Part shown: piece by piece, positions 1 to 64,000 of the stretch
Layout of the letters: each line of letters begins with the position of its first letter
Numbering within the stretch: position 1 is the first letter of the stretch
Source: Saprospiraceae bacterium
Lineage (GTDB): Bacteria; Bacteroidota; Bacteroidia; Chitinophagales; Saprospiraceae
Reading direction: 5' to 3'
Assembly (NCBI GenBank): GCA_016787415.1
Contig: JAEUUT010000109.1
Location: 62,001 to 126,000, forward strand
DNA length: 64,000 bases
Made by a program: the position numbers and the translations under genes
The notes under the pieces: model-generated
Database searches by the model: none
Seen by the model: the letters and a program-made list of their open reading frames with translations, nothing else
Told to the model about the DNA's origin: nothing

Positions 1-123
1 ATCCCAAACGGCAGGTTCCTGTGCCGGCGTAGGCGTAGAGGCCATGTTGGTCCCCGATTTGGGCGTGCATGCCATGTAGAGAGAGAATGCGGCTACGAGG
101 GCCGGCAAAAACAATGTTCGCAT
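1..123 (-). CDS. Lipoprotein, N-terminal fragment (cut by window start)
   Basis: The first 41 codons read from an ATG at 123 to the window edge without a stop. The peptide has a short basic start (MRT), a hydrophobic run and a lipobox-like LYMAC with Cys at residue 19, followed by a low-complexity linker rich in Thr, Pro and Ala. This is the pattern of a lipoprotein anchored to an outer or inner membrane after signal peptidase II cleavage. The mature domain lies outside the window, so no function can be given. It is divergent from the MscS gene; the 168-base spacer between them holds only a weak promoter-like CAACTTTG on the plus strand. Confidence 0.6.
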   Translation of the reverse strand, partial: MRTLFLPALVAAFSLYMACTPKSGTNMASTPTPAQEPAVWD

Positions 124-291
124 TAAAAAGTGATTTGTGGAAATTACGATGTGGTTGGAAAATAACTGTGTCTGGGGTTAGATGAAATTTCAGGTGCAAA
201 ATTCACATTTCAATTCCACCTTTTTAACAACTTTGCGACGTTTTCGGCCAAAAGCCGGAATTTTTATGTCATCAACTGTAAATAAACGCTC

Positions 292-1095
292 TTGGAAGAA
301 AAAACGTACCTCGATCGGCTGGTAGATTTATGCTGGCTTTATGGCCCGAAAGTCGTTAGTGCCTTGTTACTTATTATCGTAGGATTGTGGGTCATTAAAC
401 GTCTTACGCGCGCTTTTGATATGTTTTTAGGCACAAAAAAAGTAGATCCCAGTTTGCGCCCCTTTTTCGCCTCTTTGTGCGATACGGGACTGAAAGCCAT
501 TTTAATCATAATGGTAGCCAGTACGATAGGCATCGAAACCACTTCTTTTATTGCTGTGTTTTCGGCTGTTGCATTTTCCATCGGTTTGGCATTGCAGGGT
601 AGCCTGGGCAATTTTGCCAGCGGCGTGCTGATCTTGTTGTTCCGTCCATTTCGGGTGGGCGACCTGCTCACCGTTGCCGACAAAACCGGCAAAGTGAGTG
701 AAATTCAGGTATTTAGCACGATATTAATGACTTCTTCCGGCAAAAAAATCATTATCCCCAATGGCAAAATGCTGGAAGGCCCTATTGAAAACATTGCCGA
801 CGGCGCAGACGTACAAGCCGAAGTCAGCCTGCTTGTCAACACCAAAACGCCGCTGGAATGGCTGCGCGCCACCGTAGATGAAGTTGCCACCCGCTGCCCC
901 TACAATTCTGGAAAAGCCCCCGCTGCGGTGCAAGTGAGTGGTATGAACCGCGAAGATATGAAGGTGCAAATTGCACTGTGGACGAAAGGCGAGACATACG
1001 AAGAAGCCCTGTTCTTTATGTACGAGGAACTGAAAAAAGCCTTCGACGTGGCTGGCATCGAACTTGCCAAAGAGCGCCGTAAAGAGAGTGTTTGA
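292..1095 (+). CDS. MscS-family mechanosensitive ion channel
   Basis: A 267-residue small-conductance mechanosensitive channel of the inner membrane, which opens under membrane tension to release solutes on osmotic downshock. A first membrane helix lies near residues 17-36 and a second near 60-80. The pore-type helix rich in Gly and Ala (about 85-115, ending in LILLF) is followed by the MscS beta domain, RPFRVGDLL then a KIIIPNG motif near 155-165. The length suits a minimal three-helix MscS. The start is a TTG; no better ATG lies upstream in frame. The transporter gene that follows starts 70 bases downstream on the same strand. Family assignment is secure; the physiological trigger is inferred from the family. 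Confidence 0.9.
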   Translation: MEEKTYLDRLVDLCWLYGPKVVSALLLIIVGLWVIKRLTRAFDMFLGTKKVDPSLRPFFASLCDTGLKAILIIMVASTIGIETTSFIAVFSAVAFSIGLALQGSLGNFASGVLILLFRPFRVGDLLTVADKTGKVSEIQVFSTILMTSSGKKIIIPNGKMLEGPIENIADGADVQAEVSLLVNTKTPLEWLRATVDEVATRCPYNSGKAPAAVQVSGMNREDMKVQIALWTKGETYEEALFFMYEELKKAFDVAGIELAKERRKESV

Positions 1096-1165
1096 TGGCC
1101 GACGGTAAAAGAGTTGTGCGGTAAAGAAAATTTCAACGTACTATTACCTCCCATAAATACTTCTT

Positions 1166-2488
1166 GTGGAAACAATCGATACTTCAGCGCCTATCGTAAA
1201 AAACAACCCGCGCACCATCAATGGCTGGGCTTTTTTCGACTGGGCCAACAGCGCCTATGCGCTGGTGATCACTGTGGCAATTTTTCCGGGCTACTTTCTG
1301 GAACTTACCAGCGACTCCGTCAATGTATTCGGATTCCGAATGTCGGACAGCACCTTGTACGCCTGGAGTATCGCGCTGGCTTACATGGTGATCGCCGTCC
1401 TGTCGCCCATCTTGTCGGGCATTGCTGACTATGGCGGCCAGAAAAAGGCGTTTTTGCGTTTTTTTACAACGCTGGGCGCGCTGGCCTGTATTTCCTTGCT
1501 GTTTTTCACCGGCATGCCCACACTGTGGGTGGGTGTGTTGGGATTTATCCTGGCAACTATCGGTTTTGCGGGTGGTATTGTGTTCTACAATTCCTTTTTG
1601 CCGCTGATCGCCACGGAAGACCGATATGACGATGTCAGCGCTAAAGGATTTAGTTACGGCTTCATCGGCAGCATCATTCTGCTGCTTATCAACCTGCTGG
1701 TCATCATGAAATACCAGTGGTTTGGCTTCCCTGATGGGTTGAAAGCGGTGCCGACGGCATTTGTAATGGTGGGACTTTGGTGGATCGGATTTGCGCAGAT
1801 TCCCTTGCGCAGGCTCCCGGAAGACCGGGTTGAGAAGCAGCCGAAAGCCAATCTGATCCGCAAAGGGTACGACGAATTACTCAAGGCATGGCACTCGCTG
1901 AAACAAGATCGCAATACAGTGGCTTTCCTCATTTCCTTCTTCTGCTACAATGCGGGCGTACAGGCAGTACTGTTTTTGGCTTCTACCTTTGCTGAAAAAG
2001 AACTTAAATTCTCTTCCGCTGGCCTGATCTTGCTTGTCTTGATCCTTCAAATTGTAGCCATCGGTGGCGCCTGGGCTTCTGCCAAACTTTCGGGGAAAAA
2101 GGGCAACAAATTCTCTATCATGGTCATGCTTTTCATCTGGACTGTGGTGTGCATCGTCGGCTACTACGTTCAGACAGGCCTCGATTTTTACCTACTGGCT
2201 TCTGCCGTGGGCCTTGTGATGGGTGGGATTCAATCCTTGTCGAGGGCTACTTACGCCAAGTTTTTGCCTGAAAATACGCCCGATACTGCTTCCTACTTCA
2301 GTTTTTACGATGTTATGGATAAAGTCTCCACCGTCGCCGGCACGTTCGTTTTCGGATTTGTAGAACAACTCACCGGCGGCATGCGCAACAGTGTGCTGGC
2401 ACTGGCCGTATTCTTTGTGGTGAGCGTGGTGGTGCTGGCTACGGTTACGGTGAGAAGAATGAAATCAGTCCTGAGTCCACAGTCCTGA
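1166..2488 (+). CDS. UMF1 (Atg22-like) MFS transporter
   Basis: A 440-residue polytopic inner-membrane transporter with about 11-12 hydrophobic helices. The opening NGWAFFDWANSAYALVI is typical of the UMF1/Atg22 branch of the major facilitator superfamily (FDWANSAY is the signature). Related proteins are predicted efflux or amino-acid exporters, but the substrate is unknown. The start is GTG at 1166. The last residues are VLSPQS and the stop TGA lies inside a long inverted repeat. The natural end of the protein therefore seems to have been replaced or extended by repeat sequence; see the finding on mirrored stop codons. Confidence 0.88.
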   Translation: METIDTSAPIVKNNPRTINGWAFFDWANSAYALVITVAIFPGYFLELTSDSVNVFGFRMSDSTLYAWSIALAYMVIAVLSPILSGIADYGGQKKAFLRFFTTLGALACISLLFFTGMPTLWVGVLGFILATIGFAGGIVFYNSFLPLIATEDRYDDVSAKGFSYGFIGSIILLLINLLVIMKYQWFGFPDGLKAVPTAFVMVGLWWIGFAQIPLRRLPEDRVEKQPKANLIRKGYDELLKAWHSLKQDRNTVAFLISFFCYNAGVQAVLFLASTFAEKELKFSSAGLILLVLILQIVAIGGAWASAKLSGKKGNKFSIMVMLFIWTVVCIVGYYVQTGLDFYLLASAVGLVMGGIQSLSRATYAKFLPENTPDTASYFSFYDVMDKVSTVAGTFVFGFVEQLTGGMRNSVLALAVFFVVSVVVLATVTVRRMKSVLSPQS

Positions 2489-2600
2489 GTCCTAAGTCCG
2501 TAGCGTACACCTTGTTACTTTCGGCCATGATTATTACAAAATCCGAAAGAAATAAGGTGTACGCTACGGACTTAGGACTCAGGACTTAGGACTCAGGACT
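2467..2600. repeat. Composite palindrome A1 (AGTCCTGAGTCC-type)
   Basis: The inner 33 bases of the left arm (2481-2513) are perfectly complementary to 2554-2586. A further 14 bases outside match at 12 positions, giving arms of about 47 bases. Each arm is built from the word AGTCCTGAGTCCTAAGTCC followed by a core GTCCGTAGCGTACACC. The 40-base loop has its own small stem (CTTTCGG with CCGAAAG). The element lies between convergent genes and contains both of their stop codons. It could form a strong RNA hairpin on either strand and might act as a bidirectional terminator, but it lacks a simple U-tract. Confidence 0.9.
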
Positions 2601-3658
2601 TGTCTAAGAACCCTCAGCCAGTTCCCGTGCATAATATTTTCAACATCTTCTTCCGTGTAGCCGCGCATTTCCAGCAGGGTTTCCATTTTTTGCAAATCAG
2701 CAATGGTATTCACATCATAAGGGCACTGTTCGGTACCAAAAGCGCCATCCAGATCGGAGCCGATGCCCACATGCAGGGCATTTCCTGCCAGTTGGCAAAT
2801 GTGGTCGATATGATCGATCACCCGATCCATGTTGCAGTTCAATAATGCAGGGGTCGACACCTGTCGTTGCCAGCCAGGCACAATCATCCAGGCGTCAAAG
2901 GCGGCGCCAATCACAGCGTCGCGGCGGATCAGTTCTTTGAGCTGTTCGTCGGAAAACTGTCGATTGTGCGGCACCAGCGCCCGGCAATTGTTGTGGCTTG
3001 CCCACACGGCTCCGTTAAAATATTCCATGGCCTGCCAAAAAGCGTCGTCGCACAAATGCGTAGCATCGAGTATGATGCCCAGCGATTCCATTTTTTTCAA
3101 CAAATCAATACCTGCCTGGCCCATTTTTCCAGTCGAATCAGTGCCGTTGGCATACCGCCCGGGACCGTAATGCGCCGGACCGATAGCGCGCAGTCCATAA
3201 TTCCAGGCTATTTCCACATGTTCGAGGCTCACCAGCGAATCGGCGCCCTCAAGGCTCAGGATATACCCGACTGGTTTTTGTGCCGTGGATGCGCCGTCGT
3301 TCCACAAGGCCAGGTGGTTTTTCAGCGATGGCAGGTCGGTGATTTGCACCATTTCTCCGGCTGCCTCCATGGCGCGGTACCAGGCGAGTTGGGCCTGCGT
3401 CTGTGCCCATGCCTGCTCTGGCGAATTCCAGCCGGGGAGCGGATTGTCGGGCGCTACAAACCGGGCAATCTGTGTAGCCACCACGAGGCCGATATTCCCT
3501 TCCCGCAATTCAGGCAGGCAAACCGTGGCATGACCCCGGTCGGGCTTGTCGCGCAAGCCTTGTTCTCGTTCGTTGATGGCAAGGATGGGCTGCCGCAGGT
3601 CGCGGTTCCATTCCATGGCGTTCATGCTGAGGTCAAGGTGTGCGTCTATGATAAACAT
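2579..3658 (-). CDS. Membrane dipeptidase (peptidase family M19)
   Basis: A 359-residue zinc dipeptidase of the renal dipeptidase family, which hydrolyses dipeptides including L-D or D-containing ones. Metal ligands are visible: H7 and D9 in DAHLD, the His of DATHLCDDAFW, the paired His of WASHNNCRAL, and GIGSDLDG near the C-terminus. An upstream extension (MPLALCPLPFNLFT) is encoded by a GGGCAAA tandem repeat and is not part of the family. The ATG at 3658 begins MFIIDAHLDLS and is preferred. No signal peptide is evident. It is third in an operon with a RidA protein and a D-threonine-aldolase-like enzyme. Its last residues VLSPKS come from inverted repeat A1. Confidence 0.9.
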   Translation of the reverse strand: MFIIDAHLDLSMNAMEWNRDLRQPILAINEREQGLRDKPDRGHATVCLPELREGNIGLVVATQIARFVAPDNPLPGWNSPEQAWAQTQAQLAWYRAMEAAGEMVQITDLPSLKNHLALWNDGASTAQKPVGYILSLEGADSLVSLEHVEIAWNYGLRAIGPAHYGPGRYANGTDSTGKMGQAGIDLLKKMESLGIILDATHLCDDAFWQAMEYFNGAVWASHNNCRALVPHNRQFSDEQLKELIRRDAVIGAAFDAWMIVPGWQRQVSTPALLNCNMDRVIDHIDHICQLAGNALHVGIGSDLDGAFGTEQCPYDVNTIADLQKMETLLEMRGYTEEDVENIMHGNWLRVLRQVLSPKS

Positions 3659-3670
3659 GGTGAATAAATT

Positions 3671-3732
3671 AAAGGGCAAAGGGCAAAGGGCAAGGGGCAA
3701 AGGGCAAGGGGCAAAAAATAAGAGGCAAGGGG
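3671..3732. repeat. GGGCAAA/GGGCAAG tandem array
   Basis: About eight imperfect copies of a 7-8 base word (AAAGGGC, AAGGGGC) fill the spacer between the D-threonine-aldolase-like gene and the dipeptidase gene, both on the minus strand. The array would be carried in the operon mRNA just ahead of the dipeptidase start. I see no inverted partner nearby, unlike most other repeats in this window. Confidence 0.8.
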
Positions 3733-4839
3733 TTATATGGAAAGGGTGCGGTCACGGGCTACTGTTCGCCACGCACCCGTCCATTGGCCATTTTCTACAG
3801 TAAATGCACGTTCATGCAAGGCCACGGTAGGACAAATGTGAAACGGCAGGGCATACAGCACATCCCCTGTTTTCCAGGTATGGCCAGGCTCCACCTCTAC
3901 TACCAGGTGCTCTTCACTTTGTCCGATGGGCGTTAAACCGGGCGCATCTGGAAAAAATACCCGGTGATCGACTGGGTTTTCGGCCGCTACGGATTTGTGT
4001 CCGAGGTCGAGGCAGATTTTATCTGCATCAGGCAAGGAAATAACGCGTGTAATGAGCAGTGCTGCCGGCCGAAACAACTGATCGGGGCACAAATCGCTGT
4101 AACCTTTGTCCCAATAAACAAACGTTCCGGGGCTACACTCTACCCCTTCCCGGCGGGCATGAATGGCAAAGGTCGGCGAGCCGCCAGCAATAATTTTTGG
4201 CTCGGAAAAGACTGCCTGCCGGAGTGTCTTCTGCAATTTTTTTACCCGGTCAAATGCTTCATTGCAGGCTGCCTCGCGTGCTTGCAGGTCGCTATGGCGG
4301 AGGTGCCCGTCGTAGGCTTGCAGGCCAACGGGCCGGATTCCTTCCATGTCGGCACAAGCAACATACAGGTCAAATGCTGATTCAGGTGCAATGCCGGTAC
4401 GGTCTTGCCCGATATTCAGGTCGATCCACACTGTTGCTTCCATCCGTTGTGCGGCAAATGCTGCTGCAATCGCCTGTGCGGCCGAAAGGTCATCTACCAG
4501 GCAGGCAAAGTGCGTGGCAGGAAATTTTCGGATCAATTCAAGGAACCGCAGCACTTTGGGCCCCACAGGCTGGTAAGCCAGTACCACATCGGGCGCGCCA
4601 CAGTGGCCGAGCATTTCCGCCTCGGCAATAGTGGCGCATTTGAACTTCTGAATGCCCGCTTCGAGCATCAGGCGGGTCACATCCGGCGATTTATGCGTTT
4701 TTACATGTGGCCGCAGCCGATCCGCGCTTCCTGCCATCTGAATAGCCAGATCGATGTTGTGGCGCACCACTTGCGGATACACCACCAGCGCCGGAGAATC
4801 GAGCCTAGCGATGTCGTCTATCGTATATTGGAATGCCAT
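3733..4839 (-). CDS. D-threonine aldolase / D-serine dehydratase-like PLP enzyme
   Basis: A 368-residue fold-type III pyridoxal-phosphate enzyme (alanine racemase N-terminal barrel followed by the DSD1-like metal domain). The opening DSPALVVYP and the PLP lysine region RPHVKTHKSPDV (about residues 42-53) are typical of the D-threonine aldolase group. The C-terminal part carries the conserved GHTWKTGDVLYALPFHICPTV segment, including the His and Cys that bind a divalent metal in relatives. It probably cleaves or dehydrates a beta-hydroxy D-amino acid; the substrate is not decided by sequence. The ATG at 4839 lies four bases after the RidA stop; a longer start inside that gene is unlikely. Confidence 0.85.
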   Translation of the reverse strand: MAFQYTIDDIARLDSPALVVYPQVVRHNIDLAIQMAGSADRLRPHVKTHKSPDVTRLMLEAGIQKFKCATIAEAEMLGHCGAPDVVLAYQPVGPKVLRFLELIRKFPATHFACLVDDLSAAQAIAAAFAAQRMEATVWIDLNIGQDRTGIAPESAFDLYVACADMEGIRPVGLQAYDGHLRHSDLQAREAACNEAFDRVKKLQKTLRQAVFSEPKIIAGGSPTFAIHARREGVECSPGTFVYWDKGYSDLCPDQLFRPAALLITRVISLPDADKICLDLGHKSVAAENPVDHRVFFPDAPGLTPIGQSEEHLVVEVEPGHTWKTGDVLYALPFHICPTVALHERAFTVENGQWTGAWRTVARDRTLSI

Positions 4840-4843
4840 GCGT

Positions 4844-5314
4844 TTACACCAGTTCAAAAATCCCTTCAATTTCCACGGCTACATTGCCAGGCAAGGAGCC
4901 CATGCCTACGGCACTGCGTACGCCGATGCCGTGTTCTTCGCCCCATAGTTCGGCAAACAATGCACTGCACCCATTGATGACGATCGGATGTTTTTCGTAT
5001 TCAGGCGTAGCATTTACCATACCCAGCAATTTGACCACTCCTTTTACCCTGTCGAGATTGCCGAGGTGCCTGGCAAGCGAACTGAGTATAGCCAGTCCGC
5101 ACTGCCGAGCGGCCGCCTGGCCTTGTTCTTCGTTCAGGTCCTTGCCCAGTTTACCCGAGATGAGCGAGCCGTCGGTTTCAATGGATACGTGTCCGGAAAC
5201 ATACACCAGATTGCCGACCGTAACGCAGGATTTGTAAATGCCTTTGGAGGGTGGAAGTGTAGGAAGTACAAGGCCCAGGGCCGTGAGTTTTTGTTCGATA
5301 ACGCTGGTTGCCAT
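4844..5314 (-). CDS. RidA family protein (YjgF/UK114)
   Basis: A 156-residue member of the RidA/YjgF/UK114 family, which hydrolyses reactive enamine/imine intermediates released by PLP enzymes. The central VGNLVYVSGHVSIETDGSL and the C-terminal SAVGMGSLPGNVAVEIE segments match the family core. The protein is a little longer than classical RidA (about 130 residues) and fits the longer subgroup often found beside D-amino-acid enzymes. It is first in the operon and four bases from the PLP enzyme start. That suggests it detoxifies the enamine made by its partner, which is an inference from position. Confidence 0.9.
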   Translation of the reverse strand: MATSVIEQKLTALGLVLPTLPPSKGIYKSCVTVGNLVYVSGHVSIETDGSLISGKLGKDLNEEQGQAAARQCGLAILSSLARHLGNLDRVKGVVKLLGMVNATPEYEKHPIVINGCSALFAELWGEEHGIGVRSAVGMGSLPGNVAVEIEGIFELV

Positions 5315-5403
5315 ATGTGATTTTATTCAGGTGAAACGGGCAGTAAGATAGGCTGCACGGGAGTTTTATCCGGTAGTTTGACGCGGATTTCTTACTCTTG
5401 CAG

Positions 5404-6684
5404 ATGAAATTTCCCGTACGATACAAGGTCCTGGCCGGGCTGTTTTTTCTTTCCGTTATTGTTTACCTCGACCGGGTGTGCATTTCACTGGTGTCGGGAC
5501 AAATCAAGAAAGACCTGCAGATTTCCACCGAAATGTGGGGCTGGGTATTGAGCGCTTTCGCGCTTTCGTATGCCCTGTTTGAATTGCCAACCGGCGTGCT
5601 GGGCGACCGAATCGGGCCGCGCCGTATCCTCACGCGGGTGGTGCTGTGGTGGTCGGCATTTACGGCACTCACCGGCACGGCGCTGAGTTGGATGCACCTG
5701 ATCGCCGTACGTTTTTTATTTGGCGCAGGCGAGGCAGGCGCATATCCCAACGCATCCATTGTGGTATCGCGCTGGTTTCCGGCGGCCGAAACAGGAGCGG
5801 CACAATCTTTTATCTGGGCAGCCGGACGGCTGGGCGGCGTTCTAGCGCCCGTGATCGTGTTGGGAGTGGCACAATCGTTCGGGTGGCGGGCTTCGTTCTG
5901 GGTGCTGGGTATTATTGGCGTGGTGTGGGCAGTGGTGTGGCAGCGCTGGTTTCGCGATTTGCCGCATGAAATGCCTGGTATTTCAGCAGCAGAACTGGAG
6001 CATATCGAAACCAATCGGCGCTTTCGCCAGCACAGCCACCACATTCCCTGGCGACAACTGCTGCGCAGCCGCAATATGTGGGCGCTCATGGGCATGTTTC
6101 ATTTGTACATGTGGGGCGCTTATTTTTTTACCGGCTGGCTTTCTACGTATCTGGAAGAAGGACGTCATTTTTCGGCAGATGAACGCAAAATGTTTGTCAT
6201 GCTGCCCTTTTTTCTGGGTGCACTTGGATGTTTTACCGGCGGTTTTGCCAGCGACTGGCTGGCGCGGCGATATGGCTTGCGATTCGGTCGGCGCGCCGTA
6301 GGAATTGTGGGAATGGGGCTTTCCAGCATCGTCATTTTAATCGCTGCCGGAACAAAAGATAACTACACTGCCGCTATTTTCCTGGCCATGGGTATGGGTT
6401 TCAAAGACCTGACGCTGCCAGTATCGTTTGCCGTTTGTGTCGATATTGGTCAAAGTAAATCGGGCACCGTATCGGGGGCCATGAATATGTTTGGACAACT
6501 CGGCGCCGTATTTTTGGGCGTTGTTTTCGGGTATATCGTCAGCCTGAGCGGCGGCGATTACAATGCGCCGCTGTACCTGATTGCTGCCATGCTGTTTGGC
6601 GCGTGTTTGCTGTGGCTGGTGATCGACCCTACGAAGAAAGTTTTTGAAAGTGAAACCCCTGACTTATCTCCTGTTTTATCATGA
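5404..6684 (+). CDS. MFS sugar/sugar-acid transporter
   Basis: A 426-residue twelve-helix major facilitator protein of the anion:cation symporter-like branch. VYLDRVCIS in helix 1, the loop motif GDRIGPRR after helix 2, and FGAGEAGAYPN in helix 4 are characteristic of hexuronate, glucarate and related importers. The ATG at 5404 is chosen over a TTG two codons upstream. Its stop overlaps the galactokinase start by four bases (ATGA), so the two are translationally coupled. The pairing suggests galactose or a galactoside-derived sugar as substrate, but that is inference. Confidence 0.85.
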   Translation: MKFPVRYKVLAGLFFLSVIVYLDRVCISLVSGQIKKDLQISTEMWGWVLSAFALSYALFELPTGVLGDRIGPRRILTRVVLWWSAFTALTGTALSWMHLIAVRFLFGAGEAGAYPNASIVVSRWFPAAETGAAQSFIWAAGRLGGVLAPVIVLGVAQSFGWRASFWVLGIIGVVWAVVWQRWFRDLPHEMPGISAAELEHIETNRRFRQHSHHIPWRQLLRSRNMWALMGMFHLYMWGAYFFTGWLSTYLEEGRHFSADERKMFVMLPFFLGALGCFTGGFASDWLARRYGLRFGRRAVGIVGMGLSSIVILIAAGTKDNYTAAIFLAMGMGFKDLTLPVSFAVCVDIGQSKSGTVSGAMNMFGQLGAVFLGVVFGYIVSLSGGDYNAPLYLIAAMLFGACLLWLVIDPTKKVFESETPDLSPVLS

Positions 6685-7835
6685 ATGCACCCACCGTTCA
6701 GTCTGCTTTTTTACAGCGTTTTTCCATAGAACCTGATATTACCGTCCGGGCGCCCGGGCGCATCAATATTATTGGCGAACACACCGACTACAATGCCGGG
6801 TTTGTGTTGCCCGCCGCTATCGACAAAGCCATCTGGATGGCTGCCGGACGGCGCAGCGACGGGCGGTTTGCTTTTTATGCGCTCGACCTCAACGAGTTTT
6901 TTATTTCTGAAAATGCCGATACGGTTTTTCAACAGCAGTTCAAATGGGCCAACTACCTGCTTGGTGTCGTCAGCGAGGCCCGCAAAGACGGCCTTCAGAT
7001 CGGGGGGCTAAACGTTGCTTTCGGCGGCGATGTGCCTCTGGGCGCAGGGCTTAGTTCGTCGGCTGCACTGGAAAGCGGCGCCATGTTCATTTTCAATGAA
7101 TTATATGGCCTCGGACTGTCGCGTATGGACATCGTGCGGCTGGCACAGCGCGGCGAAAACAACTTTGTAGGCATGAAATGCGGCATTATGGACATGTTTG
7201 CTTCGGTCATCAGCCGCGAAAAATCGGTGGTGCGGCTCGACTGCCGCAGCCTCGAATATGCCTATTTCCCATTTGATACGGAAAATTACAGCCTGGTCCT
7301 CATCGACTCGGGCGTAAAACACACCCTGGTAGATTCCGAATACAATACCCGCCGGGCTGAATGTGAGGAAGGCGTGGCGGTATTAAAACAATTCGACCCG
7401 CACATCAGCAGTCTCCGCGATGTGTCGATGGATTTGTTGCTGCAACATGAATCCCAACTCCGGCCGGTCGTTTTTCGGCGCTGCAAATTTGTAGTAGCGG
7501 AAATTGCACGCGTAGAACAGGCTTGCGCTGCGCTGGAGCAAAATGACTTTGCTACCCTCGGCCGACTGATGTTGGACGGCCACGAAGGGCTCGATGTCGA
7601 CTACGAAGTGTGTGTGCCGGAAACCAATTTTCTCGTAGAGCAGGCCCGCCGTTTTTCAGGCGTTGCCGGCGCCCGCCAAATGGGCGGCGGATTTGGCGGC
7701 TGTACCATCAATCTGGTAGAAACCAGCGTGATGGATGCTTATCTGGATTTCGTTCGTACGGCGTATGAAGAGGCGTTCGGGATTGTCGCGCGGGTGTATC
7801 CAGTGCATTTGACAGGCGGGACGACAAGGGTTTGA
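6681..7835 (+). CDS. galK: Galactokinase
   Basis: A 384-residue GHMP kinase that phosphorylates galactose at C1 with ATP, the first committed step of the Leloir pathway in the cytoplasm. The galactokinase signature GRINIIGEHTDYNAG sits at residues 26-40. The ATP-binding PLGAGLSSSAA motif is near 118-128 and the third GHMP motif GGGFGGCT near 335-342. Length matches the family. Start ATG overlaps the upstream transporter stop. No galT or galM is visible in the window. Confidence 0.95.
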   Translation: MNAPTVQSAFLQRFSIEPDITVRAPGRINIIGEHTDYNAGFVLPAAIDKAIWMAAGRRSDGRFAFYALDLNEFFISENADTVFQQQFKWANYLLGVVSEARKDGLQIGGLNVAFGGDVPLGAGLSSSAALESGAMFIFNELYGLGLSRMDIVRLAQRGENNFVGMKCGIMDMFASVISREKSVVRLDCRSLEYAYFPFDTENYSLVLIDSGVKHTLVDSEYNTRRAECEEGVAVLKQFDPHISSLRDVSMDLLLQHESQLRPVVFRRCKFVVAEIARVEQACAALEQNDFATLGRLMLDGHEGLDVDYEVCVPETNFLVEQARRFSGVAGARQMGGGFGGCTINLVETSVMDAYLDFVRTAYEEAFGIVARVYPVHLTGGTTRV

Positions 7836-7845
7836 TGTAAGCACA

Positions 7846-8622
7846 TCAAAGTACCCGCTCGTGTACCAGGGTATAATTATGGCAGTTCGGTTCCCTGGCT
7901 ACCACTTTGAATCCGACTTTTTCCAAAGACTGCAAGGATGCTTCGATACGGCCGATGTACCCGCCATCCAGGTGGTTGGCGTGTGATTCGTCGTATTCGA
8001 TGCACAGTACATTCACCGGGATTTTATCTTCCAGAATGGTTTGTAAAACGGTGTACTCCGCACCTTCAATGTCGATTTTCAGCAGGTCGATATGGGTGTG
8101 GCGCTCCTTTTGCATCAACTCCGACAGGCGGCAAACCGGCACCTCAATAAAGGCTTCCGTTTTTTGCAGGTTCACCAGAGAATGTGAAATATGCGCTTCG
8201 TTTTCGGGTTTGAAAAAACGAAGCGTTGTCGTTTCACTCCACAGCCCAATCGGGTGAATATGCAGCAAATCGGCTATTTCCAGCGGATAAGACGGGTATT
8301 TCCCGGAAGGCGTATTGGCTAAGGGCATATCGACACCTGTGCGAATGCTGTTTTGCAATTGCTGCACATGCGCTACTGCGCGGGGCGTGGGATCTACAAT
8401 GTGTACGGCACAGCCATATTTCCCAGCCACTGCCACATCGAAAGAAACATCTTCACCGGCGCCAACCAGGTACACAATGGATGTGGAATTGAGCATGCCT
8501 TCCGGAATAATCCAGCCGCCATAAGCCGTCCCCAGGCGTTCGAGCGGAAGCAATGCCTGGATGGATACGTTGATTTTTCGCTCTGTCCACTTGTAAAATC
8601 TTGACCTCAGGTACTTCAGCAT
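7846..8622 (-). CDS. FkbM family methyltransferase
   Basis: A 258-residue protein with a class I S-adenosylmethionine fold of the FkbM type. The segment YLVGAGEDVSFDVAVAG corresponds to the SAM-binding glycine loop and VHIVDPTPRAV to the acidic end of strand 2. DLLKIDIEGAEYTVL is the hallmark FkbM motif, followed by LCIEYDE. Such enzymes O-methylate sugars or natural products; the substrate here is unknown. It ends ten bases from the convergent galK gene and begins a short distance upstream of nothing obvious. A role in surface glycan modification is possible but not shown. Confidence 0.85.
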   Translation of the reverse strand: MLKYLRSRFYKWTERKINVSIQALLPLERLGTAYGGWIIPEGMLNSTSIVYLVGAGEDVSFDVAVAGKYGCAVHIVDPTPRAVAHVQQLQNSIRTGVDMPLANTPSGKYPSYPLEIADLLHIHPIGLWSETTTLRFFKPENEAHISHSLVNLQKTEAFIEVPVCRLSELMQKERHTHIDLLKIDIEGAEYTVLQTILEDKIPVNVLCIEYDESHANHLDGGYIGRIEASLQSLEKVGFKVVAREPNCHNYTLVHERVL

Positions 8623-8664
8623 GTGTTGGTGGATGATTCTTCGTACTACAGAATGGAGCGAGGG

Positions 8665-10011
8665 TTAATATGCGTTCAAAACAGCCGCTTGTGCCAGTAG
8701 GGCTTCGCCATCCGCATTCAGGTCGCCCAGCAGTACCGGCGCGATGGTATTGAGCCGACCTTCTTCAAACGGCATTTCAATTTTCACATAATTGTCGGTA
8801 AAACCCGACAGCAAGGAACGGTCTTTGTGCTGCTCGAACAACACGGGGCGCTCCGTGCCTGCATGTTCCTGATAAAAGGAACGGCGTTTCATTTCCGAAA
8901 GTCCGCGCAAGGCCTGGTTGCGGCGCCGGCGTTCTTCTATTGGCACTACGCCGGGCATCTCGACGGCCTGCGTATTGGCGCGTTCGGAATAGGTAAAAAC
9001 GTGCAGGTACGACACGTCGAGTTGTTGCAGGAACTGGTATGTTTCCAGAAAATCGGCTTCCGTTTCACCCGGAAATCCGACAATCACATCGCAGCCGATG
9101 CAGGCATGCGGCATGAGCCGTTTGGTGAGCGCTACGCGTTCGGCATATAGTTCGCGGCGATAGCGGCGGCGCATGTCGCGCAGTTGTTTGTCGTTGCCAG
9201 ATTGCAGCGGCACATGGAAATGTGGCATAAAACGATTGCTTTCTGCCACAAAAGCAATGATTTCATCGGTCAGCAGGTTGGGCTCGATGCTGCTGATTCG
9301 AAAACGGCTCACTTCATCGAGTTGGTCGAGTTCGCGAATCAGGTCGATAAAAAGCGCTTCTTTTTTAGGGCGTACGCCTTCCAGCACTTCCGTACCATTG
9401 CCAAAATCGCCGAGGTTGACACCTGTCAGTACGATTTCGCGGGCGCCGCCTGCTGCAATTTGCCGGGCATTTTGCAGCACACTTTCCACGGTATCCGACC
9501 GGCTGGCGCCCCGGGCCTGCGGAATGGTGCAAAACGAACATTTATAGTCGCAACCATCCTGTACTTTGAGGAAAGAACGCGTGCGGTCGCCAAAGGAAAA
9601 TGACGAGGTGAATGTGTTTACATCTCGCACCTCACCGGCATGTACCATACCTTTCCCTTGTGCCTTGCTCAGATCGTCGATGTAGTCGAGCATGCGAAAT
9701 TTTTCGCCTGCGCCCAGCACCAGATCCACCCCCGGAATGTCGGCAATTTCATGGGGTTTGAGTTGGGCATAACACCCTGTCACCACCACAAATGCTCCCG
9801 GCTGACGCCGCAAGGCCTGCCGCACAATTTTCTGACACTCTTTGTCCGCCTGTTCTGTCACAGAGCAGGTATTGAGCACATAAATGTCGGCGCCATCCTC
9901 AAATTTCACAGGCAGGTACCCGCTTCCCTCAAACAGTCGAGCCAGTGCCGACGTTTCGGAATAGTTGAGTTTGCAACCCAGTGTGTGAAAGGCGACGGTG
10001 CGCGGAGTCAT
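8665..10011 (-). CDS. mtaB: tRNA ms2t6A37 methylthiotransferase MtaB
   Basis: A 448-residue radical-SAM enzyme that adds a methylthio group to t6A37 of tRNAs reading ANN codons. The N-terminal UPF0004 domain starts TVAFHTLGCKLNYSE with the first cluster Cys. The radical-SAM motif CDYKCSFCTIPQARG lies near residues 155-168, and a TRAM-like segment ends the protein. The ATG at 10011 (MTPRTVAFH) is preferred. A 22-residue upstream extension would be read from a GTGAGAAGTGAGAA repeat arm and has the tell-tale SLLTSHLSLLTSHF pattern. A good promoter lies at 10105-10075, so the repeat arm forms the 5' leader. Confidence 0.93.
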   Translation of the reverse strand: MTPRTVAFHTLGCKLNYSETSALARLFEGSGYLPVKFEDGADIYVLNTCSVTEQADKECQKIVRQALRRQPGAFVVVTGCYAQLKPHEIADIPGVDLVLGAGEKFRMLDYIDDLSKAQGKGMVHAGEVRDVNTFTSSFSFGDRTRSFLKVQDGCDYKCSFCTIPQARGASRSDTVESVLQNARQIAAGGAREIVLTGVNLGDFGNGTEVLEGVRPKKEALFIDLIRELDQLDEVSRFRISSIEPNLLTDEIIAFVAESNRFMPHFHVPLQSGNDKQLRDMRRRYRRELYAERVALTKRLMPHACIGCDVIVGFPGETEADFLETYQFLQQLDVSYLHVFTYSERANTQAVEMPGVVPIEERRRRNQALRGLSEMKRRSFYQEHAGTERPVLFEQHKDRSLLSGFTDNYVKIEMPFEEGRLNTIAPVLLGDLNADGEALLAQAAVLNAY

Positions 10012-10015
10012 GTTT

Positions 10016-10168
10016 AGAGGTGAGAAGTGAGAAGTGAGAAGTGAGAGGTGAGAAGTGAGAAGTGAGAAGGGCTGCAAAAGTACGGCGTATGAAAGATTTT
10101 ACAAAATTCCGGGAGCGAAGCGGTACACGCTACGGATTCTCGCCTCTCACTTCTCACTTCTCACCTCT
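10016..10168. repeat. Composite palindrome B1 (GTGAGAAGTGAGAGG-type)
   Basis: The left arm (10016-10069) is a run of GAGAAGT/GAGAGGT heptamers. The right arm (10133-10168) is the same word on the opposite strand. The core is kept only on the right side (GGTACACGCTACGGAT, the complement of ATCCGTAGCGTGTACC); the left side of the core has diverged. The loop carries the mtaB promoter. The right arm supplies the stop codon and last residues of the helical protein encoded next door. Confidence 0.85.
10075..10105 (-). promoter_or_regulatory. Promoter for mtaB
   Basis: On the minus strand TTTG (10105-10102) is separated by 19 bases from TACTTTTG (10082-10075). That is the Bacteroidota -33/-7 consensus at its usual spacing. 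Transcription would start near 10068, giving a leader of about 57 bases made almost wholly of repeat arm B1. Confidence 0.65.
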
Positions 10169-11601
10169 ATTAATTCCGTGACTTTTTCCGAGAGCCATTT
10201 TTTCGACATCACATGCGAGGTTTCCTGAATTCGTTTTTTCAGTTTTTCTGCCGCAGGACGGTTAGAAGGGTGAATGGTGGAGAGTTTTTTCAAAAAGAGC
10301 AAAAAATTGCTGTACTCGCGTTTGAGGCCTTTGGACATCACCTGATTGCGCCGCAGAAAAATTTTGAAACTATCGACGAGCGAGTCCATCGCCATCAATT
10401 CGTCCGTTTCGTAGTAGGTACGCAGCAGAATGAGTTTGGCGCCGAGGGCATACACCAGGTCACTGTATTCCACGTCGCGCAACAATTCGATGACCTGATC
10501 GTATTTTTTCTGGTGGGAATACACATTGGCCAGGTTGAACGTACGGGCGTTTTCGCGGATACCTGAAGGCAGGAAGGATGCGTATGTTCGAATAAAAGTT
10601 TCTACCCATTCCAGTTCATTTACCCGTAGGCCGATGGTGACGGTATTTTTAAAAACGCCTTCCGATATCTGGCCGTTTTCCAGCAAAATACCCCATTGAA
10701 TAGTGTCTTTGATGAGGTTGAAAAATACGGAATAGTACTCCGTATGGCCCTGGTTGATTTTCAGGGCGCAATAGTTCTGGGCCGTTTGATAACACTCGCG
10801 CAGGTCTTCTTCGGGCAAAGTCTTTGCAAAACGATTGAGATCGGCCAAAAACTCCCGAAAATACTCTTCCTTTTCAGGCTCAGTAAAGCAGGCAATCATG
10901 TTCTGATACACTGCGATGATGGGCACATCGGCAAATTTTTCGCTGGCGATGTACTCCCAAAAGCCTGGAAACACCTCCATCGTACGGTCGGTGGCACGTG
11001 TACCCCGAAAGTGAAGCCATCCAACGTACAGTTTCAGTTTTTGAACGATGTAGAAACATTCCAGGTAGTAGTCGGCGGGCAAAAGACGATCCATATAACC
11101 CGCAGTAGACACCGTTTTGGAAGCCTGGTTAAAGGTTTGGATGTGTTTTTTAAACTGTGCGTAGTAGTAATTTGTTGATTTACCAGCTGCGGCTTCGAGG
11201 TGTTTGTCGATCAGGCGCTCTACACCGGCAAGGTGTTTTTTTAGTTCCTGTTTGCCCAATAACTGTTGCAATTCAAGCGCTTCGGAGAGTGGATCGTTTT
11301 GGCGGGCCTCGGCAACCATGAATTGAAGGGCGAGTTGGGTAAGATCGGAGGCCAGCCGGCGCAGGTAAAGATCGTCGAATGCCTTGTTTGCAAAAAGTTG
11401 TTGCCACACGTATTTCTTGTCAAAATCGCGCTCATTTTCTGCCGCTTTTCGCAATCTGTCATTGAGCATTTCAAACAGGCGCAATACATCAGGCTGATCG
11501 TTGAGGTAGGGCGATTGCAGGTATTTCCGAAAACGGTTCAACTCCGGTTTGGAAAATGTGCGAAGCAGGCTAATCAGTTTTTCACTGGGCATGACAGACA
11601 A
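10147..11601 (-). CDS. All-helical protein of unknown function
   Basis: A 484-residue cytoplasmic protein with no signal peptide or membrane segment. It opens EKLISLLRTFSKPELNRFRKYLQSPYLN, a pattern I associate with a lineage-specific Bacteroidota family of unknown role. The rest is amphipathic helix with many Tyr, Leu and charged residues; the part around residues 340-440 (ANVYSHQKKYDQVIELL, ALGAKLILLRTYYE) resembles TPR-like helical repeats. No catalytic motif is visible. The last residues (VRSEK) and stop come from repeat B1, so the original C-terminus may have been altered. It is divergent from the large secreted protein and may share control with it. Confidence 0.75.
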   Translation of the reverse strand: MSVMPSEKLISLLRTFSKPELNRFRKYLQSPYLNDQPDVLRLFEMLNDRLRKAAENERDFDKKYVWQQLFANKAFDDLYLRRLASDLTQLALQFMVAEARQNDPLSEALELQQLLGKQELKKHLAGVERLIDKHLEAAAGKSTNYYYAQFKKHIQTFNQASKTVSTAGYMDRLLPADYYLECFYIVQKLKLYVGWLHFRGTRATDRTMEVFPGFWEYIASEKFADVPIIAVYQNMIACFTEPEKEEYFREFLADLNRFAKTLPEEDLRECYQTAQNYCALKINQGHTEYYSVFFNLIKDTIQWGILLENGQISEGVFKNTVTIGLRVNELEWVETFIRTYASFLPSGIRENARTFNLANVYSHQKKYDQVIELLRDVEYSDLVYALGAKLILLRTYYETDELMAMDSLVDSFKIFLRRNQVMSKGLKREYSNFLLFLKKLSTIHPSNRPAAEKLKKRIQETSHVMSKKWLSEKVTELIEVRSEK

Positions 11602-11696
11602 ACAATAATGAAGAAATGTCCATGCAAAATAATGACATTCAGTTAGTTAAATTGTCGGTACAACATTTTTTTCTCCGACAAGTTATACAAAATGTA

Positions 11697-11728
11697 TTTG
11701 AATTGTAAATAAAAATAACGAACCTTTG
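11697..11728 (+). promoter_or_regulatory. Promoter for secreted PKD/Kazal protein
   Basis: TTTG (11697-11700), a 20-base spacer and AACCTTTG (11721-11728, one mismatch to TAnnTTTG) precede the gene start by about 75 bases in the divergent spacer. Confidence 0.45.
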
Positions 11729-11801
11729 TATCGTTGAAAAATGACAAGGGAGCCAACGCAATCAGCTTGTGTGCCTGTCTTTTTTTCAAACAAACGTGCC
11801 G

Positions 11802-14117
11802 ATGCGCCATCTTAAACACTTTCTACCGCTCTGCTTTGCCTTGCTGTTCCAAATTTGGTTCGGCAGCAATTTGCATGCACAATGTCAGCGAGTAGGTTGG
11901 GTGGCCAGTGTGACACCGGGTTGCGGCGTGAAAATTATTGACCTGGACAACGGGCAAATTCTGCGCGCTTTCGAAGGTTCGGAATCGCTCTTTGGAGGTC
12001 AAACGATCCGTTTTACCAGCACACCTGCCGACCTGCCTCTTGGGTGTTTTTCAGAAGGATTTCCGGTAGTAGCGCTTACCTGCGTTTCCGATACCCTGCC
12101 TTGTGCCGCCCAGTTTGGCTATTTTGTCAGCAATGAAGATGCACTGTTGCTGAATTTTGAAGCCAATGTGTACGATGCTTCCATGCAGATATGTTCGTGG
12201 GATTTTGGCGACGGACAAACGGGGACGGGCAACATTATTCAGCACCAGTTTGCGCAAGCGGGCATTTACAGTGTTTGCCTGACGGTTACAGATATTTTTG
12301 GCTGCAATGCACAAATCTGCAAGGAGGTAAGCGTCGATACGCAGAATCCCAATGATTGCGGATACGGGATCGAGGTAACAGCCGTGGGTACCCATGTTTA
12401 TGGGAAAATATCGCCGCTCACGTTTGATCCGGACTACTATGTGAGTTCTGTGGAATGGTACACCAGCAAATCCAATCAGGTACTCTCCTACAATCCGGCG
12501 CTGTCGGCGCCCTTGCCCGGTTATGGCGATTATCTGGTTTGCGCTCAATACAAGATTAAAAACAGCGTTACGGGCGACTCCTGCACTACTACCCGCTGCC
12601 AGCCGCTGGTAGTGGTAGAACCCGGTTGCAGAAACCCGGTTATGGACGACGTGCTCACCATCTGCCCTCCAGTGTATGCGCCCGTATGCGGCTGCGATGG
12701 CATCACTTATGGAAATGAATGCGAAGCCCAGGGCGCCGGCGTTTCCGTTTGGTGGGCGGGCACCTGCGCCGAAGCCATGAGTGCCTGTCACCTGGAAATG
12801 GATGCCAAAGTAGTGGGCGGAAGCCCGGAGGAGGGCTATATTGTCAAGTTTGTTCGCACATCGCCCAATGATTTCGCCTTTCTCCAACTCGATTACGGCG
12901 ACGGTTCTCCCTTGTGGGAAGGCACGCAGTTTGATACGCTGTATCACATTTATCCGGCTGGCGGCATTTACAAAACCAACCTGGCAGGCTGGATCAACAC
13001 TGCCTGTGTTTCTTCGGTTACTCAACTGGTTTTTACGGATGCCTACAATATGTCCGTGGAAAACATGCCAGGTGGTACAGATTATGTCATGCCCGGCGAT
13101 GCCAACGGCGACCGAAAAGCCAATGTATACGACCTGCTGAATATCGGAATCGGTCATTACTCTGGAGGTGTGCCCAGACCGTTTGCCACCTCGGATTGGA
13201 CGCCACAATTCGCCCCGGACTGGACGCAGGCCGTTGCACAAACTGTCAACTACAAACACCTCGACTGCGATGGCAATGGCACGGTGAATGCGCTGGATGC
13301 CGACCTTATTCTGGAACATTATGCCCCTATCGACACCACGGAAGTAATTTCCACACCTGATGCGCCGCCTATCTGGGTTTCATTTCCGGTAGACACGGTT
13401 GTGTTGAATATCAACAATCCGCAGCCGCTGGAAATTACGGCCGATCTGATACTGGGCACCCCGGCAAAACCTGCATTGAATATTTATGGGCTGGCCTGTG
13501 CTTTGCGTTATCCGGAATTTGTAGACCATAACCTGTCTGCCAACTATGATGGCGCAAGTATGTTCGGTTTCAACCACACGTTGTGGATGCCCAAAGACAT
13601 CCATAACCGCCGCCAACTCGATGTTGGCATCACCCGTACCAATGGCCAATCTGTCAGTGGTTATGGCCGCATTGCGCAACTGACATTCCGTTCCGATTTT
13701 ATCATCATAATAGATGTGGGCGACCGCACCGATCAAAATGTCATACCATTCCGCATTCCGATCAATGGCCTGATTGCCGTGGATGAATATGGCAATGAAA
13801 AACAACTTTCCGTATTACAGGATACCGTCTGGATCAAACTGGTGGGCTCAACGGCTACAGAAACGCCATTTGATGAAACAGGCGTTTCGGTGTACCCGAA
13901 TCCAAGCGTCGAACACGCGATGGTACATTGCAAGGATATGGAAATGACCCGGATAGAGTTGATCAACCCGCTCGGGCAAATATGCCACACCCAGGATTGC
14001 AACGGCGCTTCGGCGCGTGTCGACCTGAAAGACTACCCGCAAGGGGTGTACACGCTCCGTATCTTCACTGAAAAAGGGGTAGTGGAAAAACGAGTGACGA
14101 AGGCGCCAGGTAAGTAG
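11802..14117 (+). CDS. Secreted T9SS protein with PKD, Kazal and dockerin-like domains
   Basis: A 771-residue exported protein. The ATG at 11802 gives a clean signal peptide (MRHLKHFLPLCFALLFQIWF to LHA-QC). In order: a PKD-type fold near residues 110-185 (SWDFGDGQTGTG, YSVCLTVTD); a Kazal-type inhibitor fold near 295-330 (CPPVYAPVCGCDGITYGNEC); a second PKD-like fold (DYGDGSPLWEG); and a dockerin/EF-hand-like pair (GDANGDRKANVYDLL and DCDGNGTVNALDADL) near 430-510. A cohesin-like beta region follows, then a T9SS sorting domain (VSVYPNPS to the end). Its role may be adhesion, calcium-dependent assembly or protease inhibition at the surface. Domain calls are strong; the biological role is open. 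Confidence 0.85.
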   Translation: MRHLKHFLPLCFALLFQIWFGSNLHAQCQRVGWVASVTPGCGVKIIDLDNGQILRAFEGSESLFGGQTIRFTSTPADLPLGCFSEGFPVVALTCVSDTLPCAAQFGYFVSNEDALLLNFEANVYDASMQICSWDFGDGQTGTGNIIQHQFAQAGIYSVCLTVTDIFGCNAQICKEVSVDTQNPNDCGYGIEVTAVGTHVYGKISPLTFDPDYYVSSVEWYTSKSNQVLSYNPALSAPLPGYGDYLVCAQYKIKNSVTGDSCTTTRCQPLVVVEPGCRNPVMDDVLTICPPVYAPVCGCDGITYGNECEAQGAGVSVWWAGTCAEAMSACHLEMDAKVVGGSPEEGYIVKFVRTSPNDFAFLQLDYGDGSPLWEGTQFDTLYHIYPAGGIYKTNLAGWINTACVSSVTQLVFTDAYNMSVENMPGGTDYVMPGDANGDRKANVYDLLNIGIGHYSGGVPRPFATSDWTPQFAPDWTQAVAQTVNYKHLDCDGNGTVNALDADLILEHYAPIDTTEVISTPDAPPIWVSFPVDTVVLNINNPQPLEITADLILGTPAKPALNIYGLACALRYPEFVDHNLSANYDGASMFGFNHTLWMPKDIHNRRQLDVGITRTNGQSVSGYGRIAQLTFRSDFIIIIDVGDRTDQNVIPFRIPINGLIAVDEYGNEKQLSVLQDTVWIKLVGSTATETPFDETGVSVYPNPSVEHAMVHCKDMEMTRIELINPLGQICHTQDCNGASARVDLKDYPQGVYTLRIFTEKGVVEKRVTKAPGK

Positions 14118-14139
14118 TATTATTGTGTAGCGGAATCAC

Positions 14140-15246
14140 TCACTTAATTTCTGGCCAGCCCAGGCGTTTGCGCACGCTGCCGGCAAATTTCAGCATGGCA
14201 GCCCTGCCACTTTCGCTCATTCCTTTGAAATATTCCGGGTTTTGCTCCAGCAAGTGAACCGGCAAGGCATGGTACGTGGCTTTACCACCGGCCGGCTTGT
14301 GAATGTATCGCCACACAGGAATGATACCCTGCTTGCCGATATGTACTTCGGGCGAGCCTTTCTTTTTGAGCAGATCGACTTGATACAGGATGCCCCCGTC
14401 GGTATTGGGCTGGGTTTGGTTGGAAATGAAATTACCTAAAGAGTACACCACAATGGCCTCTTTGATGGAGCCATCGGGCATTTTCACCTTTTCTTTTTTG
14501 ATGGGCTGTACCACATGCGGATGCATGCCGATCACCATATCGGCTCCGTTGCGAATTAGAAAGCGTGCCAGCCGTTCCTGGTCTTTATTTTGCGTCAACT
14601 GGTACTCGATACCCCAGTGCATGATGGCAATGATAAAATGCGGTTTGCGGGCGACGGCTTCCTGCAAATCGGCGGCCATTTGCACGGTGTCGATGAGGTT
14701 GACCACAGTAGGCGCCTCGGTCGGCACGCCGTTGGTGTCGTAGGTGTAATTAACAATGGCAATTTTAAACCCGTTTTTGTACACCATAAGCGGGTAAAAC
14801 GCATCCCTGTCGCGGCGGCTTTTGAAGGTACCCGTTTGCAGAAATCCTCTTTCGCGCAATACGTCTATGGTATGCGTTACGCCCAATGCATGTGCATCGT
14901 TGGAGTGGTTGTTGGCCGTTACCAACAGGTCGAAACCGGCACCTTTGAGCGCCGTAGCCAGGTCGTCGGGGCTGCGAAACATCGGATAGCCGGTGTAGGG
15001 CGGTTTGCCAGGCAAGGTAAGTTCCAGGTTGCCAATGGCAATATCTGCCTGTTCCAGTACCGGTTTGATATAGCGGAAGCAGGGTTCGTAGTTGTATTTT
15101 TTATTTTTCACCACCTCCGCGCTTTGCACTTGCGGAGCATGCCCCATGATGTCGCCGGTAAAAAGCAGGCGTAGCGTATCCGTTTGGGCAGACAGTGTGG
15201 TTTGAAAAAACAACAGAAAAAGGGCAAATCGTAGTTGTCCGGGCAT
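14140..15246 (-). CDS. CapA-family (poly-gamma-glutamate) metallophosphatase-like protein
   Basis: A 368-residue exported protein with signal peptide (MPGQLRFALFLLFFQ to LSAQ). LRLLFTGDIMGH, VTANNHSNDAHALG and IAIMHWGIEY mark the CapA family with a calcineurin-like phosphoesterase fold. GMHPHVVQPIKK and VYSLGNFISNQ are further conserved motifs. In Bacillus CapA supports poly-gamma-glutamate export; in Bacteroidota the family is common without capsule genes, as here, so the role is uncertain. The ATG at 15246 is preferred over a TTG three codons upstream. It lies downstream of nadA on the same strand, separated by a perfect 13-bp hairpin and repeat arm. Confidence 0.85.
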   Translation of the reverse strand: MPGQLRFALFLLFFQTTLSAQTDTLRLLFTGDIMGHAPQVQSAEVVKNKKYNYEPCFRYIKPVLEQADIAIGNLELTLPGKPPYTGYPMFRSPDDLATALKGAGFDLLVTANNHSNDAHALGVTHTIDVLRERGFLQTGTFKSRRDRDAFYPLMVYKNGFKIAIVNYTYDTNGVPTEAPTVVNLIDTVQMAADLQEAVARKPHFIIAIMHWGIEYQLTQNKDQERLARFLIRNGADMVIGMHPHVVQPIKKEKVKMPDGSIKEAIVVYSLGNFISNQTQPNTDGGILYQVDLLKKKGSPEVHIGKQGIIPVWRYIHKPAGGKATYHALPVHLLEQNPEYFKGMSESGRAAMLKFAGSVRKRLGWPEIK

Positions 15247-15288
15247 TTTTAGCAAAGGATTGAATTTTTATACCGCGAAAATAAACAA

Positions 15289-15361
15289 GCGGGATATTCA
15301 TGCACCAGGCAAATGAATATCCCGCCATTTCTCACCTCTCGCTTCTCACCTCTCACTTCTC
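15289..15361. repeat. Hairpin plus single GTGAGAAG-type arm (B3)
   Basis: A perfect 13-bp inverted repeat (GCGGGATATTCAT, 15289-15301, with its complement at 15313-15325) is followed at once by one arm of CTCACTTCTC words (15327-15361). The arm ends three bases from the nadA stop codon. No second arm is present. It may act as the nadA terminator or mark a half-deleted element. Confidence 0.8.
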
Positions 15362-15364
15362 TAA

Positions 15365-16381
15365 TCAGCCCCCAATCAAGCCCGCCTTTTCTGAAATCTC
15401 CAGCATACGGTCGATACTGGCGCGGCCCTCCTGAATAACCCAGTCGGGGAGCACAATTTCCGGTAGTTCGTGTTCCATGCACAGGTAAAGTTTCTCCAGG
15501 GTATTGCGTTTCATGTGCGGGCAGTCGTTGCAAGCACAATTGTTTTCGGGCGGTGCAGGAATGAAAGTCTTCTGCGGGCTGGCTTTCTGCATTTGATGCA
15601 AAATACCTGCCTCGGTAGCCACGATGTATTCCTGTGCGGAGTCGTTGATGGTATATTTCAGCAAACCGGTCGTACTGCCAATGTAATCGGCCATTTCCAG
15701 AATATGCGCTTCGCATTCCGGGTGGGCGATGAATTTGGCATTGGGGTGGCGCTGTCGGAGTTTGACGATACGTTCGTGGCTGAAAATCTCGTGCACCATG
15801 CAGGCTCCGTTCCACAACACCATGTCGCGGCCGGTTTTTTTGATCAGGTACGCGCCCAGGTTTTTATCCGGCGCAAAAATGATTGGCTGGTCCTTCGGGA
15901 TGCTTTCTATGACCTGCACGGCATTGGTGCTGGTACAACAAATGTCGGTCAGCGTTTTCAGTTCGGCGGTGCAGTTGATATAACTGACGACGATATGGTC
16001 GGGGTATTTTTCCTTGAATTTGCGGAACAGCGCCGGAGGACATGAATCGGCCAGCGAGCAGCCTGCTTTGAGGTCGGGCAACAACACTTTTTTGCCGGGC
16101 GACAGCATTTTGGCTGTTTCGGCCATAAAATGCACGCCTGCAAAAACAATGATGTCGGCATCGGTAGCAGCGGCTTTTTGCGACAGCCCAAGAGAATCGC
16201 CTATGTAGTCGGCAATATCCTGAATCTCCGATTCCTGGTAATAGTGCGCCAGGATAACGGCATTTTTTTCCTTTTTGAGGCGATTTATTTCAGCAACAAG
16301 GTCGATGGTTGGATCCACTTCGAGGTCGAGAAAACCAACGCGATCGAGTTGCTGGGTAGCGGATGCAAGGGTAGCAGACAT
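15365..16381 (-). CDS. nadA: Quinolinate synthase A
   Basis: A 338-residue [4Fe-4S] enzyme that condenses iminoaspartate with dihydroxyacetone phosphate to quinolinate in de novo NAD synthesis. Conserved segments include AVILAHYYQ near residue 40, [12 protein letters not shown], a GCSLAD motif with a cluster Cys, [10 protein letters not shown], and the C-terminal [17 protein letters not shown] motif that supplies the last cluster ligand. Length matches the family. nadB and nadC are not in the window. Its leader carries five exact copies of TTGATGAGGG, and a TACCTTTG -7 box lies about 110 bases upstream of the start. Confidence 0.96.
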
Positions 16382-16390
16382 GGTGTTGTG

Positions 16391-16440
16391 TTGATGAGGG
16401 TTGATGAGGGTTGATGAGGGTTGATGAGGGTTGATGAGGG
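16391..16440. repeat. Five tandem TTGATGAGGG decamers
   Basis: Five exact copies of the 10-base word stand directly upstream of the nadA start and, if the promoter at 16496-16489 is used, lie inside its mRNA leader. The same word forms a larger array near 40.7 kb and caps the arms of an element near 47.5 kb. Confidence 0.95.
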
Positions 16441-16488
16441 GTAACGGTTAAAAAGGGAGAAGTGTTCAAAAAATGAGGAATAGGGCAG

Positions 16489-16496
16489 CAAAGGTA
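16489..16496 (-). promoter_or_regulatory. Candidate -7 box for nadA
   Basis: TACCTTTG on the minus strand fits the Bacteroidota -7 consensus exactly. No good TTTG is seen 19-20 bases upstream, where palindrome A2 begins, so the -33 part may have been overwritten. Confidence 0.45.
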
Positions 16497-16503
16497 TGAA
16501 AAA

Positions 16504-16637
16504 AGTCCTCAGTCCTGAGTCGTAAGTCCTAAGTCTGTAGAGTACACCTTACTTCTATTGGCATTTCAATAAACCAATCCCAAGGGTAACATGGCGTACT
16601 CTACGGACTTAGGACTTACGACTCAGGACTCAGGACT
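16504..16637. repeat. Composite palindrome A2 (AGTCCTGAGTCGTAAGTCC-type)
   Basis: Arms of about 45 bases match at all but three positions. Both arms carry the variant word GAGTCGTAAGTCCTAAGTC, which differs from palindrome A1, followed by the shared core GTAGAGTACACC/GCC. The loop has a short stem (ATTGG with CCAAT). It fills the divergent spacer between nadA and the YhiN-like gene. Confidence 0.9.
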
Positions 16638-16661
16638 ATTTTTATTTTTGCCAAAAATTTC

Positions 16662-17885
16662 ATGCTAATAGGCATCATTGGCGGTGGGGCGGCAGGTTTT
16701 TTTGCAGCCATCACCTGTGCAGAAAGCAATCCGGACTGCACGGTCACCATTTTCGAGCGCGGAAAATCGGTGCTGGAAAAAGTACGTATCAGCGGCGGGG
16801 GCAGATGCAATGTGACGCATGCCTGCTTCGATGCCCGGGCACTGACACAGTTTTACCCGCGGGGCGAACGGGAACTATTGGGGCCTTTTATGCAATTCGG
16901 GCCTTCGGATACTGTAGCCTGGTTCGGGCAACGCGGCGTGCCCCTGAAAACAGAGGTCGACGGGCGCATGTTTCCGGACACAGATGATTCTCAAACCATT
17001 GTAGATTGCCTGCAACGCTCGGCCCGGCAGGCAGGAGTGGTGGTGCGCACTTCTACCAGAATAGACAGCATCAGCCCGGTTCAGGAAGGGCGCTGGGAAC
17101 TGCTGGTGCATGGAGACGAGCGGCCACAGGTTTTTGATAAAATCATGATCGCTACCGGAAGCAGCCCGGCCATTTGGGACATGCTGGGGCGCCTGGGGCA
17201 TACGATTGTAGAACCTGTTCCATCCTTGTTTACATTCAATACCAAAGACACGCGCTTGCGGGATCTTTCTGGCGTTTCGGTGCCCGATGTGGCCCTGCAT
17301 ATACCCGGCACTTCACTATCCGCCCGCGGTCCGCTGCTGGTAACGCATTGGGGATTGAGTGGCCCGGGCATACTTCGCCTTTCCGCCTGGGGCGCCCGGG
17401 AATTGCACCGGATGTCGTATCATTTCCCTTTGGTTATCAATTTCACCGGCGAGCATTCAATACCGGAAATTGAACAGGAAATCATGGCGCTCAAAACAGC
17501 GCAGGGCAAAAAAACGGTAGGCGCGCACCCGCTTTTTGGTATTCCGCTTCGCTTTTGGCAACAACTGGTAGCCGCCACAGGAATTACCGCAGATCGGCGC
17601 TGGGCTGATTTTGACAAAAAAAATGTGCAGGCACTCGCCGCACAGTTGGGCGCTGCCACTTTTCAGATTGCCGGGAAAAGCACGTTCAAGGAAGAATTCG
17701 TCACCGCAGGCGGTGTTTTGCTACGCGAAGTGAATTTCAAATCCTTTGAGAGCAAAATGCATCCCAACCTTCATTTTGCCGGAGAAGTGCTCGACATCGA
17801 TGCCATTACGGGCGGCTTTAATTTTCAGGCTGCCTGGACGGGCGGGTGGATAGCGGGAAAAGCGCTAGCGCGAGAACGGGGTTGA
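16662..17885 (+). CDS. HI0933/YhiN-family flavoprotein oxidoreductase
   Basis: A 407-residue FAD-binding protein of the HI0933/YhiN (BaiN/RdsA) group. The dinucleotide motif GIIGGGAAGFFAAI opens the protein. SGGGRCNVTHA near residues 45-55 is the family signature, and AGEVLDIDAITGGFNFQAAWTGG closes it. Members are often annotated as aminoacetone oxidase or flavoprotein without firm function. The stop TGA overlaps the first base of palindrome C1. Convergent with tatC. Confidence 0.88.
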   Translation: MLIGIIGGGAAGFFAAITCAESNPDCTVTIFERGKSVLEKVRISGGGRCNVTHACFDARALTQFYPRGERELLGPFMQFGPSDTVAWFGQRGVPLKTEVDGRMFPDTDDSQTIVDCLQRSARQAGVVVRTSTRIDSISPVQEGRWELLVHGDERPQVFDKIMIATGSSPAIWDMLGRLGHTIVEPVPSLFTFNTKDTRLRDLSGVSVPDVALHIPGTSLSARGPLLVTHWGLSGPGILRLSAWGARELHRMSYHFPLVINFTGEHSIPEIEQEIMALKTAQGKKTVGAHPLFGIPLRFWQQLVAATGITADRRWADFDKKNVQALAAQLGAATFQIAGKSTFKEEFVTAGGVLLREVNFKSFESKMHPNLHFAGEVLDIDAITGGFNFQAAWTGGWIAGKALARERG

Positions 17886-18075
17886 ATCAGGATTTTTTTG
17901 GATTTAAAGGATTAGAAGGATTCCCGATGTGATGTTCAATTTCAAAAAATTGACATCACATACCCAGATGCGCTGCGTTTCGATCAGGATTTCATCCATG
18001 TGATATTCAATTTAAAAAATTCCGACATCACATCGGGAATCCTTCTAATCCTTTTAATCTTAAAAATCCTGATTC
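17884..18075. repeat. Composite palindrome C1 (GGATTAGAAGGATT-type, double core)
   Basis: Outer arms pair GAATCAGGATTTTT with AAAAATCCTGATTC and GGATTAGAAGGATTCCCGATG with its complement. Inside are two related AT-rich palindromic cores (TGATGTTCAATTTCAAAAAA and TGATATTCAATTTAAAAAAT). It lies between convergent genes, overlapping one stop codon and ending 7 bases from the other. Confidence 0.85.
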
Positions 18076-18082
18076 GACTGCT

Positions 18083-18952
18083 CTATCTTTTCGTTAGTCC
18101 TCTTTCGCTGCTGTCCAAAGCCTTTTTCTGCTGTTGTTGTACGCGGGCGACCACCAGAATACTTACCTCATAAAGCATGTAGAGCGGAATGGCAACCAGC
18201 GTTTGTGATACCACATCGGGCGGTGTGATGATAGCAGCAACAATCAGGATGACTACAACAGCATGGCGACGGTACGTTCGCATGAACTTCGTACCCATGA
18301 CGCCAATTTTTGCCATAAAATAGGCCACGATCGGCATTTCAAATACCAGTCCGGTAGGCAGTGTGAACATTGTCATGTAGGTGACGTAGGAGTCCAGCGT
18401 AGGCGACACCACCACACCTTCCAGGGTGTAGCCGGCCAGAAAACTGATAGAAAAGGGAGCAATGACAAAATATCCAAACACCACCCCCAGTAAAAACAGG
18501 AGACTACAAATAAAAACGATACCCCGCGCTACCTTGCGTTCTGTTTCCAGCAAACCGGGACTGATGAATTTCCAGAACTCCCAGAAAATAAAGGGAAATG
18601 CCCCGATGACGCCCAGCCAGAACGAAACATACAGGTGCTGCATGATGACCTCGCCTAATTCGCGTGTGATGAGGTCAAATTTCGGAGGTGTGAAGCACAT
18701 CTGATCGCCAAGGCCCATCGCGTGCGACGCATTGCACAGAAAGGTGTAGGTAGGGAAATCTGCATGACGGGGGCCAAAGATCATTTTATCAAAAATGATA
18801 TCCTTATTGAGGAAACAGACCGTACCTACAATAGCAATAGCCAGCACCGAGCGCAGGATGTGCCTCCGCAATTCGCTGATGTGTTCGAAAAAAGACATTT
18901 CTCCCCGTTCTTTTTTCATGCGTTCGCGTTCGTGATCCTGATCGAGTGGCAT
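18083..18952 (-). CDS. tatC: Sec-independent protein translocase TatC
   Basis: A 289-residue polytopic inner-membrane protein, the receptor subunit of the twin-arginine translocase for folded proteins. The cytoplasmic N-terminal FFEHISELRRHILRS is the TatC signature. Six hydrophobic helices follow, with GVIGAFPFIFWEFWKFISPGL near the middle and ITPPDVVSQTLVAIPLYMLYE near the end. The ATG at 18952 is chosen because a consensus promoter (19014-18983) lies just upstream and would be inside a longer reading. tatA/tatB are not in the window. Confidence 0.95.
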   Translation of the reverse strand: MPLDQDHERERMKKERGEMSFFEHISELRRHILRSVLAIAIVGTVCFLNKDIIFDKMIFGPRHADFPTYTFLCNASHAMGLGDQMCFTPPKFDLITRELGEVIMQHLYVSFWLGVIGAFPFIFWEFWKFISPGLLETERKVARGIVFICSLLFLLGVVFGYFVIAPFSISFLAGYTLEGVVVSPTLDSYVTYMTMFTLPTGLVFEMPIVAYFMAKIGVMGTKFMRTYRRHAVVVILIVAAIITPPDVVSQTLVAIPLYMLYEVSILVVARVQQQQKKALDSSERGLTKR

Positions 18953-18982
18953 ATTTCGAGATGGTGCTAAGTTTAGACCCGG

Positions 18983-19014
18983 CAAATGTAAAAGGTTCAA
19001 TCGGGGCAATCAAA
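18983..19014 (-). promoter_or_regulatory. Promoter for tatC
   Basis: On the minus strand TTTG (19014-19011), a 20-base spacer and TACATTTG (18990-18983) match the Bacteroidota consensus. The predicted leader is about 25 bases, which decides the tatC start at 18952. Confidence 0.65.
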
Positions 19015-19132
19015 ATTCATCAAATTTAATATCCAGAAAAGGCTTTTTTTGATAAAAGATTTACAACATCTCGGTTTTGAGAGCGTTCTACCGAAATTTG
19101 CCCATTGTATTTTTAAAATCCAGTACCCACCC

Positions 19133-19837
19133 ATGCACAAACTCGCATTACTCCTTTGTCTTTTCTCCGCCTTCCAACTGAACGCGCAATACCAAAACAA
19201 GCGATACCTGGAAGCCGGTTTCCTGTTTGGAGTCACCAATTATTCCGGCGATATGGTAGAACGACGTGTCGAAATATCTGAAACACATGTTGGCTACGGG
19301 GCTTATGCCCGCTACCACTTCGGCCCGGTATTTTCCCTGAAAGCCCATGTTTACTCGGGTTCTATTTCCGGCGACGACGCCAATACCAGCCGCGCCGCCC
19401 GCAGCATGCGGTTTTCTACCAATATTGTCGAACTGGGCATGGTAGGCGAAGTTAATTTTGGTCGCAAAAAACGTTTCAATGAAACCGGTATCCATAATTT
19501 TTCGCTTACGCCGTATGTTTTTACCGGCCTCGGCGTCACCTTCGCCAATGCAGAAGCCGAATATTACGGCCCGGCCGACCAACTCAATGAAAACCTGAAA
19601 GTGCCGCTGCCGGAAGAAGGATTGTCGAACAGGTTTCTGCTCGTACCGATCGGGGCAGGCATCCGTGCAGATATTTCAGAAGCATTTGCCCTGGGCCTGG
19701 AAGGCGGTTTGCGACCAGTTTTTTCCGACGACCTGGATGGTGTTCGCTACAATGGCAACCCGGATAGCGGCGACTGGTATTATTTTGGAGGATTGACGGT
19801 GTCATTTGTCATCACCAACAAGAAAAAACGCCGATAG
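19133..19837 (+). CDS. DUF6089 outer-membrane beta-barrel protein
   Basis: A 234-residue exported protein with signal peptide (MHKLALLLCLFSAFQLNAQ). YLEAGFLFGVTNYSGDM, YGAYARYHFGPVFSLKAHVYSG and the alternating hydrophobic strands ending WYYFGGLTVSFVI match the DUF6089 family of small outer-membrane barrels common in Bacteroidota. A longer in-frame reading upstream lacks a signal peptide at its start, so the ATG at 19133 is used. No function is known. It is divergent from tatC. Confidence 0.8.
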   Translation: MHKLALLLCLFSAFQLNAQYQNKRYLEAGFLFGVTNYSGDMVERRVEISETHVGYGAYARYHFGPVFSLKAHVYSGSISGDDANTSRAARSMRFSTNIVELGMVGEVNFGRKKRFNETGIHNFSLTPYVFTGLGVTFANAEAEYYGPADQLNENLKVPLPEEGLSNRFLLVPIGAGIRADISEAFALGLEGGLRPVFSDDLDGVRYNGNPDSGDWYYFGGLTVSFVITNKKKRR

Positions 19838-19845
19838 ACATTCTT

Positions 19846-19910
19846 GATTTGCGGTGTATGAGTGTTTGTAGTCAGACTTGCCTTTTCACATCGATCATAC
19901 ACCGCAAATC
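19846..19910. repeat. 16-bp perfect inverted repeat
   Basis: GATTTGCGGTGTATGA at 19846-19861 is perfectly complementary to 19895-19910, with a 33-base loop. It begins 9 bases after the DUF6089 stop. It may serve as a terminator, although no T-run follows closely. Confidence 0.75.
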
Positions 19911-20024
19911 TTCTTTCATTCCGTCGCCCATTGTCACTTTTAAGAAACTTCATTGGGGCGGGAAGCCGCAAACCAAAACTTTCCCTACTTTTGAGCAAAT
20001 TTTTTTAAAACACATACTCTGACG

Positions 20025-20471
20025 ATGAAGCACCTCTCCGCTCTTTTGCTTTTTGTAGTCGCAATGGCTTGCCAGGTTACTGCACAAAACGCCAGTTCTG
20101 CAGCGCCACGTACGGGCGACGAAACCACTGCACGGGAAGCAACGGACCGCCTTGCCGCGAAATACAAACTCGATGCAGACCAGGCCAAACAGATGTACAC
20201 CATCCAGATGCGCAAACTGCGCAATGCTGCCGAAATAGCCCCTCTTCAGTCTACTGATGCTGCACTTTACCGCACCAAAGTGCAAAACCTGCAGAAAGGC
20301 ACGCTTGCCAGCATTCGACGCATCCTGCACACCAAAGAGCAGGTTGATTTGTACCAGAAAACACAAATCAGTGTGCGCACACAGCAATCGGACAAACGCA
20401 AGGAAATGATGCTCAACGGCGCTGGCAAAGAGGCCATCGAAGCAGCCCTGCTTGACATTTACAGCGAATAA
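20025..20471 (+). CDS. Small secreted helical protein, unknown function
   Basis: A 148-residue exported protein: signal peptide MKHLSALLLFVVAMACQVTA then QN. The mature part is almost wholly helical and charged, with REATDRLAAKYKLDADQAKQ and a Lys/Arg-rich end. The pattern resembles periplasmic Spy/LTXXQ-like or Bacteroidota DUF-type helical proteins, but I do not recognise the family firmly. A TACTTTTG -7 box lies at 19986-19993, about 32 bases before the start. The Nudix gene follows 24 bases downstream. Confidence 0.75.
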   Translation: MKHLSALLLFVVAMACQVTAQNASSAAPRTGDETTAREATDRLAAKYKLDADQAKQMYTIQMRKLRNAAEIAPLQSTDAALYRTKVQNLQKGTLASIRRILHTKEQVDLYQKTQISVRTQQSDKRKEMMLNGAGKEAIEAALLDIYSE

Positions 20472-20495
20472 TACACCCTCAAGCGCTCTCAAGGC

Positions 20496-20978
20496 ATGCT
20501 CACTTTTGCTGTCCGCCTGATACTGGAAGACAACGGCAAAATGCTTTTTCTGCGTCAAACCAAGCGGAATGGCGGTCGCTACTCGTTGGTAGGCGGCAAC
20601 GTGGAAGACCACGAATTTGCGCGGGAAGCCCTGGCACGTGAAGCCAGGGAAGAAGCCGGTATTCATGTGGAACCGGATGAACTCATCCTGACACATGTGC
20701 TACACCGCCACAAACTCAAAAAAGACGAAAACCTGCTGGTGCTGTATTTCAAAGCACGACGGTTTTATGGGGAGCCCGAATCCCTGGAGCCCAAAAAGTT
20801 CAAGGATGTGGGCTGGTTCCCAATAGACAACCTGCCGGATGAGGTGTCGAAGCCGACCCTGCACGTGCTGCGCTGCATCCGGCAGGGTATTATCTATTCC
20901 GAATTTCCGGCACGCTCCAAAGTGCTGGCATTCTGGGAGCAATTCGGCGGAAAATGGGCCGGATTTTCTGATTTTTAG
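20496..20978 (+). CDS. Nudix hydrolase
   Basis: A 160-residue Nudix protein. The box GGNVEDHEFAREALAREAREEAGI (G-x5-E-x7-REx2EExG pattern, about residues 33-56) is complete, with the metal-binding Glu residues present. Members hydrolyse nucleoside diphosphates linked to another group, using Mg2+. The flanking fold (VRLILEDNGKMLFLRQ before, VGWFPIDNLPDE after) fits MutT-like small enzymes. The substrate cannot be told. It probably shares a transcript with the upstream small secreted protein. Confidence 0.88.
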   Translation: MLTFAVRLILEDNGKMLFLRQTKRNGGRYSLVGGNVEDHEFAREALAREAREEAGIHVEPDELILTHVLHRHKLKKDENLLVLYFKARRFYGEPESLEPKKFKDVGWFPIDNLPDEVSKPTLHVLRCIRQGIIYSEFPARSKVLAFWEQFGGKWAGFSDF

Positions 20979-21041
20979 CCGCCCTGATGCTTGTTAAAAA
21001 TGACGATTGGGTGACATTATCGAATTAAAGCACCGGCCCGG

Positions 21042-21072
21042 TTGCGATATTTGTTTCATTCTACTACCTTTG
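21042..21072 (+). promoter_or_regulatory. Promoter of candidate small RNA 1
   Basis: TTG (21042-21044) is followed after 20 bases by TACCTTTG (21065-21072), an exact -7 box. No protein start follows within reach, so the transcript seems non-coding. Confidence 0.5.
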
Positions 21073-21078
21073 CATAGT

Positions 21079-21317
21079 TACTTTTTAATCCCAATGCCTC
21101 CGTGCATTGATTCATCACTTTTTCCCATGAACGGATTTGTTGCTGCTTACCCGGGCGCTTGTTATTCTTTGCCCATTCCTTGTAGGTAGTTCTACGATTT
21201 CCTGTTCGAGTTTTTTTCTGGTTGGCTGGCATCATTGCTACGCTCGTTTGCTGTATAGCCCATCTTGCAGTTACAGGTTGTTATGTGTTTCACAAACAAC
21301 AAGATGATTATTTTTAA
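21079..21317 (+). ncRNA. Candidate small RNA 1 (about 240 nt)
   Basis: The unit runs from the expected start of the promoter at 21042-21072 to a nested hairpin (CATCTTG with AAGATG, and GTTGTT with AACAAC, 21261-21306) followed by an AT-rich tail ATTATTTTTAATT. It contains no convincing reading frame. I do not recognise a known RNA family. Existence is inferred from promoter plus terminator-like hairpin only. Confidence 0.3.
21261..21317 (+). terminator. Terminator-like nested hairpin
   Basis: Outer stem CATCTTG/AAGATG and inner stem GTTGTT/AACAAC enclose a 12-base loop and are followed by a T-rich stretch. The U-tract is interrupted, so strength is uncertain. Confidence 0.4.
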
Positions 21318-21342
21318 TTATCTGTAACCAACTGGGATACAC

Positions 21343-21350
21343 TACCTTTG
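21343..21350 (+). promoter_or_regulatory. -7 box of candidate small RNA 2
   Basis: An exact TACCTTTG lies about 90 bases before an intrinsic terminator and 180 bases before the next gene start. No clear TTTG is seen at -33. Confidence 0.45.
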
Positions 21351-21356
21351 CACATC

Positions 21357-21450
21357 CAAACCCCAAGAACCCCATTCATTAGGTTCAGATGTCTTATGCT
21401 TCATAGGCGAGAACCCCGGTCTTGAAACGTCAGGGCCGGGTCTTTTTTTT
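21357..21450 (+). ncRNA. Candidate small RNA 2 or attenuator leader (about 94 nt)
   Basis: Between the -7 box at 21343 and an intrinsic terminator at 21413-21450 lies a short structured segment. GGTTC (21382-21386) can pair with GAACC (21411-21415), enclosing a TATG-CTT-CATA mini-hairpin. That upstream stem shares three bases with the terminator stem, so the two may be alternative folds. The flavin reductase downstream has its own -7 box at 21498, so this may be a self-contained small RNA rather than a leader. It does not match the FMN riboswitch consensus. Confidence 0.4.
21413..21450 (+). terminator. Intrinsic terminator
   Basis: ACCCCGGTCTTG pairs with CAGGGCCGGGT (eleven pairs, two of them G-U, with one bulged C) around the loop AAACGT, followed after one C by eight T residues. 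Confidence 0.65.
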
Positions 21451-21497
21451 ATTTCCGATTTGCGATTGGAGACTTATTCAATGTAAGTACCCGGACG

Positions 21498-21505
21498 TAC
21501 CTTTG
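21498..21505 (+). promoter_or_regulatory. -7 box for flavin reductase gene
   Basis: An exact TACCTTTG lies 24 bases before the ATG at 21530, placing the transcription start about 18 bases before the start codon. Confidence 0.5.
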
Positions 21506-21529
21506 CAGCCCAATCACTCGTTCTCCAGC

Positions 21530-22417
21530 ATGCTTACCATCGATCCAGGCCAGATTGCAACCAAAGACCTGCACCAGTTCATCCTTGGCGCCGTAGCGCC
21601 CCGCCCCATCGCTTTTGCCAGTACGATCAGCACCGACGGCATTCCCAACCTGGCGCCTTACAGTTTTTTTAATGCGTTCAGCAGCAATCCACCTATCCTG
21701 ATCTTTTCCAGCAACCGGCGCGTGTCGAACAACACCACCAAAGACACCCTGAAAAACGTGGAAGACACCGGCGAGGTGGTCATCAATGTGGTGCCACACG
21801 CCATTGTACGCCAAATGGCCCTGGCCAGCGTGGAATACGGCCCCGAAGTGGACGAGTTTGTAAAATGCGGCTTCACGCCCCTGCCTTCCGATCTGGTGAA
21901 ACCGTTCCGCGTAGCCGAAAGCCCCGTACACATGGAATGTAAGGTGGACAATATCCTGCCGCTCGGCGAAGACGGCGGCGCAGGCAACCTCATCATCTGC
22001 CGCATTGTACGGATGCATATTTCGGAGTCGGTGCTGAACGACAAGGGCCGCATCGACCCGCATAAAATCGACCTCATGGGCCGTATGGGCCGTTTTTACT
22101 ACGCCCGGGCCAGCGGCGCAGCCGTGGAGGAAATCGTGCAGGAAGTGACGGCTTTCGGTGTGGGCTTCGATGCCTTGCCGCCTGCGCTGCTGCACAGCCA
22201 TGTACTGACGGGCAACAACCTCGGCCGCATTGCCTCGCTCCCCACCCTGCCCGATGCCAACGCTGCGCACCAAACCCTGGCGACCGACGCCCGCGCCCAG
22301 ACGCTGCTGGCCGACGGACAGCCCGAAGCCATGCAATTATATGCCCGCGAACTGCTCGAACAGGGCGCAGTACTCGAAGGCGCTGCCATGGCCGTTTTGT
22401 CTGCTTTGGTGAAATAA
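21530..22417 (+). CDS. Flavin reductase-like protein (FMN-binding split barrel)
   Basis: A 295-residue cytoplasmic protein. LGAVAPRPIAFASTISTDGIPNLAPYSFFNAFSSNPP is the classic opening of the flavin reductase/DIM6-NTAB family, which binds FMN in a split beta barrel. STRRVSNNTTKDTLKN-type and VVINVVPHAIVRQM segments follow. It is longer than the core family (about 200 residues), with a C-terminal Ala-rich helical extension. The ATG at 21530 is preferred; a TTG upstream lies inside the terminator of the preceding RNA. The partner oxygenase, if any, is not nearby. Confidence 0.88.
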   Translation: MLTIDPGQIATKDLHQFILGAVAPRPIAFASTISTDGIPNLAPYSFFNAFSSNPPILIFSSNRRVSNNTTKDTLKNVEDTGEVVINVVPHAIVRQMALASVEYGPEVDEFVKCGFTPLPSDLVKPFRVAESPVHMECKVDNILPLGEDGGAGNLIICRIVRMHISESVLNDKGRIDPHKIDLMGRMGRFYYARASGAAVEEIVQEVTAFGVGFDALPPALLHSHVLTGNNLGRIASLPTLPDANAAHQTLATDARAQTLLADGQPEAMQLYARELLEQGAVLEGAAMAVLSALVK

Positions 22418-22480
22418 GTGCCTGAAAAAGAAATAGTTATATCCGCCTCGAAAAAATTTTTTATTTTTTTGCCTGCATTG

Positions 22481-22513
22481 TTTGGTTTTCACAAACGCCT
22501 GCTAATATCTTTG
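22481..22513 (+). promoter_or_regulatory. Promoter for tRNA-Val
   Basis: TTTG (22481-22484), a 21-base spacer and TATCTTTG (22506-22513) stand 34 bases before the tRNA. Confidence 0.55.
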
Positions 22514-22546
22514 CAGCCGCTCAACAGAAAAATTCAAATTCTACAA

Positions 22547-22621
22547 GGGCGCATAGCTCAGTTGGTTCAGAGCGCCTGCCTTACAAGCAGGATGTCGGAG
22601 GTTCGAATCCTTCTGTGCCCA
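22547..22621 (+). tRNA. tRNA-Val (anticodon TAC)
   Basis: A complete 75-base cloverleaf. The acceptor stem GGGCGCA pairs with TGTGCCC. The D arm has AGCTCAGTTGGTTCAGAGC, the anticodon stem CCTGC/GCAGG encloses the loop CTTACAA with anticodon TAC, and the T arm has GGTTCGAATCC. The discriminator base is A; the CCA end is not encoded. The anticodon UAC reads valine codons GUA and GUG. It has its own promoter and terminator. Confidence 0.97.
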
Positions 22622-22633
22622 CGATGATTATCA

Positions 22634-22673
22634 AGGAGTTACAAACGATGGTTTGTGACTCCTTTTTGTTTTT
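22634..22673 (+). terminator. Intrinsic terminator after tRNA-Val
   Basis: AGGAGTTACAAAC pairs with GTTTGTGACTCCT (one mismatch) around GATG, followed by a T-rich run TTTTTGTTTTT. Confidence 0.75.
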
Positions 22674-22950
22674 GGGAAAACCGGAGCGGGCCTGAAAATA
22701 TCATGCACCACAGATCAAAAGATTGTACTCCTACGAACTTAGCCAAGGGTGTTTCAGGTGGTACCACGCGCTTTCAGCGCGTCGGGACAGCGCCATTTAT
22801 GGCGTATGATATTTTGTGTTGAGCGCCTTGAAAGGCGCCCTACCGACGGGCTGAAGGCCCGTGCTACCACCTAAAATACCCTCGGCCAGTCAAAGATGCT
22901 AGGAAAATAGAAACAACGCTTATTGCATGCTGGATGACCAAGTAGAAAAT
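22674..22950. repeat. Hairpin-rich direct repeat, copy 1
   Basis: About 277 bases that recur at 23042-23316 in the same orientation. Inside are several REP-like hairpins: CGCGCTTTCAGCGCG, GCGCCATTTATGGCG, GCGCCTTGAAAGGCGC and CGGGCTGAAGGCCCG. The loops and conserved flanks (CCTACGAACTTAGCCAAGGG) are shared between copies. There is no long protein frame. It resembles clustered REP/BIME sequences. Confidence 0.85.
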
Positions 22951-23041
22951 CTGCACGTGCTGCCGAACATACCTCCGTTCTTTTTCCCACAGGCTGCCCT
23001 ACCCTTTTACTCGAGCGGCATTGGGCGCGCCAGCGGAGCAG

Positions 23042-23316
23042 GGGAAATCCAGGCAGGGCATGGAAATACCATGCACCTCAGATCAAAAGTTGCTACTCCT
23101 ACGAACTTAGCCAAGGGTGTTTCAGGTAGTCCCACGGGCTAAAGCCCGTGGGACAGCGCCATTTATGGCGCATGATATTTTGTGTTGAGCGCCTTAAAAG
23201 GCGCCCTACCAATGGGCTGAAAGCCCGTGCTACCGCCTGAAATACCCTCGGCATGACCAAAATGCTTGGGAAACCAGAGCCAACGCTTACTGTGCGCTTG
23301 ATGATCAAGTAGAAAA
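23042..23316. repeat. Hairpin-rich direct repeat, copy 2
   Basis: Second copy of the 275-base unit, with the stems preserved although bases differ: copy 1 has a CGCGC-loop-GCGCG stem where copy 2 has CCCACGGGC with GCCCGTGGG. Paired changes on both sides of a stem point to selection for or templated repair of structure. A secreted T9SS protein starts 17 bases downstream. The 91 bases between copies (22951-23041) hold nothing I recognise. Confidence 0.85.
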
Positions 23317-23332
23317 AAACAATCTTCGCACC

Positions 23333-24646
23333 ATGAAAAAATCGCTACTCCTGTCCCTTTTTCTACTGAAATGCGCCGAAATGATGGCACAGGCCACCTT
23401 TTGTACTTCATTTTGGGGAAATGGAACGCCGGTCACCGCAGCCGACATCAACATTACACTGAGTGCACCGGGTGAAATGCCTGCCACGATAGCGGCGACC
23501 GGAGTCAGTTGTTTTTCTCTGGAAGACAGCCTGCTGGACAATTATCCGGCGGGCACTATGCTACAATACTCTGGCGTAAAAAATGGCGACGATTTGAACG
23601 GCGTGAACATCCTGGACATGGCCGGTATCAGCAGCCATATTCTGGGCTTGTATCCGCTGACTTCTCCTTACGCATATTTTGCAGCCGATGTAAATCAGTC
23701 GGGCACTATTACGGGATTTGACATCGTACATATCCGGAATCTGATCATTGGAAACTATGAAACATTTCCCAACAGCACCTCCTGGCGGCTAAATCAGGGA
23801 AATTGCATATATCCCAATCCTTTCAATCCATTTTCAAATACCTGCCCGGCTGTTTCGGTAGATGAGCTATTGCTTACCCCTGCCGATACGTTGCCATTGG
23901 CTGCTGTAAAGATCGGCGACGTGAACGGCGATGCTTCTCCAACCGAATCCTTTTCCTATCCGCTCATTTCTGATTTTTCCCAACTGCTGATGCCGGATAT
24001 CCTGCTTCCGGCAGGCATAGATACTGTCATTGAAATCAAAATGGGCGGCAACCTCGATCTGCATGGCATGCAAGTCGAGTTTCTGTACGATACAAGTCTG
24101 CTGACCTTTAACGGCCCGGTGTCTACAGACCTGTTCCCATCGATAACCTATCATGCGGTTCCCGGTAAAATCAGGGTGGCTAATTTGCAAGGGTACCCGG
24201 CCCTTGTACCCGGAGTACGCTTGATGAAACTCCGTTTTACGCCCCATTCAGAGGTTTATTTGCCCAACGCTTTTTCCCTGAACCCATCCGTCCTGAAATC
24301 TTTGGGTGTTTATGACCTCGTGCCTCCGCGCGGCATACAACTCGGCAGCACCCTGTATCATGTTTCTGCCGCATCGGAACCTGGCGCCGCTTTCGGGCTG
24401 TCGGAGCCAAGCCCCAACCCTTTTGCTGCCGCCACTACTTTTTCCTTTCAACTGGAAACGCCGGAAACGGTGCTGTTGGAGGTGTTTGACCTGCAAGGGA
24501 AAAGGTTGTACAGGTATGAAAATCGTTTGCCTGCGGGCGAGCAAACGATTACGCTTGGGCCAGAGGTGATTCCTTCCAGCTCGGTAGGTTATTACCGGAT
24601 ACAGGCGGGCAAGAGATGGAGCAGCGGGACGTTGGTGCGGTGGTAG
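23333..24646 (+). CDS. Secreted T9SS protein with dockerin-like and cohesin-like domains
   Basis: A 437-residue exported protein. Signal peptide MKKSLLLSLFLLKCAEMMAQ; then a short beta domain; then a dockerin-like stretch near residues 85-145 (GVNILDMAGISSHILG and AADVNQSGTITGFDIVHI) with EF-hand spacing. GDVNGDASPT near 200 is a further calcium-loop-like motif. A cohesin-like beta region follows (MQVEFLYDTSLLTFNG, VRLMKLRFTP). The C-terminus has the T9SS sorting pattern (EPSPNPFAAATTFSF to VGYYRIQAGKRWSSG). It shares architecture with the protein at 11.8 kb but lacks Kazal and PKD domains. A surface-assembly or adhesin role is inference. Confidence 0.8.
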   Translation: MKKSLLLSLFLLKCAEMMAQATFCTSFWGNGTPVTAADINITLSAPGEMPATIAATGVSCFSLEDSLLDNYPAGTMLQYSGVKNGDDLNGVNILDMAGISSHILGLYPLTSPYAYFAADVNQSGTITGFDIVHIRNLIIGNYETFPNSTSWRLNQGNCIYPNPFNPFSNTCPAVSVDELLLTPADTLPLAAVKIGDVNGDASPTESFSYPLISDFSQLLMPDILLPAGIDTVIEIKMGGNLDLHGMQVEFLYDTSLLTFNGPVSTDLFPSITYHAVPGKIRVANLQGYPALVPGVRLMKLRFTPHSEVYLPNAFSLNPSVLKSLGVYDLVPPRGIQLGSTLYHVSAASEPGAAFGLSEPSPNPFAAATTFSFQLETPETVLLEVFDLQGKRLYRYENRLPAGEQTITLGPEVIPSSSVGYYRIQAGKRWSSGTLVRW

Positions 24647-24651
24647 GTGGG

Positions 24652-24846
24652 ACAGGATTTGGGGGGATTAAACAGGATTTTAGGGGATTTGAACAGGATT
24701 TTTAGGATTGGAAAGGATTAGAAGGATTGCCGACGTGGCAGACAAAATTTTAGAAATTTAAAAAATTGTCAACACACAGTCGGCAATCCTTCTAATCCTT
24801 TCCAATCCTAAAAATCCTGTTCAATCCCCCCTAAAATCCTGTTCAC
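24652..24846. repeat. Composite palindrome C2 (AACAGGATT/GGATTAGAAGGATT-type)
   Basis: Arms read AACAGGATTTTAGGGGATT, GAACAGGATTTTTAGG, GGAAAGGATTAGAAGGATTG and pair with the reverse words downstream. The core GACAAAATTTTAGAAATTTA with AAAAAATTGTCAACAC is shared with C3 and C4. The left end lies 6 bases after the T9SS gene stop and the right end covers the stop of the EAD11 gene. Confidence 0.9.
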
Positions 24847-25610
24847 CCCAGCCCTCCAATCAATTCCAACAGCGCATTATTCAACTGGTTGCGTTCCAGT
24901 GTGGCTTCCGAGTAGTTGATCACGCCGATGCGTTCGCGGCGTTTGAGGTTTTCCCAACGAGCGGATAGTTGCGACACTTCGTCGCGCAGGTGGGTGTCGT
25001 TTTGTTCGGTGTGGCTACGCAGTTGGTTGATGGCGTCGCCGGTGCGGCCAGCGGCCACAAGATCGCGAAGCTGGCGGGCAGTGGTGGACGAAGCCGCCCC
25101 GCCCTGGCTGGATGCAGGTGGCGGCGCGCCGTGGTAATGGACGTCTCCAAAATGAATATTGCCGCCGGCCTGCAGGTTCTGGTCGCCTACGCGCACATCG
25201 CCGCCTGCCTGGAGCGTACTGCCCGACACCTTGTTTTTCTGGTCGTAGCCGTCGTCGGTAGCCGGGCCATTATCGCCAATTACGGCATTGCCTTTCACAT
25301 CGATATTGGAGTTGTCGACCACGTTTTTTTGCCGTTCCTTTTGCTGGGCATATTGGGCGAAGAGTTGGAGCAATTCCTGCGAAAAGGTCGGGTTTTGCAG
25401 CAGAACGGGGAATTTTTCCTCGACCATGAGTTTTTTCAACGGCTCATTTCCAGCCGAGTCGAGGATGGCACGGGTAATAGCGTCGCTGTCGCGTTGCAGC
25501 CAATTGCGCAGCCATTGGCTGGATGCGGCCACAAAATCGGGCGACAGGTGTTGGACGGCGTCATTTCCCAGCAACAGGTCGATCAGGAGTGTTTTGGCGG
25601 CGTCGATCAT
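24843..25610 (-). CDS. EAD11 adaptor-like protein with glycine-rich beta linker
   Basis: A 255-residue cytoplasmic protein in three parts. Residues 1-100 are helical (LLIDLLLGNDAVQHLSP, FAASSQWLRNWLQRDSDAI). Residues about 100-170 form a Gly/Asn/Asp-rich repeat (NSNIDVKGNAVIGDNG, LQAGGDVRVGDQ, LQAGGNIHFGDVHYHG) like a short beta-solenoid. Residues about 175-255 match effector-associated domain 11: ARQLRDLVAAGRTGDAINQL then LSARWENLKRRERIGVINY and a final NQLNNALLELIGGL. EADs are adaptor domains in NTP-dependent bacterial conflict systems that recruit effectors to sensors. No NTPase or effector lies beside it, so this may be a free adaptor. Stop lies in palindrome C2. Confidence 0.8.
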   Translation of the reverse strand: MIDAAKTLLIDLLLGNDAVQHLSPDFVAASSQWLRNWLQRDSDAITRAILDSAGNEPLKKLMVEEKFPVLLQNPTFSQELLQLFAQYAQQKERQKNVVDNSNIDVKGNAVIGDNGPATDDGYDQKNKVSGSTLQAGGDVRVGDQNLQAGGNIHFGDVHYHGAPPPASSQGGAASSTTARQLRDLVAAGRTGDAINQLRSHTEQNDTHLRDEVSQLSARWENLKRRERIGVINYSEATLERNQLNNALLELIGGLG

Positions 25611-25715
25611 ATCATGGCAATTGTGTCGTGTACAAATACAGCATCAAATGTATCACAAACAATATAAATGCCTCTCCAATTCATCCCGAATTCAATACCT
25701 CCTGTCGGCCCCAAT

Positions 25716-26714
25716 TTATTCTTTCTGTAAAAAACTGCCCGTTTCCCAATCTACCACATAGTTGTTGGATTTGGTCATTTCCGAGGCAATGAGCGCGCCG
25801 ATAAGACCGAAAGAAGCCTGGCCGATAGCCATGTTGGTTAACTTTTTGTCGTAGTCAACGCCATTGAACTGGAACAGGTTTCCAGGTAGTCTTTCCAGTT
25901 TGTAAAAAGTGCCGAACTGATTGATATACATGTCTTTACCATCGCAAAAACCCCATACTCTATCATCGGGTTTTACCTTCCGGAATTTGCCTTTTTTACC
26001 CTCAATGAGCAAAATTCTTTTGTCGCCGTCCATTTCGTAGTCGATGGGCAGGCGCGGGTTGTTGTTGCGGAAATCCGTGAAGTTTTTGTAGGCCCCGACA
26101 GTCAATTGCCCATCCGTCAGAATACGCGGCGTAATGCGTTGGGTTATTTGTTCCAGCGCCAGGTCGGCAGCCAGGTCATCTGTTTTTTTCCAGTCCACAG
26201 AATCCTGGAGGTAATCCACAGCGCTTTGCAGGGCAGCCCGCAGGTTGTCGTCGTGGTATTTGGTCACGTTGGTACCCAGGCCTTCCGTAAAGCGAAACTT
26301 CCGGTCGCCCAGCGAGGCAAACTGCTCGCCTTTCCGAAGAAAAAATTCGAAGTCGACGGCAACACGCGCGCCTTCAAAACCACCTGCATTAATTTCCTCC
26401 CACAACCCAAGCCTGCTCACTCGAAGCACCACATCTGGCAAGCCTGGCTCCATGGGTATTTTTGAAGTAAAATATTGATACAGCGTTGGTTCCAGCGCAC
26501 CACTCAGAACGATGGGTTCCTTTCTATTGCCAAGTCCCAGCCGTGCAATACCCAATCGGGTGGTGTCATAACGCACGTCGACCACCTGAATGATATTGAA
26601 TCGGCGTTTACCCACGTCGAGGCGCGATTTGTTAAGTTCGATTACTTTTTGAGCCTGCGCTGAAAAAGGAACCAGCAAAGACAGAAACAGGAAAATTCGG
26701 GTAATTTTTTTCAT
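25716..26714 (-). CDS. Secreted protein of unknown function
   Basis: A 332-residue exported protein with signal peptide MKKITRIFLFLSLLVPFSAQ. Hydrophilic mixed alpha/beta mature part, including an RFNIIQVVDVRYDTTRLG segment and the repeated pattern GDRKFRFTEGLG. A Gly/Ala-rich hydrophobic stretch (AIGQASFGLIGALIAS) near residue 305 could be a membrane-associated helix. I do not recognise the family. It lies 105 bases upstream of the EAD11 gene on the same strand; that spacer carries TACATTTG (minus strand) as a possible -7 box. Divergent from the trpE-like gene. Confidence 0.7.
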   Translation of the reverse strand: MKKITRIFLFLSLLVPFSAQAQKVIELNKSRLDVGKRRFNIIQVVDVRYDTTRLGIARLGLGNRKEPIVLSGALEPTLYQYFTSKIPMEPGLPDVVLRVSRLGLWEEINAGGFEGARVAVDFEFFLRKGEQFASLGDRKFRFTEGLGTNVTKYHDDNLRAALQSAVDYLQDSVDWKKTDDLAADLALEQITQRITPRILTDGQLTVGAYKNFTDFRNNNPRLPIDYEMDGDKRILLIEGKKGKFRKVKPDDRVWGFCDGKDMYINQFGTFYKLERLPGNLFQFNGVDYDKKLTNMAIGQASFGLIGALIASEMTKSNNYVVDWETGSFLQKE

Positions 26715-26809
26715 GACAAGGAAAAAATGGGTTGGTGTCTTTCAAAGATTATATACAAGATGCGTGAAAAGCGATTCTAGTTGGTTATCCAACAAACGAT
26801 CAAAAAATA

Positions 26810-26842
26810 TTTGCATGATTCGGTTAAATGATTTTATCTTTG
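26810..26842 (+). promoter_or_regulatory. Promoter for trpE-like gene
   Basis: TTTG (26810-26813), a 21-base spacer and TATCTTTG (26835-26842) precede the ATG by 36 bases. Confidence 0.55.
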
Positions 26843-26877
26843 CATCACCGTACTGATACATTAATACAAACATTTCA

Positions 26878-28353
26878 ATGCATACAGCCACCGTTCGATT
26901 GCCCTATTCAGACGCCTTGCCGCTTTATCGTCACCTGCAAGGCCAGGGGCCTACCTGTTTGTTTGAGTCGGCATCGGCAGTCGACAAATCGAGTCGCATG
27001 TCGGTCATCGGGTTTCAGCCGACGCTGGAACTGACAGGCAAGGACGAGCAACTGAGCGTACGCCTGCTCGATGCGCGCGGTGCTGTTTTTTACGATTTTA
27101 TCAAAACGGAATTTGCCTCTTTTGTGGAGTCGGAGCGCGATGGCCGTATGCTGCTGCACATTCCCAAACTGCCTTTTTTCGGCTCGGAAGAAGACCGCCT
27201 CGATCGGCAAAATATCGTTCAACCACTGCGCCGTACGCTGGAACATTTTAAAACCGACGACAAGAATTTCATGGGTTTTTATGGCGCACTGGCCTATCAG
27301 TTTGTGTATCAGTTTGAAGATATGCAACACCAGAAGCCGTGCCCGGAGCCGGATTTCCATCTTTTTCTATTTGACAACATTCTGTTATTCAACCACTTAA
27401 CTCAAGACCTCACGTTGTATGTAACGCGTGCATCACAAGAAACCGCGCAGTCCGAACTCGAACTGCTGCACCAGTACCTGTATGATCCGCAAACCGCTGG
27501 CGTCGGGGCGACAGAACCACTGCACATTGGAAAATTTGTGCAGACACCCGACGACGAGACCTTTAAAAAACAGGTGGCCTACGGTATCCAGTTGTGTCAC
27601 GAAGGCGAGTTGCTGGAAATTGTGCTGAGCCGCAAGGTGACAGCGCCGGTTTCCGGCAACCTGCTGCCTTTGTACGAACGATACAAGGCCATTAATCCAT
27701 CCCCCTATCTTTTCTTCTTTGATTTCGGCGACGAAACACTGCTGGGAGCAAGCCCTGAACTGATGCTCCGCTACGAAAACGGCCGCGCTACCCTCCGGCC
27801 AATTTCGGGCAGCGTGCGCCGCTCAGGCGATCCCATCGAAGACCATCACCTGATGATGGAACTCCTGAACTCGCCCAAAGAAAATTCGGAACTGGATATG
27901 CTGATCGACCTGGGCCGCAACGACCTGGCGCGCATCTGCAAACCCGGCATCGAGATCGATCAATACCGCATCATCGAAAAATACTCGCACGTGACCCACA
28001 CCGTGGCGCAGGTGAGCGGCGTATTGGAAGAACGCTACTCCGGCTTCGATGCGCTCATTGCCAGCCTCAATGCAGGCACCCTCACCGGCGCGCCAAAAAT
28101 TGCCGCCATGGAGTATATCGAGCAGATCGAGCAGCACACCCGCGGCTACTACGGCGGCAGTATCGGATGGCTGCTGCTCAATGGCGATGTGAACACTGCC
28201 ATCACCATCCGAACGGCTCATGTGCGCGACGGATTGCTTTCTTTTAGCGCCGGCGCCACGCTTTTGTACGAATCAGTGCCTGAAAGTGAGTTGAAAGAGA
28301 CAAAAATCAAAGCAGGGGCATTTATGGCTGCTGTGGAAGGTGTTATGAGTTGA
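26878..28353 (+). CDS. trpE: Anthranilate synthase component I (chorismate-binding)
   Basis: A 491-residue chorismate-utilising enzyme. The N-terminal domain has TCLFESASAVDKSSRMSVIG, which matches the tryptophan-binding LLES...S region of TrpE. The C-terminal chorismate-binding domain has IVLSRKV, LRPISGSVRRSG, ENSELDMLIDLGRNDLARIC and GTLTGAPKIAAMEYIEQIE. TrpE makes anthranilate from chorismate with ammonia from TrpG. No trpG, trpD or other trp gene is in the window, so either the operon is dispersed or this is a paralogue such as a PabB-like enzyme. TrpE is favoured by length and the N-terminal motif. Confidence 0.85.
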   Translation: MHTATVRLPYSDALPLYRHLQGQGPTCLFESASAVDKSSRMSVIGFQPTLELTGKDEQLSVRLLDARGAVFYDFIKTEFASFVESERDGRMLLHIPKLPFFGSEEDRLDRQNIVQPLRRTLEHFKTDDKNFMGFYGALAYQFVYQFEDMQHQKPCPEPDFHLFLFDNILLFNHLTQDLTLYVTRASQETAQSELELLHQYLYDPQTAGVGATEPLHIGKFVQTPDDETFKKQVAYGIQLCHEGELLEIVLSRKVTAPVSGNLLPLYERYKAINPSPYLFFFDFGDETLLGASPELMLRYENGRATLRPISGSVRRSGDPIEDHHLMMELLNSPKENSELDMLIDLGRNDLARICKPGIEIDQYRIIEKYSHVTHTVAQVSGVLEERYSGFDALIASLNAGTLTGAPKIAAMEYIEQIEQHTRGYYGGSIGWLLLNGDVNTAITIRTAHVRDGLLSFSAGATLLYESVPESELKETKIKAGAFMAAVEGVMS

Positions 28354-28408
28354 TTTTAAATTTTTTCGAATAAATAGCCATATTGTTAGAAAATTCACAA
28401 ATTAAGTT

Positions 28409-29881
28409 TCAGGGCAGTTTTTGAAATTTCCCGCCCCACATTTGCCTTGTCCCAATTACCTGTATCAAAAAGACGCCGGGAGGTAAAACAGAAATATCAA
28501 GTCTAGAACCTGGTGCAAGTTTCAGGGTTTGCTGCACACAGGTTTTCCCACTTACATCCGTAATTTTCACAGCCACCTCGCCCTCTGGGTTTGCCATATT
28601 CAGGTAAATAAAATCCTCGGCAGGATTAGGCATTACAAGCAGGGGTTGGGGCGTGGCAGGGGTATGGGTAGAAGTGAAAAACCAGTCGGGAGAGATGGCA
28701 CCCCAGACGGTATCGCCCTGTATGACGGCGCCGAGGAGTTGGTCGCTCAATTGGTTATCGATTACAGAAAGCCCCCAGTCTACTCTGCCGAGTCCTTCTC
28801 TATATTCTTCATAAAAATAACGCGATTCACAGGAAAAATCAGGGTCGGCTATGTTGCAACACCGGCTCAAACCATCTTGGGAAGGGAAATATGCTTCTTG
28901 AAATAAGCCGACAGGAAAGATGGAACAAATGAATTGAGTATTTGGTATAGCAGGCTTGTGCCCTACTTTTTTCCCTCCTTCGAAACAAGTCACATAGGTA
29001 GTTTCCTCATAGAAATAATTATCAAGTACAACTCCCTGGTTGTTGTATGAGTCCGAATTTTTAAATTGGCTGCGATTAATCTCAACCCATAAGGTGTCAT
29101 GGGTAAAGTAGGTGTTTAAATTTGGTGCAGTGGAAACAGATTTGCGTTTCCGTGCAACATAATATCGGAAAGAATCTTGAAAAACTTCTTTATCGAGAAT
29201 ATGCCATTTACTAATGGTAGAGTTTGACCCTCCTACGCCCGAATACGAATACCGCCATTCAAAAGTATCGCCAACATGAAAACTGAAAAAGTCACTAAAC
29301 CCTAATAGCCGGTCTCCAACATTACGCGTTTCAATACCGGATAACTCAACTTTACTATCTGGATAAAATAGATTTTCAAAGTGGATAACTCCATGATTTT
29401 TACTCAAAATCCAGGTTAATCCATTGCTAAAGAAAATATTTTTTAGAGAGTCTGCTTCACCAAATATTACGCCTGATTCCGCAGAGATAACGGTAGCACT
29501 AACATCATCGAATGCCATCCAGGAGGCATTTATAGGGGCGTTTGGAAAGATAATAACTGAGCGGCTCTCATCATATAATTCTGATGCAAAAACCAAACTT
29601 CCATTCGGTTTTTTTGTCATTTGCTGACCCAGAAACTGCCCTTTTTGACTAGAAACAATAACAAAATCAGGCGAGAGGTAATCGACCAACACGATTCTGT
29701 TCAAATAAAAAACACTGTCTTCTCCCACCTTTTTTACCGAATCCACCCGAATCGTATGCGTAATAAAACTCGAATCCTCAGCCCGAAAATGATACACATC
29801 GCCGGACACGACGGGCATCCAGTTTTGAGCGTGCAGAACAGTGGAAATAAGCAGCAAGAAAAGTGGTATCAGGTGTTTCAT
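28409..29881 (-). CDS. Secreted T9SS protein, unknown function
   Basis: A 490-residue exported protein. The ATG at 29881 gives signal peptide MKHLIPLFLLLISTVLHAQ; a longer start lacks one. The central part is beta-rich with many aromatic residues and no family I recognise (YHFRAEDSSFITHTIRVD, DTFEWRYSYSGVGGSN). The C-terminal 75 residues are a T9SS sorting domain (PNPAEDFIYLNM, VKITDVSGKTC, LPPGVFLIQV). Codon use is a little more AT-rich than neighbours, notable around 29.0-29.5 kb. A cell-surface or extracellular location is expected. Confidence 0.72.
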   Translation of the reverse strand: MKHLIPLFLLLISTVLHAQNWMPVVSGDVYHFRAEDSSFITHTIRVDSVKKVGEDSVFYLNRIVLVDYLSPDFVIVSSQKGQFLGQQMTKKPNGSLVFASELYDESRSVIIFPNAPINASWMAFDDVSATVISAESGVIFGEADSLKNIFFSNGLTWILSKNHGVIHFENLFYPDSKVELSGIETRNVGDRLLGFSDFFSFHVGDTFEWRYSYSGVGGSNSTISKWHILDKEVFQDSFRYYVARKRKSVSTAPNLNTYFTHDTLWVEINRSQFKNSDSYNNQGVVLDNYFYEETTYVTCFEGGKKVGHKPAIPNTQFICSIFPVGLFQEAYFPSQDGLSRCCNIADPDFSCESRYFYEEYREGLGRVDWGLSVIDNQLSDQLLGAVIQGDTVWGAISPDWFFTSTHTPATPQPLLVMPNPAEDFIYLNMANPEGEVAVKITDVSGKTCVQQTLKLAPGSRLDISVLPPGVFLIQVIGTRQMWGGKFQKLP

Positions 29882-29947
29882 TGGCTTGAAAGTTTTTTCA
29901 AATATCACCTGTATAAAGTTTCCTGTTATCAGGAATACTACTTTCCG

Positions 29948-32086
<2,139 letters not shown>

Positions 32087-32171
32087 TCAAAAATGTTTGC
32101 TAACCTTGCCAGACTAAATGAGGTTTTGGGTTTGCGTAGCCTAAAACAAAACGAAATACCTACACATCGCC

Positions 32172-33518
32172 ATGAATACAACACCATCGTCGTCGGGCCG
32201 CAACCCATATCTGGTACCTTTTGCCCTGGTATGCAGCCTGTTTTTTCTGTGGGGAATAGCCAATAGCCTCAATGGCTCGCTGATCCGCCATTTTCAGTTT
32301 GCCCTCGATCTGAAACGCTGGCAGGCGGGTATTGTCGACTCGGCTTTCTACTTCGGTTATTTTGTGATGGCCATTCCAGCGGGCATTTTTATGCGAAAAT
32401 GGGGCTACAAACGTGGTATTCTGGCTGGTCTGCTGCTGTATGCAGGCGGCGCGCTGCTGTTTTATCCGGCAGCCGACGTGCGGGTGTACGCATTTTTCCT
32501 CTTCGCTTTGTTTGCCATTGCATCGGGGCTGGCATTTCTGGAAACAGCCGCCAACCTGTACGTGACCGTTTTAGGGGATGCCAAAGAAGCGGAGTGGCGC
32601 ATCAATTTTGCACAGTCGTTCAACGGCATCAGCATCATCCTCGGTCCCATCATTGGCAGCCTGTTTATCTTTTCCAAAAAGGAATACAACGCTTCCACAC
32701 TGGCTATGATGACGCCCGAACAAATTCAGGCCGCGCGGGTGGAAGAGGCGCTTTCGGTGCAGGGGCCATATCTCGCCATTGCGATTATAGTAGCCGCCGT
32801 AGCCGTATTGTTTGCGCTCACAAAAATGCCGGAAATTGGCAAGGCCGAAGAAGCGGCAGAAGGAAATGTGAGCATTTTCAGTCTGCCCGGCCGCTATCGC
32901 CACCTGGCGCTGGGCATTTTGGCGCAATTTGCCAATGTGGGCGCACAGGCTACCTTGTGGGGCTATTTTGTCGATTTCAAAATGGATTTTGCTGCCAACG
33001 ACCATATCGGGGTGGCGCTCGGCTATGCCGATTTTATCAACAAATTAGTGGGCGATGCAGAAAATATGACGCCTGAAAGAATAGCAGGTTTTCATGCCTC
33101 TTTTGCGCTCGTACTGTTTATGCTGGGCCGCTTTCTGGGCACCTGGCTCATGAGTCGCTATGAAGCGCGCAAGGTGTTGCAATGGTACTCTGTGGCAGCC
33201 GTGGGCCTGGTCGTGTTGGCATTTGCAACGGGCGGCACGACGGCTATTTTGTGTATCATGCTCACGTATTTCTGCCAGAGCATCATGTTCCCGACCATTT
33301 TTGCGCTGGCAACCAAAGGTTTGCCACCGGCAGAAGGAAAACTGGCCTCTTCGCTGGTTATCATGGCCATCGTAGGTGGCGCCGTGATGCCGCCCATTGC
33401 CGGACTGCTGTCGGGCGCAGGTGGTATGAAAATGGCCCTGCTGGTGCCACTGCTCTGTTTTTCCTTCGTCGTGTATTACGTGACCAACGGCTATCGCGTC
33501 AAACAACAAGTATTGTAA
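32172..33518 (+). CDS. FHS-family sugar MFS transporter (FucP-like)
   Basis: A 448-residue twelve-helix transporter of the fucose:H+ symporter family. VCSLFFLWGIANSLNGSLIRHFQ and LAFLETAANLYVTVLG (with conserved Glu and Asn) are FucP-type motifs, and MFPTIFALATKGLP near residue 375 is typical. Substrates in this family are fucose, glucose, galactose and related sugars. The next gene, a fructosamine kinase-like protein, starts directly at the base after the stop, implying coupled translation. A TAACCTTG box at 32101 may be its promoter. Confidence 0.88.
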   Translation: MNTTPSSSGRNPYLVPFALVCSLFFLWGIANSLNGSLIRHFQFALDLKRWQAGIVDSAFYFGYFVMAIPAGIFMRKWGYKRGILAGLLLYAGGALLFYPAADVRVYAFFLFALFAIASGLAFLETAANLYVTVLGDAKEAEWRINFAQSFNGISIILGPIIGSLFIFSKKEYNASTLAMMTPEQIQAARVEEALSVQGPYLAIAIIVAAVAVLFALTKMPEIGKAEEAAEGNVSIFSLPGRYRHLALGILAQFANVGAQATLWGYFVDFKMDFAANDHIGVALGYADFINKLVGDAENMTPERIAGFHASFALVLFMLGRFLGTWLMSRYEARKVLQWYSVAAVGLVVLAFATGGTTAILCIMLTYFCQSIMFPTIFALATKGLPPAEGKLASSLVIMAIVGGAVMPPIAGLLSGAGGMKMALLVPLLCFSFVVYYVTNGYRVKQQVL

Positions 33519-34388
33519 ATGCTGGCTGCATCGGTCAGAAATCGGGTGGAAACAATTCTTGGCGTGCCTGTGTGCACTGTCAGGCCGGTCAGTGGTGGCG
33601 ATATTCACCGGGCGTATCAACTCCATGCCGAAGAGGGCGGAACCTGGTTTTTAAAAACCAATACGCACGTACTGGCGGCCGACATGTTCAGAACCGAAGC
33701 GCAGGGGCTGGCGCTGCTGGGCGCTTCGCGGGTGATTCGTACACCCCGCACGCTGGGGCATGGTATCACGGACGAGGGGCATGCTTTTCTGCTCATGGAA
33801 TTTATTGAGCCGGGGTATAAAAACCGCCTGTTTTGGGAAAATTTTGGACGCGCGCTGGCCAACCTGCACGGCAACACATCGGCACAATTCGGCTTTGCGC
33901 ACCACAATTTCATCGGCTCGCTGCCGCAGTCGAATACCCGTCACAGCACCTGGGAATCTTTTTTTGCTGAAGAACGCCTTTGGGCACAAATGCTGCCGGC
34001 TTGCGAGAAAGGGTATTTCACAAAGACACACGAAAATCAACTGGATGGCCTGTGCCGAAAACTGGCATCTATATGCCCCAAAGAACCGCCGGCGCTGATT
34101 CATGGCGACCTGTGGAGTGGCAATTTTCTGTGCGATACCATCGGCCACGCCGTGTTGATCGACCCTGCGGCCGCTTTTGCGCACCGGGAGATGGATCTGG
34201 CGATGAGCCGATTGTTCGGCGGGTTCGACTCATTTTTTTACAAAGCCTACGAGGAAGCCTGGCCACTGGAAGCGGGTTTTGAAAAACGCCTGGAAGTGTA
34301 TCAGTTGTATTACTTACTAGTACATGTCAATTTGTTTGGAGGAGGATATGTAGATCGGGTGCAGGAAATTTTGAGGAGATGGGGATAG
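33519..34388 (+). CDS. Fructosamine-3-kinase family protein
   Basis: A 289-residue protein kinase-like (APH-type) enzyme. VRPVSGGDIHRAYQL is the glycine loop, WFLKTNT holds the lysine, and LIHGDLWSGNFL near residue 195 is the family catalytic loop with Asp. VLIDPAAAFAHREMDLAMS is the second metal motif. Family members phosphorylate fructosamines or ribulosamines on glycated proteins, leading to deglycation. Here coupling to a sugar importer hints that a free glycated amine or sugar could be the substrate; that is inference. Confidence 0.88.
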   Translation: MLAASVRNRVETILGVPVCTVRPVSGGDIHRAYQLHAEEGGTWFLKTNTHVLAADMFRTEAQGLALLGASRVIRTPRTLGHGITDEGHAFLLMEFIEPGYKNRLFWENFGRALANLHGNTSAQFGFAHHNFIGSLPQSNTRHSTWESFFAEERLWAQMLPACEKGYFTKTHENQLDGLCRKLASICPKEPPALIHGDLWSGNFLCDTIGHAVLIDPAAAFAHREMDLAMSRLFGGFDSFFYKAYEEAWPLEAGFEKRLEVYQLYYLLVHVNLFGGGYVDRVQEILRRWG

Positions 34389-34398
34389 GGGGGGCACC

Positions 34399-35367
34399 CT
34401 ACTTCTTCCTTTCCGTCACAAAAATCAACAACTCCCGCATCGCCTGCCGCGCCTCGCTATCCGGCAATGTATCCAACAGGTCGAAGGCTTCCTGCCGGAA
34501 GCGATACATCGCTTGTTCCGAATATTCGATACCGCCGCTGTTGCGCACAAATTCGATCACTTCTGCCACTTTTTCGGTGCGGTGGCTTTCATTTTTCACG
34601 ATGTTGATCATTTTCCGGCGCGTACTGCGGTCGGTGTGCGTGAGGGCATAGATGAGCGGCAGGGTCATTTTTTTCTCCTTGATGTCGATGCCGAGGGGCT
34701 TGCCTACATCGTCGACGCCGAAGTCGAAGAGGTCGTCGCGGATTTGAAAAGCCATGCCCGTTTTTTCACCGAACAGCCACATTTTTTGGAAGGTTTCGTC
34801 GTCGGGCGAGGTGCTGATAGCGCCTGCACTACACGCAGCAGCAATGAGCGAAGCCGTTTTCTGGCGGATGATTTCGTAGTACACTTCCTCCTTGATGTCG
34901 AGGCGGCGGGCTTTTTCCATTTGCAGGAGTTCGCCTTCGGCCAGTTCCTGCACAGATCGGCTCACGATTTCCAGCATTTTATACTGACCTGTTCGAACGG
35001 AAATAAGCAGGCCTTGTGACAGCAGAAAATCGCCTACCAGCACGGCAATTTTGTTTTTCCACAATGCATTGATAGAAAAAAATCCGCGTCGTTCGTTGGC
35101 ATCATCCACCACGTCGTCGTGTACCAGCGATGCCGTATGCAGCAATTCGATCAGCGAGGCTGCCGTGTAAGTGGCTTCGTTGATGGGGCCGAACAGCCGC
35201 GCGCTGAGCAACACCAGCATAGGCCGCACCTGTTTCCCTTTGCGCTGTACAATGTACCAGGTGATTTTGTCGAGCAGGGCCACCTTGCTGCGCATGGCCT
35301 CCCGAAACCGGCCTTCGAAAATATCCAGTTCGGCTGAAATCGGGCGTTTTATTACATCTAGTGACAT
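34399..35367 (-). CDS. Polyprenyl diphosphate synthase
   Basis: A 322-residue trans-isoprenyl diphosphate synthase that extends allylic diphosphates with isopentenyl diphosphate. The first aspartate-rich motif HDDVVDDANERR (near residue 87) and the second DDLFDFGVDD near residue 215 are intact, as is GKQVRP for IPP binding. This type usually makes the octaprenyl-like side chain of menaquinone. The ATG at 35367 (MSLDVIKRP) is chosen; upstream in-frame codons have no family similarity. Convergent with the kinase gene, 10 bases apart. Confidence 0.9.
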   Translation of the reverse strand: MSLDVIKRPISAELDIFEGRFREAMRSKVALLDKITWYIVQRKGKQVRPMLVLLSARLFGPINEATYTAASLIELLHTASLVHDDVVDDANERRGFFSINALWKNKIAVLVGDFLLSQGLLISVRTGQYKMLEIVSRSVQELAEGELLQMEKARRLDIKEEVYYEIIRQKTASLIAAACSAGAISTSPDDETFQKMWLFGEKTGMAFQIRDDLFDFGVDDVGKPLGIDIKEKKMTLPLIYALTHTDRSTRRKMINIVKNESHRTEKVAEVIEFVRNSGGIEYSEQAMYRFRQEAFDLLDTLPDSEARQAMRELLIFVTERKK

Positions 35368-35506
35368 CGTAGCGGTAGCAAAAAGGGCTTTTCCCGGGGG
35401 GGGCATAAAAATGGGGAAAAAAGCGCTCGTTTTATGTGTTTTCAAAAAAAATTGAAATATCTGAAAGTAGAACATAGACAACGCTGGAAGGTTGGCAAAA
35501 CAGACA

Positions 35507-37441
35507 TTACTTTTTCCCGACGGCCATACGTTTTTGTATTTCTGCCAGGAAAAGAGCCTGCCGATTGAGCGTTTCGCGGTTTTTGAGCCGTGCGTCTTCT
35601 GTTTGCGGGTTGGATATCGTATCGATGCGGTTGATCCATTCCATGGCTTTCGAGAAGTCGTTCTGTTCCATGTAGGCGTAGGAAAGGCTTAGTTTGCCTT
35701 CGTCAAATCGCGGGTTGATGGTAACCGCCTGTTCAAGTACCCCGATTGCTTTTGTGACATCGCCCTGTTTCAGCAGCGCAGAAGCATAATCGTTCAGCAC
35801 CTGGAACGACCAGGGGCTGAGCCGATAGGCCTCCTCAAACGCTCGCACACTGGCCTCTGTGTCATTCAGGAAATAATATCCAATACCCTCATGCCATTGT
35901 AAAGGAATGGCTACATCGTTGTATTCATTAAAAATATTGCGGCTTTTTTGGGCCTCTTGCACCAGTAGCCGGAAATTTTTTCGGCCCTGTGCATCCATGG
36001 CTCGCACGGTGTGAATTTCACCTGTCACGCGGCTCCAGCCAATCCATACATTCAGGGCCAGACCCAGTGCAAGCACCCCAAGAAATGTGCCTGCTGCGTT
36101 TTGAATCTGCCATGCCCGCGCATCAGGCCGGTGTTTGCGGTCGTAAAAAGCAATGTACGCCCACAGGAATGCCAGTACCACCTGCATTTCTATTCTTTCC
36201 CGGGGAAAATCGAAATATTGAATCAGGCAATAACCCAGCAATCCGGCCATGAGCGCCAATATTTCATGCCGAAATGCGGCCTCCGGATTTTTTTTCAAAA
36301 GGCGCGCTGCCATAAAAAATGCCCCTACAAACAGCAGACAATACAGCGCCACACCGATGATACCCAATTCCGAGCGTATTTCCAGGTAGTCGTTGTGCGC
36401 GCGGGTGAACACCACATTTTGCTCCTGCAATCGGTACCCGCCTTCAATGCTTTTGGAAGGGAACCATATTTTCCAACTGCCATTGCCCACACCGAGCCAG
36501 TAATGGTCGCGGTTGAGCAGGTCGGTTTTGTACCACACAAAGCGGCGCTCGTTGGCCGACACACTTTCGAGGTAGGTAGCAGGATTGAGGCGTTCGAGCA
36601 GGGAACTTCCGTGCCCTTTCAGCGCCAACACACCGGACAATAATACCAGGGCCAAGACGCCTGCGGGTACTATTCTTTTCAAAAAAACGGGGCGAAACGC
36701 CTCATCCAGCCAGGCGCGCAAGGGAAAATAGAACAGCGCTCCCATGGCCACAGCCAGGTAGGTGGTGCGGGTTTGCAACAACAAAATAAGGATTAATTGC
36801 AGACTAACAGTGGCGTAAAACACCTGCTTTCGAGCAAATTCCCTATAAAACATGCCATTGATAACCAGCAAAAAAAACAGGAACTCGGATGCCAGGCTTT
36901 TGTTGCCATATACGGCGCTGGCATAGTCGTATAAGGCCTCGTTGTTCAGTCCGCTGCTGCGGGCAGCAATGACCAACTGAATGATGAGGATGCCGCAAAC
37001 GATCCACGTAAGCCACAGGTGAATCCTGAACAAATGGCTGCGTACCAGCCCTTCATCGCGCTGCAATGCCTGGCGAAGCATCCAGTACACGGCGCACAAG
37101 AGAAATACTTTCTGGGTATAAAAAACGGCTTCCGACCAACTGAATGCCCAGCCTGTCGAGGCCATATTCCAGCCCAGCCAGCCCAGCAAAAGCGCGTCGA
37201 AAGGGCGTAGTCGCCAGTCGGCATGTCGTTTCAAATCGCGCCAAAGCCAAACCAGACACCCCAGCAAGGCCAGCGACAGGAACAAAAAACGCGGAGCCAG
37301 GTACCGATCCAGGCATTGCCACCAAAAGAACAATGCATTGGCGCCAAACGCCAGCCACAGAAACACCCGATAAGGCGCCATGCGATCCGGCTGCGATTCC
37401 TGGACGTTGATGTTGCTTTGAGCAGGTTTTTTCCGGGACAT
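35507..37441 (-). CDS. O-antigen ligase-like membrane protein with TPR tail
   Basis: A 644-residue polytopic protein. About 12 hydrophobic helices fill the first 440 residues, including the Wzy/WaaL-type periplasmic loop with YKTDLLNRDHYWLGVGNG and FTRAHNDYLEIRSELG (RAHNDYLE is the hallmark motif). The C-terminal part (about 480-640) is soluble with TPR-like repeats (AFEEAYRLSPWSFQVLNDYA, AIGVLEQAVTINPRFDEGK). Such proteins ligate or polymerise surface glycans in the periplasm; the acceptor here is unknown. Start ATG 37441 gives MSRKKPAQS. Confidence 0.82.
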   Translation of the reverse strand: MSRKKPAQSNINVQESQPDRMAPYRVFLWLAFGANALFFWWQCLDRYLAPRFLFLSLALLGCLVWLWRDLKRHADWRLRPFDALLLGWLGWNMASTGWAFSWSEAVFYTQKVFLLCAVYWMLRQALQRDEGLVRSHLFRIHLWLTWIVCGILIIQLVIAARSSGLNNEALYDYASAVYGNKSLASEFLFFLLVINGMFYREFARKQVFYATVSLQLILILLLQTRTTYLAVAMGALFYFPLRAWLDEAFRPVFLKRIVPAGVLALVLLSGVLALKGHGSSLLERLNPATYLESVSANERRFVWYKTDLLNRDHYWLGVGNGSWKIWFPSKSIEGGYRLQEQNVVFTRAHNDYLEIRSELGIIGVALYCLLFVGAFFMAARLLKKNPEAAFRHEILALMAGLLGYCLIQYFDFPRERIEMQVVLAFLWAYIAFYDRKHRPDARAWQIQNAAGTFLGVLALGLALNVWIGWSRVTGEIHTVRAMDAQGRKNFRLLVQEAQKSRNIFNEYNDVAIPLQWHEGIGYYFLNDTEASVRAFEEAYRLSPWSFQVLNDYASALLKQGDVTKAIGVLEQAVTINPRFDEGKLSLSYAYMEQNDFSKAMEWINRIDTISNPQTEDARLKNRETLNRQALFLAEIQKRMAVGKK

Positions 37442-37576
37442 AATGCGCCTGGATACTTTTTGTAAGTATTTGAAAATGTGTGAGTTGGAAAACATCATTC
37501 CCCCTCTCACTGTTTTTGTGTCGCAATATTCAAAAGAAATCGGGATTCAATACGCATCTTGCCCGAGTTCGCCACA

Positions 37577-37584
37577 TACTTTTG
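37577..37584 (+). promoter_or_regulatory. -7 box for panC
   Basis: TACTTTTG 27 bases before the panC ATG fits the consensus exactly; the -33 half is not clear. It supports the start at 37611 rather than longer upstream readings. Confidence 0.5.
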
Positions 37585-37610
37585 CTTCGGAAAGCCAACT
37601 TTACATTACG

Positions 37611-38459
37611 ATGCATATTTTCAAAAAGGTATCCGACCTGCAGGCATGGGTCGCCCAAGAACGCGCCGAAGGCAAGCGCATTGGTTTTGCCCCCACTATG
37701 GGCGCTTTGCACGACGGGCATATGGAACTCATTCGGATGTCGGGCCTTGCCGGCCACCGTACTGTTGCAAGCATTTTTGTCAATCCGACCCAGTTCAACG
37801 ATCCAAAAGACCTGGAAAAATACCCCCGCACGCCGGAAAAGGATATTCTTTTGCTGCACGACAATGGCTGCGATGCGGTTTTTATGCCGTCGGTAGAAGA
37901 AATATATCCGCCGGGACTGGACGTATCGATCGACCTCGATTTCCGGCAACTGGATGAAGTAATGGAAGGTTTTTTTCGCCCCGGGCATTTCAAGGGCATG
38001 GCTACGGTGGTGCATCGCCTGCTCGACATCGTTCGGCCCGATAGTTTGTATATGGGACAAAAAGACTTTCAGCAACTGACGATCGTGCGGGATATGATCC
38101 GACAGATGCACCTGACGGTCGAACTGGTGATGTGCCCAACGATGCGGGAAGCGGACGGACTGGCCATGTCGAGCCGGAACTTGCGCCTGAGCGCCGACAT
38201 GCGCGCCATTGCACCCGTCATCTTTCAGACGCTTCAGTGGGCGGCAGAAACCTTGCAAACCCACATGGCTTCTGCTATTCAAACCGAAGCCATGCAACGC
38301 CTGGAGGCTGCCGGCCTTCGCCCTGAATACTTTGACATTGTAGATGGTATTTCACTGCTCCCGGTGGAGCGCTGGGAGGATAGCACGTTCATTGTGGCTT
38401 GTACAGCGGCATTTGCGGGAGAAGTGAGGCTGATTGATAACATAGTAGTGAAATCATAA
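37611..38459 (+). CDS. panC: Pantothenate synthetase
   Basis: A 282-residue ATP-dependent ligase that joins pantoate and beta-alanine in pantothenate (coenzyme A) biosynthesis. GFAPTMGALHDGHMELI (residues about 24-40) carries the HIGH-like HDGH motif, SIFVNPTQFN the pantoate site, MGQKDFQQL and MSSRNLRLS the KMSKS-like region. Length is typical. A reading extended by 56 codons upstream has no family similarity and covers the promoter. panB and panD are not adjacent. Confidence 0.96.
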   Translation: MHIFKKVSDLQAWVAQERAEGKRIGFAPTMGALHDGHMELIRMSGLAGHRTVASIFVNPTQFNDPKDLEKYPRTPEKDILLLHDNGCDAVFMPSVEEIYPPGLDVSIDLDFRQLDEVMEGFFRPGHFKGMATVVHRLLDIVRPDSLYMGQKDFQQLTIVRDMIRQMHLTVELVMCPTMREADGLAMSSRNLRLSADMRAIAPVIFQTLQWAAETLQTHMASAIQTEAMQRLEAAGLRPEYFDIVDGISLLPVERWEDSTFIVACTAAFAGEVRLIDNIVVKS

Positions 38460-38535
38460 CTTCCCGAGGAATGAATTTCACGCAGCAGATTTCACCTTGC
38501 TTGCTATCTTGCAGGCACATCATCTCTGACCGAAT

Positions 38536-39882
38536 ATGGTAAAAAGATACTTGTCCGGATTGTTTCTTGCATTCATCTTCCTGTTAACTTTTATTGTCGA
38601 ACTGCTTATGCTCACCACCTGGATGGGCAAGCCCAGTCTGGATGCAAGCCCGGCAATCTGGCTGGTTACGGGTATTTTGAATGCCTGGACAGGAAGTATA
38701 CTTATTGGACGTTACGGACTGGGCGCAGATGATACGGGCAACAAAATGACCCTTAGCCCTGCCAAAACCTGGGGCATCATATTGACCCTGATAGTCGGTG
38801 TCGGATACACAGCAGGGTTGCTGCATCATATTTTTCAGGATATCCCCGAGTTAAGTACAGCATCCGATATTATTCCTGGGAAAAAAGAATTTGTGCGGCG
38901 TTTGCTGCATGGCGAGACAGTGTACCTACCTGTGCATTTTGATACTTATGACCTGCAACCGACCTTTCTTCCATTCAGGTGGCTTCCTTTTACTATTGCA
39001 GAGGTATTCAAGTTCGATTATCGCTGGATACCATTTTCAGGGTTTGTTCTCGGGGTTTGTGTGTGGATTTTTTCCCGGGATATAAAGAATAAAAATGTGC
39101 CATTACTGGAAACAATCCTGAAAGTATTGTTTCCATTCTGGGCCTTAGGCCAGTTTATTGTAGACGAGAAATTCAATTTTGGTCTGGCTGTTGAGCTTCT
39201 TATTCTGGGGTATCACCTGATCCTGGCCCGTTTTATGTTTCATAAAAACCCCTGGGTGGTCGGGCTCTCTGTGGTGCTTTGTCTGTTATCTCGTTACTCC
39301 ATTATTCTGTGGTTGGCGGTACCCGCCACCTGGCTTATTATGGAAAAAAGATACGCTTTTTTAGGAAAAATTATACTGGCTACGGTCGCCGGAATCTTTC
39401 TGTTTTACTGGTTGCCGTTTTGTCGGCACGATCTGGGCAAACATTTTATCACAGCGTCTCACTATTACGTAGAGGCTTGCCGCGGATGCTGGCATGTAGA
39501 TAGTTGGCAACCAGCGGATGCGATCCCGTCGTTTTTGGGCAAAGGCCAGGGCTTTCAGTACTGGTCGTATGCACACGGACCGGCCGACCTAGAAGATCGG
39601 TATCAGTTAAATATGAAACTTGGGCTTTGGACCTGCGCCGCTTCTATTTTGATATCCTGTATTATTCTGTTCAGGTATATGCGAAAGGAGAACGACCCGG
39701 TAGTCATAAAAGGGCTAATACTAGGCAGCCTGAAAGTGTACATGATTTTCTTTATTGGTTTTATCATGTGCCCATTTAGTTACCTGTTTATAGTGCCCTT
39801 CTTTTTGTCGCTGCCCATGTTGTACAGCATTCCTTTCAAATCTGTTTTTTACAACCAGTTGAGACGGCCATACCATTACTAG
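38536..39882 (+). CDS. Polytopic membrane protein, unknown
   Basis: A 448-residue protein with about 10-11 membrane helices. A sizeable non-membrane loop lies near residues 95-155 (GKKEFVRRLLHGETVYLPVHFDTYDLQPTF in part) and another near 300-345 rich in His, Trp and Tyr (HYYVEACRGCWHVDSW). The alternation resembles GT-C-fold or dolichyl-phosphate-type glycosyltransferases, but I see no clear DE or DD catalytic pair in the first loop. Function cannot be named. It ends one base before the convergent glucokinase stop. Confidence 0.7.
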   Translation: MVKRYLSGLFLAFIFLLTFIVELLMLTTWMGKPSLDASPAIWLVTGILNAWTGSILIGRYGLGADDTGNKMTLSPAKTWGIILTLIVGVGYTAGLLHHIFQDIPELSTASDIIPGKKEFVRRLLHGETVYLPVHFDTYDLQPTFLPFRWLPFTIAEVFKFDYRWIPFSGFVLGVCVWIFSRDIKNKNVPLLETILKVLFPFWALGQFIVDEKFNFGLAVELLILGYHLILARFMFHKNPWVVGLSVVLCLLSRYSIILWLAVPATWLIMEKRYAFLGKIILATVAGIFLFYWLPFCRHDLGKHFITASHYYVEACRGCWHVDSWQPADAIPSFLGKGQGFQYWSYAHGPADLEDRYQLNMKLGLWTCAASILISCIILFRYMRKENDPVVIKGLILGSLKVYMIFFIGFIMCPFSYLFIVPFFLSLPMLYSIPFKSVFYNQLRRPYHY

Positions 39883-40635
39883 TCAATGGCGTGGAACCTG
39901 TTCTGCTGCATACACTGCTGCGCCAATAATGCCTGCGTTGTTCAGCAGTTTAGCAGGTATTACCCGTGCCTGGGTTTGTAATTGTGATTTATACTGCTCA
40001 AAAAACTTGCTTTCGCCACCACCCAGAATGAACAGATCGGGGGAAAACAGGCGCTCCAGGTGTAGCAAATAGCCATTGAAGCGCTCGGCCCATTCTTTGC
40101 GGCTGATTTTAAGGCGTTCGCGCGCACCGGAAGAAGCATAGGCTTCGGCAGATTTGCCATGTGGCCAGAGCAGGTGCCCCAGTTCCGTATTGGGAATCAT
40201 CATGCCTTTGTAAAAAAGAGCCGTACCAAGCCCTGTACCAATGGTAATCAGCATCACCACCCCTTCTTCGCCTTTTCCTACACCATAGCGCATTTCTGCC
40301 ATACCGGCAGCGTCGGCGTCGTTGGTCACATATACCGGGCAGCCTGTATGCTGGCCAAATACTTCTTCGGCGTTGGTGCCGATCCAACGCTCGTCAATAT
40401 TGGCCGCAGATTGGGCTACGCCATGTTTGACAATGGCTGGAAAACCGCAGCCAATAGGGCCTTTGTAATTAAAAAACTCTGCAATTTCGGCAAATGCTCC
40501 GGCCATGGCTTCGGGTGTGGAAGGGTGCGGGGTCGGTACGCGAAAGCGCTCTCCCTGGAGCCTTCCGTTGTGTACGTCCACTAAAGCGCCCTTTATCCCG
40601 GAAGCGCCTACGTCAATGCCTAAAATTGCACTCAT
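39883..40635 (-). CDS. ppgK: Polyphosphate glucokinase (ROK family)
   Basis: A 250-residue ROK-family sugar kinase. [17 protein letters not shown] is the phosphate-binding motif with the polyphosphate glucokinase SGIKG variant, and [16 protein letters not shown] near residues 103-118 includes the catalytic Asp. [13 protein letters not shown] and [10 protein letters not shown] follow. PpgK phosphorylates glucose using polyphosphate or ATP. The short length and missing zinc motif distinguish it from ROK repressors. Upstream is a large decamer array. Confidence 0.88.
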
Positions 40636-40672
40636 ATTTGTTGGTTGGTTTTGTTATCTATTTCTGTTATCA

Positions 40673-40903
40673 GTTGATGAGGGTTGATGAGGGTTGATGA
40701 GGGTTGATGAGGGTTGATGAGGTTGATATGGGTTGATGAGGGTTGATGAGGGTTGATGAGGTTGATATGGGTTGATGAGGGTTGATGAGGGTTGATGGGG
40801 GTTGATGAGGGTTGATATTCAGCCACTCGATGAATGAAAAATCATTCCTTACCCCGAGCCGCCATTCATCAACCCTCATCAACCCTTATCAACCCTCATC
40901 AAC
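40673..40903. repeat. GTTGATGAGG array with inverted partner
   Basis: Fourteen full and one partial copies of a 9-10 base word (GTTGATGAGG, variants GTTGATATGG and GTTGATGGGG) run from 40673 to 40817. A 48-base spacer and an inverted set of four words (40866-40903) follow. The array has a higher-order pattern: four or two standard words, one 9-base word, one GTTGATATGG. It separates pdxA from ppgK. The surrounding 293 bases carry no gene; a weak minus-strand box TACTCTTG lies at 40913-40906. Confidence 0.95.
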
Positions 40904-40928
40904 AACAAGAGTAACTGACAACCAATAA

Positions 40929-42026
40929 TTATTCCTCCGGAATCACATTCTCCACTACCTCGTCTTCGCCCGTTTCGCTGAGCAGGGCTTTCTGCTTGCG
41001 GCGTTCGAGGGAGTTGGCATGCATATCGAGGTATTCGTTGCGGTTGCGAACAATATCGGCGGCGAGAAAAAGTGCCTTGATAAACGAACTTTCATCGGCT
41101 TCTCCTTTCCCTGCAATATCATATGCAGTTCCATGATCTGGAGAGGTGCGGACAGAGGCGAGGCCAGCCGTGTAGTTTACCCCTGCGCCAAACGAAAGCG
41201 CTTTGAAAGGGACAAGGCCTTGATCGTGGTACATCGCCAGGATGCCGTCGTATTTGCTGAACTGGCCCGATCCGAAAAACCCGTCGGCCGGGAATGGGCC
41301 GAAGGCCAGTACGCCTTTTGCTTTGGCTTCTTCGATAGCCACCCGAACGATGGTATCGTCTTCATCGCCGATAGCGCCTTCGTCACTTGCATGCGGGTTG
41401 AGGCCCATCACGGCAATGGTCGGGCGTTGAATATTGAAATCGACGCGCAGGGTTTCGGCCATGATGAGGATTTTTCGCAAGACGCGTTCTTTTGTTATTG
41501 CGGCTGCTACATCCTTGATGGGCAAATGATTGGTAACGATGCCTACGCGCAGGGCATCGGACACCATGAGCATCAACGATTCCTTCGCCTTGAATTCGTT
41601 GGCGATGTATTCCGTATGGCCTACAAATGGGAAATTAGCCATTTGCATCGCTTTTTTATTGATCGGAGCGGTCACCAGCGCATCTATTTCTCCGGCGCGC
41701 AGGTCTTTTACAGCCCGTTCGAGGGCCTGGAATGCGCATTTTCCACCCATGTCGGTAGGTTTGCCGAGGGTGATGTTCACATTGTCGGGCCAGCAATTGA
41801 TGACGTTGATGCGGTCGGAAAGGGCTTCCTCTGCTGTATTCACAGAGTGAAACTGAATATTTTCCTGGGTGATAATATTTTTATGATAGGCCACCACTTT
41901 GGTGCTGCCATAAATAATCGTTCTGTAATTCGGCGCGGCATTTTTGATGGCCAGGGCTTTGAGAATCACTTCCAGGCCGATGCCATTGATGTCGCCACAG
42001 GATATTCCGATAGTTATATTGCTCAT
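40929..42026 (-). CDS. pdxA: 4-hydroxythreonine-4-phosphate dehydrogenase
   Basis: A 365-residue NAD-dependent enzyme of the DXP-dependent pyridoxal phosphate pathway. ITIGISCGDINGIGLEVILKAL opens it in the family manner, VTAPINKKAM and FVGHTEYIAN hold metal and substrate residues, and MYHDQGLVPFKAL and RTSPDHGTAYDIAGKG are diagnostic. The 13-base gap to pepA suggests one transcript. The C-terminal tail is acidic (GEDEVVENVIPEE) and slightly longer than in E. coli. Confidence 0.95.
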   Translation of the reverse strand: MSNITIGISCGDINGIGLEVILKALAIKNAAPNYRTIIYGSTKVVAYHKNIITQENIQFHSVNTAEEALSDRINVINCWPDNVNITLGKPTDMGGKCAFQALERAVKDLRAGEIDALVTAPINKKAMQMANFPFVGHTEYIANEFKAKESLMLMVSDALRVGIVTNHLPIKDVAAAITKERVLRKILIMAETLRVDFNIQRPTIAVMGLNPHASDEGAIGDEDDTIVRVAIEEAKAKGVLAFGPFPADGFFGSGQFSKYDGILAMYHDQGLVPFKALSFGAGVNYTAGLASVRTSPDHGTAYDIAGKGEADESSFIKALFLAADIVRNRNEYLDMHANSLERRKQKALLSETGEDEVVENVIPEE

Positions 42027-42039
42027 CGTTTTGCGGTTG

Positions 42040-43476
42040 CTACGCGTATTGTTTTTTCAGAAAGTCGTACAAAAGGCGAACGCCGACGCCGGTTCCATCC
42101 TTGGTTCGGTAGGCGTTTGCGCTGCGAAGATAGGCAGGCCCGGCGATGTCTAGGTGCAACCACGGATATTCGCCTGCGAAATGTTCAAGAAATTTTCCGG
42201 CAGTGATCATTCCGGCGTTGCTGCTGCCCAGGTTTTTCAGGTCGGCGATGTTGCTTTTCAGTTCATCTTCAAATTCTTTCCACAAGGGAAATTCGACGAG
42301 CCGTTCGTAGGTGGCCCAGCCGCTGTTTTCGAGCGATGCTTTCACTGTTTGGGAGGCAGTGCCCATGTAACAAATAGCCTGGGTGCCTAAAGCCTTTACT
42401 GCGGCGCCGGTCAACGTTGCCAGGTCGATCACCAGTTCGGGGTCGTATTGCCGGGCATAATGCAGCGCATCTGCCAGTAAGAGACGGCCTTCGGCGTCGG
42501 TATTCACCACTTCTACCGTAGTGCCCGAATACATGCGAACCACGTCGCCAGGTGCAAATGCCTGGTGGCCCACTACATTGTCTGTCACTGGAATCAGACC
42601 AATCAGGTGTACCGGCAGTTTGTTGGCAGCAGCGGCACAAAACAGGCCTATCACCGCAGCGCCTCCCGCCATATCGCATTTCATGTAGTCCATGGCCTCC
42701 GAAGGTTTCAGGCTGAGTCCGCCGGTGTCGTACACGACTCCTTTACCCACCAAAACAACTGGCTTTGGGTTGCGGGCTGCCGCCGGTTTCCACTCCAGTA
42801 TACAAAAACAAGGAGGCACGGTACTGCCTTTATTGACTGCCAGCAAGCCGCCCATTTGTATGGATTCGAGTTGCGTTTTATCCAGAATGGTTGCCTGAAA
42901 ACCGTGGGCTCGGGCTATTTCAAGTGTCGACTCAGCCAGGCGTGGCGCATCCATGTGGGAGTAGGGCTCGTTGACGAGGTCGCGGGTCAGAAAAACGGCC
43001 TGTAATACGTCATTGAGTTCGGCTATACTTGCTGCGGAAGCCCCTTCCACACATATTTCCGTGAGGCTTTTTTCTTTCTGTTCCGGTTTGCTGAAATATT
43101 TCAAAAACTGATAACTCCCCAGTGCCAGGCCTTCGGCAAAGGCCAGCGACAGGTCTTCAGGACAAATATTGCGTAAACGAACGGATGTGATTTTGTAATG
43201 GCGCAGTTCGCGCAGCATGGAATTGCCTGCAATCCGGGCATTTTCGACGCGAATAGCGGGCGACTTGTCGTGTTTTAATAATCGAACAAAAATCGGGGAT
43301 GCCGCTCGCGGAAAGCAAAAAGTATGGGAATCAAGTTCGGAGGAGTGTCGGAGAAATGCCATTTCCTCGGCATTCAGGACGGCTTCAAGCGGATCGAGTG
43401 TGTCTTTTTGGGATAAGATAACGAGCGCGCCGGGCGAGGTTTCAGATGGTATGGCTGTGAGTTGAACGCGTTTCAC
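42040..43476 (-). CDS. pepA: Leucyl aminopeptidase (M17)
   Basis: A 478-residue cytosolic aminopeptidase of family M17 that uses two metal ions to remove N-terminal residues. LVGKGVVYDTGGLSLKPS contains the catalytic Lys and first ligand region; MKCDMAGGAAVIG and the signature NTDAEGRLLLADAL (near residue 330) are intact. The N-terminal domain is divergent, as usual. Upstream, the divergent spacer holds palindrome B2. Confidence 0.93.
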   Translation of the reverse strand: MKRVQLTAIPSETSPGALVILSQKDTLDPLEAVLNAEEMAFLRHSSELDSHTFCFPRAASPIFVRLLKHDKSPAIRVENARIAGNSMLRELRHYKITSVRLRNICPEDLSLAFAEGLALGSYQFLKYFSKPEQKEKSLTEICVEGASAASIAELNDVLQAVFLTRDLVNEPYSHMDAPRLAESTLEIARAHGFQATILDKTQLESIQMGGLLAVNKGSTVPPCFCILEWKPAAARNPKPVVLVGKGVVYDTGGLSLKPSEAMDYMKCDMAGGAAVIGLFCAAAANKLPVHLIGLIPVTDNVVGHQAFAPGDVVRMYSGTTVEVVNTDAEGRLLLADALHYARQYDPELVIDLATLTGAAVKALGTQAICYMGTASQTVKASLENSGWATYERLVEFPLWKEFEDELKSNIADLKNLGSSNAGMITAGKFLEHFAGEYPWLHLDIAGPAYLRSANAYRTKDGTGVGVRLLYDFLKKQYA

Positions 43477-43545
43477 AGAAAATCAGGTTGGGTCGAAAAA
43501 ATGGTAGCCGGGTGTGAAAAAGGCTGCGAAGATACCATTTTTTTA

Positions 43546-43671
43546 AGAAGTGAGAGGTGAGAAGTGAGAGGTGAGAATCCGTAGAGTGTGCCGCTCCGTT
43601 CGAATGAACATTGTAGCGGAGCGGCACACTCTACGGATTCTCACCTCTCGCTTCTCACCTCTCACTTCTCT
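43546..43671. repeat. Composite palindrome B2 (GAGAAGTGAGAGGT-type)
   Basis: Arms of 53 bases (43546-43598 and 43617-43669) match at all but one position, with an 18-base loop. Each arm has GAGAAGT/GAGAGGT heptamers on the outside and the core ATCCGTAGAGTGTGCC inside. The right end overlaps the stop codon of the DUF4197 gene. This is the most perfect palindrome in the window. Confidence 0.95.
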
Positions 43672-44401
43672 ATTTCTTGTCCTGTCGCGCAAACACCTTC
43701 TTCAGCAGTTCCGAATTGCGCTGGCCCACATCTGTACGAATGCCCTTTTCTTTCTTTTCCACAAGGCTAAACATGCCTTTGAGGGCCTGTTTGGTCACGT
43801 GATCGTCGAGTTCGGGGTTGGTTTTGGTCACGAAGGGCAGTTTGTTGTAGGTAGTAACGGCATTTGTCCAGTATTCACGGGCATTTACCTTATCGAGCGA
43901 GGCCTGGATAATAGGTTTGAATTCGCTGTACAATTGCTGGTACGTAGATTTTTCCAGATAACGGGTAGCAGCGTCCGCGTTGCCCGTGAGGATATTCATG
44001 GCATCCTGAAAAGTCATGCCTTTGATGGCGGCTACAAAAATGGGTTTGGCTTTGGTAGCAGCGTCTTCTGCAGCACGGTTCATCCGCTCGGTCAAATCGG
44101 CCTCAATATTGGAAAAGCCAGGAACAGCCTTCAGTTTATCGGTCACTTTCTGTGCTTCTTCCGGAACCAGGATTTTATACGGGCTTTTGAAATAGCCGTC
44201 TTTGGCCGACAGGAAATCGACGGCTTCACCAATTCCGTTGTTGAGGGCTTCTTTGAGGCCGTTGCCCACTTCTTCCTGAGTCAGGTTGCCCTCCGGCAGG
44301 CCGACGGCTTTTTTGGCTTTATTGAGCACATCGCCGAATTGGGCATGCGCGAGGCTGGCGCTCATCAGCGCCATCATTAAAAAGAGTGTTTTTTTGAACA
44401 T
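43670..44401 (-). CDS. DUF4197 exported protein
   Basis: A 243-residue protein with signal peptide MFKKTLFLMMALMSASLAHAQ; the ATG at 44401 is chosen for that reason. The mature part matches DUF4197: EEVGNGLKEALNNGIGEAVDFLS, MNRAAEDAATKAKPIF, and ITGNADAATRYLEKST-type middle. Its helical fold is periplasmic and of unknown function. The stop TAG abuts palindrome B2. Confidence 0.85.
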   Translation of the reverse strand: MFKKTLFLMMALMSASLAHAQFGDVLNKAKKAVGLPEGNLTQEEVGNGLKEALNNGIGEAVDFLSAKDGYFKSPYKILVPEEAQKVTDKLKAVPGFSNIEADLTERMNRAAEDAATKAKPIFVAAIKGMTFQDAMNILTGNADAATRYLEKSTYQQLYSEFKPIIQASLDKVNAREYWTNAVTTYNKLPFVTKTNPELDDHVTKQALKGMFSLVEKKEKGIRTDVGQRNSELLKKVFARQDKK

Positions 44402-44513
44402 GGTCGTTGTTGTTGAATGAAAACCTTTGTAAGCACATTCCATAAAACGCCATATGGTGCAAAACGCCACTCAATGGAAGGAGGTTTAGATTTTTTTTAA
44501 CGTTCTCCTCAAC

Positions 44514-46274
44514 CTATTCCGTCACCACCCGAATGCCCAGTTCCTCCAGTTGTTTGAGTTTGATGGCATCGGGTGCATCGATCATCATGTCGCGGCCCTG
44601 GTTGTTTTTTGGGAAAGCGATAAAGTCGCGGATCGAGTTGGCGCCGTTCATCACGGCGTTCAGGCGGTCGAAGCCGAAGGCAATGCCACCGTGCGGCGGC
44701 GCGCCGAATTCGAAAGCGCCGAGCAGGAATCCGAATTGCGCTTCCGCTTCTTCGGCAGTGAAGCCGAGCAGTCGGAAGTTGCGGCTTTGCAGGTCGCGGT
44801 CGTGGATACGGATCGAACCACCGCCAATTTCCACGCCGTTCAGCACCAGGTCATAGGCGTCTGCGCGGATGCCTTTCAGCACGCCGTGGTCGTCGCTTTC
44901 CATTTTGGCGATGTCTTCGGGTTTTGGGCTGGTGAATGGGTGGTGCATGGCAAAGAAACGTTGCTCGTCTTCATCCCATTCGAGCAGCGGGAAATCGACC
45001 ACCCACAGCGGTTTGAAATCGTCGGGTTTGCGCAGTCCGAGGCGGCTGCCCATTTCGAGGCGTAGTTCGGAAAGTTGTTTGCGCGTTTTTTCTTCCTCGC
45101 CACACAGCAGGAACAGCATATCGCCTGGTTTGGCGCCGCAGCGTTCGGCCCAAACTTTCAGGTCTTCCGGAGTGTAAAACTTGTCAACGGAAGATTTAAA
45201 GTTGCCGTCGGCTTCGCAACGCACATACACGAGCCCTTTGGCGCCAATTTGCGGGCGCTTCACCCATTCTGTGAGTTCGTCTACCTGTTTGCGGGAATAA
45301 TCGGCACACCCGGGCGCACAAATGGCGATCACCGATTCAGCACCGTCGAACACCGGAAATCCTTTGCCTTTGGCTACGTCGGACAGGTCGACGAATTCCA
45401 TGCCGAAGCGCAGGTCGGGTTTGTCGGAACCATACAGGCGCATGGCTTCGTCGTAGGTCATGCGCGGGAAATCGCCGAGCGTAATGCCCAATGCCTGCTG
45501 AAACAGGTATTTAGTGAGCCCTTCAAACGTATTCAGGATGTCTTCCTGGTGAATGAACGACATTTCACAGTCGATTTGCGTAAACTCCGGCTGGCGGTCG
45601 GCGCGCAGGTCTTCATCGCGAAAACATTTCACGATCTGGAAATACTTGTCGAAGCCAGCCACCATCAGGATTTGTTTGAAAGTTTGAGGCGACTGCGGCA
45701 AGGCATAGAACTGCCCTTTGTTCATACGGCTGGGCACCACGAAGTCGCGGGCGCCTTCAGGCGTGGATTTGATCAGATTGGGCGTTTCCACTTCCACGAA
45801 TCCCTGACCGGCCAAATACTTGCGGGTTTCGATAGCGAGGTTGGAGCGGAACAGCAGGTTGCGCTGCACGGCGTTGCGGCGCAGGTCGAGGTAGCGATAT
45901 TTCATACGCAGGTCGTCGCCGCCGTCGGTATCATCCTGAATGGTAAAAGGTGGTGTTTTGGCTGCATTCAGCACCTCGAAGCGCGTTACGCGAATTTCTA
46001 CGTCGCCGGTTTCACGATCCGGGTTTTTGCTGGCCCGTTCGCGCACGGTACCGCTGGCCTGAATGACGAATTCGCGGCCGAGTTTGCGTGCGCGTTCGCA
46101 CAGTTCGGCATTGTCGTCCATATCGAACACCAGTTGGGTAATGCCGTAGCGGTCGCGCAGGTCGACGAAGGTAAGGCCGCCCAGGTTGCGGCCGATGGCT
46201 ACCCAGCCGGCCAGGGTCACTTCTTTATTGATATCCGAAAGGCGTAATTCGCCACAGGTATGGGTGCGATACAT
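44514..46274 (-). CDS. aspS: Aspartate--tRNA ligase
   Basis: A 586-residue class IIb synthetase that charges tRNA-Asp. N-terminal OB-fold ([18 protein letters not shown], residues 8-25), the class II motif 2 region [20 protein letters not shown] near residue 218, the bacterial GAD insertion, and motif 3 [15 protein letters not shown] near 545-560. Length is the bacterial type. A TACTTTTG box lies at 46326-46319, about 45 bases before the start, so it may be transcribed separately from the upstream methyltransferase. Confidence 0.97.
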
Positions 46275-46318
46275 GGTATTATGATGATCTGTGAAACAGG
46301 TTTTTTAAAAAAGAGGCG

Positions 46319-46326
46319 CAAAAGTA
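46319..46326 (-). promoter_or_regulatory. -7 box for aspS
   Basis: TACTTTTG on the minus strand in the 57-base spacer before aspS matches the consensus; TTTG upstream is at a short 14-base spacing. Confidence 0.4.
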
Positions 46327-46331
46327 AGGTT

Positions 46332-47489
46332 TTACCGCAACAAACGCTCCAGGTAATGTTCAGTAATCCCGAATCCTGCCTTCAAGGCGGCAATTTTTTC
46401 CAGAACAGGTTGTGCGGGTTTCGATTTTTTATCTACCACCGCTGTAATCATGACGTTTTTGGCGGTATGTTCAGTAGAAATAAATTCGAAAACGTGGGTT
46501 TTGTACCCATTTGCTTCAAGCAGCAGGGCCCGAATGCCATCCGTCAGGATTTCCGCCTGTCGTTCTTCCAGAATACCGAAACGCAGCAGGGGCGCCATTT
46601 CGTTCCGGGTTTCCATGTCGCGCCGGATTTGTTTGTGGCAGCAAGGGGCCGCCACAATGATTTGCGCTTTCTGATGGATTCCTGTAGCCAGAGCGAGATC
46701 AGTGGCAGTGTCGCAGGCATGCAGGGCAATGAGCATATCGAGCCGCTCGGGCTGGTAGTCGTTGATGTCGGTGGCGACAAAATGCAGTCCTTGGAATGCA
46801 TTTTCACGGGCTGTTTTATTGCAGAATTCCACCAGCGCCGGGCGTAGTTCGATGCCGGTTATCTGCGGCTGCATGCCCATGCGGGATACCAGAAAGTCGT
46901 AGAGGGCAAAGGTGAGGTACCCTTTTCCCGAACCCATGTCGGCAATACGCACATCAGTTGGCAGGGCGTGCTGACGCAACAGGCTTTCTATGGTTTCGAG
47001 GTACTTATTGATCTGCCGCCATTTGTCCTGCGCCGATGCCAGCACTTCGCCTTTTGCGCTGGTGATGCCAAGCGTATGCAGCCAAGGCGCGGAAGGGTCG
47101 AGCAGGCGCTTTTTTTCCCGGTCATGGCCAGTTTCGGCAGCGACGGCGCCTGATGATTTTTTATCGGTCAATCGCGCCGTACCATCTTTTTCAAAACGCA
47201 GGCTGAAATCCCGCTCGGCCGTAAACATTTCGGCGTTTAAAAAGGCTTGCCCCAGCAGGTTTTTCAATAACCCACGGGCTTCCTCCAGGCTGTAATTTTT
47301 TACTTCATCGCGCGTCGCATAACGATAGTTGAAGGCTACTTTTATCCCGGCTTTTAATTCCACCGGCCGGATATAGATGTTTTTGAGCCCGGCCCCGGCA
47401 GCCGTGGTCGTTTTACTCAGGGAGCATTTGAGCAACTGACCAGCCTGGAAGGCGACCTGGAAGTGTTGGAGAAAGCGATCGAGCGACAT
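46332..47489 (-). CDS. SAM-dependent methyltransferase (GSTCD/METTL25-like)
   Basis: A 385-residue protein with an N-terminal unknown domain and a class I SAM fold. IADMGSGKGYLTFALYDFL near residue 185 is the SAM motif I. MLIALHACDTATDLALA and IVAAPCCHKQIRRD are typical of the Methyltransf_32 family that includes GSTCD and METTL25. The substrate is unknown; RNA is plausible for relatives. Upstream, its promoter region is occupied by palindrome C3. Confidence 0.82.
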   Translation of the reverse strand: MSLDRFLQHFQVAFQAGQLLKCSLSKTTTAAGAGLKNIYIRPVELKAGIKVAFNYRYATRDEVKNYSLEEARGLLKNLLGQAFLNAEMFTAERDFSLRFEKDGTARLTDKKSSGAVAAETGHDREKKRLLDPSAPWLHTLGITSAKGEVLASAQDKWRQINKYLETIESLLRQHALPTDVRIADMGSGKGYLTFALYDFLVSRMGMQPQITGIELRPALVEFCNKTARENAFQGLHFVATDINDYQPERLDMLIALHACDTATDLALATGIHQKAQIIVAAPCCHKQIRRDMETRNEMAPLLRFGILEERQAEILTDGIRALLLEANGYKTHVFEFISTEHTAKNVMITAVVDKKSKPAQPVLEKIAALKAGFGITEHYLERLLR

Positions 47490-47496
47490 GAAGGGA

Positions 47497-47666
47497 GGGT
47501 TGATGAGGGTTGGCAGTTTGAACAGGATTTAAGGGATTGAACAGGATTAGAAGGATTCCTAGCGTAGTAGCCAATAATTTTAGAAATTTAAAAAATTGTC
47601 AACACGAAGTCGGTAATCCTTCTAATCCTGTTCAATCCCTTAAATCCTGTTCAAACTATCAACCCC
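47497..47666. repeat. Composite palindrome C3 capped by GTTGATGAGG words
   Basis: Outermost GGGTTGATGAGGGTTG pairs with ATCAACCC; inside come TTTGAACAGGATTTAAGGG, TGAACAGGATTAGAAGGATT and their complements. The core AATTTTAGAAATTTAAAAAA with TTGTCAACACGAAGTCGG matches C2 and C4. It therefore nests the word of one repeat family outside the arms of another. It lies in the divergent spacer between the methyltransferase and sigma genes. Confidence 0.88.
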
Positions 47667-47732
47667 CAAAAGTACATCCCCTCTCCAAATTATGAAAATG
47701 TTAAAATTTCGTGCAACCCTCTTCGAATAAAG

Positions 47733-48293
47733 ATGTCAATACACACAAATAACGCAATGGACGTACTACAAACGCACCGCGATCTGGTTGAAAGATGCAG
47801 AGAAGGGCATCGGGATGCACAGTTCGAGTTGTACCGCCTGTATTCAAAGGCGATGTACAACACGGCGCTGCGTATGGTACAGCATCCCCATGATGCGGAG
47901 GATTTGTTGCAAAGCATTTTTGTCGAAGTATTTACCAAACTGGATTCCTTTCGATACGAAAGCACCATTGGCGCCTGGATCAAAAGAATTACGATCAACA
48001 AATGCATCAATTTCCTCAAAAGCAAACGTCTTCCCTTATCGGAATTAAATGCCGTGAACGATCGCGCTGAAGAGAAAGAACCTGAATCTGAGCCGCGGTA
48101 TTCCGTCGAAAAAATCAACCAGGCCATTCAACGCTTGCCCGATGGATACAGGGTGGTTTTTAATTTGTATGCAGTAGAAGGATACGATCATGAAGAGATT
48201 GCACAGATTCTGGGTGTAACCGAAGCCACTTCCAAATCGCAATACAGTCGCGCCAAAGCCAAACTCAGAGAAGCGCTTACATCAACCGACTAA
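47733..48293 (+). CDS. ECF RNA polymerase sigma factor
   Basis: A 186-residue extracytoplasmic-function sigma-70 factor. Region 2 spans about residues 20-90 (QFELYRLYSKAMYNTALRM, EDLLQSIFVEVFTKLDSF, GAWIKRITINKCINFL); region 4 near 125-180 (IQRLPDGYRVVFNLYAVEGY, HEEIAQILGVTEATSKSQYS). It would direct RNA polymerase to its own target promoters. The next gene encodes a membrane protein placed like an anti-sigma factor. Two ATGs are possible (47733 or 47757). Confidence 0.92.
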   Translation: MSIHTNNAMDVLQTHRDLVERCREGHRDAQFELYRLYSKAMYNTALRMVQHPHDAEDLLQSIFVEVFTKLDSFRYESTIGAWIKRITINKCINFLKSKRLPLSELNAVNDRAEEKEPESEPRYSVEKINQAIQRLPDGYRVVFNLYAVEGYDHEEIAQILGVTEATSKSQYSRAKAKLREALTSTD

Positions 48294-48347
48294 AGACCGC
48301 ATGAACCAAAAAATAATCCTTTCAAACCGATACCCGACACCACAATT

Positions 48348-49142
48348 ATGACCGACAAAATAAAAAACTTTATCCAGCAGCACCGCGAAGCATTCGATTC
48401 GAATGTGCCCGGAGCCCATGTGTGGAACAGCATGCAACACACGCTCGGCCGCCTGCAATCTGCCGATGCGCTGGAACGAAGCATACTCATTCAGCGAATG
48501 CAAATCGACTCGGCAACGCCCCCCGCAAGCGCCTGGGAAAATATCCGTGCCGAACTCGACGCCCTGGAAGGTTCGGATGACCCGCTGGAACATTTTATTC
48601 TGGCCAACCGCAACGCACTCGATACGGCCGTTCCTGATACTGCCATCTGGCAAAACATCGAACAATCCATCCATCCTGCTTCCTCCAGACCGAAGGTAGT
48701 ACACATGACCTGGCAGCGCCATCTCCTGCGTATAGCCGCTTCGCTAACCCTGCTGATTGCCGGCGTAGGAATGGGTATCTGGTATGCAAGGGCCAGCCAA
48801 AACGGTATGGATATGGCAGATGTTTCTTCCGAATACAAAGAACTTGAACAATTTTACGAACGAGATATCGCAACCAAACAACAAAAACTGGCGACCTTTA
48901 CCGGAAACCGACCAGCAGAGGTCAATCTAGACCTCCAACAACTCGACCACATTATGCAGGACCTCCGTAAGGAACTGGCCGAAGTGCCTCCTGCAAACCG
49001 CGAACAGGTGGTCAGGGCCATGATTGAAAACTACAAAGCCAAAACTGCCATTCTGGAAAAAGTGCTCCGCAGCCTGGATTCCACCCAAAAGCCCGTAAAA
49101 GACAACAGCGATGCAGCAGGATATGAAATTAAGGATCTTTAA
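48348..49142 (+). CDS. Single-span membrane protein with triple repeat, probable anti-sigma factor
   Basis: A 264-residue protein. Residues 1-110 hold three copies of a roughly 45-residue unit: FIQQHREAFDSNVPGAHVWN, LIQRMQIDSATPPASAWENI and FILANRNALDTAVPDTAIWQ. Each has a hydrophobic start, Asp/Ser-x-Pro and a conserved Trp. One membrane helix follows near residues 128-148 (LRIAASLTLLIAGVGMGIWY), then a coiled-coil-like outer part. Cytosolic repeats plus one helix directly after an ECF sigma gene suggest it tethers the sigma factor; that is inference from position. The repeats could each bind one sigma surface. Confidence 0.78.
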   Translation: MTDKIKNFIQQHREAFDSNVPGAHVWNSMQHTLGRLQSADALERSILIQRMQIDSATPPASAWENIRAELDALEGSDDPLEHFILANRNALDTAVPDTAIWQNIEQSIHPASSRPKVVHMTWQRHLLRIAASLTLLIAGVGMGIWYARASQNGMDMADVSSEYKELEQFYERDIATKQQKLATFTGNRPAEVNLDLQQLDHIMQDLRKELAEVPPANREQVVRAMIENYKAKTAILEKVLRSLDSTQKPVKDNSDAAGYEIKDL

Positions 49143-50259
49143 CACCCGTACGCCTTTCATACAACGAATAGTCGTCTGGTTAGTCATTCTGGCCTTGTCG
49201 CCCGGTGCTTTTGCGAACGGCCCGAATCAGGAATTTTCACGTACGATCAATCGGGATTTTTCGACTACGACAAATGGAATGACCGCGATTTACAACAAAT
49301 TTGGCGCTGTAAACGTCAAAACCTGGAATAAGAACGTGGTGAAAATTGACATTGTCATTCTTGTGAATGCCAAAGATCAACGGGAAGCAGAAAAAACCTT
49401 CAACCGCGTAAAAGTCAATTTCACGAATACAGCCGGTTATGTAAAAGCCGAAACCATGATTCAGGAAAAGTCGGCCTGGTGGATTGAAGACAATACCTGT
49501 CAGGACTTTAAGGTCAATTATGATGTATGGATGCCCAACAACAACCAACTCGACCTGAAAAATAAATGCGGCAATTCCTATGTGGCAACCATAAGCGGCA
49601 AGTTGACAGCCGAAATCAAATACGGCGACTTGCGCACCGAAACCATCGCCAATGATGCGGACCTCCATATCTCCTACGGGAAAGTTTATATCAGCCGCGT
49701 CAATAACCTGTACGGACAGGTGGAAAACGGAAAATTAAATGTCAGTGATGTGCGTAGCATTCAATTCGACAGCAAAAACTCCGAAGTGCGCGTCGACCGG
49801 GCGATTAAAGTGCGGCTGATTTCTCAAAACGACGACCTGGTTTTCGGCAACCTGGAAGACCTGCGGCTGCAAACCAAATACTCCGACCTGAAATTGCAGA
49901 AAGCGCATGCCGCCTATTTCACAACCCAATACACCGATGTGCGTATCGCCAATGTTGGGAAGGCTGTAGATGCGGATATGACATATGGCAGCCTTAAAAT
50001 TGAATCATTGGGCCGCAATTTTGCAGGCGTGAATGTTATCGGAAAATATACCGACGTGGCCATCGCCGCCGAACGAGGCGCCGTCTTTCGCTTCGACGCT
50101 GAAGGAAATTCCACACCGCTCCAAACACCCTCGGGCGCCGTCATCCGGCATCGCAACGACGAAGGCTCGCGCGAACAGGTGCAAGGATTTGTCGGCGACG
50201 CCAATGCGCGAGGCGTGGTGAAGGCAAGACTGGTGTTTGGCGATTTTGTACTCCGATGA
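49123..50259 (+). CDS. DUF4097-like adhesin-type exported protein
   Basis: A 378-residue exported protein, overlapping the previous gene by 20 bases. Signal anchor region FIQRIVVWLVILALSPGAFA. The rest is a right-handed beta-helix-like repeat with the ladder pattern GDLRTETIANDADLHISYG, GKLNVSDVRSIQFDSKN, and TQYTDVRIANVGKAVDADMT. It resembles DUF4097/head-GIN putative adhesins. Its place in a sigma/anti-sigma operon suggests an envelope sensor or co-regulated surface protein. The stop codon lies at the outer edge of palindrome F. Confidence 0.78.
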   Translation: MKLRIFNTRTPFIQRIVVWLVILALSPGAFANGPNQEFSRTINRDFSTTTNGMTAIYNKFGAVNVKTWNKNVVKIDIVILVNAKDQREAEKTFNRVKVNFTNTAGYVKAETMIQEKSAWWIEDNTCQDFKVNYDVWMPNNNQLDLKNKCGNSYVATISGKLTAEIKYGDLRTETIANDADLHISYGKVYISRVNNLYGQVENGKLNVSDVRSIQFDSKNSEVRVDRAIKVRLISQNDDLVFGNLEDLRLQTKYSDLKLQKAHAAYFTTQYTDVRIANVGKAVDADMTYGSLKIESLGRNFAGVNVIGKYTDVAIAAERGAVFRFDAEGNSTPLQTPSGAVIRHRNDEGSREQVQGFVGDANARGVVKARLVFGDFVLR

Positions 50260-50397
50260 AACACGGTAACACGGATTACACAGATTATAACGGATTTACA
50301 CGGATTAGACAAGTTCGCAGGTATATATTCCCATGCACTGCTGGCGCCAAACACCCTATCCGTGTAAATCCGTTATAATCTGTGTAATCCGTGTTTC
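50258..50397. repeat. Composite palindrome F (ACACGGATT-type)
   Basis: A perfect 37-base match between arms built from ACACGGATTACACAGATTAT and AACGGATTTACACGGAT. The left arm has an extra ACACGGTA word. The 47-base loop is not repeated elsewhere in the window. It starts within the stop codon of the adhesin-like gene and ends about 100 bases before the caspase gene. Confidence 0.9.
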
Positions 50398-50499
50398 AAA
50401 TATCCGCCCATCCACGTAATAAACTTCCCACCCGGCAAGTTTATAGACCTGCCAATCTTATTGTCCGGCATCCATCGATTTAAAAACCTTCAGGTTGAT

Positions 50500-52170
50500 A
50501 TGCTGAAACAGGTCGTTTCCTTTGCATTTTTATTGTTTTTTGCTCAAAACCTCCTAGCACAATGCGTTTCCGGTAATTGCACCAACGGAAAGGGTACTTT
50601 CGTATATCCTTCCGGCGCCAAGTACATCGGCGACTTTAAAAATGGCGAGATACACGGCATAGGGGTTTGTTATTACACCAACGGCAGCAAATACAGCGGC
50701 GAATGGAGCCATCGCTATCCGGAAGGGAAAGGCACCAAAACATATTCCGACGGAACCACCCGCACCGGTCTTTGGAAAAAAGGCAAACCCGTCGACGAGC
50801 AGGGAAATGTGCTGGAAGAATACATTGCCAAGAAAAAAGAAGAACGTCAGGACGATGGCACGAATATTCAATCCGGCTGCCTTTCAGGTGATTGTAAAAA
50901 TGGCCAGGGCATCTATGCCTATCCGGACGGCAGCAAATATGAAGGAAGTTTTGTCAATGGAAAATTTGACGGACAAGGCTCCTTCTGGTTTGCAGATGGC
51001 GACCGCTATGTAGGCCATTTCAAGGAAAATTACCCTGATGGACAGGGGGTGCGATACCTCAAAATGGGCGGCGAAGAAAACGGGGAGTGGAAACAGGGCG
51101 AGTTTATCGGCGACAACCTGGCCGCCAATGGTTCCATAGGTTGTGTGCAGGGCAATTGCGAAGACGGAGAAGGCACCTATTTCTACAAAGCAGGCTCCGC
51201 CAAATACGTAGGCCAGTTCAAAAACAAACTACCCGACGGCATCGGCGCCTGCACCTACGCCAATGGCGATGTGTACCAAGGAGAATGGCTTACAGGCGCT
51301 TTTGGCGGCAAAGGAACACTTACCCTGCATGATGGTACGGTTGTAGACGGTTTTTGGCGAAATGGAGAATATATCGGCAAGGAACCTCCTTCCGATTATC
51401 AACCAATGGCAGCAAATGAAAAACCGGTAACGCCTTCACCAGCGCTGGCGCAAACCAAAATATGGGCCATCGTTGTAGGTGTGGCCTCGTACGACCACAT
51501 GCCGGTGCTGCGCTATACCGACGACGATGCCTACCGCTTTTATGCCTTTTTGAAAAGTGTGGAAGGCGGCGCATTGCCTGATGAAAACCTGCGTATCCTG
51601 ATCGACGAAGAGGCCACCCGCGACAATATTCTGGGCAATATGGACGAACTGTTTTCCATGGCAGGCCCCAACGATCTGGTTATATTTTACTTCTCCGGCC
51701 ACGGCCTGAACGGTTCTTTCCTGCCCATCGACTTCGACGGGTTCAACAACAAAATTGCGCACGAGGAAATCGCCGCCGCATTTAATAAATGCAAGGCCAA
51801 ATTCAAACTCTGCCTCGCCGATGCTTGCCACTCCGGCAGTCTCATCGCCATGCGCAGCGCCGATACCGAGCCAGTTATTTCACAGTACTACCAAACGCTC
51901 GCAAAATCAGTGTCCGGCACAGCCGTGCTCATGTCGTCCAAAGCAGAAGAAACCTCGCTGGAATCATCCGGCCTGCGCCAGGGCGTGTTCAGTCACTTCC
52001 TTATTCGTGGACTAAAAGGCGAAGCCGACACCAATAAAGACAAGGTGGTGAGTGTGGAAGAACTGTTCAAATTCATCGAACGCAACGTACGCGAGTACAC
52101 CGGCAACCGCCAAAGCCCGGTCATCAAAGGCACGTATGATCCGGCGATGCCGGTGGCTATTGTGCGATAA
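50500..52170 (+). CDS. Secreted MORN-repeat caspase (peptidase C14)
   Basis: A 556-residue exported protein. Signal peptide MLKQVVSFAFLLFFAQNLLA (ATG at 50500). Residues about 20-300 contain three blocks of MORN-type repeats, each opened by a C-x-x-G-x-C motif (CVSGNCTNGKG, CLSGDCKNGQG, CVQGNCEDGEG) and containing about three units such as YPSGAKYIGDFKNG. Residues 325-556 form a caspase-like p20 fold with catalytic His in FYFSGHG and Cys in LADACHSGS, then a small subunit-like end. It probably acts as an Arg/Lys-specific protease or envelope stress protein in the periplasm. The MORN part may bind lipid or peptidoglycan-like surfaces; that is inference. Confidence 0.88.
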   Translation: MLKQVVSFAFLLFFAQNLLAQCVSGNCTNGKGTFVYPSGAKYIGDFKNGEIHGIGVCYYTNGSKYSGEWSHRYPEGKGTKTYSDGTTRTGLWKKGKPVDEQGNVLEEYIAKKKEERQDDGTNIQSGCLSGDCKNGQGIYAYPDGSKYEGSFVNGKFDGQGSFWFADGDRYVGHFKENYPDGQGVRYLKMGGEENGEWKQGEFIGDNLAANGSIGCVQGNCEDGEGTYFYKAGSAKYVGQFKNKLPDGIGACTYANGDVYQGEWLTGAFGGKGTLTLHDGTVVDGFWRNGEYIGKEPPSDYQPMAANEKPVTPSPALAQTKIWAIVVGVASYDHMPVLRYTDDDAYRFYAFLKSVEGGALPDENLRILIDEEATRDNILGNMDELFSMAGPNDLVIFYFSGHGLNGSFLPIDFDGFNNKIAHEEIAAAFNKCKAKFKLCLADACHSGSLIAMRSADTEPVISQYYQTLAKSVSGTAVLMSSKAEETSLESSGLRQGVFSHFLIRGLKGEADTNKDKVVSVEELFKFIERNVREYTGNRQSPVIKGTYDPAMPVAIVR

Positions 52171-52172
52171 GT

Positions 52173-52323
52173 GTGTTTTTGTGTTTTGGGGTTTTTGTGT
52201 TTTGGAGGTGCTTCGCTCTTGGCATTTTAAGTGTTGGATGCTTAATAAGGCTTTCACCTGATAAAACCCTATGCCAATAGCGAAGCACCACCAAAACACA
52301 AAAACCCCAAAACACAAAAACAC
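52173..52323. repeat. Composite palindrome G (GTGTTTTTGTGTTTTGGGG-type)
   Basis: Two 53-base arms (52173-52225 and 52271-52323) match at 51 positions, with a 45-base loop. The outer part repeats TTTTGTGTTTTGGGG and the inner part is GGTGCTTCGCT with TTGGCAT. It begins two bases after the caspase stop and ends 9 bases before the convergent gene stop. It may terminate both. Confidence 0.93.
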
Positions 52324-52332
52324 GAAAACCCC

Positions 52333-53760
52333 TCATTTCACCAAATCCGCGATCGGATTGTCTTTCCGCATATACGGCTTCAAACTGCTGTATGGCACCA
52401 ACAAGGCCTGACGGCCGTAAGATGGATGAAAAAGTGTGCTAATTTCCAGTCCATCGCGCCGAATAGCAAACAGTGGAAATCCTTCTTTATTGATCCATTC
52501 GCGGTACTGCGGGTCTGAAGCAAAAGTCGTCATTTTGGGCGATTCGCGGCGGGCATATTCTGCCAGCCAGCCGGCAGCGTCAAAACCTTTGTTGAACAGT
52601 TCGTTGAAGGTAATAGGTTTGCCGGTACGCAAATCGAAGTTGTAGGAAAGACCGTCGATGCGCGGGTCCCAGGTCTCCGAAAAAGACATGTATCCGCTAA
52701 AAATATTTTCCGTCCAGCAGGCTACTTCTGCCCAGGCGCTGGCACGCTGGCTGCTTCGGTTGGCGGGTGTGAGTGCTGCTTTCTTTTCATTCAAGGCCGT
52801 TTTACAACGATTAACCCAGGTGGTCACTTGCTGATCGAGCCAATTGTTGCAGCCGGAGCAGGGTGTGCGCGGATACAGTGCATCGTAACTCGTGGCATAA
52901 TCGGCATATTCGTAACAACCTGACAGAAAATAGTCTTTGAGGGTAAATTTAAACGTGCGTTTTTCCCCGCTGCCAATCCAGTTGCAATCGGTATTCTGCC
53001 CCGGTTTGATGTTGCCCTGTACGATGCCGGCTACTTTGCCATTGGGCAGCAAGGCTTCCATTTCATAATTCCCGTCCAGTGCAATATCTCCTTTCAGGCG
53101 ATAGGTTTTGTTGTCGGCCTCGATCCATAAAAAGCCGTCGAGCGCTCCGTTGTGCGAACGAACAAGTATCATATCGCAACGAGCGTTGTTGTAGCGTGTG
53201 ATATATCGGCTGCTCCATTTGTTGTCGCTGCAATTGACGGAAAATGATTGCCCGGGCAGCACTTCTTCCGCTTCAATACGCGCTCCGAGTGTTTTATCCG
53301 CATTGCTCCATTCGGCCATCATTCGCTTGTTAGAGTACGTGCCGGTAAGGTATCCGGTAATGCCGCGCGCCATGTCTCTTTCTTCCAGTTGGAAACCAGA
53401 AAGGGTATCGAAGTAACCTTCCAGCCGAAATCGGATGCGGCTTTTGGCATACGACATGTAGCCGCGGCAGTTCATGCCGTCAAAACCGAGAGAAATATCC
53501 ACGACGGACGCATCATCCAGCCTGCCTTTGAAAATTTTCACCCATTGCAGGTCGGAAGGTTTTTCAAACAATTTGGCAATCGCGGTATCGCGTACGGCAT
53601 AGGGCGCCGCGGCAGGTGGCAAAGAGGGAGCGTTGGGTTTGGCAGCCGTGCCAGAAGTAGTCGGTTTGTTGGTAGAGGCAGCAGGTTTTTGAGCAAAAAG
53701 CAGGCAGGGAAGCACACAAAGAAGTGCAAGAATACCCACCTGACGGCAAATAACAACCAT
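52333..53760 (-). CDS. Secreted protein with RsiV-like (DUF3298) C-terminus
   Basis: A 475-residue exported protein. N-terminal signal peptide (LALLCVLPCLLFAQ), then a Thr/Pro/Ala-rich linker, a beta-rich middle (GYMSYAKSRIRFRLEGYF, LEERDMARGITGYLTGTYS) and a C-terminal part that resembles the DUF3298/RsiV fold: YNFDLRTGKPITFNELFN and LLVPYSSLKPYM. RsiV-like domains in other bacteria bind lysozyme or peptidoglycan-related ligands, but here the match is only partial. Function is unknown. Confidence 0.72.
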   Translation of the reverse strand: MVVICRQVGILALLCVLPCLLFAQKPAASTNKPTTSGTAAKPNAPSLPPAAAPYAVRDTAIAKLFEKPSDLQWVKIFKGRLDDASVVDISLGFDGMNCRGYMSYAKSRIRFRLEGYFDTLSGFQLEERDMARGITGYLTGTYSNKRMMAEWSNADKTLGARIEAEEVLPGQSFSVNCSDNKWSSRYITRYNNARCDMILVRSHNGALDGFLWIEADNKTYRLKGDIALDGNYEMEALLPNGKVAGIVQGNIKPGQNTDCNWIGSGEKRTFKFTLKDYFLSGCYEYADYATSYDALYPRTPCSGCNNWLDQQVTTWVNRCKTALNEKKAALTPANRSSQRASAWAEVACWTENIFSGYMSFSETWDPRIDGLSYNFDLRTGKPITFNELFNKGFDAAGWLAEYARRESPKMTTFASDPQYREWINKEGFPLFAIRRDGLEISTLFHPSYGRQALLVPYSSLKPYMRKDNPIADLVK

Positions 53761-53819
53761 GTGTAAATTGTTTGGACGAAAACGGTAGTGATTAAAAAGA
53801 GTGCAAAAAAACGATGAAA

Positions 53820-56729
53820 TTAATCAATTTCGATCTCATCTGAAAAAATCCAGCACGGATACCCAGCGCCTTTGTGCCATTCAGGGCATTTGCCTTGCGG
53901 AACGCCAACCACCCGGATAAAACGAACCCGGGCTTCCGGAATGTTTGCTTCAAAATCTTTTTGCTGAATATTCAGGTCGTTTTGAATGGACGGCCCCGCA
54001 ATTTCAGCCAGCGGTGAAAACTGGATGCCATCCAAAGAACCTTCAAAACGAACAGTTTGAGGAAAAAATATCCATGCATTCTGGTCTTGCAGGAAATGGG
54101 CGTTCAGGTGTTTGACAGCTTGCTGTTTTCCCAGATCAATGACCACATCGAGCGGTACGCCTTCAAAACCCTGCCAGTCGCCCGTGCGAAAATCGCCTCC
54201 ACCCCGAATGCCGTCGATGAGCCCCTCATTGCCGCCGGCCGTGTATTGCGGGCTGTATGGATGGGCGTAGCGCAGTACCGACCATAGTTCGGGAATTTTG
54301 ATGAAAGCCGCGCTTTGATAAACGGTGTAGGTATTTTTTTGTGCCCGGATGGTCATTTTAGTCGACTCCTTGATGTCGAACGGTTTTTTGTATCGCTTTT
54401 CCGTAGAGCGCTCGCTCTTGAGGTTGTAGTACAATATTGCATCCGGGTCGGCAGAGGCCAGTGCAATGCGTTGGCGACCGCGGAAGGTGGCATCGCCCTC
54501 GGAAATAAACGGCGCTATCACAAAATCGGGGTCGTTGATTTCAGACACGGGCCTGTTGGGCGCAGCTGCGGCCCAGGAGCCTGGCTGCCCGCCCATTTCA
54601 AACAAGAGTTCTCCGCCAGCAGCAAGTTCGTCGTGAGAAAGCCAGGAATTGGCATGCAGTTTTTCATTCAGCCGGGCGCTTTGGATATACGGCTGGAGAC
54701 TGGAAACGTTGGGTGCGCGCAAAGAAAAGGTGCGCCCGTTGTCTAGGTGCAGGCTGATTTTTTCAAACAGCGGCGTCCCGATCACATAGTAATCGCTGCC
54801 AGGCAATACGGAATACAATCCCATCGCCGACATGACATACCAGGCCGACATCTGGCCACAGTCTTCGTTGCCGCTCAGGCCGTCGGGCTGGGAGGTATAT
54901 TGGGTGTCGAGTATCTGGCGGATGCGTTGCTGCGTTTTCCATGGTTTGCCAATGTAATTGTAGAGGTAGGCGATGTGGTGGCTGGGTTCATTACCCTGTA
55001 CATACTGACCAATGAGCCCTGTGATGTCGGCCTGACTGCGGCCTGAAGTGGCCGATTTGGTCGTAAAAAGGCTGTCCAACCGGCTCTCGAATGCATCCGT
55101 TCCGCCCATCAGGCGCACCAGTCCGTTTATATCCTGCGGCGCTGAAAAGCGGTACTGCCAGGCATTGGCTTCTGTGTAGTTAAAATTGACTTCGTAGGGG
55201 TCGAAAGGTTTGTACCAGCCGCCGTTTTTTCTGGCCCTGAAAAATCGGGAGCCCGGATCGAATACATTTTTGAAATACTGCGCCTGCCGCATATGCTGAC
55301 GATACTGCGCACTGTCGCCTGCAGCGCGGGCTATTTGTGCAATACACCAGTCGTCATAGGCCAATTCCAGGGTTTTCGACACCGATTCCGGTGCATCAGG
55401 CGCTTCGATCAATCCTTTGTTGCGATAGGCATTCAGGTCAGGTGTGCTACGCGACACGGTTTCCTGCATGGCTTTGAGGGCCAGTGGCAGGTCAAAATTT
55501 CGAATACCTTTTGCATAAGCATCGGCAATAATCGGTATGGAATGGTTGCCAATCATACAGTCGGTTTCATTGGCGGCCAGTTCCCATACCGTAAGCCGCC
55601 CCCCTTGTTCGTACTGCTTCAGGAAGGTTTTTACAAAATCGGCTGTTCGTTTGGGTTCCAGAATATTCAGCAAAGGGTGCAAGGCGCGGTGCGTATCCCA
55701 GGTAGAAAACACCGTGTACACATCGTGGCCGGGGCTGGGGTGCACCTGATTATCGCGGCCACGGTAACTACCATCCACGTCATTCCACAGATTAGGGGCG
55801 ATCATGGTGTGGTACAATGCTGTGTAGAACACCGTTTTTTGCTCCTTGCTACCGCCATCAACTTCTATTTTGGAAAGTTGGCGGCGCCATTTATCCTGGG
55901 TCTCCGTTTTTATTTTTTCAAAATCGAAGCCGGGGCATTCCGCTTCCAGGTTGCGGCGGGCGCCTTCTATGCTTGTGCCCGAAATGCCCACGGTGACTAC
56001 CAGCGGCGTTTCCTGATTGTAAAAACCCAGCAAGCCCACCACCGCTTTGCTGTTGACTGTAGGAGCGGCTTCGCGCGGGTTTTTAGCCATATCCAGCACG
56101 ATGCTGCTAAAAAATGGTTTGCTGAAACGTGCCACGAAATACACGTGCTGCTCTTGTGCCCAGGCTTTGGAAATACGATAACCGGCAATTTCACGGTCAT
56201 TTACCACGGTCAACTGCGATTCGAGCACTTCATCGCGGTGCCGCAAATCGACCACCAGCGAGCCTTTTTCCTGATTCAGCGGATAGGAATATCGGTGCAC
56301 GCCAACACGTTCCGTAGCCGTGAGTTCGCATAAAATCCGGTCGCGCTCCAGCATAACAGAGTAGTATCCTGCCTCGGCTTTTTCCTTGTTTTTTTTAAAA
56401 GGAGAAGCATATTCCTCCGGTTCCAGCCGTACGCCACCTGTAAACGGCATAAAAAGGATATCGCAGTAATCGGCCACGCCTGTGCCGCTCAGGTGCGTAT
56501 GAGAGAACCCGTACACCAGCGAATCGGAGTAGTGGTAGCCGGAACAAGCATCCCAGTCCATCATGCTGGTGCGGGTATCCGGGCTCAGTTGTACCATGCC
56601 AAATGGCGCCATAGCACCCGGAAAGGTGTGCCCGTGCCCACCCGTTCCGATAAAAGGGTCGACAAACGGCAGCGGGTTTTGCGCTCCGGCAAGAAATGGG
56701 AGCAGGAGCAGGAGGAAGGAATATTTCAT
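53820..56729 (-). CDS. GH92 alpha-mannosidase with CBM-like tail
   Basis: A 969-residue exported glycosidase. Signal peptide MKYSFLLLLLPFLAGAQ. VDPFIGTGGHGHTFPGAMAP opens the GH92 N-terminal beta domain, and the (alpha/alpha)6 domain contains GNEDCGQMSAWYVMSAMGLY near residue 620 with the catalytic Glu/Asp residues. GH92 enzymes are calcium-dependent alpha-1,2-mannosidases that trim N-glycan mannose. After about 700 comes a chitobiase-C-terminal-like domain (SEGDATFRGRQRIALAS) and a discoidin-like beta sandwich at the end. It lies just downstream of the M4 protease gene, suggesting joint glycoprotein digestion. Confidence 0.92.
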   Translation of the reverse strand: MKYSFLLLLLPFLAGAQNPLPFVDPFIGTGGHGHTFPGAMAPFGMVQLSPDTRTSMMDWDACSGYHYSDSLVYGFSHTHLSGTGVADYCDILFMPFTGGVRLEPEEYASPFKKNKEKAEAGYYSVMLERDRILCELTATERVGVHRYSYPLNQEKGSLVVDLRHRDEVLESQLTVVNDREIAGYRISKAWAQEQHVYFVARFSKPFFSSIVLDMAKNPREAAPTVNSKAVVGLLGFYNQETPLVVTVGISGTSIEGARRNLEAECPGFDFEKIKTETQDKWRRQLSKIEVDGGSKEQKTVFYTALYHTMIAPNLWNDVDGSYRGRDNQVHPSPGHDVYTVFSTWDTHRALHPLLNILEPKRTADFVKTFLKQYEQGGRLTVWELAANETDCMIGNHSIPIIADAYAKGIRNFDLPLALKAMQETVSRSTPDLNAYRNKGLIEAPDAPESVSKTLELAYDDWCIAQIARAAGDSAQYRQHMRQAQYFKNVFDPGSRFFRARKNGGWYKPFDPYEVNFNYTEANAWQYRFSAPQDINGLVRLMGGTDAFESRLDSLFTTKSATSGRSQADITGLIGQYVQGNEPSHHIAYLYNYIGKPWKTQQRIRQILDTQYTSQPDGLSGNEDCGQMSAWYVMSAMGLYSVLPGSDYYVIGTPLFEKISLHLDNGRTFSLRAPNVSSLQPYIQSARLNEKLHANSWLSHDELAAGGELLFEMGGQPGSWAAAAPNRPVSEINDPDFVIAPFISEGDATFRGRQRIALASADPDAILYYNLKSERSTEKRYKKPFDIKESTKMTIRAQKNTYTVYQSAAFIKIPELWSVLRYAHPYSPQYTAGGNEGLIDGIRGGGDFRTGDWQGFEGVPLDVVIDLGKQQAVKHLNAHFLQDQNAWIFFPQTVRFEGSLDGIQFSPLAEIAGPSIQNDLNIQQKDFEANIPEARVRFIRVVGVPQGKCPEWHKGAGYPCWIFSDEIEID

Positions 56730-56746
56730 GCTGGAAGAATTTAAAA

Positions 56747-56895
56747 GGAGGTTTGAACAGGATTTTGGGGATTGGAAAGGATTAGAAGGATTACCGACTT
56801 CGTGTTGACAATTTTTTAAATTTCTAAAATTTTGTCTACCGCGTTGGTAATCCTTCTAATCCTTTCCAATCCCCAAAATCCTGTTCAAACCCTCC
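56747..56895. repeat. Composite palindrome C4 (core reversed)
   Basis: Arms GGAGGTTTGAACAGG, ATTTTGGGGATTGGAAAGG and GGATTAGAAGGATTACCGAC pair with their complements downstream. The core TTGACAATTTTTTAAATTTC with TAAAATTTTGTC is the reverse complement of that in C2 and C3. It separates the M4 and GH92 genes and ends three bases after the M4 stop. Confidence 0.9.
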
Positions 56896-56898
56896 CCA

Positions 56899-59800
56899 TC
56901 AGCGTTTGACCACTTTCACCACAGCACCCGTTTTGCCTGTAGCGATGCGCAGCAGGTAAGTGCCGGCAGGCAATTGACCCAGGCGAAGATCGAACTGGTT
57001 CGGGCCGCTGCTCAACTGCACCGTCTGGGTTTGCAGGGTTTCACCGAGCAGGTTATTGACGGTTACCTGTGCGGAGGTGTTTTCTGCACTTTGCAGACTG
57101 ATTTGTACCCGATCGGTAGCCGGGTTGGGCGCCACGGACAGTTGCAGTGCCGAAGCGTTTGCTTCATTGGTGCTTACCTGCAAACTGCGGTCGCCGGTAG
57201 CATACCATACGCCTTGCTGACGGCTGGTGACGAGCAGACTGGCATTGCCCTGACCGGTGATTTTGGTATTGTTTACGCCTTGCAGATACAGGTCGTAGTC
57301 GCCAAAAATGTCAGGACTTTGGTGCAGCACGGCATTATCGAGGCGGGTGTAACTGGGCCAGCCCAGGTCGCCGTTGTCGCTCACAATCACATCATAGTCT
57401 CCGGTTTCGGAGTTGGAACCATACACATCGTAAAACGAACCGTCATTGGCAAAAAAGTCGAAGGCGAGTACGTAAGGCGAGTTTTTTGCAAAGGCAGGGT
57501 CGCCAATGCTGGTATTTTCCGGAATGCCCGTAAACAGTTTGGAAATGAACGGCGTGCCGGTAACAAACTCCCCGTTGTCGCGGAATTGCAGGAAACTGAT
57601 ATCCCAGTAACTCAGGTCAGTACTGCCGTTTGAAAGTTGGTTGAATGCATCGTACATCAGGTTTTCGCCCGAATAGTCGAATTCAAGCACATCGGCGTAT
57701 TGCACCTCGCCGGTAACCGTATTTTCAGAATAGGTCGGGTTGTACAGCACGTACACATAGGTATCACCCAGGATGCTCAACAGGTCGGCGATGTATATTT
57801 TATTGTCCGCATCTTCCGTAATGGCGGCGAGATAACTGCCATCTTTGGAAATAGCCACATTGCGCCAGATAGGATCGGCGGAATACGGCGGATTCACCGT
57901 TGGGATAATCTGCGATTGTGTGTACACCAGGTCGACAAGAATGATATCGCCTGCTGCATTTACAAAAGCAACTTGAGAACCATCATCGGACACGCTGGGG
58001 CGGCTGCGCACACCATCCGTGTAAATAGAGCCCAGCACGGTACCATCGCTCAGGGCGATGTCGAGGTTTTGGTTGTTGTTCGTGACGCAAAGGATAAGGT
58101 CTTCTCCCGGGTTGGGCGAGAGTTGTCCGAGGTAATTACCGCCCGGTGCGCTGCCGATGCCTACCTGTGAAAAAGCAGTGGCTGCCGCATTGGCCACAGT
58201 GGAGCCGTACAGGTCGGTAGCCGCCTGAATCACGGCAATACGCGCATCGATGAACTGACTGGATTTTACCAGATAGTCGTCGAGCGCTTTGTAGTACACC
58301 AGTTCGGCTTTGTCTTTGCCTACTCCAGCGGTATTGGCAAACAGGTAAAAAGCGTGGTTTGGGATGCCGCTGTTGATATGCACGCCGCCATTGTCATCAT
58401 TTCCATTGTATTGTTCGTTGGTATGGCTGGGCTGCCACCACGGGCTGCTCGAACTTACGCCATTGTGCGGGTCTTGCAGGCTGCGGAGCACATTGTTCGG
58501 GTTTACGCCGCTTTGCATCACGTCTTCGCCAATGTTCCAGTCGTCGCGGTCGATCATAGCGCCGAATACGTCGGCAAAGGATTCATTGAGCGCGCCGCTT
58601 TCATCCTGGTATTCGAGGTTGGCAGTTTTTTCCACTACGCCGTGGGTCATTTCGTGGCCGCCTACGTCGAGTCCGCGGGCCAGTTTTTTGAAAATACTGC
58701 CGCCGTTGCCATACCACATGGCAGCGCCGTTCCAGTAGGCATTTTCCATGGAAGTGCCGTCGTCGTCTGCTACGTTGTAGAAGGCGATGATATTGCCGCC
58801 AACGCCGTCGATGGAGTTGCGTCCGAAGGTGGTATTAAAATAGTCGTAACTCTTGATACTGTTCCAGTGTGTGCTGACAGCCGTAGTGTTGTTGAAAGTA
58901 GTGGAGCCGGAAGTAGCGAGGGAATAGTTGAAAGAGGCCTGGTTGGCTGGCGAAGTGTTCAGGGCGTCGACGGTGACAATTACGCCCACCGGGTCGTTCG
59001 GCATGGACGAGGCACCACTGTTGAACATTGGTTTGCTGGCGTCTTCCATGACAATGGTGTTGCCCGACTGCCAGGCGCCAAAGGAGCGATTTACATTCAG
59101 CAGGTCGTTGCCCGATGCCGGAACAGGCCCATCCACCAGTAGTGCCCCTTCTCTCACTTCTCGCTTCTCACCTCTCACCTCTTCTGTCTCACCTCTCACT
59201 TCTCGCCTCTCACCTCTCTCATGAGCATGTCCGGCGATATTACAGGTGTTGTCATATTGATGCAAAATAGCGCCTGTTTGAGCATCTACGAAATATACCA
59301 TGCGCGCCATCAGGTTGGGGTGCGCCACGATATGCCAGGCCAGGCGTTCGGTGTTCAACTGGCGATCCTTGTGGTAGATAACCAGTTCGCTGCTGAATGG
59401 CTGACCGCCGATGATCTGCAATTCCTGTTCTGTCCAGGAGGTTTTTACCTTGTCGGCGCCGATGGCCATTTTCACTTGCTCGATGGCACGGCCAGCGTCC
59501 AGCGCGGGTGTTACATTTTCAATAGCAGGCGTGGGGTAGTAGCGCCCGTTGAGCATATCAAAAGCGCCGTTGTGTGTATGCGCAATCAGTTCTGCTCCAT
59601 ATACAGGCACGCCGCGCAGCACCTGTTGCAAACGCACATGGGTGTTGCCCTGAGCATCCGTTTTTACATTGGAAACGGTAAACTCGGCCAGTGGCTCGTT
59701 GATAGAAGTGGGTTGCAGGCTGGCCAGGTATTGCAGGGCGCGAATGCCTGTATCCTGCGCATCGGATGCGCTACCCGATGCTGCTGTTTTGCCTTGAAAT

Positions 59801-60072
59801 GCGATGGGAAGGCCGTTTTTGTCTTTGGTGATTTTCACAGAGCCCGGTGTTCCGGACATGCGGTTCAAGGCTGGCATCGGCTGGCGACGTGCGCTGCCAG
59901 AGGGTTGAAGGGGTGGCTTTACGGTTGGGATAGCAACGCCATCGGGGCGCCGAATCTTGGTTTGCCAGGATTCATAACCGGCACTCTTTTGAGGCGGATT
60001 TTTTTTTGCGTTTTGCGCATTGGTTGCTGACACCAACGTAAAAAGTATAAACAGCGGGAGAAATGATTTCAT
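56899..60072 (-). CDS. Secreted M4 (thermolysin-like) metalloprotease with T9SS domain
   Basis: A 1057-residue exported protease. Signal peptide MKSFLPLFILFTLVSATNAQ with ATG at 60072. An FTP/PepSY propeptide covers about residues 40-285 (VYGAELIAHTHNGAFDML). The catalytic domain follows, with the HEMTH zinc motif near residue 475 and NESFADVFGA about 20 residues later, both intact. Middle regions have WD40-like beta-propeller repeats (SDDGSQVAFVNAAGD); the end is a T9SS sorting domain (VAPNPATDRVQISL). At residues about 284-308 a stretch rich in Arg and Glu (ERREVRGETEEVRGEKREVR) is encoded by a repeat arm inserted in frame. Confidence 0.93.
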   Translation of the reverse strand: MKSFLPLFILFTLVSATNAQNAKKNPPQKSAGYESWQTKIRRPDGVAIPTVKPPLQPSGSARRQPMPALNRMSGTPGSVKITKDKNGLPIAFQGKTAASGSASDAQDTGIRALQYLASLQPTSINEPLAEFTVSNVKTDAQGNTHVRLQQVLRGVPVYGAELIAHTHNGAFDMLNGRYYPTPAIENVTPALDAGRAIEQVKMAIGADKVKTSWTEQELQIIGGQPFSSELVIYHKDRQLNTERLAWHIVAHPNLMARMVYFVDAQTGAILHQYDNTCNIAGHAHERGERREVRGETEEVRGEKREVREGALLVDGPVPASGNDLLNVNRSFGAWQSGNTIVMEDASKPMFNSGASSMPNDPVGVIVTVDALNTSPANQASFNYSLATSGSTTFNNTTAVSTHWNSIKSYDYFNTTFGRNSIDGVGGNIIAFYNVADDDGTSMENAYWNGAAMWYGNGGSIFKKLARGLDVGGHEMTHGVVEKTANLEYQDESGALNESFADVFGAMIDRDDWNIGEDVMQSGVNPNNVLRSLQDPHNGVSSSSPWWQPSHTNEQYNGNDDNGGVHINSGIPNHAFYLFANTAGVGKDKAELVYYKALDDYLVKSSQFIDARIAVIQAATDLYGSTVANAAATAFSQVGIGSAPGGNYLGQLSPNPGEDLILCVTNNNQNLDIALSDGTVLGSIYTDGVRSRPSVSDDGSQVAFVNAAGDIILVDLVYTQSQIIPTVNPPYSADPIWRNVAISKDGSYLAAITEDADNKIYIADLLSILGDTYVYVLYNPTYSENTVTGEVQYADVLEFDYSGENLMYDAFNQLSNGSTDLSYWDISFLQFRDNGEFVTGTPFISKLFTGIPENTSIGDPAFAKNSPYVLAFDFFANDGSFYDVYGSNSETGDYDVIVSDNGDLGWPSYTRLDNAVLHQSPDIFGDYDLYLQGVNNTKITGQGNASLLVTSRQQGVWYATGDRSLQVSTNEANASALQLSVAPNPATDRVQISLQSAENTSAQVTVNNLLGETLQTQTVQLSSGPNQFDLRLGQLPAGTYLLRIATGKTGAVVKVVKR
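59149..59219. repeat. GTGAGAAG-type arm inside the M4 protease gene
   Basis: About 71 bases of TCTCACTTCTCGCTTCTCAC-type words lie in the coding sequence and keep frame. They encode alternating Arg, Glu, Val and Gly at the end of the propeptide, just before ALLVDGPVPASG. The same words make up the arms of B1, B2 and B3. Confidence 0.92.
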
Positions 60073-60127
60073 AAACAAAAGAGAATTTAAGAATTGGAAT
60101 CGGTTGTTTGTGCAGGATATCCTGCGA

Positions 60128-60967
60128 TTATTGGATGATTTCTTTCCAATCGACACTGTCGTTGTGCGAATGGGTAAATCCGATAGCGCGCTCGGCAGCG
60201 ATGGTTTGTTCGTCGCGAAAAGCCATTACGTATGTTTTGCGCCATTCGGTGGTATAATTTCCGCCCGAACCGTGCACGATGCGTTCGTCGTGGATGGTGA
60301 TGCTGCCGCGTTTAACGGGCAAAAAAACAGGTTTATCGGTAGGCAGGCTTTCGATGACGAGCGTGTGCGAATCGGAGCGATCCATGTTTTCATCGTGCTG
60401 ATTGCCGTAATCTTTCGGTCGGTGCGCTCGCAGTTCCGGCTCGTGGCTGGTGCCGGGAATAACCTGCAGGCAGCCGTTTTCGATGGTAGCATCGTTGATG
60501 GCCAAGGAAAAAGTGGCCGTCCAGGTGTTGGGCGTTTTGGGCCAGTACCCCAGGTCCTGGTGCATGGCAAACTCGGCCTTGGTTTTGTTGGGCTTTTTGG
60601 CCAGAAACTGCTCATAATCCATACGTGCCACACCTTCCGGGTATAGTTGATCGGCGATACTTTGCGCCACCCTGAAAAAGATATTGTTTTTCAGTTCGGG
60701 CCGGTAGGTGCTGGGCAACATGGCATTCACCAGTTGAAACTCCTCCACCGGCGTTCCGTATGGCTGGCTCATATCGCAAAAGTCTTTCTCCATGCCGGGT
60801 TCTTTGCCGTGGATAAAGTGATCGAACCAGGGTTCGAGTACAGCGACTTCCTCTTCCGAGAGTACATTTTCGAGCACGAGGTAACCTTGTTCGCGGTATT
60901 GGCGGATTTCATCGGGGGTGATGTGGTAGGTGTCGCCCTGGCGGCGAGGAGTAGAGTGGGTGGTCAT
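60128..60967 (-). CDS. Phytanoyl-CoA dioxygenase-family oxygenase
   Basis: A 279-residue Fe(II)/2-oxoglutarate-dependent oxygenase-like protein. The HxD iron motif is AMHQDLGYWP near residue 138, the distal His lies in IVHGSGGNYTTEWRK with the 2-oxoglutarate-binding Arg. FSLAINDATIENGCLQVIPG is a typical PhyH segment. The substrate is unknown; relatives act on acyl-CoA, ectoine or halogenated compounds. The stop lies 55 bases before the M4 gene start. Confidence 0.85.
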   Translation of the reverse strand: MTTHSTPRRQGDTYHITPDEIRQYREQGYLVLENVLSEEEVAVLEPWFDHFIHGKEPGMEKDFCDMSQPYGTPVEEFQLVNAMLPSTYRPELKNNIFFRVAQSIADQLYPEGVARMDYEQFLAKKPNKTKAEFAMHQDLGYWPKTPNTWTATFSLAINDATIENGCLQVIPGTSHEPELRAHRPKDYGNQHDENMDRSDSHTLVIESLPTDKPVFLPVKRGSITIHDERIVHGSGGNYTTEWRKTYVMAFRDEQTIAAERAIGFTHSHNDSVDWKEIIQ

Positions 60968-61025
60968 GAGTTTTTTTTACGAAAAATGACAGTATTCAGT
61001 CCAACTCGCGCATATTGATTGGAGT

Positions 61026-61382
61026 TCAAGCATACATTTTTCTGATACGGGCGGCGCCGGGCTGAAGAACAATGAAATGATTGTGGAGTAATTCGAGATT
61101 GGACGCAATGAATTCTATAACAAGTTTAGAGCGGGACAAAGAACTCAATTCTTCAGCCCGAACAAGAATGATTCCGGTATGTATCATTTTCATTCGCCAT
61201 GCCAGTTCTCCAAAATCCATGTCGCGGGTAATCAAAATTCTTTGTTCGCTGTTGGCTTTCTCCAAAACGATTACATCATCTGCCCCTTGTTCGGACTCTG
61301 CTTGATAGACGGTATCAAAGCCCGCATTGCGAAGCAGATTTACCAAGGATTTATCTATCCCTTCGTCCGCTAAAAACTTCAT
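61026..61382 (-). CDS. DUF5615 PIN-like nuclease, probable toxin
   Basis: A 118-residue small protein of the DUF5615/PIN-like group. FLADEGIDKSLVNLLRNAGF has the first acidic residue, ANSEQRILITRDMDFGELA the second Asp region, and TGIILVRAEELS follows. Such PIN-like proteins pair with DUF433 antitoxins, as here: the start overlaps the DUF433 stop by four bases. The nuclease role is from family knowledge; the target is unknown. Confidence 0.85.
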   Translation of the reverse strand: MKFLADEGIDKSLVNLLRNAGFDTVYQAESEQGADDVIVLEKANSEQRILITRDMDFGELAWRMKMIHTGIILVRAEELSSLSRSKLVIEFIASNLELLHNHFIVLQPGAARIRKMYA

Positions 61383-61627
61383 GCGGCAGGTATTGGAATG
61401 AGGATTTCCCCCCGCAAAGAACTGGCAGCAAATGCCAAAGCAGACAATATATGCTCACGCTTAAGGCGAGGATGTTCTTCAAGTATCATTTCGAAAGTCT
61501 CTCCAATAGAAAGTTTTTCCAAAATTAACTCAACAGTGATACGGGTGCCGCGAATTACGGGCTTCCCGAACATCACTTTAGGATTTATTTCAATGAATTC
61601 ATTTATCTCTTTCATCATCCTTGTCAA
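61379..61627 (-). CDS. DUF433 antitoxin-like protein
   Basis: An 82-residue protein of the DUF433 (VapB45-like) family. INPKVMFGKPVIRGTRITVE and VELILEKLSIGETFEMILEEHP followed by ILSALAFAASSL form the winged-helix-like core. It is first in the pair, as antitoxins usually are, and would bind the promoter and the PIN-like partner. TATTTTTG at 61643-61636 is a possible -7 box. The start may be the Met at residue 5. Confidence 0.85.
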   Translation of the reverse strand: MTRMMKEINEFIEINPKVMFGKPVIRGTRITVELILEKLSIGETFEMILEEHPRLKREHILSALAFAASSLRGEILIPIPAA

Positions 61628-61681
61628 TTTTTAAACAAAAATACAGGAAAAATCACACATAAAACCACACGTCAGGCATCC

Positions 61682-64000
61682 TCACCGATACCCGCGCACC
61701 GTCCACTTCACTTTCCCTGCCAGCGGGTCTTTCGCCAACACAAACCACTTGCCTTTTTTCACTACAGAAACATCCTGCAATTGCTGGTCGGCAGGCAGGC
61801 AGATTTTGCCTTTGGCTTCTGTTCCGCTGACTGAAAATACAACCAGTTCCAGATTGCTCCAGTCCATGTCATTGGTCGATTGTGCCAATCCGATATGCGG
61901 AATAACCGCGCCATCGCGCACCAGCATCACCACCGGAATAGCGCCGCCCTCAATGCGATGCCAGCCAGCGGAATACACTTTTTTGCTTTGATAATCAACC
62001 CATTGGCCTGGCGGAAGGTACACATCACGGCTGGTTTCGTTTTCTTCAAACAAGGGCGCTACGAGAATGTCGGAGCCGTAGAGGTATTCGTTGTCGACCA
62101 GCCAGGAGCCCGGATCGTCCGGGTATTCCACAAACAGGGCACGCAGCATGGGCAGGCCCTTGGTGGTGCAATGTTTGGCCTGCGCGTACACATACGGCAT
62201 GAGGCGGTATTTCATTTCGATGGCCATTCGGAAGGTATCCTGAAATCCCTGGCCATATTCCCAGGGTTCTTTGGGCGGCTGGCCGTGGCAGCGTGTGTGA
62301 GAGGTGAGTACACCCATGCCAAGCCAGCGTTTGTAGAGTTCGGGGGGCGTTTTTTTGACAAAACCGCCTACGTCGTGGCTCCAGAACGAAAACCCGGACA
62401 GGCCCAGCGACAGGCCGCCGCGCAGTTCGGCCTGCATACCCATATCTGTGGTTTCAGCGTCGCCGCCCCAGTGCAGTGGGTAGCGCTGGCTTCCGGCCCA
62501 GGCGCTACGCGCCCAGATGATGGTTTCGCCCGTGGTTAGTTTGGTGATGTCAGCCACTGTTTTGTTGTAGCGCAGCGGATACAGGTTGTGCTCATAAAAA
62601 CCGGTGCGGCCCGAAGCATACAGGCCGTTTGGCGGTGCGGCCTCGCCAAAATCGACTTTTATGACCGCCACACCGAGTTTGAGCAACCCGGCAATTTTAT
62701 TCTGGTACCAGTTGACGGTATTCTGGTTGGAAAAATCCAGCACAGCATCTTCGTAAGGCAGGTTGCCCTTCGGATCGCGCACGGCCAGGCCTTTTTCCAT
62801 AATTTCGTTGAAAAGCGTGTTTTTCGGCACGAAATAGGGCAATTGCCACAGGCAGGTACGGAAACCCTGCGTGCGCAAATCGCGAATCATGCCCGCCGGA
62901 TCTTTGAAACGCGAGGGCGAAAACTCGTAGTTGCAGCGCCAGTCGGTTTCAAACCAGCCCGTGTCGAAGTGGATTACATCGGACGGAATGCGGTTTTTGC
63001 GCAGTTGATCGGCCACACGACGGCCATCTGCTTCCGAAAAGTAGGTGATGCGGCTCATCCAGAGCCCGAACGACCAAAGCGGCGGCATGGCTGGCTTGCC
63101 GGTAAGGTTGGTGTACTCGTCGAGTATGTCTTTCGGGTCGCCCAGAAAAACGAACAAATCCAGGGCCTCGTCTCCAATCATCAAGGCGTTGCTGGCGCCG
63201 AAAGTTGCACCAAAATCGCAGGTAATGGGCGTAGAAGTGTGCATAAACATACCATAACCCCGGCTGCTCAGAAAGAACGGGATGGGTTTGTACATCTCCG
63301 TGTTTTCTACGCCGTTGGCATCGTCGGTCCAGAGCACCACTTTTTGTCCGTATTTGTTCAGTTTGGTAAACGACTCGCCGCAACCGAAGATTTTTTCATC
63401 GGGTGAAAGCGAAAAAACGGCCGCTACGCTGCGCGAATAATCCGTTGCGCGGCGCACAAAAGAAAACGGCAGGGTCGGGTAAAACGATTTGGCCACATCG
63501 TCGGGGTTGCGGGTGCTGGTGAGCAAACGCCCGCTGGCATCGCGAAATTCCAGTTTCCAGGGATGATCCAGGATGGTAACACTCCCGAATTTGCTGATGT
63601 ACCGATGTCCGCCCGGTATTTTGCTGTACAGCCACGAACCGTCGCGAGAAGGTTCTTTAACCAGCATCAGACTTGGCTCGCGCGGATGAAAATCAGGGCC
63701 AGTCTGGGCACGAATCCGCACGGTGCGCGGCGATACGAATTCGATGGAAAACGGCAGGGCCGGATTCGGTGCGTATTCTCCGGAAGGAAACTCGTTGGGC
63801 GGAACGGGGCTTACGCCGAGCATCATGTTGTCGAATGCATGGCGTACAGTGTACAGCGAGCGTTGCCACACCAGGCGGCCTGTGCCGCTTGCCGGATCGA
63901 AATTAGCGAGGCTGTCGGCTACAAAATATGTATTCGACATGTCGCGGAAATCGCCACTGATGTCGATCGGTTCGTTGAGAAGGCGTTGGGAAAAACCATA
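61682..64000 (-). CDS. GH31 alpha-glucosidase/alpha-xylosidase, N-terminus outside window
   Basis: At least 772 residues in frame to the window edge without a stop, so the start lies beyond 64000; an internal Met at 63940 is unlikely to be the start because YGFSQRLLNEPIDISGDFR upstream fits the family. The N-terminal beta domain has FGCGESFTKLNKYGQKVVLW. The catalytic barrel has VIKVDFGEAAPPNG with the nucleophile Asp and WGGDAETTDMGMQAELRGGL with the acid/base Asp. The YicI-like VDFGE form suggests an alpha-xylosidase. It probably trims oligosaccharides in the periplasm. Confidence 0.92.
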   Translation of the reverse strand, partial: YGFSQRLLNEPIDISGDFRDMSNTYFVADSLANFDPASGTGRLVWQRSLYTVRHAFDNMMLGVSPVPPNEFPSGEYAPNPALPFSIEFVSPRTVRIRAQTGPDFHPREPSLMLVKEPSRDGSWLYSKIPGGHRYISKFGSVTILDHPWKLEFRDASGRLLTSTRNPDDVAKSFYPTLPFSFVRRATDYSRSVAAVFSLSPDEKIFGCGESFTKLNKYGQKVVLWTDDANGVENTEMYKPIPFFLSSRGYGMFMHTSTPITCDFGATFGASNALMIGDEALDLFVFLGDPKDILDEYTNLTGKPAMPPLWSFGLWMSRITYFSEADGRRVADQLRKNRIPSDVIHFDTGWFETDWRCNYEFSPSRFKDPAGMIRDLRTQGFRTCLWQLPYFVPKNTLFNEIMEKGLAVRDPKGNLPYEDAVLDFSNQNTVNWYQNKIAGLLKLGVAVIKVDFGEAAPPNGLYASGRTGFYEHNLYPLRYNKTVADITKLTTGETIIWARSAWAGSQRYPLHWGGDAETTDMGMQAELRGGLSLGLSGFSFWSHDVGGFVKKTPPELYKRWLGMGVLTSHTRCHGQPPKEPWEYGQGFQDTFRMAIEMKYRLMPYVYAQAKHCTTKGLPMLRALFVEYPDDPGSWLVDNEYLYGSDILVAPLFEENETSRDVYLPPGQWVDYQSKKVYSAGWHRIEGGAIPVVMLVRDGAVIPHIGLAQSTNDMDWSNLELVVFSVSGTEAKGKICLPADQQLQDVSVVKKGKWFVLAKDPLAGKVKWTVRGYR

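Follow-up and report, generated by a model that had tools for sequence, protein, structure and literature searches.

A single heptamer repeat arm in frame in the propeptide-catalytic linker of an M4 metalloprotease gene in a Saprospiraceae bacterium

Between the propeptide and the catalytic domain of a secreted M4 metalloprotease, a Saprospiraceae genome (G000) codes for a regular Arg/Glu-rich peptide. The gene lies in a 64,000-nt stretch of DNA that was analysed as a whole (the window). This locus raises the question of whether repeat DNA entered a conserved gene in frame, by what route it came to occupy this linker and whether the residues that it adds alter the processing of the enzyme.

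The heptamer array and its host gene

The features of the gene are listed below. Residue numbers of the protease start at a GTG codon at 60156; numbering from the likely ATG is lower by 28.

56899..60072, minus strand: M4 metalloprotease gene, 1057 aa from the likely ATG (60072), with signal-peptide-like MKSFLPLFILFTLVSATNAQ at the ATG
59542..59688, minus strand: FTP propeptide motif, residues 157-205 (PF07504, 6.1e-15)
59149..59219, minus strand: GTGAGAR heptamer array, single arm, in frame, period 21 nt or 7 aa, in-frame TGA removed
59146..59223, minus strand: repeat-coded linker HERGERREVRGETEEVRGEKREVREG, predicted to be disordered
59115..59139, minus strand: predicted region of the mature N-terminus, from L340 (LVDGPVPAS), with a VDGPVxASG boundary conserved in orthologues
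58630..59115, minus strand: Peptidase_M4 catalytic domain, residues 348-509 (PF01447, 7.3e-29)
58156..58623, minus strand: Peptidase_M4_C, residues 512-667 (PF02868, 1.9e-44)
56911..57129, minus strand: T9SS C-terminal sorting domain, Por_Secre_tail (PF18962, 4.5e-11)

The open reading frame around the gene opens at the GTG and runs on the minus strand from 60156 to 56899 (1085 codons). The FTP, Peptidase_M4, Peptidase_M4_C and T9SS sorting domains each exceed the Pfam cut-offs, which places the product in peptidase family M4. Its HExxH zinc site is intact (GGHEMTHG in the translation), and H453, E454 and H457 are invariant in the orthologue alignment A1.

The linker is coded by about ten GTGAGAR-type heptamers and reads RGERREV-RGETEEV-RGEKREV, within the repeat-coded peptide stretch RGERREVRGETEEV. 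On the coding strand the units of the array are GGTGAGA GGCGAGA AGTGAGA GGTGAGA CAGAAGA GGTGAGA GGTGAGA AGCGAGA AGTGAGA. Because 7 and 3 have no common factor, the array repeats every 21 nt (seven residues) and yields an identical heptapeptide in all three frames, so that any stop-free array codes for a regular hydrophilic repeat wherever it is inserted. The array lengthens the protease by about 26 residues. Its 7-periodic score was 15, whereas 300 shuffles of the M4 gene reached 10 at most, and a codon shuffle gave p = 0.0005, the floor of that test. Chance low complexity was ruled out by these shuffles, by the dominance of period 7 in the signal and by the match to a genomic repeat family. 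A search of the M4 gene for a second arm found none.

Alignment with the thermolysin precursor covered only the end of the propeptide and the catalytic domain, one on each side of the linker. By analogy with the M4 family, and with thermolysin in particular, the mature N-terminus is expected at or near LVDGPV, directly after the repeat, and cleavage at this boundary is presumably normal. An AlphaFold2 model of residues 49-690 (23 sequences) gave pLDDT values below 50 at model residues 260-291 (ORF residues 308-339), which correspond to the repeat linker, and mostly above 85 in the domains that flank it. The model suggests that the repeat-coded linker is probably a disordered tether.

Among 30 same-genus orthologues first aligned, all from draft genomes and mostly from MAGs, the segment was present in one, from genome G034, whose protease is 94% identical. 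It was still limited to G034 among about 50 sequences after the comparison was widened to the family, and in Kryptoniota and Ignavibacteria about four residues (YNNTxxDGP) separate the propeptide strand from the conserved DGP boundary. Its absence from all orthologues except that of G034 ruled out an old conserved feature of the protein. In a comparison set without a very close strain, absence from long-diverged orthologues may reflect decay. Two M4 protease orthologues, L011 (G015) and L022 (G028), carry one TAA within the match.

GTGAGAR is the dominant repeat of this genome: a 20-mer pattern allowing at most one mismatch had 1082 matches, and a reversed control pattern had 0. Counted as triple units, it was found 1082 times in G000, 238 times in G034, 175 times in G016 and 138 times in G006; 26 of 30 same-genus genomes had none. 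The original prediction had placed one repeat arm in frame in the M4 gene at 59149-59219, as an insertion at the propeptide/catalytic boundary. Coordinates, minus strand, domains and periodicity all agree with it, no opposed arm is present in the gene and the orthologue alignment is in accord with an insertion. Orthologues bearing the segment in genomes otherwise free of the repeat had been named as counter-evidence; the sole other carrier, G034, has GTGAGAR genome-wide, and the 26 GTGAGAR-free genomes lack the segment.

In the flanks, G000 and G034 differ by a pS of about 0.46, and the insert is therefore not recent. Within the array, which comprises only 27 codons, pN was 0.135, compared with 0.05 in the preceding flank and 0.02 in the following one, and the array pS was 0.19, below that of the flanks; pN/pS was about 0.7 in the array, as opposed to 0.04-0.1 outside. 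This pattern fits weak constraint on the protein together with a degree of homogenisation.

A perfect forward GTGAGAR array contains TGA once per three units in every frame. At units 2, 5 and 8, the ones that would bring TGA into frame, G034 has CGA in all three and G000 has CGA, CAGAAGA and CGA, and the C variant occurs at no other unit of either M4 array. Elsewhere in G000 it was present in 18 of 342 units (Fisher p 2e-4). This is selection for an open frame, acting on the copy that was fixed or later.

Heptamer repeats elsewhere in the genome and in other species

In an 834-kb sample of G000 (13.6% of the genome) we counted 189 arrays with a period of seven, against 0 to 26 for other periods in the range 5-11. 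With coding status judged by ORF length and codon usage rather than annotation, the M4 array was the only one of the 189 clearly within a gene, although 69% of random positions score as coding. A complete element consists of a GTGAGAR arm, an inner palindrome around CGTAGAGTGTACCGCTTCGCT and an opposite arm. Single arms are the ordinary state of the repeat (51, against 18 pairs, in the G000 sample), and all 18 pairs, at 43546-43669 in the window and at 17 other places, share the same relative arm orientation. The copy in the M4 gene, without opposed arms around an inner CGTAGAGTGTACCGC palindrome, is a single arm. Intergenic copies in the window are:

43546..43669, no strand assigned: complete GTGAGAR element with arm, inner palindrome CCGTAGAGTGTGCCGCTCCG and opposite arm
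10016..10168, no strand assigned: second element, with both arms
15329..15363, minus strand: single arm of the GTGAGAR family

Other repeats are also present in the window. A different heptamer palindrome family, with AGTCCTR arms and a CGTAGCGTACACC-like core, occurs at 2467-2600 and 16496-16645. Decamer arrays of GTTGATGAGG lie at 16389-16444 and 40673-40904, with opposed copies at 40866-40903, and a perfect 38-nt inverted repeat (AACACGGATTACACAG...) with a 52-nt loop spans 50268-50395.

Y1_Tnp genes were found in 8 of 10 genomes, with none found in G031, and one G000 copy shares a contig with a GTGAGAR array. This survey did not support a RAYT/Y1 transposase as a requirement. On a 3.3-kb contig of G000 (G000:C16, L050 401-850), a solo Y1 (IS200/RAYT-like) transposase gene has GTGAGAR-like sequence on both sides.

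Codon shuffles identified significant 7-periodicity in the M4 linkers of G000, G034, G016, G033, G026, G031 and G022; most orthologues, including sisters of carriers, had no 7-periodicity there. The linker family is AGTGCGA in G016, CGTCAAY in G033, CGTATAC/CGTCAAC in G026 and of ACTGCCA type in G031 and G022. According to genome counts, AGTGCGA is a genomic repeat in G016 and G006, CGTCAAY is one in G033 and in other genomes, and the G026 linker motif is one in G026 and G010; ACTGCCA was not found as an abundant family in the genome of G031 or G022. The arrays of G026 and G031 are weak (scores 7-8). All arrays scoring at least 10 (G000, G034, G016, G033 and G022) lie in the linkers, which make up 5.9 kb, and none with such a score was found outside the linker in 153 kb of aligned orthologous gene. 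On a tree built from the part of the gene downstream of the linker, parsimony required five changes in array presence, or three when strong arrays only were scored.

It could be that the G016 array is homologous to that of G000 and G034, AGTGCGA being one base from AGTGAGA. The phase of the G016 array, read by hand from the alignment, is offset from theirs by 2 nt at either end, which favours a separate origin without settling the matter. The linker of G022 contains a palindrome whose 45-nt arms match perfectly around a 4-nt loop (L077 780-1030, G022:C47; the same gene as L148, JABAQQ010000051.1); its family is sparse in the G022 genome outside this gene. The propeptide and catalytic part of the G022 protease are in different frames, so that the gene is broken as assembled; the frame break could be an assembly error.

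Arrays were additionally found in other genes of the genus. In G033 and G026, CGTCAAY/CGTATAC-type arrays lie in frame in genes for a B12/radical SAM protein, a methylmalonyl-CoA mutase, a fused E1 dehydrogenase and DnaE. The loci are:

L193, L194 and L195 (G033) and L197 (G026): in-frame arrays in the conserved genes just named, DnaE being a DnaE-type DNA polymerase III alpha

Eight of 65 CGTCAAY-like arrays of other species were in coding-like frames, among them those in acetoacetate-CoA ligase, in BirA, in an FG-GAP/ASPIC protein and in a linker before a T9SS tail. Six of these eight have the stop-free orientation. Of the others, one is the FG-GAP protein's second arm and one is N-terminal, possibly located before the true start. 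In the FG-GAP/ASPIC protein of G023 (L234 1264-1540), both heptamer palindrome arms are translated in one frame. Compared with orthologues, the E1 dehydrogenase array has clearly inserted about 20-25 residues, and those of acetoacetate-CoA ligase and BirA mostly replace a variable loop at near-equal length. One loop of acetoacetate-CoA ligase is of PSTVNRQ type in G021 and G038 (L243, L244) and of KSQIVNR type in G017 (L245). For an ABC-transporter candidate (L211), alignment with the PDB gave no net length gain, and an insertion was not demonstrated. The idea that stop-free families always enter genes was not supported: AGTGCGA is stop-free on both strands, yet 0 of the 13 arrays near sampled sites of G016 were genic, as opposed to the 8 of 65 among CGTCAAY-like arrays of other species.

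Origin and role of the linker array

Very probably, an arm of a palindromic heptamer repeat landed in a permissive tether of the M4 protease, as happened repeatedly across species, and survives there if the frame is open. One GTGAGAR arm would have entered the propeptide-catalytic linker in the common ancestor of G000 and G034, and would persist as a translated, probably disordered tether of a secreted protease. The linker would be permissive in that its length and sequence matter little provided the frame is open, and repeat DNA would for this reason have been fixed there repeatedly, each time in a stop-free version or orientation, the frame-breaking palindrome of G022 excepted. Movement of the repeat was presumably by transposition, template switching or gene conversion.

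Local slippage that began at a chance seed within the gene and had no relation to the genomic repeats is compatible with gain and loss in 21-nt steps that preserve the frame and with the resemblance of the G034 copy to three 21-nt units. We nevertheless regard slippage as very improbable, because the array unit is that of the dominant genomic family, which is absent from most relatives, because different species have their own heptamer families at the same place and because the G022 linker has a complete palindrome. It is also unlikely that a single ancestral array occupied the linkers of all species and that its units were later converted to other heptamer families. Such conversion would fit the arrays of different type at the same place in several lineages, the two families at one site of acetoacetate-CoA ligase (G017 as opposed to G021/G038) and the lower pS in the array than in the flanks, which suggests homogenisation; however, most orthologues, sisters of carriers too, lack 7-periodicity in the linker, and the perfect palindrome of G022 must be recent.

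The Arg/Glu-rich linker may have been selected because it creates or tunes a site at which a protease specific for Arg/Lys processes the enzyme: the predicted mature N-terminus follows closely downstream of it, it contains 8-9 Arg/Lys residues in G000 and G034 versus 0-5, mostly 1-3, in orthologues, and its frame stayed open through the deep divergence seen in the flanks. However, the same architecture is found in orthologues that have 0-2 basic residues, the array shows weak amino-acid constraint, chemically different repeats occupy the linker in other species and the VDGPVxASG motif just downstream is unchanged, and we consider such selection quite improbable. Trypsin-like proteases could find cleavage sites in the Arg/Lys-rich linker, but there is no sign of selection for that, and a new processing site is not needed to explain the array. 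We infer that the repeat in the linker is tolerated rather than beneficial.

A wider reading, which we put forward only tentatively, is that host-specific heptamer palindromes may be an ongoing source of new linkers across the genus. Arrays would overwrite the same loops and tethers (M4 protease, acetoacetate-CoA ligase, E1 dehydrogenase, DnaE), with family swapping and stop removal, and form a rapidly changing and partly adaptive layer. Possible stages coexist, from a gene-breaking intact palindrome (G022) through stop-free in-frame arrays (G000, G034) to degraded arrays. Whether the repeats supply useful linkers or are merely tolerated DNA thus becomes testable by comparison and experiment.

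Relation to known repeat systems

The best-known palindromic repeats within genes are those of Rickettsia and Wolbachia. In the present case, heptamer arrays occur several times in the linker of one enzyme in one genus of Bacteroidota. We found no description of heptamer-armed palindromes in Saprospiraceae genes in the open-access literature. The GTAG/CGTC REPs are palindromes of 20-40 bp, mostly intergenic with some in genes, and the GTAG type is often near RAYT transposases (PMC3733652). The present repeats are likewise small, palindromic and mostly intergenic with some genic copies; unlike REPs, they have heptamer arms that flank an inner palindrome. Different REPs at about the same recB site in two Xanthomonas species provide a precedent for reuse of a site (PMC3733652).

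TAACTGA heptamer direct repeats are found in Beggiatoaceae, Cyanobacteria and some Bacteroidetes, mostly near start codons, and were predicted to be tolerated between the subunits of modular proteins (PMC4679880). Like them, the repeats described here are heptamers arranged in tandem, lie mostly between genes and carry stop codons in one orientation. Unlike those simple direct repeats, their heptamers form the arms of palindromes, belong to many families per genome and lie in frame in conserved genes.

Rickettsia palindromic elements (RPEs) and the coding palindromes of Wolbachia were reportedly described by Ogata et al. in 2000, 2002 and 2005. RPEs are 105-146 bp long with terminal inverted repeats, and lie in frame in conserved protein genes, where they are apparently tolerated (PMC2229807). 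The analogy with such in-gene elements drawn in the original prediction is supported, in that a repeat of a genome-specific family was inserted in frame in a conserved gene and seems to be tolerated. Instead of a 105-146 bp palindrome, however, the M4 gene has one tandem heptamer arm with the same heptapeptide in each frame, and different heptamer families occupy one site in different species. The M4 array works like an RPE but is not an RPE.
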